The translations under genes were made by a program, and so were the position numbers. A stretch of DNA of 64,000 bases, from the NCBI RefSeq assembly GCF_000319385.1, contig NC_019566.1, positions 945,266-1,009,265 on the forward strand. The letters are read 5' to 3'. This document shows, piece after piece, positions 1-64,000 of the stretch; positions within the stretch are counted from its first letter, which is position 1; every line of letters begins with the position of its first letter. The notes beneath the pieces are model-generated. The model was given only the letters and a program-made list of their open reading frames with translations. It was not told where the DNA came from and did no database searches. This stretch comes from Candidatus Endolissoclinum faulkneri L2 (GTDB taxonomy: Bacteria > Pseudomonadota > Alphaproteobacteria > Thalassobaculales > Thalassobaculaceae).

Positions 1-928
1 CCGTTGCAACTAATATTTTCGATTTACCTGTTTTAAAAGTATTCAGTACACACTCTCGCTGAGCATGGGTTTTGTTACCATGAATAGCTTCACTTGCAAA
101 ACCAGCATTGCTCAAACATCGAGCGATATGATCAGCACCTCGCTTAGTTCGTGTAAAAACAATGGCACGTTTAACCGTAACATCTGATAATATCTTGATT
201 AGCGCTTTACTTTTACTGGAGCGAGATACTTGCACAACACTCTCGCGGATTAGCTCAATTGGAATAGAAGCTGGCGCTACTGCTATCTCAGAGACATTGG
301 TCAAAAAGTCCTTAGCCAAAGCACGAATCTGAGCAGACATAGTTGCAGCGAATAACAACGTCTGCCGTTTCTTCGGTGTCATTGCTAATATATTGCGTAC
401 GGCTGGCATAAAACCCAAATCCAACATTTGGTCTGCCTCATCCAACACAACAACCTCAGTATTGCCAAGATCTATAGTACCTGACCTAATATGATCAAGC
501 AATCGACCTGGCGTAGCTACCAAAAAATCAACCCCTGGGGCACATTTGCGAATTTGCACGCAAGACTTTGCACCACCAATAATAACAGTGGAGCGCAGAT
601 GTAATTTTTTACCATAGATCAAAACAGCTTTATGGATCTGAGTTGCTAGTTCGCGAGTTGGAGAAAGTACTAATACTCTAGTGCATTTTGGTTTTGCTAT
701 ACGACCAGCTTGATCCAGCTTACTGAGCAAGGGTAAAAGAAAAGCAGCAGTCTTGCCTGTGCCTGTCTGTGCAACAGCAACAACGTCGCGCCCCTCAAGA
801 ATCAAGGGTATAGCTTTAACTTGTATAGGGGTTGGTGCGTCATATCCTTCGGACAAAACAGCCTGAATTACAGCCTTAGCCAAACCGAGAGCATTAAAGT
901 TAGTCAAATGATATCTTTCACTCTTCAT
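1..928 (-). CDS. DEAD-box ATP-dependent RNA helicase (RhlE-like), C-terminal part off the window
   Basis: An RNA-unwinding ATPase that probably remodels rRNA or mRNA in the cytoplasm. About 309 residues are visible from an ATG at 928; the gene runs off the left edge just at motif V (ILVAT). Motifs in order: Q motif APTPIQ (31-36), Walker A AQTGTGKT (53-60), PTRELA (90-95), TPGR (139-142), DEAD (163-166), then the second RecA domain with IVFTRTKRGAD. Motif III, usually SAT, reads AAT (194-196). An in-frame TGA directly precedes the chosen ATG, so the start is well bounded. The type (RhlE against other DEAD-box branches) is inferred from the overall motif spacing. No neighbouring gene lies within 1 kb upstream, so it is probably transcribed alone. 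Confidence 0.93.
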   Translation of the reverse strand, partial: MKSERYHLTNFNALGLAKAVIQAVLSEGYDAPTPIQVKAIPLILEGRDVVAVAQTGTGKTAAFLLPLLSKLDQAGRIAKPKCTRVLVLSPTRELATQIHKAVLIYGKKLHLRSTVIIGGAKSCVQIRKCAPGVDFLVATPGRLLDHIRSGTIDLGNTEVVVLDEADQMLDLGFMPAVRNILAMTPKKRQTLLFAATMSAQIRALAKDFLTNVSEIAVAPASIPIELIRESVVQVSRSSKSKALIKILSDVTVKRAIVFTRTKRGADHIARCLSNAGFASEAIHGNKTHAQRECVLNTFKTGKSKILVAT

Positions 929-1938
929 TCATCCCGCCACACCAGACGGTATCCAAACTTTCTAATCGAGACACGCCAAAAAATTTACCCAAATAAACGT
1001 ATCATTAACAGCAAAGGTTAAATAATACTTTGTAGATTATATTAGTAATATGTTGACCTCACTAAAGGTGACATTACTGAATCCCCGTCGCATCCTCCTT
1101 AGAATATAAATAACCCAGCTTTTTAGGGGAACATGGGCCTTGCAATCAGGATTGCAAGATAATTCGTAAATGTTGTTTTTTACTGTATAGCATTATATTC
1201 TTACCTAAGCAACTTTCTTAGTTAGCTTTATTCTAAAAAAAAATTAATATTTATTAGTATAATTAATATTAATTTTAGAAATCGCTATGTTTTTGCTATA
1301 ATTTTAAAAGTAGAAAACAAAAAATCGTAACTTAAAAAAACGTCAGAGTGTTTATATTAAAAATCATTGGACTGCTTATACTTAAACATTTTTTTAATAT
1401 CACTGTAAAATTACTAATTTATCTCATATTTGGCTTTAAAAAATAATCTATCATGCTATCTTAGTTGTTGTTGGATCATTAAAAGCATTCTAATAATCGC
1501 TTAACCTTTAAGGTTGATAGCTGTATTTTTTACAAATGATCGTTTTTAGAAAAAATCTGTTGCAAATACTAAAGTTTTAACTTCTAAAGTGACCAAAATC
1601 CAAGAATAAAAGGGTCGATTATCCTGCTAAAGTTCATAAAATAATACCATAAGCGAGTGATAGTTTAGCGCATTACTTAATAGCTAATCAAAGATTATTC
1701 GCAATTAGTATCGAATATAATTCAAATAATGAGAAGCATATTGAATTTTCTTATTAAAGAAAACATATTACTCGCTGTCTAACAACGAATCAATTAGATA
1801 TAATTAAAATACCTAATATAGAGCAATATTAATCATCTTAACATTTGAATGTTTTATACAATAAAAAAACCAATCTTCGCTTAAAAAAATGCGAGATAAT
1901 AAAAGTTTGTTTAAAAAAAAACATATTGTTTTTAGTTT
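929..1938. other. Gene-free AT-rich gap
   Basis: About 1 kb between two divergently oriented genes. It is very AT-rich with many stops in all frames. I see no RNA gene, repeat or recognisable gene remnant. It must hold the promoters of the helicase gene (minus) and the importer genes (plus), but I cannot point to convincing boxes. Confidence 0.6.
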
Positions 1939-2757
1939 ATGAAGCAAATGGCAATTGTTTTATTAGCTATTCTAATTTGGACTAGACCAGCTGCTTCAAT
2001 GCTTTCTACTCCCACCGTAGTATCTTTAGATTATTGTTCAGACCAATATGTACTAGAACTAGCCGATCGAATGCAAATTCGTGGAATATCCCAACAAGCT
2101 CAGGAACCTTTCTCTTATCATCGAAACCGGGCTACTGGCTTACCAATAATTAAGCCAATCGCCGAAGCTATATTAGCAACGGATCCAGAAATTGTCGTAC
2201 ATTCTTGGGCGGGAAACCAATACCTTACCTCTATACTAGCACGTGTTGGGATCAAGATTATTAATATTTCAAACTGTTGTGATTATCAGACAATCTTTTC
2301 CAATTTTATCAAAGTTGCTGAAGCACTTGATCAACCGGTAAGTTCAATAATTAGAGATCAAAAGTCTCTTATATTCACTTTAAAATCTCAACCAAAGTTG
2401 AATATGAGCGCTCTTTACATCACACCTAGCGGTACTACTGGCGGTATCGGCACCGAGATAGATGCAATGATTAAACTGGCCGGACTAAAAAACATGGCTG
2501 TCGACTTAGGTTATTTTGGTTGGCGTACGATCTCTTTAGAACAAATAATAACTAATCCACCTGATATATATATCGTTAGCTTCTTCAATGATGTTCAAGA
2601 AGTTTCTCACTCTTATTGGTCATCAGCAGGAAACCCATACATCTCAAGACTTATAGGTAAAATTCGAACAGTGTCAATACCAAGTCGATTTCTGTCTTGT
2701 AACGGAATGTTTTCTGTCAAGGCAGCCGAATACCTCCGCGCGTCCTTAATGCAATGA
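1939..2757 (+). CDS. Periplasmic binding protein of an iron-complex/cobalamin-type ABC importer (BtuF/FepB-like)
   Basis: A TroA-like helical-backbone substrate-binding protein of 272 residues that should capture a metal chelate (siderophore, haem or vitamin B12) in the periplasm and deliver it to the permease encoded next. The first 20 residues form a hydrophobic signal peptide ending near AASM. The mature start VVSLDYCSDQYVLELAD is the typical first strand of this family, and a DPEIVVHSW segment follows near residue 90. Its stop overlaps the permease start by four bases (ATGA), so the two are translationally coupled. No Shine-Dalgarno stands out upstream of the ATG. The ligand cannot be told from the sequence. 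No ATPase gene adjoins it. Confidence 0.82.
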   Translation: MKQMAIVLLAILIWTRPAASMLSTPTVVSLDYCSDQYVLELADRMQIRGISQQAQEPFSYHRNRATGLPIIKPIAEAILATDPEIVVHSWAGNQYLTSILARVGIKIINISNCCDYQTIFSNFIKVAEALDQPVSSIIRDQKSLIFTLKSQPKLNMSALYITPSGTTGGIGTEIDAMIKLAGLKNMAVDLGYFGWRTISLEQIITNPPDIYIVSFFNDVQEVSHSYWSSAGNPYISRLIGKIRTVSIPSRFLSCNGMFSVKAAEYLRASLMQ

Positions 2758-3767
2758 TCCAGTTAAGGGAGATTAGTGATCGCGTATTACTAACCATTCT
2801 AACAATTATACTAGCAGCAATAGCAATAATTTCACTATGCTTAGGTCCAACAAAAATAACTATATTAGAGATATTATTCGCACTATTTGGCAGAGGCACG
2901 ACTGTACAAAATATTATTATCCTTGAATTAAGACTTCCTAGAGTCCTGCTTGGTATTATGTTTGGGGGCATGCTAGGATTTTCCGGTGCAGCATTGCAAG
3001 GGCTTTTACGCAATCCACTAGCAGATCCAAGTTTGATAGGTGTAACGGCAGCAGCTAGTCTAGGAGCTGTGATTGCCATCGGTTTTGGTATGGCAGCTAT
3101 CTCAGTAATAATTATACCTTTAGCGGCAATTATTAGCGCTACATTAGCAACTATGTTGCTTTTTATTATCGCTACACGAAACGATAACCTATTGGTGCTT
3201 ATCTTAACCGGCATTAGCATTTCTAGCTTATCTACGGCACTAACTTCGCTTGCGTTTAATTTAGCACCAGATCCAATGACTTTACGTGATATGATATTTT
3301 GGTTACTTGGTTCGCTTGAAAATCGTACTACTGCCGACCTTATGATCTCTACCCCATTCGTGCTCCTAGGTTGGATTATCATGGCAACTGTTGGAAGAAG
3401 CTTAGATGCAATGAGTTTGGGTGAAGAAACTGTTAAATCACTTGGTATCAACGTAAAATTGCTAAGTTGGCGAATAATATTAGGTGTATCGATTTCGGTA
3501 GGAGCGATGGTTGCGGTATGTGGCGCGGTTGGTTTTGTTGGTCTTGTAGTACCGCACATACTCAGGCCATTCGTAGGATATCAACCAGGGCGATTGCTTA
3601 TAGCAAGTGCACTGGGAGGTGCCATTCTGATCACATTAGCTGATTTGCTTACCCGTCTACCTAATGAAGGTAACCCAATTCAACTTGGTGTAGTAACTTC
3701 ATTAATCGGCTCACCTATTTTTATCTGGATAATTCAACGATACCAAGTAAACAACGATACCAAGTAA
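2754..3767 (+). CDS. FecCD-family permease of an iron-complex/cobalamin ABC importer
   Basis: A polytopic inner-membrane permease (337 residues, normal for the BtuC/FecCD family) that forms the channel for the chelate bound by the upstream binding protein. Family segments visible are LRLPRVLLGIMFGGMLGFSG (near 60), LRNPLADPSLIG (near 85) and GAVGFVGLVVPHILRP (near 260), plus about ten hydrophobic spans. It overlaps the binding-protein gene by ATGA. The partner ATPase (BtuD/FecE type) that usually follows is absent: 1.8 kb without an intact gene comes next. The importer may borrow an ATPase from elsewhere or be on the way out. The last four residues were created by a 17-base tandem duplication that shifted the frame. 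Confidence 0.9.
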   Translation: MIQLREISDRVLLTILTIILAAIAIISLCLGPTKITILEILFALFGRGTTVQNIIILELRLPRVLLGIMFGGMLGFSGAALQGLLRNPLADPSLIGVTAAASLGAVIAIGFGMAAISVIIIPLAAIISATLATMLLFIIATRNDNLLVLILTGISISSLSTALTSLAFNLAPDPMTLRDMIFWLLGSLENRTTADLMISTPFVLLGWIIMATVGRSLDAMSLGEETVKSLGINVKLLSWRIILGVSISVGAMVAVCGAVGFVGLVVPHILRPFVGYQPGRLLIASALGGAILITLADLLTRLPNEGNPIQLGVVTSLIGSPIFIWIIQRYQVNNDTK

Positions 3768-3769
3768 AC
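3736..3769. repeat. 17-base tandem duplication at the 3' end of the permease gene
   Basis: The 17 bases at 3736-3752 are repeated exactly at 3753-3769. Because 17 is not a multiple of three, the second copy is read in a new frame and the protein ends in NNDTK. Without the extra copy it would end a few residues after QRYQVN. The second copy also supplies the base of the hairpin that follows. Confidence 0.9.
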
Positions 3770-3801
3770 ATTAAATAGCCAAACGGCTATTTAATGTTTA
3801 C
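3764..3801 (+). terminator. 17-bp perfect hairpin at the permease stop codon (possible terminator)
   Basis: Arms 3764-3780 and 3785-3801 are perfectly complementary, with loop AAAC. The stop codon TAA (3765-3767) is inside the left arm. There is no T-run after the stem, so it is not a textbook intrinsic terminator, but its place at a gene end makes transcript termination or 3'-end protection likely. Confidence 0.55.
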
Positions 3802-5548
3802 TAAGCCATTATAATGTTACTTATTTGTTAAGATTGATACTATAGAATTTAAATATATACGAAAAACCATTTAATAACAGATCCAGTTTAAGTTAAAAAT
3901 AAATAAATTAGAAATATAACATACAAAAAAAATATTACAGTAAGTTAAGAAAATTAAATAATAAAACATTAGTATATTAATATGGTGTGATAGTTTAAAA
4001 AATTATTTGAGTATATAAATACAATAACATATTAAATTAATATGAAAAATAGTATAAAAACAATACCTTAATTATACTAGGCAGCAATATACGCAGTTTT
4101 AATTTTAGATTAATCAAATAATTCGATTAACAATAATATTACTAATCTAAGTAACAATTGAAAATTTTCTAAATAAAAAATCCAAGCATTTATTCCATAA
4201 ACCCCTTCAAAGCTAGGAAAGTAATAAGGCAAAATTTTCAATTATTTTTTAGTTAACATTAGGTAATACTAATTTTTACAATTAATAATTCAAAGTTTTT
4301 TTTCACTTAGATAAGATTTACAAATTTTAAAGATCGTACTGGAATATTTCAAAACTAGTATTAGCAATAATGTCCACATTTGCAAAGGATTATATCAAAT
4401 AGTTAAAACAAAGCATTATGTAAATTCTTTAATGGTAAATTAAAATACGTAAAAATTAAATTTAAATAATTAATTTACAAATTTTATCTTTATAAAGCAT
4501 TCTATATTTTTCGCCAGGTGTATAATCCAGCTAGCGTATACATAGATTAATGGAGGTAGGTCTCAATAAGCTTTAAAATAAGATCATTCTTCTAATTAGA
4601 TTGCCAATGGGGTCACAAAATTAATTGATTTATTTTTAGTCTAGATATTCTTAAGTTATGTAATAGGCAATATTGCTAGGAAAGCACAGAAATCAATTCT
4701 ACAAAATATCAACTAGTCACACAGTACTAGTATTATGATTAGAAATAAAAATCTTTGTATAAAAAATATTTCTTTATAATTTCAAACTATTATGAATGAA
4801 GTTGACAATTCAAAGCTGTTAACAATCGCTCATTTAGCGATAATAGCAAATTAGAAATTTGAGTAATAATACTTATAAAAATTTTATTAGTTCATGATAT
4901 GGTAATCAAAATATGTATAATATTATTGTGTAGTAATACTTCAAAAAAATTCTTCATAAGAAAATACTTATTTTGAATTTGATGCTTTGTTATTATAGTT
5001 ATAAAATATTAAATAATAATAATATAACTTATCTATATAATATAACTAATCTATAAATTACAAATTACGCTTGGATTTAAATTACTGTAGAAATTTACTT
5101 CAGCATCAAAACAACCAATTATAAATTTTAATATGATTCTTAACATGGAATGGCTGTCTTTATAAGATCAAATTTTAATTTGAGCGCTAGTGCAGCAATT
5201 CTAAAGTATTCCCAACTTATCTTGGTACTCGCAATAAAACACAAATGCTGCTCGCGCAGTTGCTTAGAGCAGCATTTGTGTTTTATAATGTTCAATAGCA
5301 TTGTATGCTTAAACTACCAAAACAAAATATAACTAAACCCACAATAATTGTTAGCTATTGTCGTAAAGAAATTCAAAACAAAAAACAGCTGTATTCTTGC
5401 TTAAAGAAAATCACTAACAATCTACCTAAACTTGCTAACATAAAACCAGGTTAAAATTTTGGTTATTGCAAATAGCTTAGCCTATTAGAAAAATAACAAA
5501 TTATAAATAAATACATAGTATAACGTTTTTAAAGAACTTTACAAGGCA
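3802..5548. other. Gene-free AT-rich gap between convergent genes
   Basis: About 1.7 kb of strongly AT-rich DNA between the permease gene (plus) and the DJ-1-like gene (minus). The expected importer ATPase gene is not here and I could not see Walker or ABC-signature remnants. The only organised element is the long hairpin at 5234-5286. A weak tandem of two imperfect 18-base units lies near 5022-5057. Confidence 0.6.
5234..5286. terminator. 20-bp perfect inverted repeat, probable bidirectional terminator
   Basis: Arms 5234-5253 and 5267-5286 match perfectly around a 13-base loop. The stem has a GC-richer core (ATGCTGCTC) and an AAAA/TTTT base, so both strands give a hairpin followed by U-rich sequence. 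It lies between convergent genes but 1.4 kb past the nearest upstream stop, which suggests it once ended a gene that has since decayed. Confidence 0.6.
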
Positions 5549-6118
5549 TTACGCAGCTTTAGCGTCTTCGTTATCATAAGCATCAACTATAGTGACAAAA
5601 ACTTCCATCGCATCTCGTATGCCTTCGATACCGTTGACAGTGACCAAAGCATCTTCGACGATAAAAGGAGCATCTTTCCAGATAGCTCCGTTGGCTTCAA
5701 GCTCCGCTCGAACATTTATAGATGATGTTACAGTACGTCCCTGTATTATTTCCTTTCGAGCTAACATTTTAGCAGCATCGCCAACAATAATAGTCGGCAT
5801 GGAAGCACGTATAAAGGCTTTTAGAATACGACGACTATGCGGATCATTTATCATTTTATCTATTGCGTGCATGCCGCCGGGAATAATTAAACCATCATAA
5901 TCAACTGACAATGTTTCGGCTAGATCGACATCTACCGGGAAAAAATGACCCCAAGAATCTTCATACCAACCATTAACCAAGCCATTCGCGCGCGATACCA
6001 CTTTAGTAGTAGCGCCAGCTTCTATTAGCCTCTTCTGGGGTTCAGTAAACTCAATTTCATTAAACCCATTAGCGAGCATAACTGCAACAATACGCCCGCC
6101 TAGAAGCTTATCTGCCAT
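5549..6118 (-). CDS. DJ-1/PfpI-family protein without a nucleophile cysteine
   Basis: A cytoplasmic class-I glutamine-amidotransferase-like fold of 189 residues. The family includes deglycases, chaperones and stress proteins. I chose the ATG at 6118 (MADKLLGG), because the bases just upstream read AAGAGGAACGC, a good ribosome site; a longer frame reaches 6175. Family landmarks are IVAVMLANGFNEIE at the N-terminus, DYDGLIIPGG near 90, and GRTVTS near 130. The nucleophile elbow, normally ICHGP, reads VGDAA here, and the protein contains no cysteine at all. It is therefore probably not a classical DJ-1 enzyme. I have the impression that cysteine-free relatives occur in alphaproteobacteria, so this may be a subfamily trait and not decay. 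Confidence 0.82.
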   Translation of the reverse strand: MADKLLGGRIVAVMLANGFNEIEFTEPQKRLIEAGATTKVVSRANGLVNGWYEDSWGHFFPVDVDLAETLSVDYDGLIIPGGMHAIDKMINDPHSRRILKAFIRASMPTIIVGDAAKMLARKEIIQGRTVTSSINVRAELEANGAIWKDAPFIVEDALVTVNGIEGIRDAMEVFVTIVDAYDNEDAKAA

Positions 6119-8214
6119 GCGTTCCTCTTCATTAAGAATTTTATTGCTTATGGTTAAATCAGCCAAAAGCGTCAAGTAGTATTAGTCAACAAACAAAAAA
6201 GATAACAATTCAAAACTGTCAAAATCTCATAGATAAATACCTTAGCCAAGGTATGTACTTGAGATGGTTATTTCAATAAAAACCATACGTGTTAACAACA
6301 GTATATTATATCTCGTGTTAAATAAACTTTAAACTATTCTTCTTATTTTCAAGCTAAGCTTAAGTAATTCCACATTAATAGTAATAAACCATCGACTAAA
6401 TAAAAAAATGCCTTAATACTATCGGAACCATAATCTATCTGGACAGTAATTTTTAACATCTGGATTGTATGACAACCGAGGAAAGTAATTCAAGAAGACA
6501 GCAGTATCTTTAATTAAAAATTATAATATATTATATATTGATAGTACATAAAAAATAATTTATTAGTAATTTTATTAACAATAACAAATTAATCACTAAT
6601 CCTATACTGAAACAAGGAATGATAATCATTGGAATAAAATCTTATATAATCAATCAGAAATACTTTTTTACAAATAATACAAAGGTAAAGCTTTTGTGTA
6701 ATTTCCCATGTAGCTTATTTGTTTAAGTAAAGTAGACAAATAGTTGTTTTGTGGAAAAGACAGTTTTTATGCAAAAATTTTGTGATGATACTACAATCAT
6801 ATTAATTATTTAAATAAATCTTACTTTATAATTTTGCTTATAGTTACGATATTTATAACAGTTTCCGCAAAAAAAATAATTGTTAAGACTTTAACCTGAG
6901 TTAAAAATTAGCTAATTATTACAATTTTGATTAATTAGCTCAAAATTTTACTAAATGACTTAATATTCTTAGTTAAGGATTTTTACGCAAAGTTAGATGA
7001 AGTTCATTGCAGCATATTATAGATTATCCCAATAACAACTAATTTATGGTGAAGATAAATTAGTTGTTAAAAAGTAAATTCTAATGCGGGGTTTAATTTT
7101 TAGGAGATCGAAGCGTTATTAGTGAATAATATATTTTCTACTTGTGATCTGATAGTAATGAACTCGCAAAATATGATTTTATAAACTACTTAGCTCATTA
7201 GTTTAATGCTATTCTTGTGATAGATTTCTTAAATAAAATATAATTTTTGCTTAAAGACTATTAGATTTTTGTGATCAATTTTTTTTGAAAAAATTTTTCT
7301 GCGTATTGATTAAATAATTTTTTATGCAAAAACTTATTTTGGTACAGTTTTACTTATATTACATCATATCAATACAATAAATTATCAAGCATTACTTAAT
7401 TAAGTATTTTGTTGTTTAAAAAAAAACTGTAACTAATGAAAAATTTTAAGCTTTTCAAAATTAGCAAAGTTGTTTAATTTAATTAATTGGCCAATTAATT
7501 AAATTAAACAACAAGAAGCTTTCTAAGTACTCAATAATAATTTATAGGATAAAGAGTGTAAACACTATCTATGGTTAATTAAATTAATGCTATTTACTAG
7601 TAAAATCTAGTATAAATATCAATTATAAGGGTAATTATACATCAAGTCAGCAATTTTTACCTAATTATATTGATTCCTTAATTACTGCTAGAATACAAAA
7701 TTTATCCTATTTTGTTTCATTAAGTCAATTCTATAATTGCAGTATATACCTGTTGTTATTGAATAACTATTCTTTAAAAATTTTTTATTACCATTGATAA
7801 AATAACTTTTATAAATAAGTTATTCATTTTATTAATATTAAATTAATTTATATTATATACTATAATGGCATACGTAAAGCACCATTAAAATTTAATTTTG
7901 ATTAGCAATCATATGATAAAAACACAATTATAAGCAAAACACTCTAATATTTTTTGGTAAAACCAATTATGCTAAACACTATTATTTCATACTGAGTTAT
8001 ATTTTAAGATTAACAGATGCACAAATGCTTTTAATCTGAGCAGAATAATTTGCCTTAATATCAATCTTTTAACTTAAAGTCCTCATAATTATTTCAATCG
8101 ATGATTTATAACTGAACGTATCAATCATCGTTTTATGTAAATACGCCATCAAACAAATAGCCTGCTAAGCAAATTATTGCTTTATAATTATGGTTGAATT
8201 TACAGTAATAGTTA
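6119..8214. other. Gene-free AT-rich gap
   Basis: About 2.1 kb, extremely AT-rich and full of stops on both strands. It contains a 12-bp hairpin (7034-7045 with 7057-7068) and the 44-base perfect palindrome at 7469-7512. I see no tRNA, small RNA signature or gene remnant. Confidence 0.6.
7469..7512. repeat. 44-base perfect palindrome without a loop
   Basis: The two 22-base arms 7469-7490 and 7491-7512 are exact reverse complements that meet at TTGG|CCAA with no spacer. The arms are otherwise only A/T apart from one G/C near each end. It lies in a 2.1 kb gene-free stretch, about 700 bases from the nearest gene end. There is no T-run and no obvious gene for it to terminate. Confidence 0.9.
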
Positions 8215-8778
8215 TCAACAATCAAATTGAAAATAAGATGGTAAATCGGCTAACAATGGATGTTTTGTATCTTTGTCAGACATGATTAACTTCAAGCCGT
8301 TCAGCGGCCATTTAATACCTATTGCTGGATCATTCCAAGCAATCCCTTTCTCGTGCTCTGGAGAATAAGAGGAAGTAACCTTATATATTACCTCGGTCTC
8401 TGGCTCCATTGTAATAAATCCATGAGCAAAACCAATTGGTACTAAAATCTGATTCTGAGCTATGGCTGATATCTCCACACCAACCCACCTACCATAGGTG
8501 GGTGAGCATTGGCGAATATCAACTGCTACATCGAAAATCTTACCTTTAATGACACGTACTAGCTTGTCTTGAGCAAATGGCGGTATTTGGAAATGCAGAC
8601 CACGTAGGACACCTGTTTGTTTTGAACTAGAATGATTATCCTGCACAAAATCAAGATTTATTCCATTATTAGCTAGAGTTAGCTTGTTGTAAGTCTCCGA
8701 TAAATGACCACGAGAATCTCTGAATTGCTTTGGAGTTATAATTTTTATCTCTGTGAGAGATAAAGATTCTATTTGCAT
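8215..8778 (-). CDS. rfbC: dTDP-4-dehydrorhamnose 3,5-epimerase
   Basis: A cupin-fold epimerase of dTDP-L-rhamnose synthesis, converting dTDP-4-keto-6-deoxyglucose to its L-lyxo epimer. At 187 residues it is the normal length. Visible family residues: FRDSRG near 19, LRGLHFQ near 60 with the catalytic-base histidine, VAVDIR near 85, and YKVTSSYSPEHEKGIAWNDP near 130-150 with the catalytic tyrosine. The ATG at 8778 has a strong AAGGAGA site seven bases upstream. The other three rhamnose genes (rfbA, rfbB, rfbD) are not in this window. Either they are elsewhere or the gene serves another sugar pathway. A gap and an inverted repeat separate it from nadD upstream. Confidence 0.93.
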   Translation of the reverse strand: MQIESLSLTEIKIITPKQFRDSRGHLSETYNKLTLANNGINLDFVQDNHSSSKQTGVLRGLHFQIPPFAQDKLVRVIKGKIFDVAVDIRQCSPTYGRWVGVEISAIAQNQILVPIGFAHGFITMEPETEVIYKVTSSYSPEHEKGIAWNDPAIGIKWPLNGLKLIMSDKDTKHPLLADLPSYFQFDC

Positions 8779-8860
8779 AGCATATTCTCCTTAAATATAA
8801 GGAAGGCTTTAATGCGATTGCTTTAATGTTTTCGATCAAAATCCAAAATCAAATTTTTTT

Positions 8861-8894
8861 AGTCAATAATTAAGCATTATCTTAATTATTGACT
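8861..8894. repeat. 14-bp perfect inverted repeat between nadD and rfbC
   Basis: Arms 8861-8874 and 8881-8894 with a 6-base loop. It sits about 100 bases past the nadD stop and 80 bases before the rfbC start, both on the minus strand. A run of seven T precedes it on the plus strand, so minus-strand RNA would carry A residues after the stem. That makes a standard intrinsic terminator unlikely. Confidence 0.75.
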
Positions 8895-8995
8895 TATTAT
8901 AGCTTATATTTTTAATCGATCTGATGCAGATTAACCCAATCGCTGCAGTTGCAATCTTTATTTCTCCTAGCATACTATAATTTAAAAAATTTTAA

Positions 8996-9616
8996 TTATA
9001 GTACTTTGCTCTTAGCTCGTATTCGTGTTGACGATTCTAAATATTGTGAAGTATGTAAGAACGCCCAAGCTGGAGGTTTCTGTTGCGCTAGTGCTTGTAA
9101 ATTACTGTCTGAAACTCTTACCCTAGCAAATCGCTTAGCTGTTTGGCTTGCTAAAGAACTTAAGGAATATGTAGGACGATCAAAAACAGCAATCGCAACT
9201 GTATGAAAAATAAACAACCATCGTTTCCATCGATGAAATATTACTAAATTATCTGCTCCCATAATCCATACAAATGATATATTAGGGCAACGTAGGCGTA
9301 AAGTAGCAAGAGTATCCGCTGTATATTGGGTACCAAGGTGCAATTCGATATCCTTAACTTTAATGCGTGGATGACGCGCTATCGTCCTAGCACAGGCAAC
9401 ACGCTCAGCAAAAGTTGCCATGTCTTTTCTTGATTTCAGTGGGTTTTGTGGACTTACCAGCCACCAAACTTCCTTTAGTCTTAGTCGCTTCATCGCAGTT
9501 TTAGCAACATAGCGATGACCGTCATGAGCTGGATTAAAAGATCCTCCCATTAGCCCGACTGTGATTCGCCGTCTATCTGCTAAGGTATGAGGTAATTGAG
9601 TAATCTCTTTTAGCAT
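8996..9616 (-). CDS. nadD: Nicotinate-nucleotide adenylyltransferase
   Basis: Transfers AMP from ATP to nicotinate mononucleotide, the penultimate step of NAD synthesis, in the cytoplasm. The nucleotidyltransferase signature GGSFNPAHDGH lies near residue 25, a GADNLVIFHRWKRW block near 120, and the C-terminal ESSTRIRAKS motif closes the protein. I took the ATG at 9616; an in-frame GTG six bases earlier is the alternative, and neither has a clear ribosome site. It ends the conserved alphaproteobacterial cluster that starts at rplU, 131 bases after proA. The usual followers rsfS and rlmH are not here, because rfbC comes next. Confidence 0.93.
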   Translation of the reverse strand: MLKEITQLPHTLADRRRITVGLMGGSFNPAHDGHRYVAKTAMKRLRLKEVWWLVSPQNPLKSRKDMATFAERVACARTIARHPRIKVKDIELHLGTQYTADTLATLRLRCPNISFVWIMGADNLVIFHRWKRWLFIFHTVAIAVFDRPTYSLSSLASQTAKRFARVRVSDSNLQALAQQKPPAWAFLHTSQYLESSTRIRAKSKVL

Positions 9617-9747
9617 ACACACACTTATGTGGTCTTATACGCTCTAACAAAGGAGTTAGACTAGCAAAACAAGATTAATAGCCTTTAATAAGAATAATTA
9701 ATAGATTTCTAAAGAATAGTTACATTAAAAATGTTAAGCAAACAAAG

Positions 9748-11058
9748 CTAATGCCGAATCTGACCACTTCCACGTACTAAGTATTTAAAACTAGTTAAAT
9801 GTTCGGCACTAATTGGGCCGCGAGCATGTATACGCCCAGTAGAAATTCCAATCTCAGCGCCAAATCCGAACTCTCCGCCATCAGCGAACTGAGTTGAAGC
9901 ATTGTGTAAAACGATAGCACTATCTACTTCAAGCAAAAACTTTTCCGCAGCTATTTTATTCTCAGTAACAATGCTATCTGTATGATGAGATCCGTGTGAG
10001 TTAATATGAGCAATAGCACCAGAAACGCCATCGACTAATGCAACTGACATAATAGCGTCAAGATACTCAGTTTCCCAATCAATCTCAGTAGCACTTTCCA
10101 TATTATTACCTACAATCGCCTGTGCATTTTTATCACCACGTAACACACAACCAGCCATGCTAAGAGCTTCAGCTACTGGAGGTAATAACTTGGACGCTCC
10201 ATCTCGGTCAATCAACAATACCTCAGCTGCGTTACATACCGAAGTACGACGCATTTTAGCGTTCACAGTTATAACTACGGCTTTTTCTAGATCAGCTTCG
10301 GCGTCAAGATATACATGACAAAGTCCACTTAAATGAGCTAACACAGGTACACGGCTTTCATTATGTACACGCTCAATTAGCGATTTTCCACCGCGAGGCA
10401 CTATTACATCTACATATTGCGGCATAGTGATCAACTTACTTACAGCAATCCGGTCGTTAGTTGGAACTAATTGGATTGCATCTTTAGGTAATCCAGCTGA
10501 TATCAAGCCCTGATGTATCGCTGCGGTAATGGCTTTAGCAGAATGATAGCTTTCCGATCCACAACGTAAAATCACTGAATTGCCCGCCTTCAAACATAAA
10601 CCACCAGCATCAGCGGTTACGTTTGGTCGGCTTTCATATATAACACCAATCACGCCTATTGGCACACGAAGACACTCGAAATAAAGTCCGTTCGGCCGAG
10701 TCCATTTTTTTATAGTTAGACCAACCGGGTCAGATAGCTCCGCTATACTGTTTAGCCCGTTAGACATATCACTTATACGACTATCAGTTAGCAATAGCCT
10801 ATCAATCATTGATTCTTTTAGTCCATTTTCTTTAGCTATAGAAATATCTCTGAAATTCGCGTTAAGAATCGTCGGCATTTCCTTCAACAGAGCAGTAGAA
10901 GCGTTACGCAAGGCTTGGTCCTTTTGCTCGGAAGAGGCATGAGCCAAGAACGCAGCAGCAATACGAGCGCGCTTACCTATATCCAACATAACTGCTTCTA
11001 TCTCGTTTTCGGAAAAGTCTACTAACTCATTAACAAGGAAGTCTTTTGCAAAATCCAT
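9748..11058 (-). CDS. proA: Gamma-glutamyl phosphate reductase
   Basis: Reduces gamma-glutamyl phosphate with NADPH to glutamate semialdehyde, the second step of proline synthesis. The 436-residue aldehyde-dehydrogenase-fold protein shows VIYESRPNVTADAGG near 140, LIVP-type block VDVIVPRGGKSLI near 220, and the active-site cysteine in RRTSVCNAAE near 280. The C-terminal HARGP and SFKYLVRGSGQIR are typical. The start at ATG 11058 (MDFAKD) is preferred over a TTG nine bases earlier. It follows proB with a gap of about a dozen bases or fewer, so the two are co-transcribed and presumably work as the ProBA complex that protects the labile acyl phosphate. Confidence 0.96.
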   Translation of the reverse strand: MDFAKDFLVNELVDFSENEIEAVMLDIGKRARIAAAFLAHASSEQKDQALRNASTALLKEMPTILNANFRDISIAKENGLKESMIDRLLLTDSRISDMSNGLNSIAELSDPVGLTIKKWTRPNGLYFECLRVPIGVIGVIYESRPNVTADAGGLCLKAGNSVILRCGSESYHSAKAITAAIHQGLISAGLPKDAIQLVPTNDRIAVSKLITMPQYVDVIVPRGGKSLIERVHNESRVPVLAHLSGLCHVYLDAEADLEKAVVITVNAKMRRTSVCNAAEVLLIDRDGASKLLPPVAEALSMAGCVLRGDKNAQAIVGNNMESATEIDWETEYLDAIMSVALVDGVSGAIAHINSHGSHHTDSIVTENKIAAEKFLLEVDSAIVLHNASTQFADGGEFGFGAEIGISTGRIHARGPISAEHLTSFKYLVRGSGQIRH

Positions 11059-11069
11059 TATATTCAAAC

Positions 11070-12236
11070 CTACTTAGGAATGCTGCATTCATTTAATACA
11101 AGATCATTTCTATGAACGATTTCATCTGAGCGATGGTAACCAAGGGTAGTTTCTATTTCACGAGATTTCAGTCCAGCAATTTGTTTTGCATCATGAGAGG
11201 CATAAGTTATTAGACCACGACCGCATAATGCACGATCAGGCGCATGTAATGTTACTACGTCACCTCTTTCAAAAGTACCAATTACCTCAATTACTCCAGC
11301 AGGTAATAAGCTTTTGCCAGCAATTAGCGCTTGTAGTGCGCCAGAATTAAGAATAAGCTGACCACGAGGATCAAGCGAACTAGCAATCCAGCGTTTACGA
11401 GTAGTCAAAGAGGAAGCAACCTCACAAAACCAAGTGCAACTTCCTGCACTATCAATGCGATAAATTGGGTTTGGTTCCAATCCGTTAGCTATAACCGTTT
11501 GACAGCCTGCAGCAGCAGCTATTTTAGCGGCGGCAAGCTTAGTAACCATACCACCAGATGTGTAGCTACTACCCGCATTACCAGCCATTGCTTCGATCTC
11601 AGCGGTTACATACTTGACCTCTGGTATATGACGAGCAGCAGCATTGCAGCGAGGATCAGAAGTATATAAACCATCTATATCTGATAAAATAATTAGAGTA
11701 TCGGCGTTTGCCACCTGAGCTATTCTTGCGCTGAGCCTATCATTGTCGCCAAAGCTGCAACTAGTGGTCGATACTGTGTCATTTTCATTGATCACCGGCA
11801 CTACCCCAAGTTTCAGCAAATCATTTATGGTGGAACGAAGATATAAATGAGGCCGCCTCTGTTCGGTATCATCCGTAGAAAGCAAAATTTGCGCTGTAGT
11901 TATACCATTATGAAACATTACTTCTTGATAGGCATGAGCCAACATAATTTGGCCGATGGCAGAAGTAGGTCGCCTTGCTTTAAGCTTTGATCGAATGTGA
12001 TTAATACGTAATCGATGGCAGCCGAGAGCCACAGCTCCGGAAGAAACAATCAAGACCTCTATCCCCGCATGTCGCAGGCGATTAACATCAGCTGCCAAAG
12101 ATTCCATCCAGGCCGTACGGACTAAGCCACTTTTCTTATCTATTAGTACAGCTGAGCCAATTTTGATCACTATCCTACGAGATCTATAAATCCTGTGATC
12201 AGAGGCAGTGATGTTCATTATGGGGGCACTGTTCAT
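11070..12236 (-). CDS. proB: Glutamate 5-kinase with PUA domain
   Basis: Phosphorylates glutamate to gamma-glutamyl phosphate, the committed and proline-inhibited step of proline synthesis. The 388-residue protein has the amino-acid kinase domain (VIKIGSAVL at the N-terminus, [37 protein letters not shown]) and a C-terminal PUA domain (about 290-370). The ATG at 12236 overlaps the obgE stop as ATGA, the usual translational coupling signal. A GTG at 12245 is also in frame but less likely. It lies between obgE and proA in the conserved cluster. Confidence 0.95.
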
Positions 12237-13288
12237 GGTAACCACATACGATGTCTTTTTTGATCTTTAGCTTCCTCATTACTCGCTTTTTGCCTGTCAA
12301 TGTTAACACGAATGCGATCTATTAACTTCTTCAAAACATACCTTACTCCTTGACCAGAAGCACTAGACAAAGCGATAGGACGCTCACAAATTTCCTCTTG
12401 AAATAGGTCCTGTAAAGCCTTCACAGCATACTCAGCAAGGGCATCAATTTTGCTAAAAACTAAAATTTCTGGTTTGCTTTCTAATTGTGAGCCATAAGCC
12501 TTAATTTCTTCTCGCACAATCTTCCAATCATCCAGCGGATTGCTGCCTGTAGCATCAATTAAATGAAGCAAGACAGTGCAGCGCTCAATATGGCCTAAAA
12601 AGCGATCTCCCAGCCCTTCCCCCATATGAGCACCATTGATCAATCCTGGAATATCAGCTAAGACAAACTCGTCATCACCGATGTTAACAACACCAAGGTT
12701 AGGATGGATAGTAGTAAACGGATAACTTGCAATCTTTGGTTTAGCAGCACTCACAGTCGATAAAAAAGTAGATTTACCGGCATTAGTCAAACCAATTATT
12801 CCAGCATCAGCAATTAATTTTAAGCGCAACCAGATCCACATCTCTTGGCCTTGCCAACCTAACGTTGTTTTACGTGGAGCTCGATTAGTGGATGACTTAA
12901 AGTGTGCGTTTCCAAAGCCACCATCTCCACCACGCGCAAGGACTATTTGCTGTCCTATCCTAGTCATATCAGCTAATAAAAACTTATTTTTTTCGTCCCA
13001 AATTTGAGTGCCAAGCGGAACACACAACGTAACATCTTTACCAGACTCACCAGTCATATTCCTGCCCTTACCGTGATGACCGTTCATGGCTTTAAAATGC
13101 TGCTGATAACGAAAACTAATTAATGTATTCAACGATCCTACGCATTCTAGTATTACATCACCGCCTCGTCCCCCATTGCCACCGTTTGGCCCTCCAAATT
13201 CCAAATAAGCTTCACGTTTAAAGCTTAAACAGCCATTGCCCCCGTTACCGCTACGGATGAATATCTTGGCTTGATCAAGGAATTTCAC
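12233..13288 (-). CDS. obgE: Obg-family GTPase, ribosome assembly
   Basis: A GTPase that binds the 50S subunit late in its assembly. The 351-residue protein has the glycine-rich Obg fold (about 1-155, with GNGGNG and [13 protein letters not shown]) and the G domain: G1 GLTNAGKST (usually GLPNAGKS), G3 [11 protein letters not shown]4 FSKID, G5 SSASGQG. I chose the GTG at 13288 so that the protein begins MKFLDQAK, as in alphaproteobacterial relatives; a GTG nine bases earlier is possible. It follows rpmA by about 120 bases and overlaps proB by four. The proline-to-threonine change in G1 is beside, not in, the phosphate-binding loop residues. Confidence 0.95.
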
Positions 13289-13407
13289 ATGAACCACTTA
13301 GTAATAATTCATCAAACGGAAACGAAAAATTATAAACTAGGGTAAAACTAACAGTAAAATATTCTATTAAATAAAGCTCTAGAGTTCTTCATGACCTATT
13401 TTCAATA

Positions 13408-13662
13408 TTAATTTACTGTTACAACATTAATATAAGATCGGTTACGTGTGTGGCGAAACTCAACCTTGCCCTTAGCTGTAGCGAAAATCGTGTGATCTTT
13501 TCCTATACCAACATTATTTCCGGGGTGAAACTTAGTACCTCGCTGACGAACCAAAATATTACCAGGAATAACTAATTCACCACCAAACTTTTTAACACCT
13601 AAGCGACGACCTTCAGAGTCACGGCCGTTACGAGAGCTGCCACCTGCCTTTTTATGAGCCAT
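13408..13662 (-). CDS. rpmA: 50S ribosomal protein L27
   Basis: A component of the large subunit whose N-terminal tail reaches the peptidyl-transferase centre. All 84 residues match the family: [15 protein letters not shown] at the start, GVKKFGG, then [19 protein letters not shown] and the closing strand. The tail begins directly with MAHKK, so no N-terminal cleavage is needed. It is 23 bases downstream of rplU, forming the usual L21-L27 pair. Confidence 0.98.
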
Positions 13663-13685
13663 CGATGCGATACCTTTCGATTTAA

Positions 13686-14003
13686 CTAAGCGCCAGCATT
13701 GATGCCTATCACACGCAAAACAGTAACATTTTGTCGATGACCGTGCGTACGTCGATGATTTTTCCGACGCTTTTTCTTAAAAACTATAATCTTTGGATCT
13801 TTACGCTGGTCTAAAACTTCACATGCAATTGAAGCACCGAATACTAATGGCGAACCAACGGTCAGTTGACTATCAGTATTGATCAATAGAATCTCATTAA
13901 TCTCAACCTTTGTCCCAATAACAGCTTCAATATGTTCAACCTTAATAATATCGCCATAGGCAACTCTATACTGCTTACCGCCAGTTTTAACGACAGCTAA
14001 CAT
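13686..14003 (-). CDS. rplU: 50S ribosomal protein L21
   Basis: A large-subunit protein binding 23S rRNA domain II. The 105 residues contain the invariant [10 protein letters not shown] at 5-14 and the lysine/arginine-rich [17 protein letters not shown] near 75-92. It is the first gene of the rplU-rpmA-obgE-proB-proA-nadD cluster, and the roughly 890 gene-free bases upstream must carry its promoter. Confidence 0.98.
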
Positions 14004-14896
14004 TAATTAGATCCTAACACAGAATTTATTATTCCCTTGTTTTATAAAAGTATTGATTTAATATGAAATAGGTACAGAACAAAACACATAACCCTAATTT
14101 AGACATGACAAACTAAAATATTGACCTATGGTGATTGCATGTATCATTATAAATGAGTTTTCTAAAATACTGTAGAAGATATTCAGTGTCAGCCTTTTGA
14201 GTAATCAATATAATAATCGATTACAAACTTAAAAAAGTATTTTTACAATAAGCTTTTCAAAAGCTGAAACTGTTATATATTTCGATCAATCTCCATTACA
14301 ACTTAATTATCAGGGAATATAACTGCATTTATTATAGTATGCTGGTAACAAAGAGCATGTGAACTGTAAAATGCTTATTTTAATTGCGCGATATATTCTG
14401 TGAAATAAAGCTATTTAAGCAGCATCTTCTTTAACACAATAAAGTTCACTATTTTAAGATATAATGAACATCATGAATCATGAACTTATTGAGTAATTTA
14501 CAAAAAAGGAATTCAGCTATTTTCACGCGGTGAATTAGCAAACTAAACCCTGAAAAATTCAAATATTTAACTGTGCTAATTGTTCTTAAATAACATCTTT
14601 AACTATTATCTTCTAAAATAAATACTACTTGTGTAGGTATACTTTACTGTAATAAATTAATCAAATCTAAAAATTATTAAATTTTGATTCTTTTCTAATT
14701 TAAATATATTATTTAAAATATTTTTGTTTGTTAATTAAATTTTTTAAAGAATACTACAATGATTAATTTATTTAGTTTTATAGTGTTGCCGTCACTTACA
14801 TTAATATAATCGCTCTAGCAAGTTGCTTGAAGACTAATACACTGTATAACAGGACAGTTTCATTAGTTTACAGAATATTCCTGACTAGAGTTTTGT
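14004..14896. other. Gene-free AT-rich gap upstream of rplU
   Basis: About 890 bases between divergent rplU (minus) and tRNA-Ser (plus). The tRNA promoter candidate at 14823-14850 is described separately. I see no attenuator-like structure that would clearly regulate rplU. Confidence 0.55.
14823..14850 (+). promoter_or_regulatory. Possible sigma-70 promoter of tRNA-Ser
   Basis: TTGCTT at 14823-14828 and TATAAC at 14845-14850 are spaced by 16 bases and lie 47 bases before the tRNA. In DNA this AT-rich, TATA-like boxes arise by chance, so only the position supports the call. Confidence 0.35.
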
Positions 14897-14986
14897 GGAG
14901 AGGTGCCGGAGTGGTTGAACGGGGCGGTCTCGAAAACCGTTGTGAGTGTGAGCTCACCGAGGGTTCAAATCCCTCTCTCTCCGCCA
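14897..14986 (+). tRNA. tRNA-Ser (anticodon CGA)
   Basis: A 90-base class-II tRNA with an encoded CCA end. Acceptor stem GGAGAGG pairs with TCTCTCC (one G-U pair); the anticodon loop CTCGAAA gives anticodon CGA, reading UCG; a long variable arm (about 15 bases around GTGAGTGTGAGCTCAC) is typical of tRNA-Ser; the T arm is GAGGG-TTCAAAT-CCCTC with discriminator G. It is the only tRNA I found in the window and stands alone between gene-free stretches. Confidence 0.97.
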
Positions 14987-17153
14987 AAATATTTTTGACT
15001 AATGATGTTAGAACACAGACAGCAGACAGTTAAAATATATCACATAATCGGTAAAAACTTGTAATCATCATAATCTATCTATTTAGGAATATTTATGACT
15101 ATATAAATATTTATTGATTAGCTGATTATATAATGTCGCTTAGCAAATCCATAGAACAGTAATTAACAAAGATAATTGATCTAGCTAATAGTTTAAACAA
15201 AACAATTACTAATTGAATTTAGCATTTAATTTAAATTGTTTAATTGTATTCAAAAATTTTACAACTTAATTTGTAACGATGATTAATATTCATTAATATA
15301 TTCAATGAATTATTACTTTTAGCAAATAGACACTGCTTTTCTACATTCAAAAAATGTGATTAATAGCTAGCCTTTCTTTCTACAAAGAAATCATATTGTT
15401 TGAGCAAATGCATATACAAAAAATAAAAAACCTTATTTGATTATCTTCCTTGATTTTAAATTGTAAACAAAGCTTTTCTTTAAAGCTGTTTAGTTTAGGG
15501 GTACAAAAGTACCCTTAACTTGTTTGTTGAGAAGAGTTTATAATAAGCATTAAAAAAATTTTATTATTTGCGTAAGTTTTTTTTGAGATAAAGATTATTG
15601 CTTTAAAAAGCAAATTGACCTAAGACCAACAATAAGATTAACAAATAAATTGTTTTGAAATTTAGTAAACCTAATTAAGTATTTTATACAAAATAGAATG
15701 CAACTTACTTGACTGGCAAATGCTCTGATCGATAATAGATTATGACAAATCTTCAATTTTAAACAGCCCTACTAAAAATACACTAAAAGAAAGAGAATCA
15801 TTAAAAGTATGAAACATAAAATTAAAATCTATCTCTTGATATTTAAACTAATTTTGATCGTGAATTAATGATCTTTTTGAATAAAAAGTCTGATATATCT
15901 AACAATCAAAAAGTACATAAAAAAGACAACAAATTAAATTTTATGACAATCAACTAGCTATTCACATAGCATAAAAGAATAAGGTTAATCCGATTACATT
16001 TGACAAAAACATCGGATGTTTATATTTGCAACGATAGACTGCATTGCCTTGCAAAAGCTTTTATTATTAACGTTATGCTAGGATACTAGAATAATGATTT
16101 TTACTTTTTGTATAAATTATAAACCATGCTATAAGGTTAAATAATAATAATTAAATATTCGATAATTATGAATTACTATTGATTTTTAATCAAGCTTGAG
16201 ACAGTCAACTTAATCAACGATTATATGTATTTTTTATTAAAATTTTCTTACTAATCAAATATGCTTTAAGCTTAGGGGTATATATAGTATACTGTACATG
16301 TTATATGTATTTGATGTTTAGTTAGTTAAAATTATCCCAATATTTAGACTAGTATTCAACTAGCTGTTTGGCTATTAGCATACTAACAATAGAGTTGTAA
16401 TAAATAAAAGATAGTTACGTTAACTAATAAAATTAAATACTTTCCCCAATCATATCGATTGTATGCTTAGTATAGCGTAAGTAGTATACTGACTAATATA
16501 AAGTAATAAAAAATTAATTACTTTATATGTTTTGCAATAAATAAATCTAACAAAATTATTTGATCTTCACTTTAGTTAATGCATTTAATAATCTAATTAT
16601 GGGATAGAAAATAGAATTTTTCTAAAATTAGATCGTTTTCTATTTGTCTAGATTAGCATTTTATTTGGTACTTCAGGTTAACAAGATAAATTTAAGAATT
16701 AGCTGTATACTATAAGTAAATCATGATTAAACATGAAATGTATTGCTTTGAAATATAACTTAAAAGCTTAGAATTAAGCAAAAAATTTGCTATTGAAGGT
16801 TAAACTCAAATATATAAAAATGAATACTTTTCTAAAGTATGATTATTATTACTTACTGTAAGTTAGTTATGAATCATATAATAGCACGCCAAGCGTAACA
16901 TTTTATTATTCAGAAATTAAACTATAGTTACGCTAAACAAATAAAAATATAAAATTAAAAAAATAATGATTAGATCAAATCACTTTGGCAGATTGCAGGA
17001 AATTTGTTATGTAGAATTTTTTTAAATTTGATATTAAATAAGATAATATTTCTCTTTTAAAAAAAGAATTATATTTAAAATTTAATAACATCAACACTAT
17101 AATTTATCACTACTTTGTAGTTAATAAATAAAATTTATTTGCGGGTGCAGTTA
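14987..17153. other. Gene-free AT-rich gap
   Basis: About 2.2 kb between tRNA-Ser and guaA, on average among the most AT-rich parts of the window. It holds a small hairpin with loop AAAA near 15494-15513 and a 12-bp perfect inverted repeat (16496-16507 with 16517-16528). I recognise no gene, gene remnant or structured RNA. Confidence 0.6.
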
Positions 17154-18701
17154 ATGATTGGTCGAATTATTATTATGGACTTTGGTAGCCAAGTAACAGA
17201 ATTAATTGCCCGTCTGATACGAAAGTCTGGGGTTTACTGTGAGCTTTTCCCATTTAATGTTGACCTTAACTTAATTAAGAATTTTAGTGCTTCTGGCGTT
17301 ATTTTATCAGGTGGGCCTTATTCAGTTTACGATAAGAATGCACCCCAAGTACCGAATTTAGTGTTTGAGATGAACGTTCCAATCCTTGGCATCTGCTATG
17401 GTGCCCAGCTACTATGTCACCAACTTGGTGGCATAGTAGAGCAAAGTGAAAAACAGGAATTTGGTCGAACTGAAATTACTATCAAGGATAGTTGTCTTCT
17501 ATTCAATAAATTATTGCCGCTAGGTAGGGTTGAAACAGTTTGGATGAGCCATAAAGATCGTATTACTGCAATTCCTCCCGGTTTTAAAAGCGTAGCGACC
17601 ACCCCTTCGTCTCCATTTGCCTCTTTTGCTAACGAGCAAAAACGAATATATGGATTACTGTTTCATCCAGAAGTGGAGCATACGCCATGTGGAAACCAGC
17701 TTCTACGCAATTTCACGTATAAGGTTGTTGGGCTAACATCTAGCTGGAATGTAGCTTCCTATAAGGATCAAGTAATCTCAAAAATTCGTAAACAAGTCGG
17801 AAATAGTAAGGTACTATGTGGATTATCTGGTGGCATTGACAGCTTGGTAACAGCCTTGTTAATTCACAAGGCGATTGGTGATCAATTAACCTGCATTTTT
17901 GTTGACAACGGCTTGATGCGTTCCGGAGAAGCGAAAGAATTTAATCGTTTATTTCGCAGGCAATACAATATCCCGCTTATTACCCGCGATGCAAGCGAAG
18001 AATTTCTTAATGAGCTAGAAGGAATTGATGATCCAGAAATTAAACGAAAGACCATTGGTGAGTTATTTATTAATATCTTTGATTCTGAAGCTTCAAAAAT
18101 TGAAGGAGCGAAATTTTTAGCTCAAGGTACTTTATACACAGACGTGATCGAGAGCTTGTCCAAGACTAACAGTCCTTTAATTACCATCAAATCTCATCAC
18201 AATGTAGGTGGTTTACCTAATGTAATGAAGATGCAACTTGTAGAACCATTGAGAGAGCTTTTCAAGGATGAAGTCCGAGCGTTAGGTCGTGAATTAGGCA
18301 TACCAGATTCCTTAATTAACCGTCACCCATTTCCTGGCCCAGGCCTTGCTATCCGCTTAATTGGCTCTGTTACCAGAGAAAAGCTTAATATATTAACTAG
18401 TGCTGACGCGATTTACCTTGATGAGATCCGCAAAGCGGGATTGTACGATGAAATTTGGCAAGCTTTTGTAGTATTGTTACCAATACGTACAGTTGGTGTG
18501 ATGGGAGATTCTCGTACCTACGATTATGTTTGTGTGCTGCGTGCGGTAACTGCTAGTAATGGTATGACAGCAGATTACTATAAATTCCCGCATGAATTTC
18601 TTAGCCGCACTGCTACTCGTATCGTTAACGAGGTACGTGGCATTAATCGAGTGACTTACGATGTTACAAGCAAACCACCTAGCACTATTGAGTGGGAATA
18701 A
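17154..18701 (+). CDS. guaA: GMP synthase (glutamine-hydrolysing)
   Basis: Converts XMP to GMP using glutamine and ATP, the last step of GMP synthesis. The 515-residue protein has a class-I amidotransferase domain (about 1-195: [12 protein letters not shown], nucleophile cysteine in GICYGAQLL, histidine and glutamate in HPEVEHTP), an ATP-pyrophosphatase domain with P-loop [10 protein letters not shown] near 223, and the C-terminal dimerisation domain ending in PPSTIEWE. I prefer ATG 17154 ([13 protein letters not shown]); a TTG at 17139 in frame would add five residues, and no clear ribosome site decides. It stands alone, with a short inverted repeat just after its stop. Confidence 0.97.
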
Positions 18702-18709
18702 TTTATTTA

Positions 18710-18732
18710 AATATTCCATATTATGGAATATT
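18710..18732 (+). terminator. 10-bp inverted repeat after guaA
   Basis: Arms 18710-18719 and 18723-18732 pair perfectly with a 3-base loop, eight bases past the guaA stop. The stem is AT-rich and not followed by a long T-run. The remaining bases to the convergent DUF3126 gene (ends 19013) contain nothing else recognisable. Confidence 0.45.
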
Positions 18733-19012
18733 ATACTAGATTGATTGTCATTAATACTTAAAGTTAAGATAAAGTTTCTATGCATACAGCTCGCTTGGAC
18801 AAGCAAATAAACTATTGGTTTAATTTTTCAATCAACTAATATCCAACATATTAGGTATAAAATTTCATTTTGGAGTAAAAAATTAACAGGAATTGAATGG
18901 AGCAAAATATACAATCACTCGTACCAGATCGATCAATTAAATGGTTTAATTAGTAATTGTTATTGATTCAACAAAGAAGATTTGTGCTAAAAAAATTTAG
19001 AATCATTTTGTA

Positions 19013-19228
19013 CTAAAATGCGTTAATATCAATATCGAGTAATGTCATATTAAATTGATAACAAATCTCATCATCCTCATCATCTCGGAAAATAACGCCA
19101 AGAAACTCATCGTTAAGCATTACTTCAGCAGAATCCTTTTTGTTAGTTCGAGGAATAATAATAATGTTTTTGTTGGAAAAGCGATTACGCAAGTACGCCT
19201 GTAGTTGAGCAATTTCTTTAGGATTCAT
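19013..19228 (-). CDS. DUF3126-family small protein
   Basis: A 71-residue protein with no assigned function; the family is found in alphaproteobacteria. It matches the expected pattern: a helical start (EIAQLQAYLRNRF), a basic strand (IIIIPRTNKKDSAEV), then the acidic block FLGVIFRDDEDDE and a closing NMTLLDIDI. The ATG at 19228 follows an AAGGAGAG site, so it is clearly a translated gene. It is transcribed toward guaA and has no operon partner. Survival of such a small gene in a genome losing so much suggests the product matters. Confidence 0.85.
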   Translation of the reverse strand: MNPKEIAQLQAYLRNRFSNKNIIIIPRTNKKDSAEVMLNDEFLGVIFRDDEDDEICYQFNMTLLDIDINAF

Positions 19229-20380
19229 TTCTCTCTCCTTGTCTTACAGACATTCCCACGCACTAACATTCGTTAGCACATTAAATCTGCTCTTCCAACT
19301 AATCATTAGTTGTCCTGCAATATTTGGAGTTAGTAATCGCGGTTGATGATTTGCTATCTTTTAAAACTTGTTAACTGTAATAAAACTATTCCAGATAAAT
19401 TTACGGCCTATTATTATGTCCATAACACATCACCATTCCAATTTTTATTAATTCTCAAGATGCTGGAATAGATTTTATTTTAAAATAGATCACTGTTTAG
19501 CTAAATTTTACGCTTTGCAATAATGCCAATCCGATAAAGCCAGGACAGTCAGTGCAAATAAACTGTTAACTATTAAATGATTGCCAAAAACAATATTTTT
19601 GAAAATAAACATATTAGTTAAAGCCAAACAAGTAACATATATATTGCTATATGTTACTTGTTTGTATAAATTTACTAACTATTAATAATTTAATTAAATA
19701 ATCTCGCTTAGCTTACATACAAATCTTACAGATAGAATAGTCCGATCCTGAAAATAGCTGCAATGCTAACCTAATCATTATTCTTGTCATAATGATAGAT
19801 CAATGAAAGCAACAAAAATAAACGGAAAAATTTATCATTTGGCTGATTAGCAAAAATAAATTGTATATTTATAATAATACTTTTTTGAAAAAAACATTTC
19901 TACTAGAGACCAATATCCAACTGTATTAAAATACTTAGATCAACGCTTATTGATATACTTTAGTTATCTAAAATCACTTCATTTCTCATAGTATGGCATT
20001 GTAAGTGGTGTTAATCACTATCGATAATAATATCTACTAGATTGTTAAAGTTTTTATTGCATTTTGGACAAGTATCTAAATTTTTTCAATTTAAAAAAAA
20101 CTATGAAGATATTTTTACTCACCTCTTAAACATCATACACAAAAATTAAATTCTATATAAGCTAATTGATATCAATAGCTTATACTGTGATAATAGTTTG
20201 TCTATAATGATAAAAACCTTGAGTTAATCTATTCTTGCACGGCATCATGAATATATTATGTTGTAAAAACATATTTAAATAGCTATACGAAGGCAATTAT
20301 CTATCTAACGCAATGCAATATAAGTTTTTGCGATTTTCTTCCTATTGTATAATAATTTTCTTTCATCAGGAGTGTTTCGA
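19229..20380. other. Gene-free gap between divergent genes
   Basis: About 1.15 kb between the DUF3126 gene (minus) and metZ (plus). It contains the 17-bp hairpin at 19625-19664. I looked for a SAM-II type riboswitch in front of metZ and did not see its conserved core. Confidence 0.55.
19625..19664. repeat. 17-bp perfect inverted repeat
   Basis: Arms 19625-19641 and 19648-19664 with loop TATTGC. It lies in a divergent intergenic region about 400 bases upstream of the DUF3126 start and 700 bases upstream of metZ, a place where no terminator is needed for the present genes. Confidence 0.85.
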
Positions 20381-21571
20381 GTGACTTCCGAAATCTCCGG
20401 TTGGCGCCGTGCAACTAGCCTTGTTCGCGCTGGCCTGGCTCGTACCTTAAACAATGAAACTGCTGAGACACTCTATCTTAACTCGGGATTTGTCTTTAAT
20501 TCCGCAGCTGAAGCCGAAGCAGCCTTTAAGGGTGAAAACGACGTTTACATATATTCGCGTTACAGCAATCCTACGGTTACCCTCTTTGAACAGCGTTTAG
20601 CTGCCTTAGAGGGAGCAGAAATGTGTAGAGCAACTGCAACTGGAATGGCAGCTGTTTTCTCTGCATTATCCTGCCAACTAAAGAGCGGTGATCGCATTGT
20701 GGCGGCACGTGAGCTATTTGGATCCTGTCATTACATACTTTCAGAGATCTTACCAAAATGGGGTGTGGAAACTAAGTTTGTAATTGGCTCTAACTTGGAT
20801 TCTTGGAAAACCGCACTATCACAACCTACTAATGCAGTGTTCTTAGAAAGCCCATCAAACCCAATGCTTGACCTGGTAGATATAGCAGCCGTAGCTGAAT
20901 TAGCTCATAATGCCGGTGCTAAAGTTATCGTTGATAATGTTTTAGCTACACCACTTTTTCAAAGCCCACTAGCGCTTGGCGCAGATATAGTTGTCTATTC
21001 CTCCACTAAGCACATTGATGGTCAGGGTCGATGTCTTGGAGGAGCAGTCTTAAGCTCAGCTGCCTGGATGAATGATTATTTTATCCCGTTTTATCGAAAT
21101 ACTGGACCTTCTATTAGCTCATTCAATGCTTGGATTATGGCAAAATCCTTAGAAACTATGGAATTACGTGTGGAACGGATGACATCAACAGCTGCTAAAA
21201 TTGCTAAATGGCTAACTGGTCATGAAAAAGTTTTACAGGTTCGCTACCCTGGACTCGCTAATCATCCTCAACATTACTTAGCAAAGCGGCAAATGATTAA
21301 TTATAGCAACATAATTACTATAGAAGTAGTCGGAGGCAAAACGGGTGCATTTAATGTTCTTGACGCTTTTAGTCTCATTGATTTGTCTAATAATCTTGGC
21401 GATGCGAAGTCACTTGCCTGCCACCCAGCTACCACAACCCATGCAAGAATCCCAACAGATGAACGTATTGACTGTGGCATAACTGATGGAATAGTACGAA
21501 TATCTGTAGGTCTTGAAGACCTTGACGACTTAATCGAAGATCTACTGCAAGCGTTAGGAAAAGCCTGCTAA
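20381..21571 (+). CDS. metZ: O-succinylhomoserine sulfhydrylase
   Basis: A PLP enzyme of the Cys/Met-metabolism family that makes homocysteine directly from O-succinylhomoserine and sulfide, the methionine route used by many alphaproteobacteria. The 396-residue protein has YSRYSNPTVTLFEQRLAALEGAE near 60-80, SPSNPMLDLVDI near 150, VDNVLATPLFQSPL near 185, and the PLP lysine in YSSTKHIDGQGR near 210. The start is the GTG at 20381, because AGGAG at 20368-20372 lies eight bases before it; the frame is open further upstream from a TTG at 20345. It stands alone. Other enzymes of the family (cystathionine gamma-synthase) are the main alternative, but HIDGQGRCLGG favours MetZ. Confidence 0.92.
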   Translation: MTSEISGWRRATSLVRAGLARTLNNETAETLYLNSGFVFNSAAEAEAAFKGENDVYIYSRYSNPTVTLFEQRLAALEGAEMCRATATGMAAVFSALSCQLKSGDRIVAARELFGSCHYILSEILPKWGVETKFVIGSNLDSWKTALSQPTNAVFLESPSNPMLDLVDIAAVAELAHNAGAKVIVDNVLATPLFQSPLALGADIVVYSSTKHIDGQGRCLGGAVLSSAAWMNDYFIPFYRNTGPSISSFNAWIMAKSLETMELRVERMTSTAAKIAKWLTGHEKVLQVRYPGLANHPQHYLAKRQMINYSNIITIEVVGGKTGAFNVLDAFSLIDLSNNLGDAKSLACHPATTTHARIPTDERIDCGITDGIVRISVGLEDLDDLIEDLLQALGKAC

Positions 21572-23013
21572 TTATTTCTCATTTAGATCTTACAGAATTA
21601 CTAAATAGGCTTTATTAATAATTTAATTTTAGTATTACTTAGATTGGGAAATTGTAAGCTATCTTTGGTAAAGTATAATATCGCTTATATTGAGTGTAAT
21701 GGCAATTATAGTTAATTGCTAGTAATAATAGATATCTTTTAATAGATTAAATTAACTGCTTATTCTCTTTAGATAATTATTCACACTTCGAGTTAAAAAA
21801 TATTTTTGTATTAGGTAATTTTATTTCACGCAACAGAAAATTTATAGTTTATTCAAATATGCTAATAGAATTCGTTTACTCATTGCAAGGACTGCATAGT
21901 TGCTTATGCAAATTAAAATATATATCACTAATTTGACGATCGACTGGTCAAACGTCTACAAATCAGCCATTAAATCGATAATAAGCCAAGTAATAATGGC
22001 AAAATAAAAACGAGCGATTACAAAGCAAATTCTCGCTTATTTATAATGCATTATACAGAATAAGTTAAAGAAAATTAATGGCTATAGGCATTTTCCCATC
22101 AAATACTCTTATCAAAGATATTTTTTCGTACAATCCCAAATGTTTGCAAACCTAACAAAAAGCTACTAAAATATTAAACTTAATCAAATAATTAAATGAG
22201 GTGAGTCGATTAAATAAAAATTAAATAGTTAGATGTAGTTAACAAAGCATAATAAAATCAACCATTAATATAATGTACTAATATGATAACGCTAATGAAT
22301 CACTATGCTACTGCATATAAATTATTATAATTAAACTTTGAAAGCCACGCATGGTTAATTAAAGATTTTAAGTATATAAAAATTCGTAAAAAAAAATAAC
22401 CTAAAGAACAATAAGTTCCTAGTTGTAATTAGCAGCTGTTTGCGTATAGATCTCTATCTGTTATAAGCTTGATATCTGCACTATTGACATATCTCAATTT
22501 TACTCTCATTGCTCCGAATAACTAACTGATCCTAAGCAATATTTTATAGTATTAAATGATGACTCAAATGAGTATGAAATGCACGTGCAGTATAGATTGC
22601 TAAAAAGATTGCTCGACATTTTCAACCTTGAAATGTTATAAGTGTGCTAAATACTTTTTCATTGTAGTAATCTCTAAAATAAATTCCCATTTGCATATTT
22701 TATGCAGCATTGCATTCAATATGCCAGGTTATTATCGCCTCAGCATTATACTGAAATTTTCATATAAAGATTAGCTTTTATATTATTACGAGCAATTAAA
22801 TAACCAAGTTAAATTGCTCTCTAGCTTTTAGCAGCAGAAAGATATTGGGAATCATGTATAATGGATGGCAGAATATAAAAGTACAATATTTAAAACATAA
22901 TCGATGTTTATCTTTATCGTTAAATAACTATTATCATTTTTTATATTGTATGCGATAGCGCAATTAGGAATTAATATAACTTCATTTTACGAATTATTGG
23001 AAACAATGCAAGG
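21572..23013. other. Gene-free AT-rich gap
   Basis: About 1.4 kb between metZ and mlaE, both plus-strand. I recognise no gene, remnant, RNA or long hairpin. Confidence 0.6.
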
Positions 23014-23787
23014 ATGAATCCTCTCGCAGCAATTGGTCGAAACTTTATCACTTTTCTTGCCAGCACTGGTAGAATCGTGCTATTTGCTTTATCGATAATC
23101 TGCCATTGCTTACAACCACCGCTCTATTTACGGTTAATATTGCGTCAATTTATTGAAATCGGATATCATTCTCTTCCGATGGTAGGAATGACTACTTTAT
23201 GCTCAGGCATGGTGGTTGCATTGCAAAGCTATACAGGATTTGCTAGATTCTTTGCCGAAGAAACGGTAGCAACAGTTGTTGTGATATCTATGCTTCGTGA
23301 GCTCTCTCCAGTACTAACCGGATTGATGGTTGCCGGAAGAGTCGGAGCTTCAATGGCGGCAGAAATAGGCGCAATGCAAGTCACCGAGCAAATAGATGCA
23401 CTAACAACATTGTCAACAAATCCTTATAAATATCTAATCGTCCCTCGAATCATTGCATCCATCATTAGTCTGCCGTTTTTGGTATTGATAGGCGATATAA
23501 TAGGTGTTTATGGTGGGTTTATGATTGGTATTTACAAATTAAATTTTAACGCTGCTAGCTACATTTTTTTTATTGTGCATCATTTGGAAAAAATTGATGT
23601 CATTGCCGGTATGGCAAAAGCAATAGTATTTGGTTTTCTGATTACACTAATGGGTTGTTATCAAGGATTTAACTCTCGTAGAGGAGCGCGAGGAGTTGGC
23701 CTAGCTACTACTAATGCTGTAGTAGTAGCTTCAATAATGATCTTGCTAACAAACTATATTATCACCGAGATTTTTTTTATTAATTAA
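23014..23787 (+). CDS. mlaE: MlaE-family permease of a phospholipid ABC transporter
   Basis: An inner-membrane permease of the Mla/Mce lipid transport system, which moves phospholipids between the membranes. The 257-residue protein has five or six hydrophobic spans and family blocks LPMVGMTTLCSGMVVALQSY near 50, the highly conserved LRELSPVLTGLMVAGRVGAS near 95, and EIGAMQVTEQIDAL near 120. It is followed 11 bases later by the matching ATPase, so the two form an operon. No good ribosome site precedes the ATG. Confidence 0.93.
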   Translation: MNPLAAIGRNFITFLASTGRIVLFALSIICHCLQPPLYLRLILRQFIEIGYHSLPMVGMTTLCSGMVVALQSYTGFARFFAEETVATVVVISMLRELSPVLTGLMVAGRVGASMAAEIGAMQVTEQIDALTTLSTNPYKYLIVPRIIASIISLPFLVLIGDIIGVYGGFMIGIYKLNFNAASYIFFIVHHLEKIDVIAGMAKAIVFGFLITLMGCYQGFNSRRGARGVGLATTNAVVVASIMILLTNYIITEIFFIN

Positions 23788-23798
23788 GGGCGAAGCAG

Positions 23799-24554
23799 AT
23801 GAGCAAGATCATTAAGCTTCGTATACGCAACCTAAAGAAAAGCTTTGGCTCTAAAATGGTGCTAAACGGCATTAATTTAGATATATGCGAAGGCAAAAGC
23901 TTAGTAGTAATCGGCGCCTCTGGCAGCGGCAAATCAGTATTATTAAAATGCATCATTGGTCTAATTAGGCCTGATTCCGGTGTTATTGAAATTGATGGTA
24001 AAAATGTAATCAGCCTACCGCGTTACGAGCGGGAAGCTTATATGCACAAATTTGGTGTACTATTTCAAGGTGGGGCTTTGTTCGATAGTCTTTCAGTTTG
24101 GGAAAACGTTGCTTTTGGACTAATAGCAACGAGAAATATAAATCGATCTACTGCCCGTGGTATCGCTTTAAAGAAACTTGCTCAGGTAGGTCTTAGTGAA
24201 GATGTAGCTAATTTATCTACTGCGGATCTTTCCGGAGGTATGCAAAAACGTGTATCGTTAGCTCGCTCCATAGCAAACGATCCTAAGTTTATCTTCTTTG
24301 ATGAACCAACTACTGGACTCGACCCAATTATGGCCGACATCATTAACAAACTAATCGTTAAATGCACACGCGATCTAGGTATAACAGGTTTTTTGATAAC
24401 TCATGACATGTCCAGTGCACGTAAAATTGCCGACAGGATAGCTATGTTATACCATGGCAAGATCATCTGGGAAGGAGCAGTTAATAAAATAGATAATTCA
24501 GGGAATAACTATGTCAATCAATTCATCAACGGAAAAGCTGAATTGCCGATTTAG
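23799..24554 (+). CDS. mlaF: MlaF-family ATPase of a phospholipid ABC transporter
   Basis: The energy-coupling ATPase for MlaE (251 residues, normal length). Walker A GASGSGKSVLL near 37-47, signature LSGGMQKRV near 143, Walker B FIFFDEPTTGLDP near 165, and switch histidine in LITHDMSS near 202. An AGGG ribosome site lies six bases before the ATG. In many alphaproteobacteria the lipid-binding mlaD gene follows, but here a 1.6 kb gene-free gap follows, so MlaD is either elsewhere or lost. Confidence 0.95.
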   Translation: MSKIIKLRIRNLKKSFGSKMVLNGINLDICEGKSLVVIGASGSGKSVLLKCIIGLIRPDSGVIEIDGKNVISLPRYEREAYMHKFGVLFQGGALFDSLSVWENVAFGLIATRNINRSTARGIALKKLAQVGLSEDVANLSTADLSGGMQKRVSLARSIANDPKFIFFDEPTTGLDPIMADIINKLIVKCTRDLGITGFLITHDMSSARKIADRIAMLYHGKIIWEGAVNKIDNSGNNYVNQFINGKAELPI

Positions 24555-24730
24555 ATAATAACTTAATTTTAACAAACACATTAGAGGTTATTATGATAAA
24601 TTCACGCATTTTACTCATTGATTTGAAAAAACTAACGTTATTTGACGTATATTAATTGTTAATTACAATTTCTATATAAATCAAAGTTTAATTTTAATTG
24701 AATTTCTTGCCAAGATTCCTCTAAAAGCAT

Positions 24731-24775
24731 GATCCAGTAAATAATATTACTGGTAGTAATATTATTTACTGGATC
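24731..24775. repeat. 20-bp perfect inverted repeat, first of an adjacent pair
   Basis: Arms 24731-24750 and 24756-24775, loop TGGTA. It lies 177 bases past the mlaF stop, and the second hairpin begins five bases after it. Possible tandem terminator of the mla operon, although no T-run follows. Confidence 0.85.
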
Positions 24776-24780
24776 AATTA

Positions 24781-24814
24781 TGATATAATTCACCTGTCAA
24801 GGTGAATTATATCA
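24781..24814. repeat. 15-bp perfect inverted repeat, second of an adjacent pair
   Basis: Arms 24781-24795 and 24800-24814, loop GTCA, with the GC-richer part (CACCT/AGGTG) at the loop end. The sequence is unrelated to the hairpin immediately before it, so the pair did not arise by duplication. Confidence 0.85.
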
Positions 24815-26136
24815 ATCGCTAATCTTAGGATAATAATGCTGGTTTGGTAACGTATTATAAAACACGCAATATTATAACTTAATACTAATATTAAGCAAAA
24901 GTTTATTGTTTAGATACATTTATTAAGCTATCAAATTTGTCATTAATACGTTCGATTGCTAACTAATATAATTATATTTTTATATAGAATCATTTAGCTA
25001 TTTAGCAGACATACAAGACTTATTTAGCAAACCTAAAAAGGATATGCCATTGGCTACTCATAGCTAACCAAACAAAATGCAATCATCAATACCATGCGCG
25101 AAAACAGTATAGAAATAAATCTCTATACTGTTAATCAGGTACTTTGAAGAGTAAGCTGATTGCATGAGATATAAATTTTATTTAATACTAAAAGCTAATC
25201 ATTAGTTCAATGCTGAGAAAATACGTTGTTTTTTTAGCTAGAGAAAACAAGAATAAATATTATTTCTCAAAGTTATTCATGATCAGTTCAATACTCATTA
25301 TCATGAGTAATCTCGGCTATTAGTGCTATAAACTACCATGCTCTTTTGTTAAATCTACTGAACTATTAAATAGGTTGTAGTTTGCTTAACATTACCTTCA
25401 GATCTATGCGAATAGTACACCACTACCAAACTAAAATACAAAAAAATATTAACAATCAGCAGTTACCAGCTGTGCTTTACCCTCTAAGTATTTTTTAAAA
25501 AAAGCCAATAAATTTCCCGATAATGCATACAGTATTTTATGGACTAAAATCAAACAGCAGTTTAGGCATAATATTAGGTAATATGTCATATAAGTAATGT
25601 ATTAACTCTTTTAGCAAAAATTGTCTAAAATATGATAACCGCACATAGATTACTAATGTCCATTATTATAGCAACATGCACAGTATCTAGCGCGAAAATA
25701 GCGCTTTTGAGCATTCTTTAGTAACTACCGTTAGTTTGCTTTATGAGAATACATTTCAATTCTTATTGAACAGCAGTTTACACAAAAGATTAAGTATTGA
25801 TAAATCAACTTTATAAGTTCTATGATTAGTTTAGTAGGCAATCGATATCATATCAATGGTATCAATTTCTCTATAAAATCGTATAAATAATAAATGTTTA
25901 ACGAACATAATGTACCAAAATTATAATATCCATTTTCTCAAAAAAAAATAATTAATATTAAAAATTTTAAGATAGGGAATTAATTAGCTAAATTCAAAGT
26001 GTTATTAAAAACTTTGATTTACGTAAAACACCTTAAACAAAAACTAATCTAACTACTTTATAGCAATAGATTAGTTTCTTGTTTTGATACGGATAAATGA
26101 ATTAATTTTAGCTTAATTCAAATAATTGTATTTTAT

Positions 26137-26655
26137 ATGAAAATCAATATTATTGATATAATAATAATCACCTTTATAATTTTTTCTAGTTTACCAGCTT
26201 TTATCAAGGGATTTATTTCTGAAATATTCTCTATCTTTGCTTGGATCAGCGCTCTATTAGTAGGAATTTATAGTTACAAGCTTATCACTATATATCTAGC
26301 AAAATTTATGGGCACAGATTTTTCGGTAAAAATATTGATCGCTAGTGGCGTATTGTTTGTCTTATCTTTAATATTATTCTTGAATATGGGACAATTAGCT
26401 CTTCGAATGATGCCTATGATAAAATATGATTCGGTAAACCGAGCGCTTGGCTTCATTTTTGGAATAGTTCGTGGGTTAATAATCGTTGGTTTTGCCTACT
26501 TGCTACTTTCATGGATTGAGCCTAACCCAGACAATTATCCAAAATACTTGAAGGAAGCAAAATTACTACCTATGATTGTAAAGGGAACAAATCAGCTACT
26601 AACCTTAGTACCTAAATGTCTGGATACCAAACTAGTTGAAAACCCAAACACCTGA
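26137..26655 (+). CDS. cvpA: CvpA-family inner-membrane protein
   Basis: A small inner-membrane protein (172 residues) of the CvpA family, named for colicin V production but of uncertain native role. Four hydrophobic spans are visible. The N-terminal IIIITFIIFSSLPAFIKGF and the central RALGFIFGIVRGLIIVGF are typical. It precedes purF by about 280 bases, the same neighbour order as in many proteobacteria. A short frame lies between them. Confidence 0.9.
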   Translation: MKINIIDIIIITFIIFSSLPAFIKGFISEIFSIFAWISALLVGIYSYKLITIYLAKFMGTDFSVKILIASGVLFVLSLILFLNMGQLALRMMPMIKYDSVNRALGFIFGIVRGLIIVGFAYLLLSWIEPNPDNYPKYLKEAKLLPMIVKGTNQLLTLVPKCLDTKLVENPNT

Positions 26656-26806
26656 CTCAAGCCATTAGAAAATAATAAACGTATTTACATAAATAAATAA
26701 AAATATAGAATAAGTTATCAGCAAAATATAGAAGTTATAAATTTATTTTCTTTAGAAGAATTATATCATTTACTATATTAAATAGTAAAGTTAATAAATT
26801 AATTAC

Positions 26807-26896
26807 ATGAGCCTCAAAACACTTAGTTGCTTTATAAGCAATTTTGTTTTAACAATTTTGCTTTCAGCCATATTGTTGATTTATGGTTTTCTTTAA
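26807..26896 (+). other. Possible 29-residue single-span membrane peptide
   Basis: An ATG frame between cvpA and purF that would encode a 29-residue peptide with a polar start and one continuous hydrophobic stretch (about residues 13-29). There is no ribosome site and no family I recognise. A random AT-rich frame often looks hydrophobic, so this is only a candidate. Confidence 0.2.
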
Positions 26897-26933
26897 TCAT
26901 TGATAACTCATGGAGTAAAAATCGGATTTTGAC

Positions 26934-28376
26934 ATGACAATCATAAATTCTTTATCTAACGATGACCATCTTCACGAAGAATGTGGAATTTACGGAATTT
27001 TTGGTACATCTGACGCAGCTGCACACACCGCTCTTGGCTTACACGCTCTACAACATCGCGGTCAAGAAGCTGCTGGAATCGTAGCCACTGACGGTCAATA
27101 TTTTAACATACATAGAGGTATTGGTCATGTTGGCGAAAATTTTGGCGAGAAAAATCAAGCTGTCCTGGCTCAGTTAGTCGGGCACTCAGCGATTGGCCAT
27201 ACTCGCTACTCTACTACTGGCGAAACGGCCGTACACAATGTGCAGCCGCTATTTGCTGATCTAGAATTTGGTGGCTTCGCGCTTTGTCATAATGGCAATT
27301 TAACTAATGCATTGCAAATGCGTGAAAATTTAGTTCGCCATGGCTCAATTTTTCATTCTACCATGGATACTGAAGTTATTATCCACTTAATAGCTAGATC
27401 TCGAAACACCTCAGTGATTGATCGCCTAATTGATGCCATGCGTCAAATTGATGGTGGCTATTCTTTGATTTGCATGAGTAAAGATCTACTTGTTGGAATG
27501 CGTGACCCATTTGGTGTGCGTCCGCTCGTTCTTGGTAATGCTGATGGAGCATATATTCTGTGTTCAGAAACTTGTGGATTAGACATTATCGGTGCTGATT
27601 TCGTACGTGATATACATAGAGGGGAGTTGGTTATTATTGATAGCAAAGGAATTCAATCTTTCTTTCCATTTCCTCCCCGTCCTAGCAGATTTTGTGTTTT
27701 TGAGTACATTTACTTTGCTCGCCCTGATAGTTTTGTCGAAGGCAATAGTGTTTATGCAGCTCGCAAGAATATAGGCAAATACCTAGCTTATGAAAGCGGT
27801 GTGGATGCTGATGTAGTGGTCCCGGTACCAGATTCTGGTGTGCCTGCAGCTATTGGTTACTCCGAAGCCTCAAATCTCCCATTTGATTTAGGTATTATAC
27901 GCAACCACTATGTTGGCCGTACATTTATTCAACCAAATGATAAGGTACGCCACCTGGGAGTAAAATTAAAACATAACGCTAATCGCAAGCAGCTTGAAGG
28001 CAAACGGGTTATTTTAGTTGATGATTCTATTGTACGAGGCACTACTTCAAGCAAGATTGTTGAAATGGTCCGACGAGCAGGCGCCACTGAGTTACACTTA
28101 CGCATAGCCAGCCCACCAACTACCCATTCGTGTTTTTACGGTATAAATACTCCACAAAGAGAAGAGCTATTAGCGGCGCAGTTTGACATACAAGATATGG
28201 CCAATAAGATTGGTGTAGATAGCCTTGCGTTTATATCAATTGACGGTTTATACAGCGCTATGGGTAAAACATCAAGAAAAAATGATAATCCACAATTCTG
28301 CGACGCCTGTTTTACCGGTGAATATCCAATCTCACGAGTCGATTATGACAGTGGAAGAATAATACACAAGTCTTGA
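26934..28376 (+). CDS. purF: Amidophosphoribosyltransferase
   Basis: First committed enzyme of purine synthesis, making phosphoribosylamine from PRPP and glutamine. The 480-residue protein has the Ntn-type glutaminase domain with nucleophile cysteine in HEECGIYGIFG (Cys17, so a short propeptide must be removed), HTRYSTTGE near 95, and the PRPP loop VILVDDSIVRGTTSSK near 360-375. The C-terminal CDACFTGEYP carries the cysteines typical of forms with an iron-sulfur cluster. It lies downstream of cvpA. The gap after it to the convergent pstB is about 1.3 kb. Confidence 0.97.
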   Translation: MTIINSLSNDDHLHEECGIYGIFGTSDAAAHTALGLHALQHRGQEAAGIVATDGQYFNIHRGIGHVGENFGEKNQAVLAQLVGHSAIGHTRYSTTGETAVHNVQPLFADLEFGGFALCHNGNLTNALQMRENLVRHGSIFHSTMDTEVIIHLIARSRNTSVIDRLIDAMRQIDGGYSLICMSKDLLVGMRDPFGVRPLVLGNADGAYILCSETCGLDIIGADFVRDIHRGELVIIDSKGIQSFFPFPPRPSRFCVFEYIYFARPDSFVEGNSVYAARKNIGKYLAYESGVDADVVVPVPDSGVPAAIGYSEASNLPFDLGIIRNHYVGRTFIQPNDKVRHLGVKLKHNANRKQLEGKRVILVDDSIVRGTTSSKIVEMVRRAGATELHLRIASPPTTHSCFYGINTPQREELLAAQFDIQDMANKIGVDSLAFISIDGLYSAMGKTSRKNDNPQFCDACFTGEYPISRVDYDSGRIIHKS

Positions 28377-28443
28377 TTTTACATAGAATTATTTGCATAA
28401 TCTAAAAAGTTAGATAATAAATCAAAATTTAATTTCCATTACT

Positions 28444-28545
28444 TCATTGCCTAGGTGCGGATATTTGATTACTTAGAACACATTGCCGAAGTTTCTTTAT
28501 AACTACGCTGAGCGGGTGGTCATCTAGTATAAAATGATTATACAT
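28444..28545 (-). pseudogene. Possible stump of a response-regulator receiver domain
   Basis: A 33-codon minus-strand frame beginning MYNHFILDDHPLSVVIKKL. The FILDDHPL segment resembles the first strand and acidic pocket of NarL-type receiver domains (usually ADDHPL), followed by a helix-like stretch, and then the frame stops. The local base composition is less AT-rich than the surroundings. The match is short and could be chance. Confidence 0.2.
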
Positions 28546-28575
28546 TACAGTATAATAAAATTAAATATTTCATTC

Positions 28576-28627
28576 AGTCAATAATAGTAAACAATATAAT
28601 TTATTATATTGTTTACTATTATTGACT
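28576..28627. terminator. 24-bp perfect inverted repeat between convergent genes
   Basis: Arms 28576-28599 and 28604-28627, loop TTTA. It lies 200 bases past the purF stop and 1.1 kb past the pstB stop. Perfect pairing over 24 bases and the convergent position fit a bidirectional terminator, but there is no T-run. Confidence 0.5.
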
Positions 28628-29708
28628 CTGTATTAAGTTTATTTAATAAAGATTTTACGAGTGAAACAAGCTTATTAACTAAACAATTAGTATACTTAAT
28701 CGACTAATCATTACCTAATAGTAGCACAAAATTTTTATGTAAAAGCATTTCATAATAAAAAGAATATTTTTGATTCGCTTGTTAGATCAAGCATAATATT
28801 TGCTATTTTGTTTTAAAACCATTCAATCCGATAGCTAGAAAAGATACTTCATTAATACGAGTAAAATATCAATATTTCTGAACTGTTAGCAGCTTTTGTT
28901 TGTATTCTACGATCAAATAGGTAAGTGTATTACCTTGCATTATTCTATTTACAATCAGAATAAAAAGATATCAAATCATTTATTAATGATGTCGGATAAT
29001 AAACCATGTTCAATTACTAAGTCACAAATAATATCAATTTAATCAACAACATCATCTAAACTTAGCAAGATTTACATGAACAAACTAACTTTATTATCAG
29101 TTTAATGAGCGGGTGCTAACCATTGATTTTATTGCAGTAGCAGCGAGATAAACAAGATATTAATGTTATATCATCGTCTAATTTTATTATATTTTCCATA
29201 TGCACTAGTGCACAGAAAAAGAAAAAAATAAATATTTTGCAGTAAAATGATAAATAATGTACTTTTCAGGCATGTTTCTTTCAGTATTCTATTAAAATCC
29301 AATTTTTCTTATTACTAAACGGCTTATAAAACATCGACTAACGATGATAAAAACTCGTTTACTTAAAGTGAACGTTCAAGTTATCTGTCAATTATCTGTA
29401 TGTAATTAATCCAGTATCTATATCTTCGATCTTTTTTAAATATAGAATATAATTCATAGCTATAGATATATAATATAAATTATTAATCGCTAATCATGAA
29501 AATTCATCCGAAATAGATAATCAAACATCAAATTTAAAGTATAGATAATGAATTTTATTTATATTAAATCGACCAATTGAGTAAAAACTTTACTATATTT
29601 TGTTATAAATTAAATGAAACTATAATAGCTATGCGACTTAAATGTAGGCCTTAGTAATTATACTAAGCTAATAATTGGCCTTATCCATTATAAGCTAGTG
29701 TGATGCTC

Positions 29709-30542
29709 TTAACCAAAACGCCCAGTAATATATCCCTGGGTACAGCTATTAATAGGATTAGTAAAAATTGCCTGAGTATCTCCGACCTCAAGTAATTCGC
29801 CAAGGTGGAAAAAAGCCGTACGTTGTGATACACGAGCTGCTTGTTGCATTGAATGAGTAACGATAATAATAGTGAAATTTTCACGTAGCTCCTTGATTAA
29901 TTCCTCAATGCGAGCAGTAGCAATAGGATCAAGTGCTGAACACGGCTCGTCCATCAAAATTACTTCTGGATTTACTGCTATAGCTCTAGCAATACAAAGG
30001 CGTTGCTGCTGTCCGCCTGACAAGTGGGTACCAGGCTGCTCAAGACGATCGCTAACTTCCTTCCATAACCCAGCGCGATCCAAGCAATTCTGGACAATCT
30101 CATCTAGCTCAGACTTACCATAAGCGATACCATGTATACGAGGGCCATAGGCGATATTGTCATATATGGATTTTGGGAAAGGATTTGGCTTTTGAAAAAC
30201 CATACCTACTCGCGCTCTAAGCTGTACTACGTCAAGAGATGAGTCATAAATATTATAATCATCTAGCGTAATTTTACCTGTCACTTTACAAATATCGATT
30301 ACATCATTCATCCGATTTAGACAACGTAAAAAAGTAGATTTGCCACATCCAGAAGGGCCAATTAACGCAGTTACCTCATTCTTATAAACACTTAAATTAA
30401 CATGCTTCAATGCATGTTTATTGCCGTAATAAACGTTGACATCACGGGACTTAATTTTAGTGAAGCGATTAGCTAACTGTTTAGAATCCGATAATTTTGC
30501 TGCTAAATTAACATCAGGCGGATTCAAAGCTCTGTTAATCAT
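29709..30542 (-). CDS. pstB: Phosphate import ATP-binding protein
   Basis: ATPase of the high-affinity phosphate importer (277 residues). Walker [20 protein letters not shown] near 62, the Pst-specific [20 protein letters not shown] near 115, signature [14 protein letters not shown] near 175, Walker [13 protein letters not shown] near 195, and switch histidine in VTHSMQQA. It starts 12 bases after pstA. It is the last recognisable gene of the phosphate operon here, since phoU is missing downstream. Confidence 0.97.
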
Positions 30543-30554
30543 CTTTATATCTCT

Positions 30555-31886
30555 CTAGCATCGACGCTCAAAGCGTTTGCGTAACAATATAGCTACTGCA
30601 TTCATTAAAACTAAAAAACTAAGCAGAACCATAATACCTGCTGATGTCCGTTCAACAAAAGCTCGCTCTGGACTGTCAGCCCAAATATAAACCTGAATCG
30701 ACATAACAGTAGCTGGATCGGTGAAAGTTTGCGGAATGTCTACGATAAAAGCAACCATGCCAATCATTAGCAATGGAGCTGTTTCGCCTAAAGCTTGTGC
30801 CATACCGATAATTGTACCAGTAAGTATCCCGGGCATTGCCATAGGCAAAACATGATGGGTAACAACTTGTAGAGGCGAAGCACCAAGGCCAAGAGCAGCT
30901 TCGCGAATTGATGGTGATACCGCCTTTAAAGCCGATCTGGCTGCAATAATTATAGTAGGTAATGTCATCAGAGCTAGCACTAAACCACCAACTAATGGTG
31001 CCGAGCGCGGCAAACCAAAAAAGTTTAGAAAAACAGCTAGGCCTAACAAACCAAATACAATAGAAGGAACAGCTGCTAAATTGTTAATGTTAACCTCAAT
31101 AAAATCAATGAATCTATTATTTGGTGCAAATTCCTCCAAATAAACAGCAGCCATTACTCCAACTGGAAAGGAAATTAATAACGTAATAGTCAAAGTTAAA
31201 ATTGAACCAATTAATGCACTATAAATACCTGCTTCTTCAGGATCGCGACTATCACCAGTAGTAAAAAAGTCAGTGTTAAATACTGAATGAATATGACCCT
31301 CCGATTTTAATTGATCATACCAGTCGATTTGCAGATCCTTTACTCGGCGATCACTTTCTGGTAGATCACGGTTAATAAAACCCTTAGATAGATTATCTAA
31401 ATCATCAGAAAGTTTTAAGGAAACCGTCTTAGTTGTGCCAACAAGAGAAGGATTACTCAATACCATGTTACGCAAAACCAAATCAGCTTTTGGTGAAATT
31501 ATCCCGTAAAGCATACGAATTTTACAGCGATTACCGATAGCTGCAGGAAACTTTTGTTTTAAAGCATTATGAATCAACGCTAAATAATTAGCTTCCTTTA
31601 ACTTTACTTCTTCAACTGCACCACCATCAGGATTTAACACTTCGCTACTAAATGTGATGTTTAACTCAACTTTGTGTAGCCAAAAAGCTGAATAGCCTTT
31701 AGATACAATACTGCTCAACAAAATGAGCAAAATTATTCCGGCAGCGCCCACACTGGAAATACCTAAAATACGAAAACGCCTTTCGCTAGCATAGCGTTTA
31801 GCAAGATGTGGACCACTAAAATCCGGCAAACGAATTGTTTTACTAGATGTAGATTTACCTAAAGAAGTAGAAAGTGTATTATTCAT
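30555..31886 (-). CDS. pstA: Phosphate ABC transporter permease PstA (long alphaproteobacterial form)
   Basis: Inner-membrane permease of the phosphate importer, 443 residues. The N-terminal half (about 50-190) is a first membrane span plus a large periplasmic region, the DUF3333 extension known from alphaproteobacterial PstA; the C-terminal half carries the transport domain with the coupling loop EAALGLGASPLQV near 335. I chose the ATG at 31886, which overlaps the pstC stop by eight bases (ATGAATAA); a longer frame reaches 31937 inside pstC. The order pstC-pstA-pstB and the overlap indicate one transcript. Confidence 0.95.
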   Translation of the reverse strand: MNNTLSTSLGKSTSSKTIRLPDFSGPHLAKRYASERRFRILGISSVGAAGIILLILLSSIVSKGYSAFWLHKVELNITFSSEVLNPDGGAVEEVKLKEANYLALIHNALKQKFPAAIGNRCKIRMLYGIISPKADLVLRNMVLSNPSLVGTTKTVSLKLSDDLDNLSKGFINRDLPESDRRVKDLQIDWYDQLKSEGHIHSVFNTDFFTTGDSRDPEEAGIYSALIGSILTLTITLLISFPVGVMAAVYLEEFAPNNRFIDFIEVNINNLAAVPSIVFGLLGLAVFLNFFGLPRSAPLVGGLVLALMTLPTIIIAARSALKAVSPSIREAALGLGASPLQVVTHHVLPMAMPGILTGTIIGMAQALGETAPLLMIGMVAFIVDIPQTFTDPATVMSIQVYIWADSPERAFVERTSAGIMVLLSFLVLMNAVAILLRKRFERRC

Positions 31887-33267
31887 AATGCTCTCGGTAC
31901 TTACGTACCACTCTGAGGGCAAGGACATTAAGGGCAAGGGTGATTAAGAATAGTACCATACCCAAAGCAAATGCTGAGAGAGTTTTAGGGCTATCAAATT
32001 CTTGATCGCCAACTAACAAAGTAACGATCTGCACTGTGACAGTAGTCACAGCTTCAAACGGATTAACTGTTAAATTAGAGGTGAGACCAGCAGCCATAAC
32101 CACAATCATCGTTTCACCGATTGCTCTACTAACAGCAAGAAGCAAAGCTCCTACAATACCAGGCAAGGCGGCAGGCATAACAACCAAACGAATTGTCTCA
32201 GATTTAGTAGCACCAAGGCCGTACGATCCGTCACGCAGTGATTGAGGAACCGCTTTAATCACATCATCTGACAAAGATGAGACGAATGGGATGATCATAA
32301 TTCCCATTACTACTCCAGCGGCTAATGCGCTTTCCGAAGAAACATCAAGCCCAATACTTTTTTGCCCAGCTATCCGAAAGGCTGGTGCAACAGTGGTAGC
32401 TGCAAAAAAACCATAGACCACCGTTGGTATGCCAGCCAGCACTTCCAGCATAGGCTTGGCGAATGCTCGAAATCGCGCTTTAGCGTATTCAGCCATGTAA
32501 ATTGCCGACATCAGACCAATTGGTACCGCCACTAACATAGCTATAAAAGTAATCAGCAAGGTACCGGCAAATAGTGGCACTGCACCAAAAGCACCAGAGG
32601 AGCCGACTTGCTCGGTGTGAATGGCAATTTGTGGACTCCAATTCAAACCAAACAAGAATTCGTGCAATGGAATCTTGCTGAAGAAAATAACACTTTCAAA
32701 TATTAGCGAAACAACAATTCCCATCGTGGTCAGAATCGCAATTAATGAACTGATAATTAATATAAAATTGATTACTTTTTCCACGATGTTCCGCGCTCTC
32801 ATATCAGGGCTAATACGGTTACGAGCAAACCTTAAACCGCTGATACCCACACAAAAAACTGCGATTAGCATCAGCATAAAACTTGTTTGACGCAAACTGT
32901 TAAGTTGCTTGGCTGCAGTTGCAATGACTCGGTCATTCATCTTTGAAAAAAGACTACCATTAGCCGCATTATGAATATCATTAAGTAGTAAGCCATATTC
33001 GGAGGTAGAAAGATTTTGCGTTATATTTATCGGCAAGTTGCTCATAACAACTCCGTCAATGACGTGAGGTTCTACGATTAGCCAAACAATAAGCATAACT
33101 AATGAAGGAATACCGATCCATATAGCAGTATAATAGCCATAATAGCTAGGTATGGAGTTCAAATCCTTCACGACACCGCCTGCAGTTATAATCGCTCGGG
33201 CGCGTCCTATGGTGTAGCCAAGGGTAGCGAAGCCAATCAGCCCAATCACCACAATGAAAGTATGCAT
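31879..33267 (-). CDS. pstC: Phosphate ABC transporter permease PstC (long form)
   Basis: Partner permease of PstA, 462 residues. It begins with a membrane span (MHTFIVVIGLIGFATLGY) and a periplasmic segment before the transport domain (about 220-455), with DVIKAVPQSLRDGSYGLGAT as the ATPase-coupling loop and RAIGETMIVVMAAG near 375. The frame is open to 33420, but ATG 33267 with AGGA just upstream gives the N-terminus seen in alphaproteobacterial PstC, so the extra 51 residues are rejected. Unusually, about 1 kb of non-coding DNA separates it from pstS on the same strand. Confidence 0.94.
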   Translation of the reverse strand: MHTFIVVIGLIGFATLGYTIGRARAIITAGGVVKDLNSIPSYYGYYTAIWIGIPSLVMLIVWLIVEPHVIDGVVMSNLPINITQNLSTSEYGLLLNDIHNAANGSLFSKMNDRVIATAAKQLNSLRQTSFMLMLIAVFCVGISGLRFARNRISPDMRARNIVEKVINFILIISSLIAILTTMGIVVSLIFESVIFFSKIPLHEFLFGLNWSPQIAIHTEQVGSSGAFGAVPLFAGTLLITFIAMLVAVPIGLMSAIYMAEYAKARFRAFAKPMLEVLAGIPTVVYGFFAATTVAPAFRIAGQKSIGLDVSSESALAAGVVMGIMIIPFVSSLSDDVIKAVPQSLRDGSYGLGATKSETIRLVVMPAALPGIVGALLLAVSRAIGETMIVVMAAGLTSNLTVNPFEAVTTVTVQIVTLLVGDQEFDSPKTLSAFALGMVLFLITLALNVLALRVVRKYREHYE

Positions 33268-34308
33268 TGATCCTGGCCCCCGAGAGCGATCCCCTCTGGC
33301 GCTATACCAGTGATGGATAAAGGGTCTAAAGAAAAGATGTTTTAAACATATTATAGCTGGATCAAAGAACTGAATATAAAGATTCTTGATAAATAATAAA
33401 CAGTAATAAATGGTTAACAAAAATTAGAAACTGCAAAGGCGTGGATTCAAGCAATACATTCGATACAATGGTATAATTGAATACTACAAGGGTAATAAAA
33501 GTTAAAGATTATTCTTTTATGGCGTATAATAACATCTTTATAAGATCTAGTATTGACATATATCCATTTTAATAAATTTTGACATTAGTATAACCGGTTA
33601 CTTAAGAGTAAGCTTTCCTTACGATTTAGCTTCTAGGTAGCATGAGCCAACATACAGCAAACAACTTAGTTAACAATCATGACTTAGCTGTTGTAATAAA
33701 CGCCCAAACTAGGACCTGGGCATCAGTGAGGTTGCCAAGTAAATCAATGGCCTTCACGAAGTAGTTAGACTTTGATCTTTGCTTAACCTCATATTAATCC
33801 AGCCAACCATTAACAAGAAGCATAGTTAGAGATCCACCAGATCCAAACTGTACAGCTAAAATATCTCAAGCAAAAGGCGAAAAACACGTTTATGCGTAAC
33901 AAATGCCGCCGAATGCTTACTTATCCCTCTGATTTCTATACGATTTACGATATCTTGAGAAACAGGCAACAACAAAATTTCATCATTCCTTATACTAGGA
34001 TATCATTTAATTTATTAAACACCTCCTAAAAAGCAATATATCGAGTTAGACTAATGATCTGTTAGCAAATTAAGCAAAAATTCATTATCGATTACTAATA
34101 TTGTACCATGGTTAACTGATTAAAAATTTTACTGTAAGTGTTTTCAAAACGTTACTCTAAAGTATTGTTCAAGGTGTTCTACTAATAACTTATTAGTATT
34201 TAATATCTCGTAACTAATTATTACATGAATGTCAATGAATCGCATAGATAGCTTAATGCAAGCTAATATTTAAATCCTAAATCAAAATACCTTCTAATAC
34301 AATTAACT
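33268..34308. other. Gap between pstS and pstC with a probable gene remnant
   Basis: About 1 kb inside what should be a tight operon. The part 33640-34003 is clearly less AT-rich than normal gap DNA here and holds two overlapping open minus-strand frames (described next). The outer parts are AT-rich and empty. Confidence 0.55.
33677..34003 (-). pseudogene. Possible eroded gene between pstS and pstC, identity unknown
   Basis: One minus-strand frame stays open for about 47 codons (to a TAG at 33856-33858) with protein-like content such as NDEILLLPVSQDIVNRIEIR. A second frame continues from there with FGSGGSLTMLLVNGWLD, a stop, then LLGNLTDAQVLVWAFITTAK up to the TGA at 33677-33679. The shift from one frame to the other with coding-like composition suggests a dead gene with a frameshift and stops. 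I do not recognise the family, and it does not look like PhoR. Confidence 0.35.
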
Positions 34309-35361
34309 TTATGATTCTACCGAATATATGCTTGAGTCAATTATTTTAAACCAACGATCCAATACCTGATTACGTTCTAATTCTGGTAGCGGAATTAAAC
34401 CATTGATAGTTAGATATCCTTCCTCACCAACTGCTTCATCACTAATAAACTCAGCTACATATTCTTTTATTCCAGGTATCAAATCAATATGGTGATTTTT
34501 TATGTACAAAAATAGAGATCGTGCAATGGGGTAAGAACCGTTAGCAATCGAATCAAATGTTGGAGGAATACCTTCGATGAGAGAACCATGTATCTTGTCG
34601 GTATTTTGCTCAAGAAAAGAAAAGCCAAAGATCCCTATTGCAGATGGGTTTGATTCTAGCTTCTGAATAATGAGATTATCGTTCTCACCAACTTCGATAA
34701 ACTTACCGTCTTCACGCATAGATGCAAATATCTGCTTAAATTTACTCTGATCATAGTTAGATAATTTATTTAAGAATTCGAGCTTTTTAGCCCCTGTTTT
34801 CATTACCTGTTCAACGAAAGCGTCTCTAGTTCCGGAAGTTGGTGCAGGACCAAGAACCTCAATTTTAATATCAGGTAAATATGCGTTAATTTGTGACCAT
34901 TTAGTATATGGATTAGCGACTAATTTACCATTAAATGGTATTTTCTTAGCTAAAGCTAAGAAAATATCTTTATAGCTCAGATTAAATATCTTAGCTTGTT
35001 TGGAATTAGCCAATATAATACCATCAAAACCAATTTTAATTTCAGTAATTTCTCTCACGCCATTCTTGGCGCACAAAGCAACCTCTGTTTTTTTGATCTC
35101 ACGAGATGAGTTAGTTATATCTGGGTATTTAACGCCAATACCTTGACAAAAAAGCTTTATACCAGCTCCTGAACCGGTCGATTCAATGACTGGAGTTCTA
35201 AAATCAGTTCTTTTACCAAAATTCTCAGCGACCAGTGCAGCGAAGGGAAAAACAGTAGAAGAGCCCACTATGCGAATTTGATCACGAGCCTCAACACGAG
35301 CCGTCATTGCAATAAAAAATAACCCAATAATAATGGCCAACTTGGTAAATGACAAACTCAT
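34309..35361 (-). CDS. pstS: Phosphate-binding periplasmic protein
   Basis: Captures phosphate in the periplasm for PstCAB. The 350-residue protein starts with a signal peptide (about 1-25, cleavage near VEA-RDQ). The mature part has IRIVGSSTVFPFA, the phosphate loop STGSGAG near 62, SREIKK near 85, and GPAPTSGTRDAFVEQ near 172 with the second phosphate-contact site. It is 124 bases downstream of znuA on the same strand, so read-through from the zinc operon is possible. I saw no convincing Pho box in that short gap. A 13-bp perfect hairpin (34939-34966) lies inside the coding sequence. Confidence 0.94.
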   Translation of the reverse strand: MSLSFTKLAIIIGLFFIAMTARVEARDQIRIVGSSTVFPFAALVAENFGKRTDFRTPVIESTGSGAGIKLFCQGIGVKYPDITNSSREIKKTEVALCAKNGVREITEIKIGFDGIILANSKQAKIFNLSYKDIFLALAKKIPFNGKLVANPYTKWSQINAYLPDIKIEVLGPAPTSGTRDAFVEQVMKTGAKKLEFLNKLSNYDQSKFKQIFASMREDGKFIEVGENDNLIIQKLESNPSAIGIFGFSFLEQNTDKIHGSLIEGIPPTFDSIANGSYPIARSLFLYIKNHHIDLIPGIKEYVAEFISDEAVGEEGYLTINGLIPLPELERNQVLDRWFKIIDSSIYSVES

Positions 35362-35484
35362 TAATAGCCCACCAGTATTTTTCTTAAAAAGAAAATGACT
35401 TATACTTTCAATGAAGTTTTATATGGCGTATCATGCTACGAGCTATTATCCCCGCATTCGATCAAATAATTAAATATTTAAGTC

Positions 35485-36381
35485 TCATTCAGACAAAGCC
35501 TGGACTATCAGGTTAGTGTTGTGCATCATCAGTTCTATATAAGTCGAAGCATTACCGTTAAGTTCTGACAGTGCTTCAGAATACAACTCACCGCCAAATT
35601 TTGCCCCAGTAGCATTAGCTATCTGTATCAGCAAGCGGGAATTGTTGGATTTCTCAAAAAAATATACTTTAATACGATTGCTTTTAACCTGTTCAATCAA
35701 TTGAGCGATATCAGATGCAGAAGCCTCATTATCGGTAGAATAACTTAGTGGAGCAAGAAAATTCAAGCCGTATTCACTACCATAATAACCAAAAGCTTTA
35801 TGACTAGTTAAAAGCACACGTCGTTCTTTCGGTACCTGAAGGATTTTAGTTTTGATAGTAGAATTAAGCACTTTAAGTTGCTGACGATATGCCTCAGCGC
35901 TAGCTTTAATAGCTAAGGCATCCTGCGGATCAGCCTGAATCAAAGCTGATTCGATATTATCAACCCAAACCAATACATTAGCTACACTATTCCACACATG
36001 CGGATCGTTTATAATCCTACCATCCTCATTAAAAGAGTGAATATTTATACCACGAGATACAATTACTGGCTTCCTATTAACACCTGTTGCTGTAACTAAA
36101 CGCTTAAACCAAACCTCAAAATCATCTAAATTTATGAAGTTAATATCAGCTGTCTTAACATTCTTAAGGTCTGCGGGAGAAGGCTCAAAATTATGCGGAT
36201 CACCATTGACCGGCACCAAACTTTTCACAGAAACATGATTGCCACCGACATTTTGAACCACGTCGGCAATAATCGTAAAGCTAGCTACCGCATTAATAAC
36301 TTTAGCTGACACTGAGGAAGAAACACGTAAAATTAACGAGATAAATATGACAAGACATATGAATGTTTTTTTATATGTCAT
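35485..36381 (-). CDS. znuA: Zinc/manganese ABC transporter binding protein (ZnuA/TroA family)
   Basis: A cluster A-I periplasmic metal-binding protein (298 residues) with a signal peptide (1-26, SVSA-KV). Likely metal ligands are the histidines in GDPHNFEPSP (near 62), DPHVWNS (near 125) and LTSHKAFGYY (near 195), with an acidic residue toward the C-terminus. The histidine-rich loop found in many zinc-specific members is missing, so manganese is a possible alternative; a Zur-like site upstream of the operon favours zinc. It is the third gene of znuC-znuB-znuA, 51 bases after znuB. Confidence 0.9.
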   Translation of the reverse strand: MTYKKTFICLVIFISLILRVSSSVSAKVINAVASFTIIADVVQNVGGNHVSVKSLVPVNGDPHNFEPSPADLKNVKTADINFINLDDFEVWFKRLVTATGVNRKPVIVSRGINIHSFNEDGRIINDPHVWNSVANVLVWVDNIESALIQADPQDALAIKASAEAYRQQLKVLNSTIKTKILQVPKERRVLLTSHKAFGYYGSEYGLNFLAPLSYSTDNEASASDIAQLIEQVKSNRIKVYFFEKSNNSRLLIQIANATGAKFGGELYSEALSELNGNASTYIELMMHNTNLIVQALSE

Positions 36382-36432
36382 TTTACTTAAATTAGTTTTT
36401 TAATACGTTAATTAAAAATTAAATAATATTCT

Positions 36433-37296
36433 TTAGTGAGATCGATTATAAATACTAGTACGGGTGCCGTATGGTCCAATGATTAGAGAGACAGCATAAA
36501 TCAAACTTGCGGATATAATAATAGACGGGCCAGAAGCAAATCCTAAATGATATGAGGCAAGCAATCCGAAAAAACCAGAAGTAACAGCACTTACAGCAGC
36601 AATTAATGCCATTACAGGTAGAGTGCGCGCCCAAAGCTTTGCGATTACCGCAGGTAGTATCATCATGCCAATAGCCATCAAACTACCTAGCGTTTGAAAA
36701 CCAGCTACTAAATTAATCACAACGAGAAACAGAAACAATAAATGGTAAATAGCACCACGCTCACCAACAGATCGCAAAAAGCCTGGATCAAAACAATGCA
36801 AGACCAAAGGTCTGTAAATTACCGCTAAAGTAATTAAAGTAAAAGAAGTTATTAATCCAACGAGAAAAATCGCTTGAGCATCAATCGCCAGAATAGTGCC
36901 AAATAGTACATGTAACAATTCAATATTAGAACCACTTAAAGAAAGGATCAGTACGCCTAAAGCTAAAGAGGTCAAATAAAAGCTAGCAAAACTCGCATCC
37001 TCTTTTAAGACAGTTGTCTGACTCACAATACCTGCAAGCAAAGCTACGATGAGACTTGCTATAATACTTCCCATCCACATTGCAAACATGGAAATGCTAC
37101 CTACCAATAAAAAAGCAATAGCAGCACCAGGCAAAATTGCGTGACTCATAGCATCGCCAATCATACTCATACGACGTAGCATTAATAATACTCCCAATGG
37201 ACCAGAGCCCAAACCTAATGCGACAGATGAGACTAGCGCACGCCGCATAAACCCATAATTAGCAAATGGCTCGATTAGTAAAGCTGACATATTCAT
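36433..37296 (-). CDS. znuB: Zinc/manganese ABC transporter permease (ABC-3 family)
   Basis: Inner-membrane permease of 287 residues with eight or so hydrophobic spans. Family blocks: GPLGVLLMLRRMSMIGDAMSHAILPG-type region near 33-60, and the C-terminal LGSLMAIGMMILPAVIAKLW near 205 containing the coupling region. It starts three bases after znuC, so the two are translated together. Confidence 0.93.
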   Translation of the reverse strand: MNMSALLIEPFANYGFMRRALVSSVALGLGSGPLGVLLMLRRMSMIGDAMSHAILPGAAIAFLLVGSISMFAMWMGSIIASLIVALLAGIVSQTTVLKEDASFASFYLTSLALGVLILSLSGSNIELLHVLFGTILAIDAQAIFLVGLITSFTLITLAVIYRPLVLHCFDPGFLRSVGERGAIYHLLFLFLVVINLVAGFQTLGSLMAIGMMILPAVIAKLWARTLPVMALIAAVSAVTSGFFGLLASYHLGFASGPSIIISASLIYAVSLIIGPYGTRTSIYNRSH

Positions 37297-37299
37297 CTC

Positions 37300-38082
37300 T
37301 TAAATCTCCAACAACTTGCTATAAAGCTTGGGTTCCTTGGACCAGCCATCAGCAATAGATTGCGCACTGAGTAAATTGGCAGATGATAAGGTATTTTCCG
37401 TTGGCCCCCAGGCAATTGACTTACGTGCAAGAAGCAAAGTATTAGGGAAATGAGCACGAATCTGCTCAAAATCGTGTAAAATTATTATAATCGTACGTTT
37501 TTCATCATGCCAACGAACAATAATACTTAACAGATCCTGAGTAGTTCGATTATCGATTAGATTAAACGGTTCATCAAGAAGGATTATTTTAGGGTCCTGC
37601 AGTAACAACCTAGCGAAAAGAACTCTTTGAAATTGCCCAGCAGATAAAGTGCAGATTGACCGCCTACCAAAACCGCTTAAGCCAACCGCTGATAGCGCAT
37701 CAGTTGCCTCGTATTCCATTTCTGAAGTTACTCCGCTAAACGGCCCTATTCTTGGCCATGTGCCTAGAATAACGGTATCGATAACGCTGATCGGAAAACT
37801 ACGATCAATTGTAAGTGATTGTGGTAGATAACCCAAAGTGCTATTGGATATTCCACCTAGGTCGATTTTTCCACTGTCAGGTAAAAGTTCACCCATAATC
37901 GTTTTAATGAGTGTTGATTTTCCAGCTCCATTAGGTCCAGTAATTGCAGTCATCGTGCCAAATTCAAATGCTCCAGATAGATCATCGATAACCAGTTGTC
38001 TATCATACGCAATAGACACTTTGTGCAAATAAATACCAGAATGGTTCACGGTAAAGAAACTGCCCAGAGTATAGCTAACCAC
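37300..38082 (-). CDS. znuC: Zinc/manganese ABC transporter ATPase
   Basis: ATPase of the metal importer (260 residues). Walker A GPNGAGKSTLIK near 49, Q-loop LGYLPQ near 88, signature LSAGQFQRVLFARLLL near 145, Walker B IILLDEPFNLID near 168, switch histidine in IILHDFEQI near 200. First gene of the znuCBA operon; the roughly 870-base gap upstream carries a Zur-box-like palindrome at 38286-38297. Confidence 0.94.
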   Translation of the reverse strand: MVSYTLGSFFTVNHSGIYLHKVSIAYDRQLVIDDLSGAFEFGTMTAITGPNGAGKSTLIKTIMGELLPDSGKIDLGGISNSTLGYLPQSLTIDRSFPISVIDTVILGTWPRIGPFSGVTSEMEYEATDALSAVGLSGFGRRSICTLSAGQFQRVLFARLLLQDPKIILLDEPFNLIDNRTTQDLLSIIVRWHDEKRTIIIILHDFEQIRAHFPNTLLLARKSIAWGPTENTLSSANLLSAQSIADGWSKEPKLYSKLLEI

Positions 38083-38285
38083 AAAGCAGTGATGACAATA
38101 AGGACATTTAACAATCTAATATATGCTGAGCTTGAAATCAAAGAATTAAAAAATGAATAAAAATGCGGCATTGTTGCACCTAATAAATCATTATTATACC
38201 TAGCAAATACGGAAATAAGTTTAGCATATTTTTATAGTACTAAAAATTCCCGCGTAATATAACTAAGAAGTATGATCATTACTAG

Positions 38286-38297
38286 ATGTTATAACAT
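38286..38297. promoter_or_regulatory. Possible Zur box controlling znuCBA
   Basis: ATGTTATAACAT is a perfect 12-base palindrome inside GATGTTATAACATAAC. This resembles known proteobacterial Zur operators, which centre on TGTTATA/TATAACA half-sites. It lies 204 bases upstream of the znuC start in the only region that can hold the operon's promoter. Whether a zur gene exists in this genome cannot be seen here. Confidence 0.55.
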
Positions 38298-38313
38298 AAC
38301 AATAAGAATATTT

Positions 38314-38348
38314 TTATTAAGGCAAGCAATTAGCGCTTGCCTTAATAA
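38314..38348. repeat. 14-bp perfect inverted repeat
   Basis: Arms 38314-38327 and 38335-38348 with a 7-base loop; the stem has a GC-richer core (GGCAAGC/GCTTGCC). It lies just beyond the Zur-like site, upstream of both divergent transcripts, so it may be the terminator of a lost gene. Confidence 0.8.
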
Positions 38349-38694
38349 TCAATCAAAGTTAACGCAAAAAGATAACTATACCGTCTTTAGGCTTAAAATA
38401 TTTAATTAGTTAATACTAATTTTTGATTAAGGAAGTGCAGTAAATAATTCACACAAAAAAATAACACAAGCAACTTACTCATTGATTTAACAATTACTTT
38501 TAGTAAAGCTAGGAATTTTTCCTGCGCCTGTAATAAAATTATTTTAACTATAGCAATTTGATTTCTAACCTAATTTGTCTATTCTCTAAATTAACTTTAT
38601 AACAAACTATCTAATTATTTAATCAATGACTTAATTGATATAAAATTATCCTAGTTTTTTAAGATAAAAAAAATAATATATTAGCTTATATCAA

Positions 38695-38746
38695 AATTAC
38701 TTTAACAATAATAAGTATAATTATACTTATTATTGTTAAAGTAATT
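38695..38746. repeat. 52-base perfect palindrome without a loop
   Basis: Arms 38695-38720 and 38721-38746 are exact reverse complements with no spacer, the longest perfect palindrome I found in the window. It is in a divergent gap, 211 bases before the efflux gene frame and more than 600 bases from znuC, so it does not end any present gene. Confidence 0.92.
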
Positions 38747-38956
38747 GCATCAACAAATATGAAATATTCATCATTACATCAAATAACATCGAGAAAAACT
38801 ACTTATTATATTAAATATATGCAAGTAATAATCTATTAATCTAGCTCATAAGCGCAAAATTATTCTTAGATTATAATATCTGGTCAAATATTCAACATAA
38901 AAACAGCTCCTTCTCAGAAAACTGAGAAAATTTATAATCCCCTCACAAATCCTTTA

Positions 38957-39904
38957 ATGCGTGTTCGCATCAATAAAACATCTGTTAGTTCTTTTACTCC
39001 TTCAATGATACTATCTGGTCATACTGCAGCTGCTCGAATCATTACTATCAAGGCTGAAACTGCTGGTCGAGTCGTAGCTACTCCAATATCAAAAGGCTCT
39101 AAAGTCTCAAAAGGCACAGAAATAGCGTTTATCGATGAATCTAATCGTAATGCTCTAATGGACAAAGCGAACTCTCGTATTTACCATCGTCAAATAGAAT
39201 ATAACTTGATTTCTAAATTAGTTGCCAAGGGATTTAAAGCGAAAACAGAACTAGTAGCTATTAAAGCTGAGCTTGATGCAGCAAAATCCGAAGGTCGAAC
39301 AATTGAAATTGATCTTGAACGTACACGCGTCCGTGCTCCAATTCGCGGCGTGCTTAATGACCTTATGATTGCAGTAGGAGAGTATGTGACTGTAGGAGAT
39401 GCTATCGCAAGGATAATAGATCTCAATCCTTTACTTGTAGTAGCTCAGATATCCGAACGTCAAGCACCAATGCTTAAAATCGGCATGTTAGCCCATGCTC
39501 ACCTATCTACTGGAACAGAAGTTATTGGTCTAGTAACCTATATCTCAAACGTTGCAGATGAAAAAACTAGAACTTTCCGTATTGAAATCCATGTTGATAA
39601 TCTTACCAATAAATTTGCCCATGGCTTAACAGCGGATATACATATTGATTTACCATCAAAAAATGGTTATCGGATAAGTCCATCGATATTCCGACGAGAA
39701 AAATTAGGACAACTGGGTGTGATGATCGTCGACAATAATAATCAAGCTCACTTCATTCCAATCACAATTATTGGAAATGATGATAAGGGAACCTGGGTCA
39801 CAGGTCTACCCAACAATACAAGAGTTATCGTCGCCGGACAAGATATGGTCAAAGAAGGCGAGACCGTAGAACCAGTAGAAACTGATAATGAAACGATTTT
39901 ATGA
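38957..39904 (+). CDS. RND efflux membrane-fusion protein, apparently missing its N-terminal anchor
   Basis: Periplasmic adaptor (HlyD/AcrA family) linking an RND pump to an outer-membrane channel. The 315 residues from the only usable ATG cover the lipoyl halves (ETAGRVVATPISKGSKVSKG near 36 and RTRVRAPIRGVL near 115), the hairpin between them, the beta-barrel and the membrane-proximal part. There is no signal peptide or lipid anchor. Upstream the frame is open for about 29 codons to a TAG at 38867-38869 with proline/threonine-rich linker-like content but no ATG, GTG or TTG. So the 5' end is probably destroyed and the product could not be exported. Its stop overlaps the pump gene by ATGA. 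Best seen as part of a dead operon. Confidence 0.75.
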   Translation: MRVRINKTSVSSFTPSMILSGHTAAARIITIKAETAGRVVATPISKGSKVSKGTEIAFIDESNRNALMDKANSRIYHRQIEYNLISKLVAKGFKAKTELVAIKAELDAAKSEGRTIEIDLERTRVRAPIRGVLNDLMIAVGEYVTVGDAIARIIDLNPLLVVAQISERQAPMLKIGMLAHAHLSTGTEVIGLVTYISNVADEKTRTFRIEIHVDNLTNKFAHGLTADIHIDLPSKNGYRISPSIFRREKLGQLGVMIVDNNNQAHFIPITIIGNDDKGTWVTGLPNNTRVIVAGQDMVKEGETVEPVETDNETIL

Positions 39905-42900
39905 ACGCCTTAATATCTTACGCTTTATCACATAATAGAAGCACATTATCTGTGCTTTTGTTAATCTTAATTGCCGGCACTGCTTCTTATATAGAAATTC
40001 CGAAAGAATCTGATCCTGACATCAATATACCAATAATTTATGTATCAATAAAACTCGAAGGTATATTACCAGAAGATTCAGAGCGTCTTTTGCTACGTCC
40101 GCTTGAACAAGAACTTCGTTCGATCGATAGCATAGATGAGATGCAATCAGTTGCTTATGAAGGCGGTGCTAATATTACTTTGAAATTTAATGCAGGTTTT
40201 GATTCTGCTCAGGCTATAGATGATGTCAGAGAGAAAATTGATATTGCTAAGTTAGCTTTGCCTAGAAATGCAGATGAACCGAGAGTGCATGAGCTCAACT
40301 TCTCACTCTTTCCAGTTTTAATTGTTACTTTGTCTGGTAATATCGATGAGCATGTACTCCTGCAAACATCACGCAAATTGCAAAAGCTGGTGGAAGGAAT
40401 TCCTTCAGTTCTTGCAGTAAATCTCGTCGGGTGTCGTGAAGAAGTAATTGAGGTTCTGATCAATCCGTCACAATTAGAGAGCTACAATTTGCGACCAAGT
40501 GATGTGTTGGAGATCTTTCAACGTTCAAACAACTTGATTAGTACCGGAGAGCGCTAGATACTAGTAACGGACATTTTCCAGTTAAGGTGCCAGGGATATA
40601 CGAGAATATAATAGATATTCTTAATCAACCAATTAAAGTTAAAGAAGACGCAATTGTAAGAATTCGTGATATCGGTACAGTTCATCATAGCTTTAAGGAT
40701 CGCCAAAACTATGCGCGTTTCAACGGACAACCGACCATTTCTCTCGAGATTTCTAAGCGCTCAGGAAAAAATATCATTGATACTATAGAAAATATTCGTT
40801 CTGTAGTGAATAATGCAAAACAAGATTTCCCCTTAGGTATTACAATAAATTTTAGTCAAGATAAGTCTAACAAAATTCAAGATATGCTAAATGACCTAGA
40901 AAATAATGTTATTAGCGCCATATTGCTCGTAATAATCGTCATTATAGGAGCCATGGGCATAGGTATAGCCTGGCTAATTGGCATGACGATCCCTGCTTCA
41001 TTATTGCTTGCAATCTTGGTGCTGTCTTCACTGGGTATTAGCATCAACGTCGTGGTCTTGTTCAGCCTAATTCTAGCAGTTGGTATGATGGTTGACGGTA
41101 CCATTGTAGTTGTTGAATTTGCCGATCGTAAGATGATATCGGGTATTAGTAGACCAGAAGCCTATCTTCTGGCTAGCCAGCGCATGGCCTGGCCGATAAT
41201 AACTTCTACTGCAACAACCATAGCTGCCTTCTTCCCATTGGTATTCTGGCCTGGTTTGGTCGGAGAATTCATAAAATTTTTGCCAATCACGCTGTTGACA
41301 ACATTGTTAGCTTCACTGCTAATGGCACTGATCTTTATCCCAGCTTTAGGTGCTCAAATTGGCCAGGCCATTACAATAAATCATTCTTATAGTCTAGAGA
41401 TTATTGCTGCTGAAACTGGTGATACAGGTAAGATCCAAGGTTTAACTGGCTTTTATTTAAAATTACTCAAAACCGCGTTGCGAATGCCTGGTATAGTTTT
41501 ATTAATATCAATCGCAACGTTGCTGATAATTTCATACTACTATGTTAATCATGGTAAGGGAATAGAATTCTTTCCTAATGTTGAGCCAGACACTGCTCAA
41601 ATATATATCCATGCCAGAGGCAATCTTTCGATAGAAGAGAAACTTGGTCTTGTCCTGCCAGTTGAGCAAATAATCATGGATATAGAAGGAGTTAAGTCAA
41701 TTTATACTTATGTAGGAGCAAACAAGAAAAGTAGAAGAGAAGAGCTGGCTAACGACATAATTAGTAGCATCCAGGTAGAATTGATTGATTGGGAACAAAG
41801 ACAGCCAGCTAAACAAATTTTAGCTAAGATTGCTCAGCAGACTAAAAGTCTGCCTGGCATTCTCGTTGAGACGCGCATAAAGCGTAATGTCCTGACAACC
41901 GGTAGTCCAATACAAATGCAGCTTTATTCCAAAGATCGCGAGGCATTGGAGGAAGTAGCCAACAATATGTTAGCAAAGCTTCAGACAATACCCGGCTTAC
42001 GGGATGTGAAAGATACTCGTGACGTTCCAGGTATCGAATGGGAAATTACTGTTAATCGAGAAAAAGCTGCGCTATATGCAGCTGATATGATGGTAACTGG
42101 TCAGTACGTACAACTTATTACTAAAGGGCTAAAAATTAGTGACTATCTTCCAAAAGACAGCGAAGAAGAAATCGATGTTGTCGTACGTTATGCAGATAAT
42201 TACCGGACTTTTGAGCAGCTCGACCAAACTCGTATGAAAACGGCGAATGGCTTGGTGCCAATCTCAAACTTTGTAGAACGTAGTGCTAAAGCAAAAATCG
42301 GTAAAATTAGTCGTATCGATGCTCACGAGGCAGTTACAATTAAGGCAGATGTATCAGATGGTATACTGATAAACGACAAGGTAATGGAAATACGTGATTG
42401 GCTTGCTAACAAGCCGCTGCCACAAAGCGTAAAGATAGTCTTCAAGGGTGAAGATAAAGAAAAAAAAGAAGCACAGAATTTTTTAATAAAATCATTTGGC
42501 ATTTCCATATTTGTTATGGCGATCATTTTAGTTACTCAATTTAATAGTTTTTATTCTGCCTTAGTGATCCTATCAGCAGTAGTTATGTCAACGATTGGAG
42601 TAATTTTTGAATTAATAATTACCCAATCTCCATTCAATATTGTCATGGATGGTATCGGAATCATAGCGTTATCTGGCATAGTAGTGAATAACAATATTGT
42701 GTTAATCGATACTTTTGATAAAATTAAGTCAAATTGCTTAGATACCAGAGAAGCGATCCTACGCACTGGAGCTCAACGACTCCGTCCAGTACTGCTTACT
42801 ACTCTTACCACAATTTTAGGTTTCCTACCGATGGCAATGTGCATTAATATAGATTTTATTTCACGCCACATAAATATTGGAGCACCATCCACCCAGATAT

Positions 42901-43037
42901 GGGTATCCTTAGCCAATGCTATTATCTATGGACTAGCTTTTTCCACACTTCTTACTCTACTACTTACGCCATGTGCTTTTCTCTTCAGAGAAAGCATGAT
43001 CAAAACATTTCACAAAATACAACGTTTGCTTATCTAA
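39901..43037 (+). pseudogene. RND efflux pump permease (AcrB family), broken by a 2-base insertion
   Basis: A proton-driven inner-membrane pump of about 1,044 residues if the frame is restored. The first frame (39901-40557) encodes 218 residues from the first membrane span through the porter domain and ends at TAG 40555-40557. The second (from about 40551) continues exactly where homologues continue: ALDTSNGHFPVKVPG. Removing one GA from GGAGAG at 40546-40551 joins them, so the lesion is a dinucleotide duplication. The rest is intact: VGMMVDGTIVVVEFADRKM in span 4 and GIVVNNNIVLIDT in span 10. This is the HAE-type subgroup with Asp-Gly in place of Asp-Asp. It overlaps the adaptor gene by ATGA. 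Damage looks recent. A sequencing error or expression of two parts is possible but less likely. Confidence 0.88.
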
Positions 43038-44013
43038 GCTAATAAAAAAAATGCAACGATATTATAGTTTAAAACTATATTGAGAACTATTTAGCAATAT
43101 ATTTTATGATAAAATTGATAAGTTAGTTAAAAAGCAATAATATTGCTAGTTATACAATTTTATCATTTGCTATAAGCATAACGCAGGACAGCATAAATAA
43201 AATTAGCAAACATTTTTTACTTACAATGAGATATTTCTAAAACAACTGTACTCGATTCATTTGTAGTGAAATCGTCTTACAATGCATTATCAATTTAATA
43301 TTTATCATAAGAACTATAAAAAAGATCATAATCAAAGTTATTTTATTTATCGCGGCTGCTCTCAAGTATAATTAAAGACAAAGGATGGGGAAAAGTTGAT
43401 TATATCTGTATTAACAATAACAATAAAAATTAAGGCATTATAATCATTTTTAATTAATGAAATAGAATTAATTTTCAACGTTAGCCTATTATCTAAAAAG
43501 ATAGATTATACTAAATAAATTTGAAATGCTACAATAAAAGTAGCTAGTCTGATTAAGCACTTAGTCGCACTAATAATCATTCTAATAACAATCTGGATTT
43601 ATTGACCTTTTCAAATAATCTTTCACCTAAAACTAAACTATGAGAAAATGTAAGTGCACAATTGGTCTTGTTAATTTCTTGCAAAAAAAAAATAACATCA
43701 ATTAATTTGACAATAGCTGGCAACTTTAATTAAACTACTTTGCGTTTAGATAAGAATAACATTTACAAAAAGTTTGTATGATACTTACTATAAATAGTAC
43801 TAGTTAGCTTGCATATAAGCAAGAACTAGCTAATACATCTTTTTTATATTAAAAATATAATTTTCATTAAGTAATTTTCTGATAATAAAATTACATTAAT
43901 TAATAAAAAATTGTACTGTATTAGAGAATAATTCATTAAGGAGATTAGATCTTATTAAATATATACTTATAAACTTATTTAATTAAACAGATTAATAAGT
44001 TTATAAACATAAA
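43038..44013. other. Gene-free gap between convergent genes
   Basis: About 980 AT-rich bases between the broken pump gene and phhB. Its only clear element is the 13-bp inverted repeat next to the phhB stop. An imperfect hairpin lies around 43800-43840. Confidence 0.55.
43967..44006 (-). terminator. 13-bp inverted repeat just after phhB
   Basis: Arms 43967-43979 and 43994-44006 with a 14-base loop, starting eight bases beyond the phhB stop on the minus strand. Its position suits a terminator for phhB; the stem is almost all A/T. Confidence 0.5.
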
Positions 44014-44319
44014 TTAGATTAATCTAATATCAAGTGCTGTTACATCCATGTAATTTGCTAATTCGATATCCAAATCTGTTACTCCACCGATATTATGCGT
44101 ACTAAGCTCAACAATAACCTTATTGTAAGAATTTGACCAATCCGGATGATGATTCATACTGGAGGATTTAATAGCTACTTGAGTCATAAAGTTCCATGCA
44201 TCATCAAAACTTTTAAAATTAAAAGTTTTGATGATCGCAGTATTATCATTTGTCTTAGTCCAACCATCCATAGATACAAGGTTGTTATTAAGCTCTTTAA
44301 TGCTAAGTTTTTCCACCAT
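44014..44319 (-). CDS. phhB: Pterin-4a-carbinolamine dehydratase
   Basis: Dehydrates 4a-hydroxytetrahydropterin, recycling the cofactor of aromatic amino-acid hydroxylases; members without such a hydroxylase are thought to serve other pterin uses. The 101-residue protein has the signature MNHHPDWSNSYNKV with the paired active-site histidines, then LSTHNIGGVTDLDIELA with the third histidine. A GGGAG site lies nine bases before the ATG. It stands alone, and no hydroxylase gene is in the window. The segment 44200-44235 inside the gene forms a perfect 15-bp hairpin. Confidence 0.94.
   Translation of the reverse strand: MVEKLSIKELNNNLVSMDGWTKTNDNTAIIKTFNFKSFDDAWNFMTQVAIKSSSMNHHPDWSNSYNKVIVELSTHNIGGVTDLDIELANYMDVTALDIRLI
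44200..44235. repeat. 15-bp perfect inverted repeat inside phhB
   Basis: Arms 44200-44214 and 44221-44235, loop AAAATT. It falls in the codons for IIKTFNFKSFDD, so the same kind of perfect hairpin seen in gaps also occurs in a functional reading frame. Confidence 0.85.
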
Positions 44320-45289
44320 TATTTAATCTCCCTTTTTAAATGTACTATCCTAATAACAAGGATACAATTTATTAAATAAAAAAATTAATTAAATAAGTTT
44401 TATAGATAGTTTAATAGAGATGATGAATAAAAATTAGCTAGTAGGTCAAGCAATTTAATCTCCGATGTTATTAGAAAAATTAATTTTACTATAACTTTTA
44501 TATTACTAAGCGGCCATAATTTGTTTCAGAAATCTATTGTTTCTATTAAGGTTAATAGATTAATTTATAATGACAATTAATAAGCATAAACTTTGTTAAT
44601 TTGTTTTTTATAATAGAAATCGCTGATGATACTACAATAGTAAAAGTAAATATTAGAAAGTGATCAAAGTTTTGCAATGTACGCTTTTACTATTATAATT
44701 AAAAAGTATTTGAATTATTTGGTTAGATTGTTAATTATCATTTCAAATGAAATCTTAAAGCTTAATAACGCAAAATGTTAACCAATATAATTTTTGTCAT
44801 CTAAAATATGTTAAATCTATTATAAAAAGCTCAATAGATAATCATCCATGCATTTCGTAGAAAAATAGATAAGTCAAAGGATTATGATCAATTTTTAATT
44901 CGTCTACCCCAGTATGAAAAATGCTCTTTTAGCACACTATAGTTTAATTAACGGAATAAATTTATTTGTATACATTTATTTATTAGTATTATAAAATAAG
45001 ATAAATTAATTTACTTTTCTTCACTATGTCCGTTAGTCAATGCTAATCTTAACAATAAGGATTTTTCTAAGAATGTTAAATTTTACTACTGACAAATCCT
45101 ATTGCCTGTGATATGATTATCGTTTAATAATCATATTGTTTTTCGTGGTTAGTTGATTATTTTTAGCAACTAAATGACATTCTTCTCCTATCTAAAATTA
45201 ATCTCGCGACCTGTCAGGCGTGTTTTTTTGAATTTCCCCTTTAGGGAGCGAACTGTCCACTTGAATAGAAATGGGTTATAACTGCGCTT
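44320..45289. other. Gene-free AT-rich gap between divergent genes
   Basis: About 970 bases. A 10-bp inverted repeat (45111-45120 with 45127-45136) lies about 150 bases before the zincin-like gene. The last 100 bases before that gene are clearly less AT-rich and probably hold its promoter and leader. Confidence 0.5.
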
Positions 45290-45736
45290 ATGTGCGCACA
45301 GAAAGCTCGTCCACAAATTCTTGCTCCAACCATCGAGCAGATGGCTGCCTTGGCTGAGGATGCCTTATCGAATATCCCCCAGAAACTGCTTAAACCATTG
45401 TCTAGTCTTGCTATTTTGGTAGAGGATTTTCCTGATGAGGACATATGTGAGGCAATGAACCTTGAAACACCATTTGATTTACTTAGCTTGTATCAAGGAT
45501 TATCGCTAAACTATTATTCTACAAAAGATACATCAGCAAAGTTTGATAGATTGTTTCTGTTCCGTCGATCGATCCTTGATTACTGGATCGATAGTGGTGA
45601 TGATCTTTATGCAGTTGTGCGACACGTCTTAATTTATGAGATTGGACATCATTACGGATATAGCGATAGTGAAATGGAAGAAATGGAACGTCTTGCAGAC
45701 GAGGAAGAGGCTAATACCCCAGCAGGCCGAGCCTAA
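45290..45736 (+). CDS. Zincin-like metallopeptidase family protein (DUF1025 type) with a lost zinc ligand
   Basis: A small cytosolic protein of the minimal-gluzincin-like family of unknown substrate (148 residues, normal length). The start APTIEQMAALAEDALSNIP and the middle PFDLLSLYQGLSL are family-like. The zinc motif, normally HEIGHHFG, reads YEIGHHYG (near residues 120-127): the first zinc-binding histidine is a tyrosine (TAT in place of CAT). The glutamate and following histidines remain, as does the downstream SDSEMEEME. Without the first histidine zinc binding and peptidase activity should be weak or absent. The frame is otherwise open and well conserved, so this is either a pseudo-enzyme or a very recent loss. 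It stands alone. Confidence 0.85.
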   Translation: MCAQKARPQILAPTIEQMAALAEDALSNIPQKLLKPLSSLAILVEDFPDEDICEAMNLETPFDLLSLYQGLSLNYYSTKDTSAKFDRLFLFRRSILDYWIDSGDDLYAVVRHVLIYEIGHHYGYSDSEMEEMERLADEEEANTPAGRA

Positions 45737-46921
45737 CTTGAATTAACCTCAAATAATTGATTCTAAAAATGTCTTTCAAATTATTTTTTCAGTTTGAATA
45801 AATGAATTACTAGTCAGTCAGCAAGAAAGTCACTATGCATGCAGGAATGCATTATAATATTTGCAACGAAGATCGTATATAGCAAATATATTCCTGTTCT
45901 ACTAAACATTAATTGTGGCTATCTTGTAGATTAGCCATTTACTATATAAAATTAATTTTTACTATCTTACCTTAATGTTAAGTTAAGGGCAAATGAGCTA
46001 GAAGCTTAAAGTGAAAAATAGATAAAATAAAAATATTAATTATTAATATAGGTAAAAACTGAATGACGTAATAAAATCTTATACATTATCAAGTAAATCA
46101 ATTATAATTGTGCTATTAAAGCTAGTATAGGATGAAAATACTATTTTGCACACATCGAACTATAAAAATATCTAACAAACAACAATTACAGTTATGTTGT
46201 ATATTGCAGATACACTGCTAACTTAACATATTGTTAATATATAATTCTATGCCTAATAAGAACAATATACAAATCCAATTTAAAGTAATGTATTTACCTA
46301 ACTAAGGAATTCTAAATATACTAATTATCGGTCAGATTGAGCTCTTAGTCTTTCTAACAACAATCATAAATAAGTTACATATGTCGTGGTCGAACTTATA
46401 TTATAGGCGGATTTAAATTATAATGAATTATTCAACTAAACTTAAAATTATTTTTCATAGTTACTTACTCCTAATCTGTAGATCTTTATACACCGCTTTA
46501 CATAAGGATTATGTATAAAAATTACCTTTTTTCGAAGATAGAGATTGATTAACAATCAAATTAAATAAGGTATTTGTGTAATGTAATAATAAAAACCCAT
46601 AACTAAGTTTTTGCGACAAAATACAACATTTTATAGAAAAAATTACATATGCGGCAATATTCACATGTTAGTCAATATAAGATATTACTATTCTATTTGC
46701 TAAATAAGTGATCGGGATGAACCACATGAACCATAAAATTATAAAAAATCGTTCTCTCGACCTGCTAACTTCAATCATCTCTTGATTACATACACAAACA
46801 TATCGTTAGGCAAATAAGCGGCTCATAGTACTATTATTATTGACGATAATCAACCGAGCTAAAATTGACTTCCTTGAATAAGCAAACTAATTACAGCATA
46901 TATTAACAATATCACTTGCCA
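45737..46921. other. Gene-free gap between convergent genes
   Basis: About 1.2 kb between the zincin-like gene and infC. The ribosomal-protein genes rpmI and rplT, which commonly follow infC, are absent. I see only a weak 6-bp hairpin near 45915-45936 and no long inverted repeat, unlike the other convergent gaps. Confidence 0.55.
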
Positions 46922-47461
46922 TTAACGTGGAGCTATAACCATTATCATTTGTCTACCTTCAAGCTTTGGATGCGACTCTACCTTAGTAATATCAGCTATA
47001 TCTTCCTGTACGCGTTTCAACACCTTTAAGCCAATTTCCTGGTGTGCCATTTCACGACCACGGAAACGCATAGTTAATTTAACTTTATCTCCACCTGTTA
47101 AGAAACGAATTACGCTACGCATCTTCGTTTGATAATCATGTTCATCGATATTAGGTCGCATTTTGATCTCTTTGATCTCAATAATCTTTTGTTTTTTCTT
47201 TGCTTCATTGCTTTTCTTCTGTGCTTCGTACTTAAATTTTCCATAGCCCAGAATCTTGCAAACAGGTGGATCAGCATTAGGCGATACTTCTACTAAGTCA
47301 AGGCCAAATTTTTCCGCTTGCATAATAGCCTCATCGATACTCATCAGGCCTAAAATGTCGCCATCAGGACCAACGCAGCGCACCTTAGGAACGCGAATGT
47401 CACGGTTGACCCGAGGGCCGTTTTTTTTTGGCTGGGTCAGATTAAATGTTGATCTAGCTAT
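46922..47461 (-). CDS. infC: Translation initiation factor IF-3, AUA start codon
   Basis: Binds the 30S subunit and enforces correct start-codon choice. From an ATA at 47461 the protein has 179 residues, the family's usual length: N-terminal domain with [14 protein letters not shown] near 15-28 and [20 protein letters not shown], the [18 protein letters not shown] linker region, and the C-terminal domain ending VMVIAPR. The first ATG or GTG lies inside the conserved N-domain and would truncate it. AGGAGG lies six bases before the ATA. A rare start codon on infC is the known basis of IF-3 autoregulation (AUU in E. coli). It follows thrS by 17 bases, the ancestral order. Confidence 0.94.
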
Positions 47462-47473
47462 AGTTTGCCTCCT
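47459..47473 (-). promoter_or_regulatory. infC ribosome site and AUA initiation codon
   Basis: On the minus strand AGGAGG, six bases, then ATA. The very strong ribosome site compensates for a codon that IF-3 itself discriminates against, so high IF-3 should depress its own translation. This is a known regulatory principle of infC, here with AUA. Confidence 0.85.
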
Positions 47474-47478
47474 GTTTT

Positions 47479-49416
47479 TTATTCAACAAAGCGATTGGCA
47501 GAAAAATCTGGAGCCAACGCTTCAGTACTTAGTTTATGAATAGCTTTATCAAGAGCAAGAACTTCCTGGGCCTTGCTACCTATACGACGTATTACTACTT
47601 GTCTACTTTTGGCTTCGCGAGTCCCGATAATAAGCAAGGCGGGTACTTTTGCCTCAGAATGTTCGCGAACTTTGTAATTAATCTTTTCATTGCGCAAATC
47701 TAAAACTACACGGCACCCGGCTGCTTTGCAGGTAGCAGCCACCTCACGTGCATAATCCTGAACAGTATTAGTAATCGTCGCCACTACCACTTGAACTGGC
47801 GATAACCACATCGGAAACCGACCGGCAAATTGCTCAATTAGTATACCAATCCAGCGCTCAATAGAGCCCAGGATAGCTCTGTGCAATATAACAGGCCGCT
47901 TGCGATCACCGCTTTCAGCTACATAGGTAGCGTCCAAGCGTTCCGGCAGTACAAAATCAACTTGCAAAGTACCACACTGCCAATCACGCCCAATAGCATC
48001 ACGTAAAATAAATTCAACCTTTGGTCCATAAAACGCACCTTCACCAGGATTCATAATAGTTTCCAAGTCGGCAGCGATACATGCATCGCGCAAGGCCTTT
48101 TCAGCTCGATTCCACACCTCTTCTGTACCCGCTCGAATAGCTGGCCGATCAGAAAAGTTGATACGAATATCATGAAAGCTAAAATCAGCATAAATTGATT
48201 TTAGCAAATCACAAAACTTTATGCTCTCCTCGGTAATTTGAGCTTCTGTACAAAAGATATGAGCATCATCCTGAGTAAAAGAACGTACTCTCATAACTCC
48301 ATGCAAGGCTCCCGATGGTTCGTTACGATAACACGAGCCAAATTCAGCTAAACGAAGAGGTAAATCTCGATAAGACTTTAGACTATGCTTGTAAACTTGT
48401 ACATGACCGGGACAATTCATCGGTTTCAGGGCCAATATTCTATCATTTTTAGCATTAGCAGTGAACATATTCTCGTTGAACTTATCCCAATGACCAGAAG
48501 CTTTCCATAACGCTCGGTCAATTAACTGCGGCGTTTTAATTTCCTGATAGCCAGCCATATCCAAACGACGGCGTATGTACATCTCAATCTCACGATACAA
48601 CACCCAGCCCTTAGGATGCCAAAATACAGAACCGATTGCATCTTCTTGGATGTGAAATAAATCAAGCTCCCGACCTATTCGGCGGTGATCGCGTTTTTCA
48701 GCATCCTCTAGGGTCTGGATATGGCACCGCAAAGCCTTCTCATCCGCAAAAACTATACCAGAAATGCGCTGAAGTTGCTCGCATTTACTATCTCCACGCC
48801 AATAAGCACCTGCTACATTCATAAGCTTAAAAGCATGGCCAACCACTTTTGTCGATGAGCCATGTGGTCCACGGCACAGATCAAGAAAATTGCCCTGTCG
48901 GTAAAAAATAATCGTTTCTTCATCAGAGATTTTTTTCGTCAGTTCAACTTTAAATAATTCGTTTTTTTGCTTATAATGATCCAATGCTTGTTCCCGTGTC
49001 CATTCTTCACGTACAATATTTTCATCACTATCAACAATTTCATGCATGCGTTTTTCAATTTTATTGAGATCATCCAGTGTGAAAGACTGACAACGATAGA
49101 AATCATAATAAAAACCACTATCAATAGATTGGCCTGTTGTGGCCTGGGTTTCAGGATATAAATCCACAACTGCCTCAGCCAAAATATGCGCGCAATCGTG
49201 ACGAATATAAGCAAGCGCCTTATCCTCTTCACGACTAATTAAAATAAGCTTAGCATCCTCGACAATAATATGGTTGATATCGACTATCTTACCGTTAATC
49301 TCCGCGAGGAAAGTGTCTTTTAACAGACTAGAGGCAATATCATTAGCAACAGTAAGTGGCGTAATCGGAGAATTATAATAACGGACTGAGCCGTCAGCAA
49401 GGGTAATGGCTGGCAT
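47479..49416 (-). CDS. thrS: Threonyl-tRNA synthetase
   Basis: Class-II synthetase charging tRNA-Thr, 645 residues. Domains: TGS-like N-terminus (1-62), the second editing domain with [11 protein letters not shown] near 73, the catalytic core with the zinc cysteine in [17 protein letters not shown] near 335, motif 2 [24 protein letters not shown] near 365, motif 3 near 520, and the anticodon-binding domain (about 540-640). Head of the thrS-infC pair; no leader structure resembling the E. coli thrS operator was evident in the short upstream sequence. Confidence 0.97.
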
Positions 49417-52168
49417 TTAAAGTTCTCTATCAATGGAACCATACAATATTAACAAAATAGGATCATATCTCCAATAGAAAGACCATTTCTTCAAGCAGTA
49501 ATAAAATACAGCCTAAAGATTTAAAAAAAATATAACAGCCTACATCAGATAATGCTTTACTTTATCGTTATGCAGCTTGGGCGCTTTGCAATAATATACC
49601 AATAATTTAAGCCGCTAAAATAAAACAGGCAATAACCTAGACTTCAATTAAATATTTTTAACTTCTTGAGACCTCCGCTATTGCCCCATTGTACCACAAT
49701 AAAGTAGGTTTTTTTGGGTCAGATTTAATAAACTTTTTTTAATTAACACTGAATATTTGACTACAAAAAGCAAACTATTAGATCAAAGCATAAAAAATAA
49801 ATCCGATTTGAAAGTAATCATACGATGATCTTAACCAATCCTTGCTTTGCGAAAATTAGCTTTTTAAAAAAAAACTGATATGCCGTTCTTCCCACTTCTA
49901 GTTAATAAAGCTATTCCTAGTAATTGGATATATATTCAATAACTAGGAATAGTATACTGCCGAAAGCAATTAGGATTGGTGTATAATACTCACTATCATC
50001 TTCAAGAAACTATTTAATAAATTTAATAAAACCAGATTAAGCGCTATAGTCGCATGCATTATACAACTAAAGAAGCACAATACTTCATTTATCTCTACAA
50101 TAATCTATAGATTAAAGTGTATGCATTACCTTAAAACTAACTTTCTTAATAAATAATACTTTATCGGGCAACTAGGTAAGATTAAAACATTGTTATATTC
50201 ACGAATATAGCCGAAAAAATCCTTAAAAGAAAGATCAAACCCGCATCAAGAACTATAGCCATGAATATCATTTCTAATATTTAACAACGTTAAATGTGTT
50301 TTGCTTACATAAATATTAATCCCTTAACACAGCACCTTAAATAGGAGTGAATTAACACTTCCGTTTAATGCTAATTAAATAAAAATGCTAATTATATCAT
50401 TCTTTTCTGATAAAATTATACAAGGAATAGATATAATATTAGGCGCTTCGAAGTAATAAATAACACGACATCTGTTGTTGATGGATAAAGCAGTAAGAAA
50501 TAAAGGTGATTGATTTTATTATGATTTACCTATTATGTTTGATGTTACATGCGGTTTTTTGTTTTAAAACACTTCATAGGTGATAACATATTACACACAG
50601 TGCCTTCTGTACAATTTAAGCACATATACGACAATTATGTGTTTATGGTAGCAAAATTCAAAAATTATAAATAAATTATGAAAAACGCTGGAAGCGATTA
50701 AATATTTTAACTAATATTACCTAAAAAATGCAAGGTTAATAATGTTGCGTGATGCAAGCTATTGTTTCAACAAAAAAAGAAAACACATTATCCTATGTGA
50801 TGGCAAAACAAGACAGTTAATATAAATCGGCATAAGCTTAACGCAGTAAGCAAACAAAAACTCATTTACTGTCGTTGTAATAAATAATTGTAAAAATTCT
50901 ACTTCAACATTAATTTAATGCTAAATACAAAGTACGTATTCGAAATGAAATTAGCCAATGAGCACACTTAATCATAAATAAGAAAGTCTCGAATAGCGGA
51001 TGATTGACTAAAGAGATAGTAAGTTTAGCACATAAAATAGCATCAAATTGTGAACCAAATGATGCGGTTACACAAGCTTAAAAACGCTTAGAAAATCCAA
51101 TACGGACATATTATCTATCTAAGAATATTAAACTAAATGAACTCTTATCAAGATTAATCAATAAGATAGGTAATACTTAAGTATTAAAATTATCTGCAGT
51201 AATCTTAATAAGCTTATTAAGCTATCTTGTAAGATACATTATATTTTCCCTAGAAAAATAGGGATAATAAATAAATTTATTAGATTATGTAAATAGTGTT
51301 GCTGTTTAATTATATTAAACACTTTATATTAAATACATGAAAAATATATTCAATGCAGTAGGGTACTTTATGGGATAGCAATTTGCACGTATAAGCATGA
51401 GGATCGACAAGACAATTGCCTCTAATGTTATTATTCCAATAAAAGTACTAAAAATATTAATTTTTTTTTAAGGAAATAAGATTGTGAAAATAAACATTGC
51501 TCTTTACACAACAATTGAAACTAGCAATTAATTATAACATACTTAACCAGTAGCATTTGTCCAGTATTCATTGTTAAGATAGAGTAAAGTATAAGGAAGT
51601 TTAAGAAATTATTTGTTTAATAGTATACTGCTAGCAAAATAGGAAAATTAGATTCTTAAATTTTATATCAAAATCGAGCGAAATTATCTGAAATGTTAGG
51701 TTATATGTTAAAATAAATGACAAGCAATTCACGTTTATTAAAGCATATAATCAAGCAAACACTCTATCCAAGCTACTAATTATACTATGCAATCTTGGCT
51801 GATGAAATTGCTTGAGATAACTTGGCTATTTACTCTAATTTTTAGTACTATCAGAGTATAGTAATGACATCAGAAAACATTCTCAGTATGATCTCTTTGA
51901 TTAGAAGAATTGGAAGAAAGTATGTTGAATTAGCTTCGGAATCGAATCAAGCTCTCTTTTAAAAGAGAGGCTAGAGGATGTAACAAATGATAATTTTTAA
52001 TAAATTATCGCTTAGGGTAGCATTAATTCGGATTATTATCCTAATGCAAAAAAAAATACCTAACGATACAATAATCAACTATAGGCTGGCTATTTTATTT
52101 TATATCGATCAAGTTTTAAACACGTTAACAAGTATTACCATGCAAAATTTTAGGAGCAGTGAATATTG
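49417..52168. other. Gene-free gap between divergent thrS and dnaJ
   Basis: About 2.75 kb. It has an imperfect hairpin near 49907-49949 (11 perfect pairs plus a mismatch), AT-rich palindromes at 51171-51186 and 51204-51221, and an 18-base palindrome at 51952-51969. A 32-codon frame at 51864-51962 ends in that last palindrome; I do not recognise it. A 60-codon frame just before dnaJ looks random. Confidence 0.5.
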
Positions 52169-53293
52169 ATGGCAAAGCGCGATTATTACGAAATATTGGG
52201 AGTAAGCCGAAACGCTGATAAAAATACCCTTAAAAAAGCGTATCGCAATCTTGCAATGCGCTACCATCCAGATCGCAACCAAGGAAATAGAGACGCGGAA
52301 CATAAATTTAAGGAACTTAATGAAGCTTACGACGTTCTAAAAGACGACGAAAAAAAAGCAGCATATGATCGTTTAGGACATGCAGCATTCGAGGGTGGAG
52401 GCTCAACTCCTGGCACAGGAAGTGGTGGTTTTGCTGATATTTTCGAAGAGATGTTTGGAGACTTCATGGGAGGGGGAAGTGGGCGCCGGAGTAGTAGCCC
52501 TGGACGTGGTTCAGATTTACGCTACAACATGAAGATTAGTCTAGAAGATGCATTTAACGGTAAACAGACTGAAATCCGCGTGCCAAATTTCGTTACTTGC
52601 GATATATGTGAAGGCGTAGGCGCAGAAAAGGGATCAAAGCCAGTGAATTGTCTAATCTGTGGCGGACGAGGAAAAACTAGTAATCAGCAGGGTTTCTTTA
52701 CTATTGAGCGAACCTGTGCTAGCTGTGGTGGCGCTGGAAAAGTTATTGATAATCCGTGTAAACTATGTAACGGTTCTGGTCGTCAACGCAAAGAGAAAAC
52801 CCTCTCAGTAAATATTCCAGCTGGTGTGGAAGATGGAACTCGTATTCGCCTACAAAGCGAAGGTGAAGCTGGTATGCGTGGTGCTGCCTCAGGCGATCTT
52901 TATTTGTTCTTAAATATACAACCACATCCAATTTTTCAACGTGAGGGTGCTGATATTTACTGCAGAGTACCACTAGAAATGGTTACCGCTTCTCTAGGCG
53001 GAGCGATCGAAGTACCGACAATCGATAGTAAGAGAGCTAAAGTTGCTGTACCATCTGGTACGCAAACTGGAAGACAGTTTCGTTTACGTGGCAAAGGAAT
53101 GTCAGTATTGCGTTCAGTATCGCGTGGTGATATGTATGTAGAGGTAGCGGTAGAAACTCCAGTTAATCTTACTGATAGACAGCGCGAATTATTAGAGGAA
53201 TTTAAAAAAGATAGTGGAATCGAAAAGACTAGTCCACAAAGCCATGGTTTTTTCAATAAAGTAAGAGAACTTTGGGAAGATCTACGCTATTAG
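52169..53293 (+). CDS. dnaJ: Chaperone DnaJ (Hsp40)
   Basis: Co-chaperone that delivers substrates to DnaK and stimulates its ATPase. All 374 residues are present: J domain (1-70) with RYHPDRNQ, a Gly-rich linker (about 75-125), four zinc-finger repeats [24 protein letters not shown] and CKLCNGSG (about 145-210), and the substrate-binding C-terminal domains. The ATG at 52169 is preferred over a TTG immediately before it; an AGGAG lies about 12 bases upstream. It faces dnaK across 1.46 kb of non-coding DNA, whereas the two are normally in tandem. Confidence 0.97.
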
Positions 53294-54751
53294 CGTTTTC
53301 AGTAGAATTATTATCATAATGTTTTGAATTTTATTCAACATTTATTTTGTATCCTATACTTATTCTCTTACAAAAGCTTGACAAGAGAATCTTTAACAAT
53401 AATTAACTTTTTTAATGAACAAAAAAAATACTATTGATTTTTTCTCAGAAAAAATATGCATTGCATATTATAGATAAAAATATTACGGTTAATTACTTAA
53501 TTTGAATCAAAATAATCATCTATAGACGTTGCTTGACTGTGCTAATGCCTTATCCTGGGTAAGAATAATCAAGGCAATGAAAAGTTATATATACTAATGA
53601 TAAATATCTTTTAGTACTATCCCTACAGCTATAAACATTATAACATAGCAATGTTCTGTGCTTCTTTCTCCTATTAATTAATAGATCTAATAAACAAAAA
53701 GTTAATCTAGCAATTAAGAAAATTGGTTTACTATAGTATAAGTAAAAGTTTAGCATAAGAAAATAATCATTTCATAGAAAAATCATCTTAAAATAAGATA
53801 CTTAGCTAATAGAATTATTAAAATATTTTTTTGCTTATTACAAATATAATAAAGTAAAAATAACTAGAAATTCAAAATAATTAATTATTGGAAATTATAA
53901 TAAATTTTATAAAAATAAAAAAAAGCACTGGACAATAATTCTTATTTATTAATAAATCTAAAAAATTAGATAAGCTAAAATAGCTTTTTTAGTTTACTAC
54001 CTAAATCAACCTCTAAAAATTCTACAATTTATATTATAGAATAATAGGCTAAGATATTTTTAATTATTCTAAAGTATTTCTACTTAACATTACTAATAGT
54101 AACAAAAAAATATGACTACTACTAGCCTGCCCATTAATTTATCCATTCTTTAAATACTTTACTTTTACCAAGTAAAGTATTTAAAGAATAATTTATCGTA
54201 TTTAGGTAAGCATTGTACTATAACAGACTTAATAATCTGTCTTAAAAGGTTTTAAATAAAAAATATTGCTATAAAAATTATATTTTTAAACTTCCTGATT
54301 AAAACATTAATCTAAATATATTTTATAGCAGGTACATTAATAAACTTATCTAACTTTCATTACTAATGTAACATAATTAACTTTGTCTATTGAATCAATA
54401 TAAATAAAATAATTTGATCGGAACAAGGGACAATATAAGTAATCAACAATAAAGGCTCTAATAAGTCAAAACACTACTTCATTAGCTAATTGTAAATTAC
54501 ATTGCTAAAAATAATAAATAAAGTACAATAAACCACCTCCTAACAGGAAAATTTGCTCTTTTAGATAAATACTTCTTAACTATCCAAAAAGAAACCTTTT
54601 CATTTACTCTCCAGAATTAAAAACTACACTACATCCTTTTACTCTAACGGCACTACAATTCTATTAAACAACATTAATCATAGCAATCCAATTAAAAAAG
54701 TAAAAAACACACGTACCATTATCATACCATATCTGTATCCAACGATAAAGA
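53294..54751. other. Gene-free gap between convergent dnaJ and dnaK
   Basis: About 1.46 kb, very AT-rich. It holds the 20-bp hairpin at 54145-54189 and a weak 7-bp hairpin near 53367-53393, soon after the dnaJ stop. No gene remnant recognised. Confidence 0.6.
54145..54189. terminator. 20-bp perfect inverted repeat between dnaJ and dnaK
   Basis: Arms 54145-54164 and 54170-54189, loop TTACC. It lies 850 bases past dnaJ and 560 bases past dnaK, between convergent genes, so it could stop transcripts from either side; no T-run follows. Confidence 0.5.
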
Positions 54752-56731
54752 TCATGAAGACTTATTACGTTCCTGATCATTAACTTCTTCAAAGTCTGCG
54801 TCGACAACATTATTGCTGGCTTCAGAAGAGGATTTAGAATGAGCGCCAGAACCATCTGCATTAGCAGCACCGTCAGCATTATTTATGCTATCCGCCTTCG
54901 CAGCATCAGATACAGCCTGATTTTGCTGCTGCGCCTTGTACATAGCTTCACCTAACTTCATGGAAGACTGCTGTAAGGCTAGCTTCTTGGAATTAATATG
55001 ATCAATATCATCTCCTTCCACCGCAGTCTTCAGTGCAGCTATATCAGATTCAACAGATGTTTTATCCGAAGCATCAAACTTGTCGCCAAAATCAGCTATA
55101 GTCTTTTCCGTAGAGCTAATAATATTATCAGCTTGATTTTTTGCATCGATTAATTCACGGCGCTTTTTGTCTTTTGTAGCATTTGCCTCTGCATCCTTAA
55201 TCATATGATCAATATCAGTATCGGATAGACCACCAGAAGCCTGAATACGAATTTGTTGCTCTTTACCAGTAGCATTATCCTTTGCAGACACGTTAACAAT
55301 GCCATTAGCATCTATATCAAAAGTTACTTCGATTTGCGGTACTCCACGCGGGGCCGAAGGTATACCAAGCAAGTCAAATTGACCAAGCATCTTATTATCA
55401 GATGCCATCTCACGTTCGCCCTGAAAAACTCTGATAGTTACTGCAGTTTGATTGTCCTCAGCAGTTGAAAACGTTTGACTTTTTTTGGTTGGAATTGTTG
55501 TATTGCGATCGATTAATCTAGTAAAAACTCCACCTAAAGTTTCAATTCCCAACGAAAGTGGAGTCACATCAAGCAACAATACGTCTTTTACTTCACCTTT
55601 TAGGACACCTGCTTGTATCGCAGCACCTGATGCAACCACTTCATCAGGATTTACACCACGGTTTGGATCTTTCTCAAAGAAGTTTTTTACCATATCAATA
55701 ATTTTTGGCATACGAGTCATGCCACCAACCATGATCACTTCGTCTACATCACGAGCCGATAAGCTCGCATCCTTTAGAGCAGATTCACATGGTGAAATTG
55801 TGCGCTGAACCAAGTCCTCCACCACTGCTTCTAGCTTAGCACGGGTAATTTTGATATTAAGGTGCTTTGGACCTGATTGATCAGCAGTAATAAATGGTAG
55901 GTTAACTTCAGTTTGTTGCGAAGAGGATAGCTCAATCTTTGCTTTCTCAGCAGATTCCTTCAGACGTTGAAGTGCTAGACGATCGTTACGTAAATCTATG
56001 CCGTTAACTTTATTAAATTCATCAGCTAAATAGTCAATTAAGCGCTGATCAAAATCCTCACCACCTAAAAAAGTATCGCCATTAGTTGACTTAACCTCAA
56101 AAACTCCGTCTCCGATTTCTAGCACAGAGACATCAAAAGTACCACCTCCTAAGTCATAAACAACTATAGTGCCGGATGCTTTTTTATCTAAACCGTACGC
56201 AAGAGATGCGGCAGTTGGTTCATTAATAATCCGCAAGACTTCAAGACCAGCAATCTTACCTGCATCTTTAGTTGCCTGGCGTTGAGCATCACTAAAGTAA
56301 GCTGGTACAGTAATAACAGCTTGATTAACACTCTCACCTAAATAAGCCTCAGAATCATCCTTCATTTTACCAAGAATCATCGCAGAAATCTGCGCTGGAC
56401 TATATTTACTGCCAGAGATCTCGACCCAAGCATCACCGTTATCACCCACAACAACATTATAGGGAACAAGTTCATTAAATTTTTTGGACGCGACATCATC
56501 AGCGCGACGACCGAGTAAACGCTTAATCGCGAATAGCGTTTTTTCTGGATTAGTGACTGCTTGGCGCTTGGCCGCTTGGCCAATAAGCCGTTCACCATTT
56601 TCAGCAAAAGCTACCATAGAAGGTGTAGTGCGAGCACCCTCCGCATTTTCAATAACCTTAGCATTTGCTCCATCCATGACAGCTACGCACGAGTTTGTCG
56701 TGCCTAAATCTATACCAATAACCTTGCTCAT
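54752..56731 (-). CDS. dnaK: Chaperone DnaK (Hsp70)
   Basis: ATP-dependent chaperone, 659 residues, full length. ATPase domain with [16 protein letters not shown] at the start, VITVPAYF near 140, [15 protein letters not shown] near 170, [18 protein letters not shown] near 195; linker [13 protein letters not shown] near 390; substrate-binding domain, lid, and the C-terminal VVDADFEEV. The ATG at 56731 (MSKVIG) follows AGGAAGG closely and is preferred to the frame's first ATG 18 bases earlier. It is not next to grpE or dnaJ in the usual orientation. I saw no CIRCE element and no clear sigma-32 promoter upstream. Confidence 0.98.
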
Positions 56732-58172
56732 ACCTTCCTCTTTTGGCAAGCGGCAGGTGCCATTAACATCTAAAGCACCCCTAGCTCCCCCATCAGGGTT
56801 AATTTTTTATATTAATGAACGTTACATTCACAACTGAACATATTATAGTTTTTAGCATTCACTGATACAATAGTTGCCTAACAGTCATTAGCGATCTTGG
56901 TTGGTGTTTTTCATTCATCCTGTGCTTTAAAACAGCTATGATCGATGCCATAACTAACCATGATTATTATTTTGGTTATACAGTTTGTATAATACTAGCG
57001 TAGATGAATAGTCAATTTTCCCTATAGCACACAAACATTATCCACTTTCTCCAATCCAATTTTCATTGCCCACTAATAGCGAAGTGAATGTAAATAATTA
57101 CACACGCCAGCGATTAAAAATTTAAATATGGACTAGTATCAAATACTGATCTAATCGCTTAGATAATTGTTCCACCTATCTTAGTAATCAAAACAATGAA
57201 ACTTTACGCTTGCAAATCAATTAGCTATAAATCTAGTGTAAAAAATTATATTTCAATTGCAGTAATTTCAAGCAAACACTCTTACCTGTTAGCCAAATTA
57301 ACTCGGATGCAAAAGGTAGGTAAAATAATTTTATAATTTACTCGGCAAAAATTTTGTAAAAATTTTCCCGCGACCTTATTAAGACTTCGCGCTATTTAAT
57401 CAACAGCAAAGGTTAATTTTTATGCTAACTTTATTTAGGTTAATAACTAAATTAGTTATATTTGCATTATAAACTATACTTAAATAAGGTAAGTGATTTA
57501 TATTTTAAAAAAATTTGTCTCAACTAATAATTATTTAACTCATTTACTAATTTCTCACGCAAGATTTCAAGAAAAAGCACTTTTACTTATAAAGACCCAC
57601 TAAATCAATAATTGTGAACATATTAGGTATTTTTCTGTTAAAAATCAACAATGATACTAAACAAACTTCTTTCCAAAAACAAAGGTCATTCTGTTATTAA
57701 CACTGAATTGTCTTCTATACTACTAAAACTTAACCAGTCTTCAGCCGACAGCAAAATACAATTAGCAACTAACATTTATCAATAAATAGTTTAATAAAAA
57801 AATACGCGGTCAATTTACAAATGGCCACTTAATTATTTGGCTTACTGTTCCAATACTTAGAATTTTGTCAAATTTTCAAAGGAAGATAAGGTACTATAAT
57901 CTTCTAAAGTGTATAGGTGGTATTTAAGCAAAAAAAATTTAAACTGGTATATTATTAAGATAGAACATCAAATAAAATATTTATGCTACCTATATGCACA
58001 CAATAGATAAAATAAACATAAATATAACTTTTGCGGTGTAATATTTGTTTATAGTTAAACGTAGATTACTGAATAATAATAAAATTGTTAACTAGTTATC
58101 TATAATTCTGCTTGTATTATAGATAAGGGAATGACTATATTTTTATCCTGACACAGAATCGAAATAATTAAA

Positions 58173-58211
58173 TGCGAAAGATTAGTTTATTTTATAAACT
58201 AATCTTTCGCA
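58173..58211. repeat. 18-bp perfect inverted repeat
   Basis: Arms 58173-58190 and 58194-58211, loop TTT. It marks the left border of the less AT-rich part of the dnaK-dxs gap and may have terminated a lost gene. Confidence 0.85.
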
Positions 58212-59544
58212 AACTATAGCGAGCAGCATTTATCTTAGAGATCCTAGCCTACCCATATCACTATAAACCAGCATTAATTACGAGCCTTAGCAATTTCTGC
58301 AAAGGCAAGCGAAATATCAAAGCATGCTATTAATGTGATGGTTATAACTATCTTGATTACGATCCTTGTTAAGCTAACAAAGATCCCAAAAAATAACTAT
58401 ATTTTAGCTATGGACTAGAGGTTGTATAAAACAAGCAAAAATCATTACTTATTTTTTTATTTACGGCAATATCTCAATAAAATATTTCAATACTTTATTT
58501 TGTTATTGACTTTGAACTTTGATAACTCGTTTTATAAAAGTCTTTTGCATACAAAATAATAAATAATTTGTCTGAGCTCCTGACAAAAATTACGCTAGGA
58601 ACCAATATCGAGTAAATTGCTTGAAAAAAAAACAAATCTGCCATACAATCCAATAGGGTGATTGAGATACTCAACGACTTAGTCAGTAAATTAATAAAAT
58701 CAGAATATTACTTATCAATGATTACAAATTTTTCTTGATAGATTCCAGATAAAGCGGATGAAGTTGGCTTAGTAAGAGCATCAAGTTAACTACTCACTCT
58801 CCGGCTAGCATCTATAAATTAATATCAAATCACTCAATTTAACATTATATTTAGTGCTAGAAGTGATAAAGTGTGATTAATTTCGCTAATACGAAATAAG
58901 AATTACTCGCAAATTTTATTGGGTTCGTTATCCTATCCGGGGATAGGCGATTTAACTAAAAAAAATAATTTCTTCAGAATCTATTAGATTGCCGTAACCC
59001 AAAACTTAATAGCTCCGAAACTAACCCATTAAAAGTATGATCTACGGGAGAAATGACACTTAGACTATCGAGATATTCTCTGGACTAGAATATGAGCTAA
59101 TTCAAGTCTCGTCAAATTAGAGTATCAATCTTTTATCTTACCATAAAGACCAAGGATCTAAGGCTTGCCTTATCCTTAATTATATAATGATAGCTGCTTC
59201 TGCTAATTTTCAGAACGGGAAAAATCGCGAAAGCGTGCGATATACTTAAAATATACAAACTCTCCGAAACAACTTCGTCCATTATCATTATCAGGGTTAA
59301 ATCTTAACTAATCGATATCTGTTGACGAAAAGGATAGCTATATTACGCATATCCGCCAGACAATTCTCGAAGAAGGGATTAGCATACATTTTTTAAAAAG
59401 AATTAATTAGGATGGATAATCCGTATTAAAATTTGCTTTTATCTCACATAAATCAAAAGGTTGATTGTGAAAAATCAGTAAAAATATCAAATCATGCAAT
59501 ATACAAAATATATTGCCTTTTAGCAAAGTAGTCAAGTAATTAAA

Positions 59545-59691
59545 TTGACACGTCTCGAATACGATATTCTTCGTCAAATGTGTCTATTGTTATGTAAAAG
59601 TAATATCCAATCGACAGTCGGCAGAGCTCGCTTTCTCAAAGAAGACTTAATAAAATCCACCTATGTGATAAAAAAGCAAACATTTAGATAG
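59545..59691 (+). pseudogene. Possible gene remnant, 48 codons, identity uncertain
   Basis: A plus-strand frame, preceded by a stop, that begins LTRLEYDILRQ and later contains GRARFLKEDLI. The LTxxEYDIL start resembles the winged-helix domain of OmpR-type response regulators, where a segment like this is followed by a helix and VxTREELL-type residues, but the match is loose. Base composition is more gene-like than that of its surroundings. It could equally be chance. Confidence 0.2.
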
Positions 59692-60648
59692 ACTCGCTTA
59701 AATCTAAATGAGGTTTAACGCTCTCAGCATGGCTGGAAATTTTAATTTAAAATTCTCCATTATCACAGAAGAAAACTTAACAAATAGCAGCTGATGGTCA
59801 AGGTTGGATAACTTCAAAAAATCGGACATAATAAATTTATATATTTGAACAATATAAAGCGTTACGTATAAGATTTAACCTTTTTTTATTGCAATCTTAT
59901 AACGTACTTAAAAAAAATAATAATAATAAACTAAGTTTTTTTTTGTCTAAATCTTTATCATGGGATAACTAAGCTAATCATATAGATTACAAAAAATTAT
60001 TTAGCAAGAATTTTAAAATAACTTACGGGCATTAATGGATAAAAAATTTTACAGCTCAATTGTTAAAGTTGACCAATTAGATTATAATCTTAAGCAGAAT
60101 TCAATATTCCTAATTTAAAGATAACCTAGAAATATCTTGTGATAGATTTTTTTAGATTACAGTAGCGCAATTTTTATTTTAGTACATATGATTTTTCTTT
60201 ATTTTTACCTAAAAAAACAAACATGGCACGCTATATATATTTTGTAATCACTAGCTTTTAGCTTTAGGCAACAGTGAAATTTCATATTATAGACGGATTA
60301 AATAGCAAATGTTTTCATGCGCCTATAAGGCTTTTGCGTTAAAGCCTAAAAACTAGCTTAATGTATAAATTATTTGGTAAAATTAACTAGTGCACAGTTA
60401 ATTGAGATTAATTCCTCGCATATAAAAACTTTTTCATTACTATTATTGATATATTGTAGTAACTGTTTTTTTAGTGTAATTTTCCAATTACCGATCAATC
60501 CTATTTGAGTATTTATTAGTAAAAATTAAGTAAGGATGTAAAAGACATTTTGCAAAAAATATAACTAATTAAGAATATATGAAACTTAAACTAAGCTACT
60601 GTAATTTGGCTATCAAATCATGCAATGTATAGTTTTTTAATAGCCAAT

Positions 60649-62562
60649 CTAAATATTTCCTGATCTTACAGGTGCTTTTAGTGCATAAAGTGCTGTGTTC
60701 AAAATTGATTCTGCATCCAATCCAGCATCTTTGTATTGAGCAATCTGGCTGTCATGATCAATGGTCCGATCAGGTAGCACCATCAAGCGTATCACTAATC
60801 CGATATCTAATAGCCTAGCTTGAGCCAAATGATGCAGCACTTGAGTAGCAAATCCACCGATGGCATTCTCTTCCACAGTGATAAGTACTGCATGTTCTTT
60901 AGCTAGACGACTAACAAGTTCACCATCAATTGGCTTAGCGAATCTTGCATCGGCCACTGTAGTGGATATTCCGCGTGCTTGCAAAGCATCGGCTGCAGAT
61001 ACAACTTCTTGTAGTCTAGTACCAAGAGATAATATCGCGACAGTTGTCCCTTCACGTATAATTCTACCCTTACCAATCTGCAGTACAGATCCAATCTCCG
61101 GTAACTCTACTCCAACACTTTCTCCGCGAGGATAGCGTACAGCTGAAGGACCATCATCAATTGCAACAGCAGTAGTAATCATGTGCTTCAATTCTGCCTC
61201 GTCAGATGGTGCCATAATAATAAAATTTGGTAAACAACCAAGATAAGTTAAGTCAAAGGCCCCAGCATGAGGAGGGCCATCTGCACCAACTAATCCAGCA
61301 CGATCGATAGCAAAGCGTACTGGTAAATCATGCAACATCACATCATGAACCACCTGATCGTAACCACGTTGCAAAAAGGTTGAATAAATTGCTGCGAATG
61401 GCTTCATTCCCTCACATGCCATGCCAGCAGCGAATGTGACTGCGTGCTGTTCAGCGATACCAACATCAAAACTACGTTTTGGAAAACGTTCAGCAAATTT
61501 GTTAAGTCCTGTACCAGATGGCATAGCGGCAGTAATTGCGACAATACGGTCATCTACTTCAGCTGCTTGAATTAAACTCTCAGCAAAAACGTTAGTATAA
61601 CTCGGAGCATTCAATTTTGGCTTAACCTGTTTGCCAGTAATCGGATTAAATTTAGCAACTGCATGATATTTTTCAGCATTGTTCTTAGCAAACGGATGTC
61701 CTCGGCCTTTTTCAGTAACTATGTGTAAGAGCACAGGTCCATGCTTGCTACCCTTTAGTTTTTTTAAAATTAGAACAAGATGGTCGATATTATGCCCATC
61801 AACCGGGCCAATATAGAAAAAACCCATTTTCTCAAAAAGAGTGTTCCCCCTAAGTATATCCCGGGCAAATTTTTTCGCTTGCCGAGTAACTAAGTCCAGA
61901 GATCTCGGAAAGTGTTGAGTAAGTTGTTTTTTGAGTTCATGTAAAGAAGAGAAAGAACGCGAAGATACTATCCGAGATAAATAAGCACTCATTGCACCAA
62001 CAGGCTGGGAAATCGACATTTTATTGTCGTTCAAAATTACTAAAATGCTACTGGCAGATGCCCCAGCATTATTTATAGCCTCATAAGCCATACCAGCACT
62101 CATTGCGCCATCACCAATCACCGAAACCACATCAAAATCCTTGCCCAATAGATCACGCGCCGCAATCATACCAAGGCCGGAGGAAATAGAAGTTGAACTA
62201 TGCCCAGCACCAAAAGAGTCATATTTGCTCTCGGAGCGCTTGGTAAAGCCTGACAGCCCCCCTCCTTGACGCAGTGTACGGATGCGGTCGCGCCGACCAG
62301 TTAATATTTTATGCGGATAAGCTTGATGCCCAACATCCAAAATCACTTTGTCGTACGGTGTATCAAACACATGATGCAAAGCTACTGTTAACTCAACTAT
62401 ACCAAGACTGGCACCTAAATGCCCGCCAGTAATTGATACCGCTGAAATTGTCTCAGCACGCAGCTCATCGGCCACTTGACGTAATTGGCTAACGCTCAAC
62501 TCCTTCAAATCATCAGGAGTAGAGATTACATCCAGGAGCGGAGTATCTGGCCGATAGCTCAT
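60649..62562 (-). CDS. dxs: 1-deoxy-D-xylulose-5-phosphate synthase
   Basis: Thiamine-diphosphate enzyme that condenses pyruvate and glyceraldehyde 3-phosphate, the entry to the non-mevalonate isoprenoid pathway. The 637 residues carry [15 protein letters not shown] near 80, the ThDP motif [18 protein letters not shown] near 150, [12 protein letters not shown] near 245, [12 protein letters not shown] near 365 and [18 protein letters not shown] near 420. It follows ispA by 24 bases, in the conserved xseB-ispA-dxs order. The usual next gene, tlyA, is not found. Confidence 0.98.
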
Positions 62563-62586
62563 AATTTATTAACCATACCAAGTCCG

Positions 62587-63480
62587 TCAGTTAATGCTAT
62601 TTGTAAAATAGTGAGCGGCCTCACGTAGCGGATCAGCTACTTCATCGAATACTTCGAGCTGAGTGATAGCATTATCAACTAACAAACTAACATGAGCTCG
62701 CGTCCTCTCCACTCCTAAAACTGAAACGAAAGTTGCCTTGCCGTCTACAACATTTTGTCCAACTGAATTACAAAGTTTTTTCCGATCGCCTTCCACGTCC
62801 AGTAAATCATCAGCAATCTGAAAAGCTAAACCAAAGTCCTGCGCAAAATTATGTAATGCCATATAAGATCTATGAGAACCTTTACCCAAAATAGATCCAG
62901 CAACTGAAGAAAATGCAAACATTTTACTAGTTTTTAAGTGCTGTAAGCGAGTAATTTTGCTAATGTTTAACTCACCCGTACGCTCAGCAAGCAAGTCAAT
63001 CATTTGACCACCGCACATACCATTTACACCAGCTGCTTGAGACAATCCTCGCACCAGTTCTACTCGTACAGCAGGATCAACATGAGTCTCCGGTGCGGTA
63101 AGAACCTCAAAAGCTAGAGCCTGAAGCGCATCACCAGCCAGAATGGCCGTTGCTTCATCGAATTGCCTGTGGCAACTTGGCTTGCCTCGTCGAATATCAG
63201 CATTATCCATCGCTGGTAAATCATCATGAATTAAAGAATAGGTGTGCATAAATTCTACAGCAGCTGCAACTCGAGCTGCACAACGCTGATCAACACTAAA
63301 TAGTGCTGAAGAATGAGTTACAAGAAACGGTCGCAGCCTTTTGCCCCCTGTCGTATAGGAGTAACGCATTGCTTCAAAAAGCCGCATCTCAGTATCTTTG
63401 GTTTGCGATAGCAGTATTACATCCATAATTTCATCAACGACGGTAGTACACTCCGCTAGCAACGTTGGCAGATCAGACAT
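62587..63480 (-). CDS. ispA: Geranyl/farnesyl diphosphate synthase
   Basis: Chain-elongating prenyltransferase supplying farnesyl diphosphate for undecaprenyl phosphate and quinones. The 297-residue protein has the first aspartate motif DDLPAMD in LIHDDLPAMDNADIRRG near 84-90, GGKRLRP near 46, and the second motif DDLLD near 225. An AGGAG site lies seven bases before the ATG at 63480. It starts 22 bases after xseB. Geranylgeranyl synthase is the main alternative, but length and context fit IspA. Confidence 0.95.
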   Translation of the reverse strand: MSDLPTLLAECTTVVDEIMDVILLSQTKDTEMRLFEAMRYSYTTGGKRLRPFLVTHSSALFSVDQRCAARVAAAVEFMHTYSLIHDDLPAMDNADIRRGKPSCHRQFDEATAILAGDALQALAFEVLTAPETHVDPAVRVELVRGLSQAAGVNGMCGGQMIDLLAERTGELNISKITRLQHLKTSKMFAFSSVAGSILGKGSHRSYMALHNFAQDFGLAFQIADDLLDVEGDRKKLCNSVGQNVVDGKATFVSVLGVERTRAHVSLLVDNAITQLEVFDEVADPLREAAHYFTNSIN

Positions 63481-63502
63481 TCAGTTTCTCCTAATGACAT
63501 TT

Positions 63503-63748
63503 TTAATCTTTATTACCAGAATGCTGAATGCTTTCATTAAGACTAACATGCTTAGCCTGAAACAAGGCCTTCTTTAATTCATTTTGGCAATATTTTTTTA
63601 AAGCAATGCCACGATCGTAAGCGGCAATAGTATCATGCAACGAAGACTCACCTTGCTGCAAATTATCAACGATTACTTCAAGCTCGCACAAAGCCTTTTC
63701 GAAGGTTATAGTATCAATAGGTTCCGCTGGATGGGGTAAATTGTACAT
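63503..63748 (-). CDS. xseB: Exodeoxyribonuclease VII small subunit
   Basis: Small subunit that binds many times along the large XseA subunit in an enzyme degrading single-stranded DNA. The 81 residues match the family: FEKALCELEVIVDNLQQGES, then SLHDTIAAYDRGIALKKYCQ, all helical. Head of xseB-ispA-dxs, the usual order in proteobacteria. The 252 bases to the right edge contain no further recognisable gene. Confidence 0.94.
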   Translation of the reverse strand: MYNLPHPAEPIDTITFEKALCELEVIVDNLQQGESSLHDTIAAYDRGIALKKYCQNELKKALFQAKHVSLNESIQHSGNKD

Positions 63749-64000
63749 GATTCATACCTGTCCTCTGGAAAATGCAAGAAAATTTATGTACTCTAATTTA
63801 CCAATTTATAAAATTTGTTTTTTCTCTTTAATCATGAAGAGACAAATCTTATGAAAAACAAGACAATCAAGCAAATATCTTGCCTTTTTCTATAAATAAA
63901 CATAAAAATAAACCAACGATTATCTGGAGTTAATAAATAAATTGTTTAGAATGGTTTATAGTGTTAGTATCAAACATCGCTAAATAATGAGATTTTTACT

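Follow-up and report, generated by a model that had tools for sequence, protein, structure and literature searches.

A gene for an RND permease is split into two consecutive open reading frames (ORFs) in "Candidatus Endolissoclinum faulkneri" L2, a tunicate (sea squirt) symbiont, and this raises a simple question: is the split a sign of a pump on its way to being lost, a fault in the assembly, or the mark of a gene that is still in use? We analysed a stretch of 64,000 nucleotides of the L2 genome (contig positions 945266-1009265), hereafter the window, together with the genomes of relatives. The split itself has already been reported. In the parts of Kwan & Schmidt 2013 (PMC3851785) available to us, one multi-efflux transporter of L5, P856_600, is matched to two L2 proteins, A1OE_1073/A1OE_1074, "by a frameshift." From this description, we infer that the two tags are the L2 ORFs at 39901-40557 and 40587-43037. 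A literature search for the locus tag of the split gene returned PMC3851785 alone. The transporter gene is not among the pseudogenes of Table 2 as we have it from that paper, and the same parts describe an L2 genome with very few recognisable pseudogenes, each carrying many frameshifts and stops. They make no mention of the break site, the age of the break or a lesion in the adaptor. The permease frameshift has thus been known since 2013, and we read it as ordinary gene decay; the bound on its age and the damage to the adaptor are modest additions to a published break.

The reading frame of the permease is disrupted in L2 relative to its intact orthologs. The two extra bases at GGAGAG, which lie in AGTACCGGAGAGCGCTAG (window bases 40540-40557, read directly from the sequence), are absent in all five aligned relatives (L5, G002, G003, G004, and G005), where the permease is a single ORF of 1037 aa (L5, 1008561-1011674), 1071, 1069, 1068, and 1068 aa, respectively. 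The frame break is thus not conserved among the nearest relatives. The ORF at 40587-43037 lies in a different frame from the one at 39901-40557, and its frame is open from 40542. The first part has 82% identity to L5 residues 1-216 and the second 81% identity to L5 residues 229-1036. In searches against the Pfam profile ACR_tran (1021 positions, cut-off of 28 bits), the first part matched positions 2-217 with 106.3 bits and the second positions 239-1019 with 414.5 bits. Together, they span the profile almost end to end and so match the family along its length, each half having been searched and aligned on its own. Such consecutive matches, together with the single ORFs of the relatives, indicate that the split did not arise by chance. 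The sequence-only reading of this locus had proposed that two duplicated bases break an RND gene that is otherwise continuous, and the alignment with the five relatives and the ORFs agree with it. We consider it likely that the L2 gene is a pseudogene of recent origin and that the two-gene RND efflux operon to which it belongs, an adaptor followed by the permease, is decaying (Table 1).

Table 1. Features of the efflux operon of L2, with positions in the window
Feature	Position	Strand	Basis and remarks
Expected place of the adaptor start and anchor, which in L5 take up the first 22 codons	38813..38878	+	none of the three frames free of stops; L5 similarity slight or absent
Remnant of the adaptor N-terminal region, 71% similar to L5, in frame, without start codon	38873..38956	+	blastn and alignment; frames
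ORF of the RND adaptor, a membrane fusion protein; 315 aa vs 363 aa in L5	38957..39904	+	ORF; TIGR01730
RND permease gene, first part, 218 aa	39901..40557	+	ORF; ends at TAG met after the break
Sole stretch with both frames open, 16 bases	40542..40557	+	sequence; no triple-base run, no start codon
Two extra bases within GGAGAG	40546..40551	+	DNA alignment vs L5, G002, G003, G004, G005; frame break in the RND permease gene
RND permease gene, second part, 816 aa, predicted GTG start	40587..43037	+	ORF

How could such a break arise, and what would it leave of the pump? The gain of two bases lengthens a short GA tract and is probably the product of replication slippage. The mutSLH genes are missing in both L2 and L5, according to section 7 of PMC3851785 as available to us, and slips could therefore be left unrepaired in either strain. 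The change of frame would come inside the first of the large periplasmic (porter) loops, so that the first fragment would retain a single membrane helix, the first, and a portion of this loop. The second fragment, which by the RND fold would start inside the periplasmic loop, would have no export signal and would probably not be inserted properly. The pump of L2 is thus expected to be inactive. A second RND permease, whose frame of 1037 aa is open, is encoded in the L2 genome, and L2 and L5 each have a TolC-family outer-membrane factor, which suggests that export capacity is probably reduced and not abolished.

The adaptor gene just upstream offers an additional view of the operon. Its ORF matches TIGR01730 with 153.9 bits (cut-off of 94.9), and its stop overlaps the ATG of the permease, which suggests coupled translation. 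In all seven relatives with an adaptor ORF (L5, G002, G004, G005, G007, G009, and G018), a hydrophobic anchor directly precedes a conserved SGQ. The blastn similarity between the L2 and L5 adaptors starts at 38873, just before this motif. Upstream of it, the 66 bases before 38879 score no better against L5 than 260 of 1,000 shuffles, and 100 bases aligned with the left end free reach a score matched by 55 of 1,000; a faint remnant of the anchor may thus persist upstream of 38879. The first in-frame ATG, GTG or TTG of the L2 adaptor is at 38957, hence the predicted protein lacks the anchor. These frames and alignments show that the adaptor has lost both its start and its membrane anchor in L2, separately from the break in the permease. 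The spacer between the upstream matching stretch and the adaptor (window 38614-38872 against G001:C1:1006600-1007532) measures 260 bases in L2 and 934 in L5, a shortening of about 0.67 kb of the kind that a deletion would leave. For this spacer, the loss was presumably on the side of L2; for the anchor, the same direction follows from the state of the relatives. The sequence-only reading had all else in the gene intact; this holds for the pump gene, whereas its partner, the adaptor gene, is damaged. With an adaptor damaged beside a broken permease, the whole operon looks to be decaying, and it seems that an export operon, and not one gene, is on its way out in one of two sister strains. A criterion of 20% difference in length could not have revealed the adaptor damage (315 vs 363 aa). 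Separately, the adaptor of G003 (G003:C98, 7952-8880) is in two pieces in different frames near a contig end; either this adaptor is broken too, or the assembly is at fault there.

These data also bear on the possibility that the L2 permease gene is really intact and that the break is an assembly or consensus error. In favour of this, the break is a single short indel, both halves are otherwise undamaged, and changes on the L2 branch are not significantly in excess, all of which would fit such an error. Yet, the site is not a homopolymer, and the alteration of the neighbouring adaptor over more than 60 bases is not explicable as a base-call error. Illumina HiSeq data are not prone to homopolymer-type indels. 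L2 was sequenced with this technology, as stated in the parts of PMC4008419 we could consult. Furthermore, only one pair of L2-L5 homologs differs by more than 20% in length in the available text of PMC3851785, and errors of this sort are thus uncommon in the assembly. We therefore regard an error as rather unlikely.

A different objection is that L2 still makes use of the broken gene, through frameshifting or slippage during transcription, or by translating the two pieces separately. The halves are indeed stop-free and evolve at a rate that cannot be distinguished from that of L5. However, the two frames overlap solely at 40542-40557, a stretch with neither a run of three identical bases nor a slippery heptamer, in line with what had been noted from the sequence on programmed frameshifting. 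The second frame has no ATG, GTG or TTG before 40587, which is 30 bases past the stop. Rescue by recoding was rejected for these reasons: no slippery site and no early restart. The break also falls inside the periplasmic domain, the adaptor has no anchor, and the five nearest relatives are unsplit at the site. We hold continued use to be very unlikely. In its fullest form, it would have the split pump still working in L2, as two pieces or through an unrecognised recoding, with an anchorless adaptor and with halves conserved by selection instead of youth; we find this barely credible.

If the permease is a young pseudogene, as we think, how young is it? We computed dN/dS for 35 pairs of L2-L5 ORFs of the window, after dropping 7 of 42 that were judged to be overlapping shadow ORFs. 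The values range from 0.052 to 0.409. Among the 35, the first part of the pump ranks 24th (0.192), the second 25th (0.203), and the adaptor 30th (0.262). We then polarised the amino-acid changes between L2 and L5. With seven outgroups, the changes were 12:14 (L2:L5) in the first part of the permease and 67:52 in the second, with 48 unpolarised. In the adaptor, they were 26:16, with 16 unpolarised, using six outgroups since the frame of G003 is in pieces. Three control genes of the window gave 76:80, where G009 was left out for the gene at 47479-49416 (match in two pieces) and G005 for the one at 9748-11067 (distant match only). None of the comparisons with these controls was significant, be it for the pump (79:66; Fisher p 0.36), the adaptor (Fisher p 0.16), or the pump parts and adaptor pooled (105:82; Fisher p 0.19). 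At sites invariant among outgroups, the counts were 3:6 in the first part, 36:23 in the second (p 0.12), and 4:1 in the adaptor. The second part and the adaptor thus lean towards L2, which is the direction of decay, but not significantly.

No further stop was found in either permease half of L2. Under four mutation models, this absence puts an upper bound of 9-11% of the L2 branch on the time since the break, and the excess changes of the pump correspond to about 4% of the branch (upper bound of about 10%). These bounds are rough, since they assign one half of the dS between L2 and L5 to the L2 branch and assume neutral change at the dS rate. The same calculation gives a useless bound for the adaptor (0.51-0.61 of the branch). 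Hence, any loss of constraint on the pump would be confined to roughly the last tenth of the L2 branch. That the break is recent, as the sequence-only reading had it, agrees with both the lack of further stops and the absence of a significant surplus of L2 changes, and an old decaying pseudogene was rejected on the same evidence. An assembly error, or a gene whose product continues to be made, would equally leave no other damage, and constraint was therefore lost late or, under these alternatives, not lost. On our preferred reading, the break would be a roughly datable late step of decay in a mid-stage symbiont genome, caught at its first lesion.

The distribution of the pump among relatives provides the background for this loss. 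The L2 genome is one contig of 1,481,191 bases and that of L5, its nearest relative, has 1,518,636 bases; four further members of the genus have genomes of 4.7-5.6 Mb. A sequencing primer that PMC3851785 puts at L5 coordinate 118,477 begins at exactly that base of the genome used here as L5 (G001). Among the 35 other genomes of the family that were searched, 27 have an open frame of at least 1039 aa with at least 49% identity. The remaining eight comprise G027, with a full-length match at 44%; G022, G026, and G031, where matches are partial or in pieces, with a stop in G026; and G014, G023, G029, and G035, with distant matches only. We rejected the idea that the pump was never present in the lineage, because it is whole in L5 and in 26 further family genomes of the 35. 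The ortholog in G026 (G026:C3:87832-90250) is a two-piece match with a TGA inside one of the pieces, possibly an independent break or else an assembly fault.

What kind of pump would be lost? It shares with RND permeases of the AcrB, MdtB, and MexK kind (Pfam ACR_tran) the coverage of the profile and the preceding RND adaptor, and the best solved sequence relatives of its second part are MdtB (9lyq) and MexK (9xwg and 20yy). Scanned one at a time with RND_permease_2, an NCBIfam profile for a subfamily of multidrug RND permeases, the first part scored 95.7 bits and the second 379.2, below the whole-protein cut-off of 1250. The proton relay of AcrB (D407, D408, K940, and R971) is not found complete in the pump clade, in columns taken from the alignment with MdtB: the D407 and R971 positions are kept, whereas D408 and K940 are replaced in all 36 sequences. 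The position aligned with D408 has G in 35 sequences and N in 1, and that aligned with K940 has N in 35 sequences and S in the remaining one. All 36 retain the R971/T978 motif. We take the AcrB relay numbers to fall on the corresponding motifs of this pump. The numbering itself follows PMC8277102, from the part of that article at hand. The clade reads VDG in place of the VDD of AcrB-like pumps, with N at the position of their relay lysine (window 41091-41102 and 42681-42701, or second-part residues 169-172 and 699-705); the other RND permease of the L2 genome has VDD. By this alignment, the relay residues appear to be replaced as a pair in an otherwise conserved pump, as a trait of the whole clade and not of the break.

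Finally, the dnaA gene agrees with the identity of the two genomes. The L2 dnaA pseudogene that Table 2 of PMC3851785, in the version available to us, places at 722626-724001 coincides with a broken match to DnaA at 723023-723438 of the L2 genome (G000), and the corresponding match in L5 is open.
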